Below, in pieces: positions 1 through 22,544 of a stretch of DNA of 22,544 bases (the stretch's first letter is position 1; every line of letters begins with the position of its first letter). The notes under the pieces were generated by a model. The model saw nothing but the letters and a program-made list of their open reading frames with translations. It was not told the DNA's origin and made no database searches. Position numbers and translations under genes: made by a program. The stretch spans positions 1 through 22,544 of IMG/VR virus record IMGVR_UViG_3300009180_000234. The stretch is one strand, 5' to 3'. The DNA comes from a virus.

Positions 1-303
1 AATAGTCTTAGGTGTACCATCTTTATTAGTTCCAAATCCAGCATCAGTAGAAAATACCTTAAGGTGTTTTGTGTCCCTAATAGAAGCAATTACCGCTTGG
101 CTATTTGGATATGGATTTTCGCTTGTGAAGTTTAGTTCAGCAGTGTAACCATGCCTTTGAAGTTCATGCATCTGCTCAATAGTTTCTTTAATGAACTGTT
201 GATATGCTTTCTTGACCAATGGATTGTTTGGATTGTGAGGCATTTTATCGTACTCATATCCAATCTTAAATGATTTATCTGGATTTAGTTTGATAATAAA
301 CTT
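1..303 (-). other. Start of a phage polyvalent-protein domain, cut by the window edge
   Basis: Residues about 2000-2100. The pattern NPNNPLVKKAYQQFIKET, then PYPNSQAVIASIRD (2063-2076), then HLKVFSTDAGFG (2079-2090) resembles a domain I recall from large phage virion proteins, in which it continues into a conserved HD..GH segment. That continuation lies outside the window. The call is from memory, without a search. Confidence 0.4.
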
Positions 304-3300
304 ACCATCACCAGCAGTAATACCTTTAGAAGATTTAAAACCTCTAGAGATTTGTACGGTGTGAGGATTGTTTCTTCCAAATGCACCTTCTGGTAAAGGC
401 TCAACTTGGTCGGACGATTGTCTCATGTATTGACCACCCTCTTGATATCCAGAATTTCTAGGTACAGGTTTCTTATCTAATGTTGTATCAATAACAGCGA
501 TTTGTTTATCGCTTGAAAGAGGAATAAACATTGCGTTTCCAACATCATTTTTTCCAGCAATACTGTCAGTAAGAATAAGACCATCGTGACCTAGGTCTAT
601 AGCAGACTGAGCAACATTTCCAATGGTTTCAAAATCTAAGTTTTGAATTGATATGCTATTAGCCGCACCTTTTTCTGCATTTTTAGTTTTAAGTTCCCAG
701 TTATGAAGAACTAAAGGATTTCTAAATGACAGTAAACTTCTTGTTTGACCAACAGAATCTCTCATTACCATAGCCGCCCTCATGGTTGGAGATTCGGCTG
801 GCATTATTGATTGATTGTAAGAGTCGCTTGTAAATCCAAAGAACAACGGTGCCTTACCGCCTTTAATTAAAGCAACTGAACCAACATCTTTACCGTATTG
901 TTTTGATAAAAGAACAAACCTATTTGTAGTTCCATTAACAGCAGTAACAACGGTTGGTTTGCTTGACTCAAATGCACTAACATATGTTTCTGCGTTTCCA
1001 CCAGTTGCAAGGTGTTCTTCAAGTGTATGTTTAACTACAACAGGATTTTCACCAGTGCTTCTTACAAAACGCTTAACTGATTCAGCAAGGAATATATCTC
1101 CTTTTTCAACTGCGTCTGCATAGTTAGACTTTAAGAAACTCTTTTCTTTTGGATTAGATGCACCAATTTCATCAGCCGCTTGGTATAAAGCAACTCTCTT
1201 TAATGGTTTAAACATATCCATCTTTCCAAGTTCTCTTGCAAGTTTGCTTGGGTCATTTGAATCTTCCGCTAATTTCTTAACATCTAATGGTAATCCCTTA
1301 GTATGCTGATAAAAACTAGCAGGGTTTTCCATATCAATATCAATAGCCGCATCTGCCGCTTGATAAAATCTTCCTTGTTCAATTTTGTTTCTTACAATTG
1401 GGTCGGTGCTTCTATCAAGAACTTCTGTGTTGCCAAAAATTTTATCTCTAATAGCAATAGGTCTTAATTTTTTATCTGCAATTTGTGCTGAGTTTTCTGT
1501 TGCTCCGTAGAACCTAAGTCTTTCAGCCATTTCAGATTGTAACAATGTTCCAATTCCTTTGCCTTCATACTCTGGAACTACCTTCATATATCCACCTCTT
1601 GACTGTTTTATTCTTGTTGGATTGTCAAAAAATACAGCGTTGTATGTTCCGACAATTTTATTTTCAAAGTTACCACCAATACCTTCTCGTTTTTTAACAA
1701 CTAGTGTAAGTTCTTTTGCTATTTTACCAGTACCAGTTTTAACATCTTTTAATTGATGTTCAACAGTCAATCCTTGGTTTGCGTAATAATCTTTGTTTTC
1801 GTAATATTGCCTTCCAATAAATGAATTAGAAAGTTGGTCTGGAGTATAAGTTCTGTTTCCAGTATATGCTCTAGCCCTTCCTTGATAACTCATTAAGTTT
1901 TCTGGATTAACAATATCTCTTTCACCAGAAAGAACCTTTTTAACTTTAACCATTTCAGCCTCACCTCTGTCTGCTGACTGGTACATCATTCCTTTTCCAT
2001 TTGCATCTGTGTATAAATCTGTTGTACCCTCTAATGGAGTTGGAATTTGACCTCTACGGTAAACCTTTTCATTCATTCTAACTTGGCTACCTTCACCCTC
2101 TCTGAGAACAGCGTTTGATAATAAATCAAGTTTAACATCCATCCAAGGATGGTTAATCTTTCCTAAAACATTTCGCATTTGACTGTCATGCCAATCAGCC
2201 TCATATGTTGAAAATATTCCAAGAATTCCTTTATCTGCATTTCCTTTAAGTTCTACAGTTGGAACTGCACCAATAGCAGCAACTACATATCTTCTTCTTG
2301 TTCTAGCACCTTCATCATCTCCAAAGAAGTGAGTAGCAGGTATAGCACTTGACACGCTATAGTCATCAATGGTTTTGTAAATATGACTCATGAACTCATT
2401 CATGTGAGTATATTGGTCACGGATTTCTGCGTTTTCTTGCCAAAGTATTTGACCTCTTCTTGTTAAACAATCAATGTCATATCCTTTTGCGTTGAATGTA
2501 AAGTGTGGACTCTTATAGTTTACAGTTGGATTTTTTGGATTTCTTAATGAAAGTCTAAGTTCAAAATTATACGGAACAAAGTTCATTGTTCTTGCATCAA
2601 ACTCATCTTCCCTAGCCCTGCTAAGTGTTATATCTGTATCTGGTTGTACTTGTTCTATTCCCCAGTAATCAGCCCTAACAACATTTGCTTTTGTCTGACC
2701 ACCATCAGCAACAATAGGTGCAAGCAATGCCAAGTTTCTTCTTTGTTGCTTAGTAATAAATCTTTCAATGATAGCAAAAGCCTTACCATTTGGGATGCCT
2801 CTCATTACAATCGTTTTACCTTCTTCAAAAGCCTTCTTCATTTCATAGCCTAGTTTGCCACTTGGAGCAGTTCTTGGTCTTCCACGGCTACCTCTTCCGT
2901 AATCTACAGGTCTTCCGTAAGCATCTTTTGCTTGTTTCCAAGTGTTGTTTTTCTTTGCCGTAACTACTCCTGCTTTAACAATATCGTCAAGACCAACACC
3001 AATATCTGAGAAATCTGGGCTTTGATATAAGAACCCTTTGGTTCTTCCAATGGTATCAATAGATTCTTGTTCTGCCGTAGATTGCTCTTTTACTGCTGCA
3101 TCAAATCCAGCCGTATCTCCCTTGTCCTCTGTAATATAAAAATCAATTCCTTCAGCAACAGTAGGGTCTAATTCAATTGCTTCAGCAAGTTGCTTCATGC
3201 CAACAGTAGCCAACTCATGTCTTTCTTTGTGGTACTCTTCTCTTGACATTAATCTGTATGTTCCATCAGACTTCTTTTTAAGCCTTTCTTCATAACCGTA

Positions 3301-6300
3301 AGCCTGTGCATGTGATAATAATTCTGCTGAAGATAGTTTACTTACTTTAACAGGTGTTCTACCATTGTTCTTCATTCCTTTTTCGTTATAGATTCTGATT
3401 AAATCTGTAAACGATTTTTCAATAGCAGGGTCAAATTTAAATCTGCCGCCATTTTTTGATTTAGTAAACCATTCTGCAAACGATTGTTTTGTTCTTACAT
3501 CAGCACCCATGCTTGTAGCCTCTCTTAATGCATGGTTTGCAAACACATCTTTTACTGATTCAAAAATTGTTCTTGCCATTCCTATGTCTCCACCTTTTGC
3601 AACATAATCAAATGGCTTTCCACTTTCCCAACCAATAAACATTGCGTCACCAAGTTCTTCAATAAATCCTTGAAACTTTTCTAATGTTTCTGGCTTCATT
3701 ACACCAGTAGTTTCATATTCAGAAATAGCGAGTTTCCAGTTAGCACCTTCATTCCCACGATTTCCTCCACCCATCTTATTGTAAAGTTCTGTCATAAACT
3801 GAACAGCACCTTTTCTGTCTCTAAATGCCCAACCTTCTTTGTGTTCGTCACCAAGAAGCCAGTTTTTTACAACGCTATTAACCTCTGTTCCAATTTCAGC
3901 CTTTCTTCTAACTGAGTTCATTTGATGGAACATTTCAGAAATAATTGCACTTGGTGCTGTCTTTGCTGGAATGTATTCAATTGATTGTTCTGGAGATACT
4001 AATCTTTCAACAGGTGGCATTGGACCTTGCATTGGTGCAGCCTTTTCTCCTTTAGGTTGTAATACTCTTCTAGATGCTCTAGAACCTTTTTTCATTGGAA
4101 TACCATAATCACCAACACCATTTGAATCATCTTTACTTGCAATTTTTGCAGGTTCAGTTTGTGGAGTTGCTGGTCTTTCACCTTCAACCCTTTGATATAC
4201 TGCAGGTTTAAGAACTTTCTTTTTCTTTACTAATGTACCATCTGCATTTCGTTCCATTCTGATAGCATCCATATTAATAATAATATGATGTTTTCCGCTA
4301 CTCTTATCTTTCCAAGACATTACTGGACCTTCAATTGCTTTTCCATTTGCATCAAGAGTTACAAATGCACCATTCCAAGCATTACTTCCTAATATTGGTT
4401 TTCCTGTTTTTTCATCAACAACAATTTTTCCAGTTGGTGTTGTAGCAGAATTAATTTGGTCTTGTAATACTCTTCCAAGGTCTGTTAAAACTTTTACACC
4501 GTTTTCTGTTCTAACAAAGTTAGGGTCGCTCTGTAAAGCACCAACCATATCTTCAGTTGAAAGAATAGATAAAACTAAATTCTTAGACTTCTCAGCCATC
4601 ATTAACTGACCTAATCTTCTAACAGCCTCATTCTCTCCATGGTCTTCATTAATCATATCAATTAACTTTTCCATGTTAGCGGCTTTAAGTACATGACCTT
4701 GTTCTTTTAAATAATCAGTATGATTTTTAAACTCATTAATCATATTGTATTTTGCAAACTTGCCAGAAATTGTTCCGTGTGCTAATGCATAATTATGACC
4801 AGCAGCACCTAAAAATAGTCCAGTACCAATACCACCAGCAGCACCTTCTTTACCGCCAGCAACATAACCAATAGCACCACCATATAAAGAACCATGTACC
4901 ATTACTTTACCAAGGTCTTGCATGTATCCACCAATAACACTGCTTCCAACAATAGCATTACCAATAGCACCAGCAACAGGTCTTCCTCCTGCTTTTGCCT
5001 GTTTAGCAAGTAATTCAGCAGAACCTACTAATCCTAAATTATCAACATTTTTTCCAATAGCCTCAAAGATTTCACCAGCAAAACCAAGTGCTTTTGCACC
5101 AGTATAAATACCAGTAATTGCAGCACCATATGGAATACTAAACAATGAATAAACACCAGCAGCACCCAGAACAGCAGAGTTTAATGATGTTGGACCTTTA
5201 TTTACCTTAGACCTAGAAAACTTAGTGTTTCCTTTTGCGTCTATTGCAGTTCTAGTTCCAAGAACATCACCAGTCATTTTTTCAATTTTAGTATATAGTT
5301 TTTCAAGAGGTTTTGTAACAGCATCTGATGTTTTTCTCATTACACTACCTGCTGAATTTAATACGCTTGCTTTCCAAGTTGTTTGAGTAGCCCTAGCAGC
5401 AACACCATGTGCTAACGCTTGACCAGCATGACCAGACTTTAATGCGGCTACACCAGCAGCAGTTGCAACTTTTGCAGTTGCTTTTGTTGCTGAAGATGCA
5501 CCAAGTGAAAAATATAATGTAGGGTCTAAGATATAAGAAGACGCAGTAGCAAGACCTTTATTAACACCAATAAAATCATCAATTTGTTCACCCATTGCAC
5601 GACCAAGAAGTTTTTCATAGGTTGCTCTTTCTGGCATTAACAAGTTAGACTGACCAGAAATAATTCTTTCTGATTGGTCGTTCCACGCAGCCAAGTCAAA
5701 GAAGTCTTGATATAACTGTCTTTTATCACCAGTTGGATTAATGATAAGTCTATATAGTGGTGAGTCTGGATGATTAGCCGCCATTACAGCAAGACCACCT
5801 AAATCTCTAGTTCCTCTTGCAAAGCCCTCTAAAAGAGATGCACCATATGCTACACCATATCCAACAACAGGATTAGCAGTAGCAATAGAAAGACCTGTAC
5901 CAAGTGCTAACTTTTTCCAATCAGTAGCAGCATCCCATACACCACCAACAACATCTTTTGCCGCTTGACCAAATCCGTCAGCAACAGCACCCATAAAATT
6001 AAAGTGCTGTTTGTCCATCCAATCTCTATAAGCATTATGCTCATCAAAAGAAATATTGTCTGGACTTAATGCTATTCCACTTTCTCTTAAATGATTAATT
6101 TTTAAAGCAACTTCTTCACCAGTAAGAGGTGCAGATAAAATACTATCAATATCTGCTTCACCTAATTCAGTTAAGTCTTTTGGAGCAGCAACTTGATTAA
6201 CCCTAGAATTTAAAGCAAGTTCGTAAGTGTTAGGTGCATATTTTCCTTTATTTCCAACAACCTCTGGTTGTGAAAATCCGTCTGTATTGTCAGATTCCAT
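1..6300 (-). CDS. Giant polyvalent internal virion protein, 3' end beyond window
   Basis: Partial gene: ATG at 6300, open for 2100 codons to the left edge with no stop. Residues about 131-160, 375-405 and 441-500 are hydrophobic or glycine/alanine-zipper stretches, suited to membrane contact during ejection. Residues 621-900 hold a possible degenerate metallopeptidase (SEMFH at 788-792, EE at 881-882). A GNAT motif (PEYEGKGIG, 1576-1584) and an ART-PolyVal-like core (GHDGLIL 1904-1910, FIPLSSDKQI 1925-1934) follow. From about 2000 comes the start of a domain I recall from large phage virion proteins. Five [YR]Q[SA]xD motifs lie between the domains. The start overlaps the preceding TAA by one base (TAATG), implying coupled translation. 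As the last and largest of three ejection-type genes it resembles T7 gp16 or N4 gp50 in position and size, but I see no transglycosylase or polymerase motifs. I infer that it is a virion-delivered multi-enzyme protein; the activities are unproven. Confidence 0.85.
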   Translation of the reverse strand, partial: MESDNTDGFSQPEVVGNKGKYAPNTYELALNSRVNQVAAPKDLTELGEADIDSILSAPLTGEEVALKINHLRESGIALSPDNISFDEHNAYRDWMDKQHFNFMGAVADGFGQAAKDVVGGVWDAATDWKKLALGTGLSIATANPVVGYGVAYGASLLEGFARGTRDLGGLAVMAANHPDSPLYRLIINPTGDKRQLYQDFFDLAAWNDQSERIISGQSNLLMPERATYEKLLGRAMGEQIDDFIGVNKGLATASSYILDPTLYFSLGASSATKATAKVATAAGVAALKSGHAGQALAHGVAARATQTTWKASVLNSAGSVMRKTSDAVTKPLEKLYTKIEKMTGDVLGTRTAIDAKGNTKFSRSKVNKGPTSLNSAVLGAAGVYSLFSIPYGAAITGIYTGAKALGFAGEIFEAIGKNVDNLGLVGSAELLAKQAKAGGRPVAGAIGNAIVGSSVIGGYMQDLGKVMVHGSLYGGAIGYVAGGKEGAAGGIGTGLFLGAAGHNYALAHGTISGKFAKYNMINEFKNHTDYLKEQGHVLKAANMEKLIDMINEDHGENEAVRRLGQLMMAEKSKNLVLSILSTEDMVGALQSDPNFVRTENGVKVLTDLGRVLQDQINSATTPTGKIVVDEKTGKPILGSNAWNGAFVTLDANGKAIEGPVMSWKDKSSGKHHIIINMDAIRMERNADGTLVKKKKVLKPAVYQRVEGERPATPQTEPAKIASKDDSNGVGDYGIPMKKGSRASRRVLQPKGEKAAPMQGPMPPVERLVSPEQSIEYIPAKTAPSAIISEMFHQMNSVRRKAEIGTEVNSVVKNWLLGDEHKEGWAFRDRKGAVQFMTELYNKMGGGNRGNEGANWKLAISEYETTGVMKPETLEKFQGFIEELGDAMFIGWESGKPFDYVAKGGDIGMARTIFESVKDVFANHALREATSMGADVRTKQSFAEWFTKSKNGGRFKFDPAIEKSFTDLIRIYNEKGMKNNGRTPVKVSKLSSAELLSHAQAYGYEERLKKKSDGTYRLMSREEYHKERHELATVGMKQLAEAIELDPTVAEGIDFYITEDKGDTAGFDAAVKEQSTAEQESIDTIGRTKGFLYQSPDFSDIGVGLDDIVKAGVVTAKKNNTWKQAKDAYGRPVDYGRGSRGRPRTAPSGKLGYEMKKAFEEGKTIVMRGIPNGKAFAIIERFITKQQRRNLALLAPIVADGGQTKANVVRADYWGIEQVQPDTDITLSRAREDEFDARTMNFVPYNFELRLSLRNPKNPTVNYKSPHFTFNAKGYDIDCLTRRGQILWQENAEIRDQYTHMNEFMSHIYKTIDDYSVSSAIPATHFFGDDEGARTRRRYVVAAIGAVPTVELKGNADKGILGIFSTYEADWHDSQMRNVLGKINHPWMDVKLDLLSNAVLREGEGSQVRMNEKVYRRGQIPTPLEGTTDLYTDANGKGMMYQSADRGEAEMVKVKKVLSGERDIVNPENLMSYQGRARAYTGNRTYTPDQLSNSFIGRQYYENKDYYANQGLTVEHQLKDVKTGTGKIAKELTLVVKKREGIGGNFENKIVGTYNAVFFDNPTRIKQSRGGYMKVVPEYEGKGIGTLLQSEMAERLRFYGATENSAQIADKKLRPIAIRDKIFGNTEVLDRSTDPIVRNKIEQGRFYQAADAAIDIDMENPASFYQHTKGLPLDVKKLAEDSNDPSKLARELGKMDMFKPLKRVALYQAADEIGASNPKEKSFLKSNYADAVEKGDIFLAESVKRFVRSTGENPVVVKHTLEEHLATGGNAETYVSAFESSKPTVVTAVNGTTNRFVLLSKQYGKDVGSVALIKGGKAPLFFGFTSDSYNQSIMPAESPTMRAAMVMRDSVGQTRSLLSFRNPLVLHNWELKTKNAEKGAANSISIQNLDFETIGNVAQSAIDLGHDGLILTDSIAGKNDVGNAMFIPLSSDKQIAVIDTTLDKKPVPRNSGYQEGGQYMRQSSDQVEPLPEGAFGRNNPHTVQISRGFKSSKGITAGDGKFIIKLNPDKSFKIGYEYDKMPHNPNNPLVKKAYQQFIKETIEQMHELQRHGYTAELNFTSENPYPNSQAVIASIRDTKHLKVFSTDAGFGTNKDGTPKTI
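475..948 (-). other. ART-PolyVal-like ADP-ribosyltransferase domain in the giant protein
   Basis: Residues about 1785-1942. Strand LLSFRNPLVL (1856-1865) resembles the 'vyLnikNPL' strand. GHDGLILTD (1904-1912) resembles 'GyDGiiv', and MFIPLSSDKQIAVID (1924-1938) resembles the 'yvvFdpnQIKs' end of ART-PolyVal and related phage ADP-ribosyltransferase-like domains. I could not place the N-terminal catalytic His/Tyr ('YHGT') with confidence, so the domain may be divergent or inactive. It is flanked by YQAAD (1706) and RQSSD (1960). Confidence 0.5.
1411..1863 (-). other. GNAT acetyltransferase-like domain in the giant protein
   Basis: Residues about 1480-1630. A strand KIVGTYNAVF (about 1548-1557) precedes YMKVVPEYEGKGIGTLL (1571-1587), which matches GNAT motif A (V-x-PEY-[RQ]-G-K-G-[IV]-G-x-x-L), the acetyl-CoA pyrophosphate-binding loop. 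The usual Arg/Gln is Glu1579 here. RPIAIRDKIFGNTE further on resembles the C-terminal 'N-x-x-A-x-x-x-Y-x-x-x-GF' region. The domain is flanked by YQSAD (1440) and YQAAD (1646). The substrate is unknown. Confidence 0.7.
3600..4290 (-). other. Possible degenerate metallopeptidase domain in the giant protein
   Basis: A beta-strand-like HHIIINMDAI (671-680) is followed by a helix containing SEMFHQM (788-794) and a downstream acidic helix EELGDAMF (881-888). The spacing resembles the zincin-like domain of large phage virion proteins, where HExxH and a later Glu bind zinc. Here the first His of HExxH is Ser, so zinc binding is doubtful. The fold assignment is tentative. Confidence 0.3.
4798..5910 (-). 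other. Hydrophobic and glycine-zipper N-terminal region of the giant protein
   Basis: Residues about 131-160 (LALGTGLSIATANPVVGYGV and onward), 375-405 and 441-500 are rich in Gly, Ala, Val and Ile with GxxxG spacing and few charges. Such segments are common in phage proteins that insert into the cell envelope during DNA ejection. Whether they cross a membrane cannot be decided from sequence alone. Confidence 0.5.
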
Positions 6301-8699
6301 TATTGAGTATTACCATTAAGGTAAGGCATAGCCGCTTGTCGAGCCTGTTGTGGAGAATATCCTCTTGCTATAAATGCAGAGTATGCACTCTTAAACCCAG
6401 ACATTGACTGGTCCCTAACACTACCTAATGTAAATTTGAATCCATAAGCAGTTCCTTGGTCTTTAAGTGAGCCAGTAAGACGCTCCTTAAATCCCTTAAG
6501 TGAACCAAGAACTTGGTCACGGAATATGATGTTTCTTAATGAAGTTGGGTCTGCAATAATCTTGTCAATTCTTAATTGGTCTTGTTCGGACCAAGCACCA
6601 GAACCACCGACTTCAGTTCGTTTAGCCGCTTGAATCGAGTTTTGAATTTGTTGTGCATAACCTGTCAATTCCGCAGGAAGCATCTTGTCTAATGCTGACG
6701 AATTTTCAGCAATGTTAATAAGCCTGTCAACATCTTGCAACGCTCTTGTGTTTGTTAATAACTCAGTTCTGACCTTATTAGCCATATTGATGTCATTAAC
6801 ATTAATTTCACCACTAAATGTAAATCCATTAGCAGTAAGTCCGTTTAAGTCTTTTTGTTTCCCAAGATTAGCCGCTTCTCTTAATCTTTGTTGGTCTGGA
6901 ATTGACATCAAATTTTGACCATCAGCACCCTTGTTTTCAACAAATTTTTCAAGTCCACCAATTTTCATGTATGAATACCCATTGCCCATATCCATAGAAA
7001 CAGGCATTACAATACCCTGAGAGGCTGCATAAGCCTGTTTTGTAAATGAAGGTGGTATACGACCCTTGGTTGTCATTAAATAGTTTCTAGCAAGTTCATA
7101 TTGGTCTGTAACCTGTTCGTCCATTGTTTTCTGAAGTTCAACGGTAACCTCTTCTTCTCTGCGTACATACTCGTCTTTTTCTCTTTCAACATAATCAAGT
7201 GACTTACCAGACCAAGTATACGCTTCATCTGATTTTGATTTAATAATTTTAGATTGAGTTGCAGATTTTTGACTTTTTAACTTGGCAATTCTTTCTTCAA
7301 TGTCATCAATTTTTGTTTGTCTCTGTTTAGTAGCATTAGATAACAATTCTGGATTAACACTATTTTCACTTCTTACATCATTTATTGCTTTTCTTATAAT
7401 TTTTTGTTCAGCAGAAGTAATATTGTCTCCAAATAATGTTGTTGTTATACCCTCAAACATTGCAGTTAAGTTTAAACCATATTGAGAAACCAAGTCATTG
7501 TTAAGACCTTTAACTAATTGTCTTGCTAAATCTGGTGTTATATCTTTGGCTTTCCAAAGACCAAGCATTTTTTGATGTCTAATTGCAGATTTAATTGCAT
7601 ATTCATTTACAAGTGTGTTAGTTATTCCTCTTCCACCAGCAACTGAGGCAGATGCAACGGCACCAACAGCATTTGGTCCTGTATCATTATCACCACCTTC
7701 TTCTAATGCTTTTTTTCTGGCTTCAAGACTTTTAATCTCTTTATCTGCATCAGACATTGAGTTTACAGCCTGTTTGTTTTGAGCGTTTCCTCTATCAGTT
7801 CTAAACTGAGCAAGACCTTTGCTCATAAACTCTCCATATTTTAATCCCTCTCTTGTTGCAATTTCTTTATTTTTATTAAATTGTGCAATATCTTCTGGGG
7901 TATCTAAAGAAACAACATCTGGAGTAATATAAGGACTTACATATTCTTGGAAGTCTGGATTTGCAATTGTTTGATATCCCTCAAAATTTTCATCATCTTC
8001 AGCAAGACCATTTTTTGAAACCTCAAGTTCTCTCTTAGATTTAGATGTTTTCTTGTAAATTTTTCTAGCAATTCTGTCTTGAATTTTAGCAATTGCTTCT
8101 TTGTCATTTTTTGATTCTGCTACATCTAACTCACTAAAATCATTAGAAAACTCTTGAGTGTCTAATTGAAGAGTTTCTTCTCCAATTTTAACAGCCCTTA
8201 CTTTCTTTTGAGTTCCTGTTTTTGTTGTATTAAGTTCACCTGCTCGTCTTGCTCTGTCAATTTCAACCTGTGCTGCTTCAATATCCTCTTGGTCTTGCAT
8301 TGCTTTCTTGATTTGCTTGACCTTAAGACGCTCTAAATCTAAAGCATTGCGTTGTTGTTCTACTTTTGTTCCAGTATCATAACCTTGAAGACCAGCAATC
8401 ATTTGTGTTCTAGAAAGGTTTGCAACACCACCTTCTTTGTTTACTGAATTAAATAGGTCGTGAACATATTTAGGTGCTGATGCATCTGGTTTACCGTTTT
8501 CGTCTACACCGTAAGATGATAAGATGGCACCTGTTTGTGCTTGCAGTTGTGACATTTCATCTCTGGCGGCATTAAACTTGTTAATGGTATCAGACATGAT
8601 TTTACCTTGGTTATCCTGTTGGATAGCCAGTTCTTTCATATTACCTGCTACATTAAAAGAGTTAGTAATGTCTGTTTGATTATTTCCAAATATAGGCAT
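6300..8699 (-). CDS. Large coiled-coil internal virion (ejection) protein
   Basis: 799 residues, ATG at 8699, TAA overlapping the giant gene's start by one base. The protein is mostly helical and highly charged. Coiled-coil-like stretches occur around residues 115-155 (VEQQRNALDLERLKVKQIKK and onward), 315-340 and 465-540. I see no signal peptide, no transmembrane segment and no catalytic motif. It sits between a small glycine-zipper protein and the giant protein, the middle place of a three-gene ejection set such as T7 gp14/15/16 or P22 gp7/20/16. A long helical protein here would fit a channel or core component released with the DNA. The role is inferred from position, length and composition; the family is not recognised. 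The leader has no Shine-Dalgarno sequence. Confidence 0.8.
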   Translation of the reverse strand: MPIFGNNQTDITNSFNVAGNMKELAIQQDNQGKIMSDTINKFNAARDEMSQLQAQTGAILSSYGVDENGKPDASAPKYVHDLFNSVNKEGGVANLSRTQMIAGLQGYDTGTKVEQQRNALDLERLKVKQIKKAMQDQEDIEAAQVEIDRARRAGELNTTKTGTQKKVRAVKIGEETLQLDTQEFSNDFSELDVAESKNDKEAIAKIQDRIARKIYKKTSKSKRELEVSKNGLAEDDENFEGYQTIANPDFQEYVSPYITPDVVSLDTPEDIAQFNKNKEIATREGLKYGEFMSKGLAQFRTDRGNAQNKQAVNSMSDADKEIKSLEARKKALEEGGDNDTGPNAVGAVASASVAGGRGITNTLVNEYAIKSAIRHQKMLGLWKAKDITPDLARQLVKGLNNDLVSQYGLNLTAMFEGITTTLFGDNITSAEQKIIRKAINDVRSENSVNPELLSNATKQRQTKIDDIEERIAKLKSQKSATQSKIIKSKSDEAYTWSGKSLDYVEREKDEYVRREEEVTVELQKTMDEQVTDQYELARNYLMTTKGRIPPSFTKQAYAASQGIVMPVSMDMGNGYSYMKIGGLEKFVENKGADGQNLMSIPDQQRLREAANLGKQKDLNGLTANGFTFSGEINVNDINMANKVRTELLTNTRALQDVDRLINIAENSSALDKMLPAELTGYAQQIQNSIQAAKRTEVGGSGAWSEQDQLRIDKIIADPTSLRNIIFRDQVLGSLKGFKERLTGSLKDQGTAYGFKFTLGSVRDQSMSGFKSAYSAFIARGYSPQQARQAAMPYLNGNTQ

Positions 8700-8702
8700 A
8701 AA

Positions 8703-9836
8703 TTAAAAAGGACCACCTAGGTTCATGTTTTGATACCTATTAGCACCAAGAAGGTCACCAGCATATTGATTTTGAATACCTGCTCCACTCATTAAAACAT
8801 TACCTGTTCCAGCAGTAGGTGTGCTACCAAATAGATTTTTAAATCCACCCTGTATTCCCATCATGCCAAGTTGACCAACTGTACTTAAAAGTTGATTTTG
8901 TGCTTGCATTTTACTAGCCGCAATAGCCATACCTTCTTGATATTTCATACCTTGTGCTTGAATACCAGCATTAGATTCTGGATTAAAGATTTGTGGTTGA
9001 TACTGACCTAACATAGCGTTAGATTCAGCCATAAACCTTCCACCATTACCAGAAGCACCAATAGCAGTATTAGCCAACCCAAGAGAAGCCTCTTGAAGTT
9101 TTGCTTCATTAGCAAGTGCTACATTTGCAAATTGTCTGTTTCTATCTTGTCTTTGTTGACCAAGACCGTAGTTAGAAAGAACACCAGCCGCTACACCTTG
9201 TCTTCCAGTAAGACCACGCATAGCCATTTGTGAGTTAGCCGCTTGGTTAGCCTGTCTTGTTTCGTCATATCCAAGACCAGTTCCCTCATAAAGACCTTGA
9301 ATAGCCTGTCTATTTATTTCATCCTGCATCAATGCCATAGTAGGATTGATTGCAGTGTATCTTGCTTGATTAGAAAGACTACCAAGTGTATTTAAATAAC
9401 CAGTTCCAGAGCGTTGTTGTAGTCCTTGTTGAGCAGCGTTAGCCTCTTCAACCATTTGAAGATAACCTTGATTTCCCATGCCACCGTATAATTGAGAATT
9501 AAGGGTAGTCTCTTGTAGACCTTGATACATAGGTCTGTATTGACCTTCAAGATTAAGTAAATTGCCTTGAATTTGTTGTTGTGAATTTAAATTTCTTGCC
9601 ATAATCTGCTCGTATGTTGGAGCAGCAGGAGCCTTTGTTTTTTTACTTCCAAACAGTCCACCAAATATACCACCAATAACAGCACCAATTGGACCTCCAA
9701 CTGCAAATCCAGCAGCAGCACCAGACAATCCACCACTAACAGCACCAGTAGTGCCTCCACCAATAGATACAGTACCAGAACCTTTATCTTGATAGTTACC
9801 AAGAGTGTTAGAATAATTTGAAGTTATTTGTGCCAT
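8703..9836 (-). CDS. Glycine-zipper internal virion protein
   Basis: 377 residues, ATG at 9836. Residues about 23-66 form a Gly/Ala-rich hydrophobic stretch with repeated GG and GxxxG (GGLSGAAAGFAVGGPIGAVI, then GGIFGGLFG), ended by a basic cluster SKKTK. This is the usual look of a membrane-inserting glycine zipper in phage ejection proteins. The rest is helical and rich in Gln, Ala, Asn and Leu (LNSQQQIQGNLLNLEGQY, QAANSQMAMRGLTGRQG) with almost no acidic clusters. It precedes the 799-residue gene by 3 bp and follows the fibre-like gene by 10 bp. By position and composition it should be the smallest of three ejected proteins, like T7 gp14 or P22 gp7. I recognise the type, not a named family. 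Confidence 0.8.
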   Translation of the reverse strand: MAQITSNYSNTLGNYQDKGSGTVSIGGGTTGAVSGGLSGAAAGFAVGGPIGAVIGGIFGGLFGSKKTKAPAAPTYEQIMARNLNSQQQIQGNLLNLEGQYRPMYQGLQETTLNSQLYGGMGNQGYLQMVEEANAAQQGLQQRSGTGYLNTLGSLSNQARYTAINPTMALMQDEINRQAIQGLYEGTGLGYDETRQANQAANSQMAMRGLTGRQGVAAGVLSNYGLGQQRQDRNRQFANVALANEAKLQEASLGLANTAIGASGNGGRFMAESNAMLGQYQPQIFNPESNAGIQAQGMKYQEGMAIAASKMQAQNQLLSTVGQLGMMGIQGGFKNLFGSTPTAGTGNVLMSGAGIQNQYAGDLLGANRYQNMNLGGPF

Positions 9837-9846
9837 GTTATTAAAG

Positions 9847-11163
9847 TTAAGCGGTCTTGTATTTTTTAATCATAAAATGCATTAATTCATTGCCGTTTGA
9901 ATTATTATTCTGAGCAAAGGTAACTGCAAATTTTTCATTTGTTAAAACTGTTGAACTACCTACAAAAAATTTCAAAAAAATTGGCGTAACTTGAGCAGAA
10001 ACAGTAGCCGCCATAAATGTAGATGTATAAGTTGTTGTATAAGTTTTATTTGTTATATTTATATAAGTAAAATTACCACTTCCTCCGTAATAAAATTGAA
10101 GAGGACCATAAAATTCAACTTCCCAAATTTCGTTTGCTGGTTTTGTAAATTCTGGGGTTAAATAAGCAGGTGCAGTTTTTACAAGACTAACTGGATAGTC
10201 AATAACTTCATAAAGACCATATACAGGTGTTCCATTATATTGAATAGCACCAGTAACATTGACAGTTCCATTTTGAACAACTGACCCATTTTGAATTACT
10301 GACCCATCATTTATTTGAGTTCCTTTTACATAGGCATCTCCAACAAATTCAGAAGTTCCAGCAATAGATAAAGCACCAGTAATAGAATTGCTTCCATTAA
10401 CTTTTAGTGTTGCTAGTTTTAAATAAGACAGTGTTCCATTTCCAGCAATTGCCGAGGTTGTAATATAACTAATTGTTCCAGTTCCAGCAGTTGTAGAAAC
10501 CGTTAATGTATATGTAAATGTATTTGCACCAGTAACTGTAATATTAAATGTTCCACTATAAAAAACATTATTTGCAGTAATATTTAATGGTTGATTGTTT
10601 GAAAAATTATGAGCAGTTCCAGTTGTAACAGTTACAAGAGTTCCATTTAAAGAAGAAAAACTTCCTGTTCCGCTATACATATCTGACATGTTTAATTCAT
10701 ATGTAAAAGTTGTGGATGTTGGTGCAGTTTTAATTGTGTAATATCCATTATAAAAATAATTACTTGCAGAACTAATTAAAACAATTTGACCAGCAGTAAG
10801 ACCATGTGCAACGCTTGTTGTTACTGTATTTAATAAGCCATTTCCAGAAACATAATTAGACCCAGTTACAATAGCACCATTATAAGGTGTAATAGTTACA
10901 TCATTACCAGCATTAGCATCAATTGTATTTGAGGTTAATGATTTTGTAAAGTCAGCCTTTGTTTGTTTATTTAAAGAAGTCGCACCAACTTTAGCAATTA
11001 TAATTTCATCGGTGCTTGCACTAACGCTAGTAGTTGTTTGTTCTGTAACAGCACCAATTAATAATGAGGCATTGTCTACATGAGCATTTAAATTTTGATA
11101 GGTTACCTGTGAACCTGTTGGTGTACCATCATATGATGTACCTTTTGATATTTGTTGTGCCAT
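9847..11163 (-). CDS. Tail fibre or appendage protein with two tandem beta modules
   Basis: 438 residues, ATG at 11163. The N-terminus (TPTGSQVTYQNLNAHVDNAS, then SLNKQTKADF at 63-72) is of a kind seen in podophage appendage proteins and may attach to the tail. Residues 105-170 and 172-235 are two tandem copies of a beta module (H-[GN]-[LF]...G...YNGYYTI...PTSTTFTY) also present once in the 629-residue tail protein. Residues 258-315 are short beta repeats (QINDGSVIQNGSVVQNGTVN) like a trimeric beta-helix stalk. The C-terminal domain (about 320-438) is beta-rich and aromatic and may be the receptor-binding tip. The protein is rich in Thr, Ser, Asn and Gly. It could instead be a head decoration fibre. 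It lies 3 bp after the 629-residue gene. Confidence 0.7.
   Translation of the reverse strand: MAQQISKGTSYDGTPTGSQVTYQNLNAHVDNASLLIGAVTEQTTTSVSASTDEIIIAKVGATSLNKQTKADFTKSLTSNTIDANAGNDVTITPYNGAIVTGSNYVSGNGLLNTVTTSVAHGLTAGQIVLISSASNYFYNGYYTIKTAPTSTTFTYELNMSDMYSGTGSFSSLNGTLVTVTTGTAHNFSNNQPLNITANNVFYSGTFNITVTGANTFTYTLTVSTTAGTGTISYITTSAIAGNGTLSYLKLATLKVNGSNSITGALSIAGTSEFVGDAYVKGTQINDGSVIQNGSVVQNGTVNVTGAIQYNGTPVYGLYEVIDYPVSLVKTAPAYLTPEFTKPANEIWEVEFYGPLQFYYGGSGNFTYINITNKTYTTTYTSTFMAATVSAQVTPIFLKFFVGSSTVLTNEKFAVTFAQNNNSNGNELMHFMIKKYKTA
10459..10650 (-). repeat. Beta module in the fibre-like protein (copy 3 of 3)
   Basis: Residues 172-235: TVTTGTAHNFSNNQPLNI, FYSGTFNITVTGANTFTYTL. It is more diverged than the preceding copy (HGL has become HNF) but keeps the order of strands. 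Confidence 0.6.
10654..10851 (-). repeat. Beta module in the fibre-like protein (copy 2 of 3)
   Basis: Residues 105-170 of the 438-residue protein: VAHGLTAGQIVLI, FYNGYYTIKTAPTSTTFTYEL. It is the closest match to the module in the tail propeller protein. Confidence 0.7.
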
Positions 11164-11166
11164 AAA

Positions 11167-13056
11167 TTATTCTTCGTTTTTAGTTGTTTTTCCAATATGA
11201 ACTGCTGAAACACCAATAGTCCTAACAGTTGGTCTTCCTTGTACAGATGTCAATTCAATATCCATAGCATATGCTATTTTTCTGATAGGTGTTCTTCTAA
11301 TCTTGTCATTTTGAACTGATGCAGTTGCTATGTCAATAACCTTAACCGTATCTGGATTATATGTAGTTATCTTTGTTTGTAAAGCACCATATGAACCAAA
11401 GTCAATTTCTGTATTAACATCTACAAATCGTTTTGATTGCATGGTTTGAAACACATATTTTCTAGTTTTAGCAAATCCAGCAATGTTTTGAGATTGATAT
11501 GTTGCACTTGCAAGTGTATTTGGAAGATAAAATGACAATGTTAATGCACCAATAGTACTTCCATATTCATCTACTTCTTTTTCTTCTGAAAGATATAATC
11601 CATTTGTAGATGTGCAAAAAAACAGTCTATTAACAACACTTGTATTTCCATTTTTTGCTACTAAAAACGCAAATGGATTAACACCAGTTGGATAATTATC
11701 AACCGATTCCCACATTTTGTTTGTCAAATTGTATACTAAAATATGACTATTTGTTTCAGATACTCCAAGTGGAACAGCAAGATAGTATCTTCCATTATAA
11801 ACCTTACCTATTGCTAAATGTACAAATGCTTGATTAATTTGGTCAATATACTTTTGGATGTCAATAGACATTGGGAGTGTATTAGCAAGAAGATTTGCGT
11901 CAAGTTGTGGCTCTAACGCATATATACCTTTTTTACTTAAAAAGAAGATTGTACCAGAAACATTTGCAATGCTATTTTTAGCAACGCATCCAAGTTCCAT
12001 AGTCAAGTTTTCAACATAAGAATTAGCAAGAACAATATTTGGTGTGCTTGTGTCATCAGCAAATTTTGCTACATAAATACTATTGTCTTTAAATACAAGA
12101 ACATTGTCTTTAACCCAAGGATAAAACCCTGTAATAGATTGTTCATCTCCAAGATTAATTGTCATTGCTTGTATTGTTAAATCAAACTCCCAATCTCCAT
12201 TTGCCGTTGGAAGAAAATCAGATACGGCAATTTCATCTTTGCTGTACTTGCAAAAAATTCTATTACCATGATATATGGATGTGCTTGTCATTGGAAAGGA
12301 ACAAGCGGTTGGAGTGGTCCCACCAAGAATTGTGCCATCAATAATACCTTGATTTACAATGCTTACAGTTGTTCCATCAAACTCAAAAACAGGTTTTCCC
12401 ACTTGAACTACATATCCAGAAGCACCACCATTATGTCCTGTTGTTAAATTGTATGTAAAAGATGTTGATGTTGGTGCTGTTGCAACAACAAAATTATTTG
12501 TTTTTGTTGGACCACACCATTGTGTATGACCTGCTTCAATTGCAAATTCATCACCAGCAATTAAACCATGTGGAGTTGTAGTTGTAACTGTAATAACAGT
12601 ATTTCCAGCACCACTAACAGTTGCATTTTGACCAGATGCTCCGCTACCAGTAATATACTTTGTAGCCTCTCCACGCAAAATATAAATTTTATTAACCGCT
12701 TGTAATACTTGAACTGGACCTGCGGTTATTGTTCTTCCAGTAGGAAAGTTATATTTAGCGGATAAAGCCTGTGTGCCAATATCAAACAGATATAAACCAT
12801 TAGAAACAACAAGGACAATTTTTTCAGTTCCGTTGGTTAGTCTATATACACCAGAACCATAAACAGTTCCTACCGTTGCTGCTTGAGATGCATCAAGTAT
12901 TCTTGCTACACCTTTTCTTGTTTGAAGAATTTGTTGTTCAATTCTGATGTTTTTACCGTCTTGTAAAACACCTTCTTTTAAAGATACAGGATTGGTTCTT
13001 GTATCTATGCCAAGAAATCCAGCATCACCTTCTTGTAATGGCTGTAAGTTTGGCAT
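11167..13056 (-). CDS. Beta-propeller tail protein (nozzle-like)
   Basis: 629 residues, ATG at 13056. The N-terminus, GFLGIDTRTNPVSLKEGVLQ then DGKNIRIEQQILQTRKG, is the typical opening of podophage tail nozzle and stabilisation proteins, where a variant of 'G...D.R.NP..L..G....A.N.R...G...TRKG' starts a beta-propeller. Propeller-like strands follow (KIVLVVSNGLYLFD, NKIYILRGE, GTIFFLSKKGIYALEP, HILVYNLTNKMWESVDNYP). Residues 136-219 break this pattern: an extra beta module (TPHGLIAGDEF...APTSTSFTY) sits inside a blade between ILRGEATKY and KPVFEFDGTT, and the same module occurs twice in the next gene. It is expected at the lower end of the short tail, comparable in role to T7 gp12. The structural call is good; the exact tail position is inferred. 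Confidence 0.75.
   Translation of the reverse strand: MPNLQPLQEGDAGFLGIDTRTNPVSLKEGVLQDGKNIRIEQQILQTRKGVARILDASQAATVGTVYGSGVYRLTNGTEKIVLVVSNGLYLFDIGTQALSAKYNFPTGRTITAGPVQVLQAVNKIYILRGEATKYITGSGASGQNATVSGAGNTVITVTTTTPHGLIAGDEFAIEAGHTQWCGPTKTNNFVVATAPTSTSFTYNLTTGHNGGASGYVVQVGKPVFEFDGTTVSIVNQGIIDGTILGGTTPTACSFPMTSTSIYHGNRIFCKYSKDEIAVSDFLPTANGDWEFDLTIQAMTINLGDEQSITGFYPWVKDNVLVFKDNSIYVAKFADDTSTPNIVLANSYVENLTMELGCVAKNSIANVSGTIFFLSKKGIYALEPQLDANLLANTLPMSIDIQKYIDQINQAFVHLAIGKVYNGRYYLAVPLGVSETNSHILVYNLTNKMWESVDNYPTGVNPFAFLVAKNGNTSVVNRLFFCTSTNGLYLSEEKEVDEYGSTIGALTLSFYLPNTLASATYQSQNIAGFAKTRKYVFQTMQSKRFVDVNTEIDFGSYGALQTKITTYNPDTVKVIDIATASVQNDKIRRTPIRKIAYAMDIELTSVQGRPTVRTIGVSAVHIGKTTKNEE
12400..12651 (-). 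repeat. Beta module inserted in the tail propeller (copy 1 of 3)
   Basis: Residues 136-219 of the 629-residue protein, with key elements TPHGLIAGDEFAI and VATAPTSTSFTYNL. It is related to two tandem copies in the neighbouring fibre-like gene. The DNA around 12456-12478 and 10703-10725 is also similar, the best-conserved piece encoding APTST. Confidence 0.7.
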
Positions 13057-13062
13057 TGTTTA

Positions 13063-13260
13063 TTATTCAACAAATTCTATTTTAATAGTTGGTCCTAAAT
13101 CAACAGGGGTTTGCTTTTTCTCAAATTCAATAGTAATGCCAGTCTCGTCCATAATTACCAACTCTCCATTAAATTTAGGAAAGATTGCAGTAACTATTGC
13201 TGGTGGATTAACATCAGACTGAATTTGACCGACTAAAGATGTAATTTTATAAGTGTACAT
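13063..13260 (-). CDS. Small conserved-position virion protein, unknown
   Basis: 65 residues, ATG at 13260, 1 bp after the lectin-fold gene and 6 bp before the 629-residue tail gene. The tight fit in an otherwise gapless operon supports it as a real gene. The sequence alternates hydrophobic and polar residues (YKITSLVGQIQ, AIVTAIFPKF, GITIEFEKK, TIKIEFVE), suggesting a small all-beta fold. It has no Cys, no signal peptide and no membrane segment. Position suggests a minor tail or joining component, but I do not recognise a family and assign no function. Confidence 0.65.
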   Translation of the reverse strand: MYTYKITSLVGQIQSDVNPPAIVTAIFPKFNGELVIMDETGITIEFEKKQTPVDLGPTIKIEFVE

Positions 13261-13261
13261 A

Positions 13262-13972
13262 TTAAATAGGGGATATAAAGTAATCCGTAAAAATTGCTGA
13301 ATGATTAGAACCTGTTAAAACTGCATTGTTTTCACAAGTAGCCCATAGTGCCATAAGTTGTGTTTCACCAGTTCCATTTCCACTTGCAGGTGAACCAGAA
13401 CCTTGAGCAACAAGAACATCGTTTATGTATAAATAAACACTATTTGACCAACATTCAATAATAACATCGTATGCTTGTTGATTAACTGGAGTAAAGGAAG
13501 TTGTAATTGTTGTAACTGTAGTTCCATTAGAATACATAAGTTGTAATGGACCAGCACCTACTTGTTTAATTCCAACTGCTTTGTCTGAAGCAGTAGGTTC
13601 TAATCTATTTGTTCCACCAGATGAATTATAACTTTTTCCAAGAAATACTTTAAATTCAGAATTTGCATCTGCCCCAGTACCTACTTTACGCAATGCCCTA
13701 AATCCAAAAATAAATTTTTTACTCCAATCAACTCCATTGTAGTTAGTAGCACCTCTGTTTAAAAGTGGTGTATAAATACAAAGAGACGCATAACCAATAT
13801 CTGTATCTGGTGCTTTAATTTGATAATAATGACCACTCATTACACCGCTTCCACCAGAAGTTGTTGCACCAGCACCAACAGTTAAACTTCCAACAGAAAA
13901 CAAATCTTTTTTATCAAAAGAGAACTGGTCTTTTGGACTCATTCCCCCACTAGAAGATACAGTTATACTCAT
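13262..13972 (-). CDS. LamG/concanavalin-like lectin-fold virion protein
   Basis: 236 residues, ATG at 13972, sharing one base with the previous stop (TAATG). Residues about 48-235 have the strand order of a LamG-like jelly roll: YYQIKAPDTDIGYASLCIYT, KKFIFGFRAL, SEFKVFLGKS, GPLQLMYSNGTTVTTITTSF, then the characteristic AYDVIIECWSNSVYLYIND with VLVAQGSGSP, which in LamG domains is the 'wh.v.v.....v.lYvDG.lv....' pair. Such domains in virions often bind glycans or decorate heads and tails. The first 45 residues are Gly/Ser/Thr-rich and flexible and may anchor it. It lies between a small beta protein and the tail genes. The exact place in the particle is unknown; a host-surface adhesin or a head decoration are both possible. 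Confidence 0.7.
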   Translation of the reverse strand: MSITVSSSGGMSPKDQFSFDKKDLFSVGSLTVGAGATTSGGSGVMSGHYYQIKAPDTDIGYASLCIYTPLLNRGATNYNGVDWSKKFIFGFRALRKVGTGADANSEFKVFLGKSYNSSGGTNRLEPTASDKAVGIKQVGAGPLQLMYSNGTTVTTITTSFTPVNQQAYDVIIECWSNSVYLYINDVLVAQGSGSPASGNGTGETQLMALWATCENNAVLTGSNHSAIFTDYFISPI

Positions 13973-14277
13973 TACACAGAAGAGGTTGCGATGTGAACAG
14001 TAGTTCCTGCCGCAGTAGAAACTGCGTACAATGCACCATTGTAGTTATCAAGTGAAAGTGAAGCCAACGGAGCAACAGAAATACCAACTGCATCTGTAGC
14101 GTTGCCAATAACTTGAATTGTAGCAGATGTAGATTTGTTTTGCACAATAACTACAATACGCTTTTCGCTGATGTTAGTTGGTGCTACTACAATTTGTGAT
14201 TTGGTTGTTCCTACTGTTACATCGGAGTGACTGATGCTTTTTAGGAATGGAGATGATAGTTGTATTTGAGAACCCAT
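13972..14277 (-). CDS. Small beta-sandwich virion protein (possible decoration protein)
   Basis: 101 residues, ATG at 14277, 1 bp after the 257-residue gene. It is rich in Val, Ile, Ser and Thr with short alternating strands (SHSDVTVGTTKSQIVVAP, KRIVVIVQNKSTSATIQVI, LYAVSTAAGTTVHIATSS) and no Cys or Trp. The layout of a strand-rich domain with a 'YNGALYAVSTAAGTTVHI' ending is common among small phage structural proteins and decoration-like proteins. The ending TAA shares a base with the next start. Function is inferred only from size, fold and context. Confidence 0.65.
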   Translation of the reverse strand: MGSQIQLSSPFLKSISHSDVTVGTTKSQIVVAPTNISEKRIVVIVQNKSTSATIQVIGNATDAVGISVAPLASLSLDNYNGALYAVSTAAGTTVHIATSSV

Positions 14278-14278
14278 G

Positions 14279-15052
14279 TTAGTATGTTTTTATAAAATTG
14301 TATTGTTGGATTTGTCCTTGTTGTCTTGCAATCTTGTCGATTTCAGTATCTAGAAGCGATTCTGCTTCTTTCTCAGCAATCATTGCACTATCAAATTGAC
14401 CTTGTGAGCGTAGATAATCAGCAAAAGCAGCCCTTGGCAAGTAAGTAGAAAAGATATTTGGAATTTTTACAGGTTCAAAATATTGAGTATCTGTATAAGG
14501 GTTATGATTTGTGCTATTGGAAATGCAGTTATAGAAGTTGCCACTATTGACCTTTCCTTCTTCTGGCTGTAAAGAACCACTGTTTGAACCCCTGTCAAAA
14601 TATACTTGTGAGCCTACAAAAAATTGTGTAGTTGTATTCCAAGGTGTTCCAAATAAAACTGGAGGGATAAGCCTGTATTCTACCCAAACAGCGTCTGTGT
14701 AGTTCTTAGACACCATTAACCTATCAACAGTATCTGTTCCTACAATTACAAATGGGATATTAATAGCCCTACTTCCAGAGTAGGGGTTTTGATTGTAAAT
14801 AGCAACCACTTCACCAGCATTAGTAGGTTTGCTAACATAATATACTGTGTTATTTGAAACAGTCTCAGTTGTCACTGTGGCAACCTCAAGTCTCATCAAA
14901 TCTGGGAACATATCGTATTCCCATGCTAATTTAAGTCTAGTAGATAGAAAATCCCTAAGTTGTTTAAAAGTAGGCAGATTATAATCGTCTGCATCTAGAC
15001 CACAAAGTTGAATTGTGTCTCTTAAGACTTTGCTGAAATCTACTGTTTTCAT
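14279..15052 (-). CDS. Probable head-tail connector (adaptor) protein
   Basis: 257 residues, ATG at 15052 overlapping the previous TAA by one base. It starts with a helical region (FSKVLRDTIQLCGLDADDY, FKQLRDFLSTRLKLAWEYD), continues through a beta-rich middle (about 55-165; VYYVSKPTNAGEVVAIYNQN) and ends with a helical region (RAAFADYLRSQGQFDSAMIA, EKEAESLLDTEIDKIARQQG). Helical ends with a small beta insertion, together with the position between capsid and tail genes, fit an adaptor protein that binds below the portal, comparable in role to T7 gp11 or P22 gp4. I recognise similar proteins in podophage morphogenesis clusters but cannot name the family. Confidence 0.6.
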   Translation of the reverse strand: MKTVDFSKVLRDTIQLCGLDADDYNLPTFKQLRDFLSTRLKLAWEYDMFPDLMRLEVATVTTETVSNNTVYYVSKPTNAGEVVAIYNQNPYSGSRAINIPFVIVGTDTVDRLMVSKNYTDAVWVEYRLIPPVLFGTPWNTTTQFFVGSQVYFDRGSNSGSLQPEEGKVNSGNFYNCISNSTNHNPYTDTQYFEPVKIPNIFSTYLPRAAFADYLRSQGQFDSAMIAEKEAESLLDTEIDKIARQQGQIQQYNFIKTY

Positions 15053-15417
15053 TATATTGTAAAACCATCCGCACCGAAAATTGTACCGTTTACTACGGTT
15101 TTTTTGACATAATTTCTTACTGCAAGTTCTTGGTTGTCTCTTAGGAACTCCTTTAAAAAGGATTTATCTTCCCAACATTTGTATCCAAGTCTTTGTCCCC
15201 AGTAATGAAAAGCGTCTGGAGGTATTCTGGCAACTAATTTGCCGACTCCATCTATATTGTTTGCTGCATTGGCATGACCAAATTTAGCAATTTGTTCTGA
15301 TTCATGTTTTGCTTTAACTACACTCATGTTCCAACCATGACGGAGTTCCTTCTCCATCTCACCTTTGAGATGGGAAGGAATCACATCACACCATGACTGA
15401 ATAATATCTTCAGCCAT
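15052..15417 (-). CDS. Small post-capsid protein, unknown
   Basis: 121 residues, ATG at 15417, 7 bp after the capsid gene; its stop overlaps the next start (TAATG). The protein is mainly helical and charged: IPSHLKGEMEKELRHGWNMS, then KHESEQIAKFGHANAAN, RIPPDAFHYWGQRLGYKCWE, KSFLKEFLRDNQELAVRNY. Two aromatic-rich points (HYWGQRLGYKCW) are distinctive. Genes of this size directly after a capsid gene are often head-completion or minor head proteins, but no motif here proves that. No function is assigned. Confidence 0.7.
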   Translation of the reverse strand: MAEDIIQSWCDVIPSHLKGEMEKELRHGWNMSVVKAKHESEQIAKFGHANAANNIDGVGKLVARIPPDAFHYWGQRLGYKCWEDKSFLKEFLRDNQELAVRNYVKKTVVNGTIFGADGFTI

Positions 15418-15424
15418 TTATTGC

Positions 15425-16510
15425 TTATGCAACATAATCGAACTTACCGAATGCCAGAGGATTCTTCACGCAAACAGCCGCAATAGCGTTGATTAAGCGA
15501 GCAGGTCCACCACCATTGTCAGTCAGTTCTTTGATGCCAGCAACCGAGCCACCGTAACGGATTTCAACATGCTCCATAGGAAGCACATATCCGCAGAAGT
15601 TATTCTTTAAGAACAGTGATGGGTGCAAACGAATCGTGCCGAAATCGCCTTCAAAGATATCAATGGAGGAGATATAGGACGAGTCAGAAGCGTCACGGTT
15701 AAATGTGCGGATTGCTTGTTGAGAAGCAGCAGTGTCAGAACGGCTGGTATAAACGAGGTTCGTAAATGCTCTCTTGAGTTGAGGACCAACCAAACCGTCA
15801 TAAGAACGGAATTGACCAGTTTCACCATAGATAGCAGTGAGAACATCTTGTACAACAGTTTCAGTAAGTGCGTAAGCACCAGTTCCGATTGCAGCAGTAG
15901 ATTCTACGGTTGCAGATGCATTACCAACTACGGCAGCAGCCTTAGTACGGAAATTTGCGTCAACAGTAAGATAGTTATCGTTGCCGAATACACCACCAGT
16001 AGTTGCTACTGGGCGAGTCCATGAATCAAGACCTCTGGTAACGAAACCTTGAGTAGAACCGTTGTCGGCTTTAGGAAGGTTGTTAGAACAGAAGGTTTTT
16101 TCCATGTCACGCTTGAGCATAGTGATGCCTTTAGCGACATTGTTTGCCAACTCATCTTTAACACCAGCAGTAACTGCGATGTCGAGAGTAAGAGGGGAAA
16201 CACGAACTGCTTTACGAAATTCTTGGATGTGGTTAGAAACTTCGTAGCGATACTGGGTAGCACCATCTTTAACGAAATTTTGAATAGTTGCACCATTAGG
16301 GTCAACATCGGTGCCGTCTACAACACCAGCCGAGTCAGCGACTGCAGCAGGGAGACGGTCAACTTGCCAACGGAAAAGGGTATTTCCAGGTTTTGAGCCT
16401 TTTGGAGCCATCGAGGTGAAAGGTGTATCCTTTGCATCAACGAGCGAAATGAGGTCTGCGAGGTCTTCTCTTTTACCAGACACGATTGAGGGTTCAGTGA
16501 GTTTTGCCAT
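15425..16510 (-). CDS. Major capsid protein, SU10/DUF5309 type
   Basis: 361 residues, ATG at 16510. The N-terminal part, SGKREDLADLISLVDAKDTP (11-30) followed by FTSMAPKG and FRWQVDRL, matches the DUF5309 (SU10 major capsid protein) family, an HK97-fold group in which 'KREDL.d.i......TPf.s....g.......W..D' is the most conserved start. Length fits the usual 300-360. A basic/aromatic run (QYRYEVSNHIQEFRKAVRVS, about 86-105) and the C-terminal MEHVEIRYGG region are also typical. It follows the scaffold gene by 19 bp and should form the shell. The gene is clearly more GC-rich than its neighbours, as expected for the most highly expressed gene. The leader AAAAAAGAAC-ATG has at most a weak ribosome site. 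Confidence 0.9.
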   Translation of the reverse strand: MAKLTEPSIVSGKREDLADLISLVDAKDTPFTSMAPKGSKPGNTLFRWQVDRLPAAVADSAGVVDGTDVDPNGATIQNFVKDGATQYRYEVSNHIQEFRKAVRVSPLTLDIAVTAGVKDELANNVAKGITMLKRDMEKTFCSNNLPKADNGSTQGFVTRGLDSWTRPVATTGGVFGNDNYLTVDANFRTKAAAVVGNASATVESTAAIGTGAYALTETVVQDVLTAIYGETGQFRSYDGLVGPQLKRAFTNLVYTSRSDTAASQQAIRTFNRDASDSSYISSIDIFEGDFGTIRLHPSLFLKNNFCGYVLPMEHVEIRYGGSVAGIKELTDNGGGPARLINAIAAVCVKNPLAFGKFDYVA

Positions 16511-16529
16511 GTTCTTTTTTGTTTTGTAT

Positions 16530-17534
16530 TTAGATGAACTTAGACTTGATAATTGCTGTAAGGTCTACACTAGAATTAGTTTTAACATATCGCTTTACTG
16601 CATCTACATCGCCAGCGTCTTTGTAGCGAGAGGAAGGTGCGTAATTTGATGTGGGCTGGACTGGTGCTTTTCGAATATTATTTCCTTTGTATGATGCTTC
16701 TCTGGTTTTTACACCATTGATATAGTCACCGATAATAATATTGAAGTCTGGAAACCTTGTGATTTGCGGTAGGGCTTTAATGAACGCTTCTGCAATTTGT
16801 CGTTCTTTAGATGACCTATCTTTTAACCACGGATATTCCTTATATGCAATAGAGTCTACCTTTTCTTTCGTTTGAACATAATTCAAACGCTTAGGTAGGT
16901 GTTCCTCTAGAGCGTCAATAGCATTTAGTTTAATACGCTTCACATCATCTGTGCTGTATTCCGATTCAGTTCCATCTGGGTTTTGTACAATAACTCCGTC
17001 CGAATTTTCCTCACACCATCTTCTAACCTGCCTAGCCTGTGCAATCTCTGCATCGATTTCTGCTAGTGAGTTAATATGTGCGTAAGGTAGACTCTCGTCT
17101 TTACTAATAACAATTCCAGTTGGCTTATTCGACTCGACCTGCAATTTTAATTGCTCAAGTTCGCCCTTTAGTTTTTCGGCTTGCTCCTCAGCAGACTTTC
17201 GTAATGCTGTAAGTTTGTCGATACGCTTTTGGACCCCTTTGGTCTGGAACTCGCTACTTTCGCTGTCCGTTGCCTCTTCTTCTTGTGAATGAACTTCTTT
17301 ACCGTAATCTTGGGAGTTCAGAACATCCTGTTCTTCTGTATCTCTAGATTGGATTTCAGAATCGTTGTTGTCAGATGATTCAAAATCTGTTTCGGGATTA
17401 TCTAGGTTTCCGAAATCCCTGCGTAGGATAGACGCAAGGTCTTGTTCACTGAATCGACTAGATTCGACTCTATCTACAGAACTTTCACCTTTCGGTTGGG
17501 CAGCACTGTCATCGCCTGTTTGATTTGTATTCAT
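16530..17534 (-). CDS. Capsid scaffolding protein
   Basis: 334 residues, ATG at 17534. The first 95 residues are very acidic and Ser/Asp/Glu/Gln-rich and probably disordered. A coiled coil follows at about 100-136 (VQKRIDKLTALRKSAEEQAE, then KLKGELEQLKLQVES). The rest is mixed helix ending in LTAIIKSKFI. Acidic start, coiled coil and a place directly before the major capsid gene are the standard signs of a tailed-phage scaffold. It would guide procapsid assembly and leave before DNA packaging; some scaffolds are cleaved, but no protease is seen here. It is the only gene preceded by a sizeable gap, which carries a promoter-like sequence. Its last five residues resemble those of the 81-residue upstream protein (KSKFI versus KSEFI). 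Confidence 0.8.
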   Translation of the reverse strand: MNTNQTGDDSAAQPKGESSVDRVESSRFSEQDLASILRRDFGNLDNPETDFESSDNNDSEIQSRDTEEQDVLNSQDYGKEVHSQEEEATDSESSEFQTKGVQKRIDKLTALRKSAEEQAEKLKGELEQLKLQVESNKPTGIVISKDESLPYAHINSLAEIDAEIAQARQVRRWCEENSDGVIVQNPDGTESEYSTDDVKRIKLNAIDALEEHLPKRLNYVQTKEKVDSIAYKEYPWLKDRSSKERQIAEAFIKALPQITRFPDFNIIIGDYINGVKTREASYKGNNIRKAPVQPTSNYAPSSRYKDAGDVDAVKRYVKTNSSVDLTAIIKSKFI

Positions 17535-17551
17535 GCTAGTAAGAGCAAGGC

Positions 17552-17587
17552 TTTCTTTTGAAACAGCATTTAGAGTTTGCAGAAACT
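17552..17587 (-). other. Two small inverted repeats in the scaffold leader
   Basis: AGTTT-CTGC-AAACT (17574-17587) and TTTC-AAAA-GAAA (17552-17563) could form 5-bp and 4-bp hairpins in the leader RNA. Both are short and AT-rich, and there is no T-run, so they are not terminators. They may stabilise the transcript or be chance. Confidence 0.25.
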
Positions 17588-17623
17588 TGTGTATATGTAT
17601 AAGTAGAACTTATCGCAAGTCAA
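17588..17623 (-). promoter_or_regulatory. Sigma70-like promoter before the scaffold and capsid genes
   Basis: On the minus strand TTGACT (17618-17623) is followed after 16 bases by TATACA (17596-17601), close to the TTGACA-17-TATAAT consensus. Transcription would start near 17588 and give a leader of about 55 bases. It lies in the only sizeable gap of the operon, which supports it. No experimental support is available. Confidence 0.5.
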
Positions 17624-17630
17624 CACAAAA

Positions 17631-17876
17631 TTAGATAAATTCAGATTTTTTTAATTCTAAGGCTCTTTGACGCTCAGTTTTAAACCAAACTACAAGGTCT
17701 TTGCTTATTTCTGCTCTTCCGCATGCATGGATTCTTTTTTCTCCTGTAACATCACCAGAAATAGCATTTGCAACTTCCAATTCTGCATTACGCTCCAAAA
17801 TAAGCATAATAGCGTCCCATAGTTCGTTTTTGTCTGTAAATGCAAAAACATTGATATCGTAGTCTTCTTCGTTCAT
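17631..17876 (-). CDS. Small protein between portal and scaffold, unknown
   Basis: 81 residues, ATG at 17876, 6 bp after the portal stop. It begins with an acidic stretch (MNEEDYDINVFAFTDKNELW), then a helix (DAIMLILERNAELEVANAIS), and ends in a basic helix with ERQRALELKKSEFI. One Cys sits in HACGRAE, and no motif is recognised. The position is that of a head assembly accessory protein. Its C-terminal KSEFI echoes the scaffold's KSKFI, and the last 18 bases of the two genes match at 14 positions, so the tails may bind the same partner or descend from a duplicated end. Function is unknown. Confidence 0.65.
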   Translation of the reverse strand: MNEEDYDINVFAFTDKNELWDAIMLILERNAELEVANAISGDVTGEKRIHACGRAEISKDLVVWFKTERQRALELKKSEFI

Positions 17877-17882
17877 AAGTTG

Positions 17883-20054
17883 TTATTGTTGAGGCTCTTG
17901 TGACTCTTGAGCCATTTGGTCTGATACTGGGGTTACGCCAGTTCTGCCAATTTGCTTGTTTTGTTGCTGCATAATTGACATCTGAAGGTTCTTCTGGTAG
18001 TTTTGGAATAGTGCTTGTGTCATTTGGTCACTTTGTACAGATTGCTGAACCTTTGGTGACTTGCCAGCAATTTCTTGCAGGTACTGCATCTTGGTTCCAG
18101 CAGAAGGGTCATTTTCTACATATTGAGGTTCAATGCCAGCCATCATCTTTAGAACATCGTTCTGGATGTCATTGTACATTTTTTGAGATGCTGATTGTTG
18201 GTCTAGGATAATTTCCTTGGCAACATCTGGGCTAATAGCCTCTACAAGTTTAGCAACAAGTTTATTTCTATCAACAACACCACCTACATCCATAGGAAGT
18301 ACGAATTGGCTAATTGATTGTAATTTTTTCATTACATACTCATTGTCTAAATCACGGACATCAAACTTTACATCAAAACTGAATGCTCCAGCAAGTTCAA
18401 CCGAGCCAATAGATAGGGGAACTCCTGTAATACTTTGTATTTCCTCTTGTGGCATGTACTGTAAACATAACTGAAGCAATTGTGTATAAATTTCTGCCCA
18501 AGTGTTAAGCCATCCATCAACAGACATTTGTTGTAACATTTGACTTTTTTGTGGAGCAACAAGTTCATGTGTTAAACCAAAATAGTTAGCAGCATTTTTT
18601 TCAATTTGATTAATTAACTCAAGTGCGTATTGTGGTGTGCTTCTTGGTGGTGTTAAGTATGTATAGTCATCAATAGCGGCAACAGGAAGTTGCATTGCTG
18701 GACCAATCTTGTTAATACCTTGGATTCTTTTCTTAATAAGAATAGGTGGAGTTGTTTCAAGTGCCGTTCTATCACGGAATGCATCGTGTTGTGCTTTTAA
18801 CTCCGCTTGTTCTGTTACAAGGATTTCTGGAACACCTCTAGACTCCATAATGGATTTTCTAATGTGTTCTCTTCTTAATTCAACAAATGGATATTTGCCG
18901 TGAGAGTATTCTAACTTTTCGTGTTTAAAGAAAATGTTTCTTTTACCATTTGGACAAAACGCAGTGTAGTAAATACAGATGTTTCCAGATTCATCAATCT
19001 GTTTTGTATATGCATATAAAACTTCAATTAAGTGTCTTGACCTATAATCTTGAGAACCAATCATATTAGCAACAGGAACAATACTTGGGTCTGTATACCA
19101 AGAAAGGTTTCCAGATGTTTGTAATGCGTCTTCTACTGCTTCTGAATCCCACTTGTCTGATTTAATGTAAGAACGGAGTTCCACTTCAGACATATATAGT
19201 CTTCTAAAAATTACTCTAGCCTTTTGTAGTTCAATTGTTTCTGGAGGGAAAGCAATTTCATCATATGGTTTAAGTGCTGTTAATCTTGGAAGATTTTTGA
19301 TAATGCTTTCAAAGAATACTGTAGCCTGTCCAGTTTCTCTTAGATTAATAACCATTTGTTTAAGTTCTTCTCTGTTTGCATTTGGCATTACACCAGCAAA
19401 CATAGACACGCACATATCGTCATCTTGTCCGCTTCTGATTGCTTCTGGAAGTCTTACTGAAGGATTTTCTGGTTCTGATTGAGCAAGTTGTGCTGCAAGT
19501 TCATCAATCTCAGACATTCTAATTGCTTGTGGCTGCAGACCAATTTCTTGTTCCCAAGTAATGTTCATTGCAGACCATCCGTATTGTAATGCATATTGTG
19601 CGTAAAGTTCTGCTTCTCTTCTTGCTTCAACTCTAAGTCTGTCGCTAACAACATGCTCAAGTAAAGTTGTCATTGCTGCAGAATTTGCACTGTTGTTTAC
19701 ACTGCTTCCATAAACACGGAGTTTAGATGACTTCCAAGTGTTAATCCACAAGGCAACCATTTCGTTAATAACTCTATCAATTAATCTAATGCGAACATCT
19801 GATGCACCTTCAAACGGAAGAGCAGGGTCACCATTTTTTCTGTTTTCAGAATGTTTCTTGCCGTCATTTGTTTGACCAGCCCATTTGCAATATCTTAAAT
19901 CGTCATTTTCTGCAATTTCAGCAGTGTTGCCACCATTGTATAAAGACCGTCTAAATTCACGGACTAATTCTTGGATATCTGGTGCATCAGAAGCGAGTGC
20001 AAGTTTATCTCGTCTGTTGTTGTATTTTAAAGGTTCTTTAGGTTGCTCTTCCAT
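17883..20054 (-). CDS. Portal protein (P22-size type)
   Basis: 723 residues, ATG at 20054, 36 bp after the terminase stop. The segment NRKNGDPALPFEGASDVRIR (71-90) followed by DRVINEMVALWINTWKSSKL is the typical early portal motif ('G.p.PfeGasD......i...v..l...w'). Later features are the long helical middle (HDAFRDRTALETTPPILIKK), IEKNAANYFGLTHELV and a Gln-rich C-terminal tail (MSIMQQQNKQIGRTGVTPVS). Length equals that of large podophage portals such as P22 gp1 (725). Twelve copies would form the ring at one head vertex through which the terminase packages DNA, and the helical C-terminus could form an in-head barrel. It lies between terminase and scaffold, the usual order. Confidence 0.9.
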   Translation of the reverse strand: MEEQPKEPLKYNNRRDKLALASDAPDIQELVREFRRSLYNGGNTAEIAENDDLRYCKWAGQTNDGKKHSENRKNGDPALPFEGASDVRIRLIDRVINEMVALWINTWKSSKLRVYGSSVNNSANSAAMTTLLEHVVSDRLRVEARREAELYAQYALQYGWSAMNITWEQEIGLQPQAIRMSEIDELAAQLAQSEPENPSVRLPEAIRSGQDDDMCVSMFAGVMPNANREELKQMVINLRETGQATVFFESIIKNLPRLTALKPYDEIAFPPETIELQKARVIFRRLYMSEVELRSYIKSDKWDSEAVEDALQTSGNLSWYTDPSIVPVANMIGSQDYRSRHLIEVLYAYTKQIDESGNICIYYTAFCPNGKRNIFFKHEKLEYSHGKYPFVELRREHIRKSIMESRGVPEILVTEQAELKAQHDAFRDRTALETTPPILIKKRIQGINKIGPAMQLPVAAIDDYTYLTPPRSTPQYALELINQIEKNAANYFGLTHELVAPQKSQMLQQMSVDGWLNTWAEIYTQLLQLCLQYMPQEEIQSITGVPLSIGSVELAGAFSFDVKFDVRDLDNEYVMKKLQSISQFVLPMDVGGVVDRNKLVAKLVEAISPDVAKEIILDQQSASQKMYNDIQNDVLKMMAGIEPQYVENDPSAGTKMQYLQEIAGKSPKVQQSVQSDQMTQALFQNYQKNLQMSIMQQQNKQIGRTGVTPVSDQMAQESQEPQQ

Positions 20055-20090
20055 TGTCGTTTGTTATTTTGTAAAATTGGGTTTGTCAAG

Positions 20091-21716
20091 TTAATAAGAA
20101 TGAGATTGGTTTCTTGCTTTAAATGTATTGCCGCCCTCGTATGACGGCTCCATGATTGTTAAATATCGTAAGCAGTCAATTGGGTCTTTGCAAGCACCCT
20201 TTTCTCCATCTTGGTTTGTCCATTCTCTTAATGCGTAAATTAAGTTTTTGCAACTTTCAGAAACATAAAGTCTAGGTTGATTAATTGGAGATTGCGGTTC
20301 TGATGCATTATAAAAAAGCAAATCATTAATAATTGCAACACCTTGTTCAATGTGAACACCAGAAGCAGGTGTAAAATACATTGGTTTTTCGCCTTGGTCT
20401 AACAATTCAATTAAACTTGTGCCTCCTTCTTTGCCAACAGACTGTGTTGCACCTGCTCTTGGGTCAATATATCGTTCTGCAATCAGTTCTTCGCCTTCAA
20501 GTTCACGAATTAACTCTTTATACTCGTCAATTCCTCTTCCAGCACCGTTTTTTTGCCCAGAACCCATCTTTCCGTCCGCTTTTTCGGCTGGTAATGCCCA
20601 TTCTCCATTGGAAATGTCTGGAAATTCACGATAAACATACAAATTGCCGTCTTTTGCTGCTCGCAGCCATAACATAAACCAATTTCTTGCTCCAGCAGGG
20701 TCGCAAACCATAAAATTTGTTCCATCTACAGGTATTTTCTCGTCTGGAAGTATATTGACATCCGTAAATGATGGGAATTGTGAGCCAGCAGTGTTTTCTG
20801 CATAACCATAAGCACGAATTTTTATTTCGTTTGAGGTTTTTCCTTCAAGCGTAGCCCTAAGTTGGTCAAAAGGATTATAAGGATTTAATTGCGAATGGAA
20901 CCAAACAACTCCAGCACCAGAGTTCATCGAGTCTGCCAGATAGGGCATATGACCCCTTGGGCAGCCAGCCACGATGACTTTTGATTGGTCGAGCAGTTCT
21001 GCCTTCAAACTTTTTTTAATAGAGCATCCTGCGACATAATCTTTAACAACTTGGCTATATCCAAGAACAGGTGTAAAAGTTATCAAAAGTTTTCCTCGTC
21101 TGGTAATAGCACGATAGCGTAAAGTTTCAACCCAGTCTAATGGAACCAACTCATCGCACCAGATAAGGTCTACTTCACCACCCTCAATAACCTTTTTATC
21201 CTGTGCGTAATTCATAAAGAAGCACTGTGAGCGATTCGGAAGAATGAATGTGTTATCTGAAAATCCGTTTTTCTGAGAATACGAAATATTTGTAATCTTA
21301 GTTTTTCTAGCATTCTTAAGTTCTGGTGGCATATACTTCCACAGAACATTTTGTTGCATTTGAATGCTTGACGAACTGGTTGTGTGCAAACACCATACTC
21401 TTGCGTCTGGCTTATTAACTAAAGTTTGTATTACTCGCTTGGCAGCCCATTCGGTTTTACCAGCACGATTACCACCCAAAATAAGTAATTCATTTTTCTT
21501 CTTAAGCATTTCGTCTGCGTCTAGCCAGTGGTTAGGCTCATACCCATGACGATATGGGTCCATTTTTTCTGCAATAATTTTATCTTCTCTTAGTTGGAGA
21601 AGTTGTGCAACTAACTCTGGACCATTATTATCTACTAAAACTTTTAACTCTTCAACAGTCGGTGCTTTGATGACTGGATGATAGGTTGGTTCATAACCTT
21701 CTATTTTTTCGCTCAT
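20091..21716 (-). CDS. terL: Terminase large subunit
   Basis: 541 residues, ATG at 21716 overlapping the upstream TGA (ATGA). The N-terminal ATPase has Walker A GGNRAGKT (81-88), Walker B VDLIWCDE (182-189) and a coupling motif LLITFTP (210-216). The C-terminal RNase H-like nuclease has candidate metal-binding Asp at 339 (FMVCDPAGARNWFMLW), 418 (RYIDPRAGAT) and 511 or 514 (CKDPIDCLRYL). It cuts concatemeric DNA and drives it into the procapsid through the portal encoded next. Length is normal, and all motors and nuclease residues appear present. No small terminase is recognised in the window; it may be to the right. The leader has a short AAGG, the only hint of a Shine-Dalgarno site in the window. 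Confidence 0.95.
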   Translation of the reverse strand: MSEKIEGYEPTYHPVIKAPTVEELKVLVDNNGPELVAQLLQLREDKIIAEKMDPYRHGYEPNHWLDADEMLKKKNELLILGGNRAGKTEWAAKRVIQTLVNKPDARVWCLHTTSSSSIQMQQNVLWKYMPPELKNARKTKITNISYSQKNGFSDNTFILPNRSQCFFMNYAQDKKVIEGGEVDLIWCDELVPLDWVETLRYRAITRRGKLLITFTPVLGYSQVVKDYVAGCSIKKSLKAELLDQSKVIVAGCPRGHMPYLADSMNSGAGVVWFHSQLNPYNPFDQLRATLEGKTSNEIKIRAYGYAENTAGSQFPSFTDVNILPDEKIPVDGTNFMVCDPAGARNWFMLWLRAAKDGNLYVYREFPDISNGEWALPAEKADGKMGSGQKNGAGRGIDEYKELIRELEGEELIAERYIDPRAGATQSVGKEGGTSLIELLDQGEKPMYFTPASGVHIEQGVAIINDLLFYNASEPQSPINQPRLYVSESCKNLIYALREWTNQDGEKGACKDPIDCLRYLTIMEPSYEGGNTFKARNQSHSY

Positions 21717-22544
21717 ACCTTGTCTTTAAAGTATGCACTAATATGGTCATCTTTAAAACCAGTAGAAGACATGGATTCATTTACTCTGTGAATGTTTGCT
21801 TTCTTTTCTTCTTCAATTCTTTGTTGTTTGATTCTATCATCTTTTTCTTTCCATCTTTCATATTCAGCAGTTTGATATGCATTTATATCTAAAGACGGTG
21901 TTTGTGAATATGGATTATAATTTGTGTAACTAGGGTGTGCTTCTGGATTACCCATGGTTGTTGGAGTAAATATAGCAGCAGAAGTAGGTAGGCTTACTCT
22001 TCCAAGTCCACCTGCAACATATTCAGTTGCAGCACCAGCCGCAGCATATGCTCTTTGTGTTCCAGCACGATATGCAGCAGCAGCAGCAGGACCAGCAGCA
22101 GCAGCAGTAACTTCTGCAGCAGTTAATCCTTTATCAACATAATTAAGTCCACCCATTTGAAAACCAACAGACTTAGCAACATCTGTTGCAAATTTAGTAG
22201 GACTAAAATTAATTGCTCCAGCAGCAATAGAAAGTGCTGGTTTTCCTAAATATGCTCTAGTCCCATCATAAATTGATTTAATAATTTTATTTGCTGAACT
22301 AGCACCAATAACTTCAGCCCTTTGTAACAATGCAACACCAGCAGCCTTTGCAACAGTCACTTTTGCTTTATCAATTGTTTTATTTTCAATTACATTAGCA
22401 CCTTCTTGAATTACTTGTGGCAATTGACGGTACGCACTAGCAAGGTCTACAAATGGTTGTCCTTGTGCAACACCATTAGGGTTTCCAATGTTGTTGTGGT
22501 ACTGTACTTGGCTATTAACATTAAAGTTGTTAAGAACAGCAGGG
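21713..22544 (-). CDS. Ala-rich protein upstream of the terminase, 5' end beyond window
   Basis: Partial gene: the frame is open from the right edge through 276 codons to TGA at 21713-21715. A TTG at 22423 could act as a start, but the frame continues upstream with protein-like sequence (NNIGNPNGVAQGQPFVDLAS), so the true start is outside. Visible parts are hydrophobic or helical (KAKVTVAKAAGVALLQRAEV), a middle with a poly-Ala run (VTAAAAGPAAAAAYRAGTQR), a Pro/Asn/Tyr-rich linker and a charged helix at the end (YERWKEKDDRIKQQRIEEEK). Composition resembles an internal or minor virion protein more than a small terminase. The stop overlaps the terminase start, so the two are probably co-translated. 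No family is recognised. Confidence 0.7.
   Translation of the reverse strand, partial: PAVLNNFNVNSQVQYHNNIGNPNGVAQGQPFVDLASAYRQLPQVIQEGANVIENKTIDKAKVTVAKAAGVALLQRAEVIGASSANKIIKSIYDGTRAYLGKPALSIAAGAINFSPTKFATDVAKSVGFQMGGLNYVDKGLTAAEVTAAAAGPAAAAAYRAGTQRAYAAAGAATEYVAGGLGRVSLPTSAAIFTPTTMGNPEAHPSYTNYNPYSQTPSLDINAYQTAEYERWKEKDDRIKQQRIEEEKKANIHRVNESMSSTGFKDDHISAYFKDKV
22074..22107. repeat. GCA/TGC trinucleotide tract coding for poly-Ala
   Basis: Two short (GCA)n runs separated by GGACCA encode the alanine run on the minus strand. Such tracts change length easily by slippage, and changes in multiples of three would keep the frame. Confidence 0.7.

Follow-up and report, generated by a model that had tools for sequence, protein, structure and literature searches.

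A predicted giant polyvalent ejection protein with a conserved head, an altered zincin-like domain and a repeated junction motif in an undescribed virus group

The long open frame at the left end of the window (an entire linear record of IMG/VR, 22,544 bases long) is likely to encode the N-terminal half of a polyvalent ejection protein, which would enter the host by ejection and deliver effectors there. The frame comprises 2,100 codons from position 6300 to 1 on the minus strand with zero stops and runs off the end of the record, which bears out the single open frame leaving the window that an earlier note had described from the sequence. The internal stop or assembly error considered there can be set aside; no stop is present, and an error is excluded because six close homologues, at about 36–44% identity, have uninterrupted frames. 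Beyond that note, the analysis adds an altered zincin-like domain and a junction motif, and it identifies the last block of the frame (Table 1).

The late module of the window contains terminase, portal, a scaffold-like gene, an SU10-type capsid protein (Pfam E = 3.8e-41), tail genes and a fibre-like gene, followed by three ejection-type genes. The giant is the last of the three, as had been proposed, and the same order is found in relatives: wherever the flanks can be seen in the close and middle clades, the two ejection-type genes and the giant follow one another in the late gene region. The ATG of the giant overlaps the stop codon of the upstream 799-residue gene in the sequence TAATG. A partial, Ala/Gly-rich gene upstream of terminase (21713–22543, minus strand) gave no family match above chance. 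No near nucleotide relative of the window was found among 50,697 phage records.

Table 1 Features of the giant and its neighbours, with positions in the window unless a record is given
Feature	Position (nt)	Strand	Residues	Remarks
Giant polyvalent ejection-type protein	1..6300	-	1-2100	N-terminal 2,100 aa of an estimated 3,900-4,400
Second ejection-type gene	6300..8699	-	799 aa	Stop overlaps start of giant
First ejection-type gene	8703..9836	-	377 aa	Strong Gly-zipper at 27-63
Head	4621..6300	-	1-560	Kept in whole group; Gly-zipper 470-513, hydrophobic 371-398
Altered zincin-like domain	3586..4383	-	~640-905	HIIIN strand 672-676, SEMFH 788-792, Glu 881/882
Conserved block	1990..3018	-	1095-1437	Present in close and distant giants
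GNAT-type acetyltransferase-like domain	1363..1800	-	1501-1646	Motif A EGKGIG at 1579-1584
ART-PolyVal-derived domain	445..1014	-	1763-1952	VNGT 1788-1791 where relatives have THGT
phrog_3170 domain, first half	1..420	-	1961-2100	Cut by record end
Junction motif 1	3013..3033	-	1090-1096	FLYQSPD
Junction motif 2	1969..1989	-	1438-1444	MMYQSAD
Junction motif 3	1351..1371	-	1644-1650	RFYQAAD
Junction motif 4	1171..1191	-	1704-1710	ALYQAAD
Junction motif 5	409..429	-	1958-1964	Variant, YMRQSSD
(S/T)DNHG(N/D) gene	L119:16759-17529	-		
(S/T)DNHG(N/D) gene	L117:17405-18175	-		
(S/T)DNHG(N/D) gene	L136:9782-10552	+		
(S/T)DNHG(N/D) gene	L133:2113-2868	-		

A search of viral contigs with the single giant protein as query gave no match, and homologues surfaced only when an alignment was used as the query. 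The window belongs to an undescribed virus group with at least 551 terminase relatives in IMG/VR, found with a terminase alignment, in which the largest gene encodes a head-plus-array protein of up to 5,632 residues. From the 80 terminase relatives that were kept, 41 records were examined and 18 carry a giant homologue, the records without one saying little because many of them are fragments. Complete giants measure 3,974–4,389 residues in the close clade and about 3,500–3,800 in the middle clade; those of deep relatives extend from 1,574 to 5,632 residues, the full range across the group. In two of the deep relatives the giant is a single open frame of 5,615 (L129:592-17439, minus strand) or 5,632 residues (L130:413-17311, minus strand), occupying ~17 kb of records of 37–38 kb and thus very large for the size of the record. 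A gene with an (S/T)DNHG(N/D) motif near its start lies not far from the giant in several relatives, and the copy in relative G006 matches Pfam Metallophos.

As judged from the alignments, the architecture is that of a constant head with lineage-specific modules after residue 1440. Residues 1–600 and 780–1440 are common to the close and middle clades, and the first of these parts reaches the deep relatives too; the segments between 1445 and 1952 are confined to the close clade among the sequences compared. The hydrophobic glycine-zipper stretches noticed previously near the N-terminus are kept in distant relatives, the GGEEG-GIGTG zipper being retained down to about 20% identity, and the head is probably the membrane-inserting part of the giant.

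We read residues ~640–905 as a derivative of a zincin-like metallopeptidase with a changed metal site, the first metal-binding His being gone. Six deep relatives have an HExxH motif, near residues 500–606 or, in the truncated G024, 283; five of them were aligned, and there the motif occupies the same column as SEMFH of the window. Glu 881/882 lies in the region of the third ligand, and a downstream Glu-rich motif of two deep-domain sequences, G018 and G021 (EELG/EEIG), aligns with EELG in the window. Close and middle giants with a recognisable motif have Gly, Glu or Ala at the first position of the column, or Ser in the window; all giants showing the motif retain the Glu and the second His. 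When an HMM was built from the deep domain, it matched middle-clade giants at the corresponding place (E = 1.1e-6 to 1.7e-4), and hhalign gave 75% (E = 2.5e-5). The middle clade in turn matches this block of the window with E values of about 1e-9 to 1e-14. The window itself scores weakly with the deep-domain HMM (E = 0.15), so that its link to the deep domain runs through the middle clade. The assignment of the deep domain as a zincin rests on the pattern of HExxH and downstream Glu; no Pfam or PDB match was found for the deep HExxH domain, and profile searches of the PDB with the zincin-like and A6 blocks gave nothing usable. Since SEMFH stands in the place of HExxH, the domain of the window is classed no further than as a derivative of a zincin-like domain.

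The GNAT motif A reported in the earlier note is present, and GNAT ancestry of the surrounding segment is backed by Pfam matches to Acetyltransf_7 (E = 2.6e-4) and Acetyltransf_1 (E = 3.2e-3), both below the curated cut-offs. The top two matches of the segment in a PDB profile search are acetyltransferases, although weak ones (E = 0.12–0.16). Compared with the (R/Q)xxGx(G/A) pattern, the window has Glu in the first position, and relatives have RNRGWG or RQRGYG. An AF2 model of residues 1085–2100 had no Foldseek match and was of too low confidence (pLDDT 47.5) to speak for or against the GNAT and ART folds.

The ART-PolyVal-like core of the same note stands as ancestry. The C-terminal half of the segment matches a Helicobacter prophage protein (L199) in tblastn (E = 5e-3, 43.5% over 46 residues), hhalign of the segment with this intermediate gave 96.7% (E = 3.6e-10), and PF18760 (ART-PolyVal) in turn matches the intermediate with 80 bits. 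Homology to ART-PolyVal was found in this way, via L199, for the C-terminal half only; direct profile comparison of the segment with other ART-PolyVal sequences gave no significant match and none of the members of the segment had a Pfam ART match. A member of the giant family, G021, has Pfam ART-PolyVal above the cut-off. The window has VNGT where six close relatives have THGT, the His of HG(T/S) being lost. This His of the HGT-type motif is needed in ARTs of the His-Tyr-Glu type, because of which the window copy may be inactive; it is not filed as an active ART, and the suggested ADP-ribosylation is doubtful for it. A survey of ART-PolyVal in 398 genomes of one phylum found three carriers, too few for a test of the motif.

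The last of the further domain-like blocks mentioned earlier is now identified as the phrog_3170 domain. It is complete in relatives, where FRxVHDxFGH, GEENAW and TRGQNSW are near-invariant, and no Pfam match was seen at its place in the proteins scanned. A model built from 24 sequences was confident (pLDDT 83.6, pTM 0.83); against the PDB it had no Foldseek match and a VIA-align Z of at most 4.0 over 46 residues, results that fall short of showing a new fold. BFVD proteins that contain the domain include some named polyvalent, NAT or ART-PolyVal-like; in mycobacteriophages the domain stands alone as a gene (gp107 in Sebata), with matches in ~187 Mycobacterium phage records. These occurrences draw attention to a recurring unnamed domain, one that also forms a gene by itself in phages of Mycobacterium smegmatis, a host with easy genetics. 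Sebata gp106 and gp107 (L200:6990-10086) have a similar starting stretch, (S/T)AREQxEMLxPWxREA, possibly a targeting signal common to both. In the close clade a second conserved module, LNAFDTVLPSMYDKFGFEAVAR, follows the phrog_3170 domain (giants of L138, L139, L140 and L142, residues ~2410–2690); it is also found in two MAG giants, L152 and L160, and by eye resembles the C-terminal half of a GNAT.

Five copies of a short motif around an aromatic-Gln pair, one of them a variant, lie at junctions between the segments. The pattern (L/M/F)(F/Y)Q.{1,2}(D/E) occurs 4 times in the window, where 0.16 copies are expected, and 3–7 times in each close giant, where the expectation is 0.2–0.4, a test that is biased because the pattern came from the window itself; the relatives also share ancestry. 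Conservation gives a less biased comparison. Each of the five junction Gln is conserved in at least six of the seven sequences, as against 5 of the 37 other Gln after residue 1085 (hypergeometric P = 3e-4), and the residues flanking the junction Gln are mostly less conserved than the Gln. In relatives the next module, past the end of the window and outside the region in which the motif was discovered, is bordered by two more copies. The core of the motif also occurs as DPLFQ near the N-terminus in five of the seven giants, away from the module junctions. By these counts the motif is a feature of the close clade only: 28 other giants showed no enrichment, and as a general property of polyvalent proteins it was rejected, 91 copies being observed and 91 expected in 97 other proteins bearing phrog_3170, in which the motif did not cluster at the start of that domain either.

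The reading that we prefer, of an ejected protein that delivers effectors, would proceed as follows. The giant would be packaged in the head of the virion together with the two upstream ejection proteins and would leave it along with the DNA. Its conserved head (residues ~1–600, with the Gly-zipper) would insert in the host envelope as part of a DNA conduit, and the C-terminal modules would reach the cytoplasm ahead of phage transcription. There the GNAT-like, phrog_3170 and further downstream modules may modify host targets, the ART-derived module of the window virus being probably altered or inactive. We infer packaging, ejection, topology and all of the module activities; the support for an ejection protein comes from the genes, as synteny and the Gly-zipper. 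Against the reading count the GNAT matches below cut-off, the ART segment's insignificant direct comparisons and missing Pfam hits, the poor AF2 model and the lack of a match to the ejection genes of the nearest annotated phage, C75C1. The earlier proposal that ejection protein and effectors are combined in a single polypeptide is supported in part, by the head, the effector-like modules and the synteny, but not as a novelty, since polyvalent proteins are a published theme.

The junction motif most likely provides sites of cleavage or binding for a factor acting in trans. A polyprotein, in which a phage or host protease acts in trans at (L/M/F)(Y/F)Q-x-x-D/E junctions and frees the modules after the change of the zincin-like metal site, is a tentative possibility. 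It draws on the enrichment, on the conservation of the junction Gln and on the copies beyond the window, and synonymous codon changes among the copies argue for selection on the protein; DNA recombination joints are disfavoured by the same variation. Against it stand the choice of the pattern after the window had been viewed and the counts in the other giants and phrog_3170-bearing proteins, and no protease signature emerged in the other ORFs searched in the records of relatives: patterns for trypsin- or papain-like proteases gave nothing convincing, Pfam found no peptidase in the G006 ORFs scanned, and a Peptidase_M19 match there (E = 0.044) was judged to be chance. Low pLDDT at the junction sites stems from the poor model. 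It is rather doubtful that in this lineage the injected giant has given up the usual use of its own zincin-like domain and is divided instead by a trans protease at the aromatic-Gln junctions, with effectors released during or after entry. The aligned loss of the zincin His and the junction motif make any division of polyvalent proteins testable.

The same conservation data also suit a docking motif, a short sequence repeated in flexible linkers to bind portal, scaffold, host chaperone or target while the chain stays whole. The DPLFQ copies away from the junctions favour docking of this kind, and another polyvalent protein, the N4 virion RNAP, is packaged without being processed (PMC5512222); several copies do lie at junctions, which fits processing at least equally well, and we consider docking somewhat unlikely. 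A very large internal virion or ejection protein of purely structural role, whose enzyme-like modules are inactive remnants serving as bulk or folding units, appears improbable. It would account for the ART His lost in the window, the absence of the first zincin His throughout the close and middle clades and the Glu in the usual Gln/Arg place of GNAT motif A. However, the ART His is kept in close relatives, the zincin-like Glu and second His have persisted in all giants with the motif, and the catalytic-looking phrog_3170 residues are near-invariant across very distant phages.

P22 gp7/gp20/gp16 and T7 gp14/15/16 are ejection proteins from three consecutive genes, an arrangement that the window shares; the giant has no sequence match found with these proteins, is far larger and carries effector-like modules. 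The nearest annotated relative, C75C1 (OQ984151), is similar at 27–31% in terminase (31%), portal (27%), capsid (27%) and tail, and BLAST of its ejection genes gave no sequence match. The giants of Mel-JY33, Pag-Yong1 and ctQRb9 (2,772–4,012 residues) share the phrog_3170 domain and, where seen, a late position after tail or lysozyme genes, and some have LPD22, LPD38 or ART-PolyVal; in contrast, no similarity to them was found in residues 1–1950 of the window giant. The giant of Helicobacter prophage BK070148 (3,735 residues) has an ART-PolyVal detectably similar to the ART segment of the window but differs in carrying PBECR1/2 and LPD3 and a canonical YHGS.

Published polyvalent proteins (Iyer et al. 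2017, PMC5512222) include ones with GNAT next to ART, with zincin domains and with links to virion genes. The window giant likewise joins several unrelated domains in one chain, by homology GNAT-like, ART-derived, zincin-derived and phrog_3170, with the first of these next to the second, and it is linked to virion genes as the last late structural gene, here and in relatives. We therefore place it, from its sequence and gene order, within this known kind, as a polyvalent protein of an undescribed lineage for which delivery is predicted. Its own features in comparison with the published proteins are a head family without Pfam match, the altered zincin-like site, the repeated junction motif and the phrog_3170 domain.
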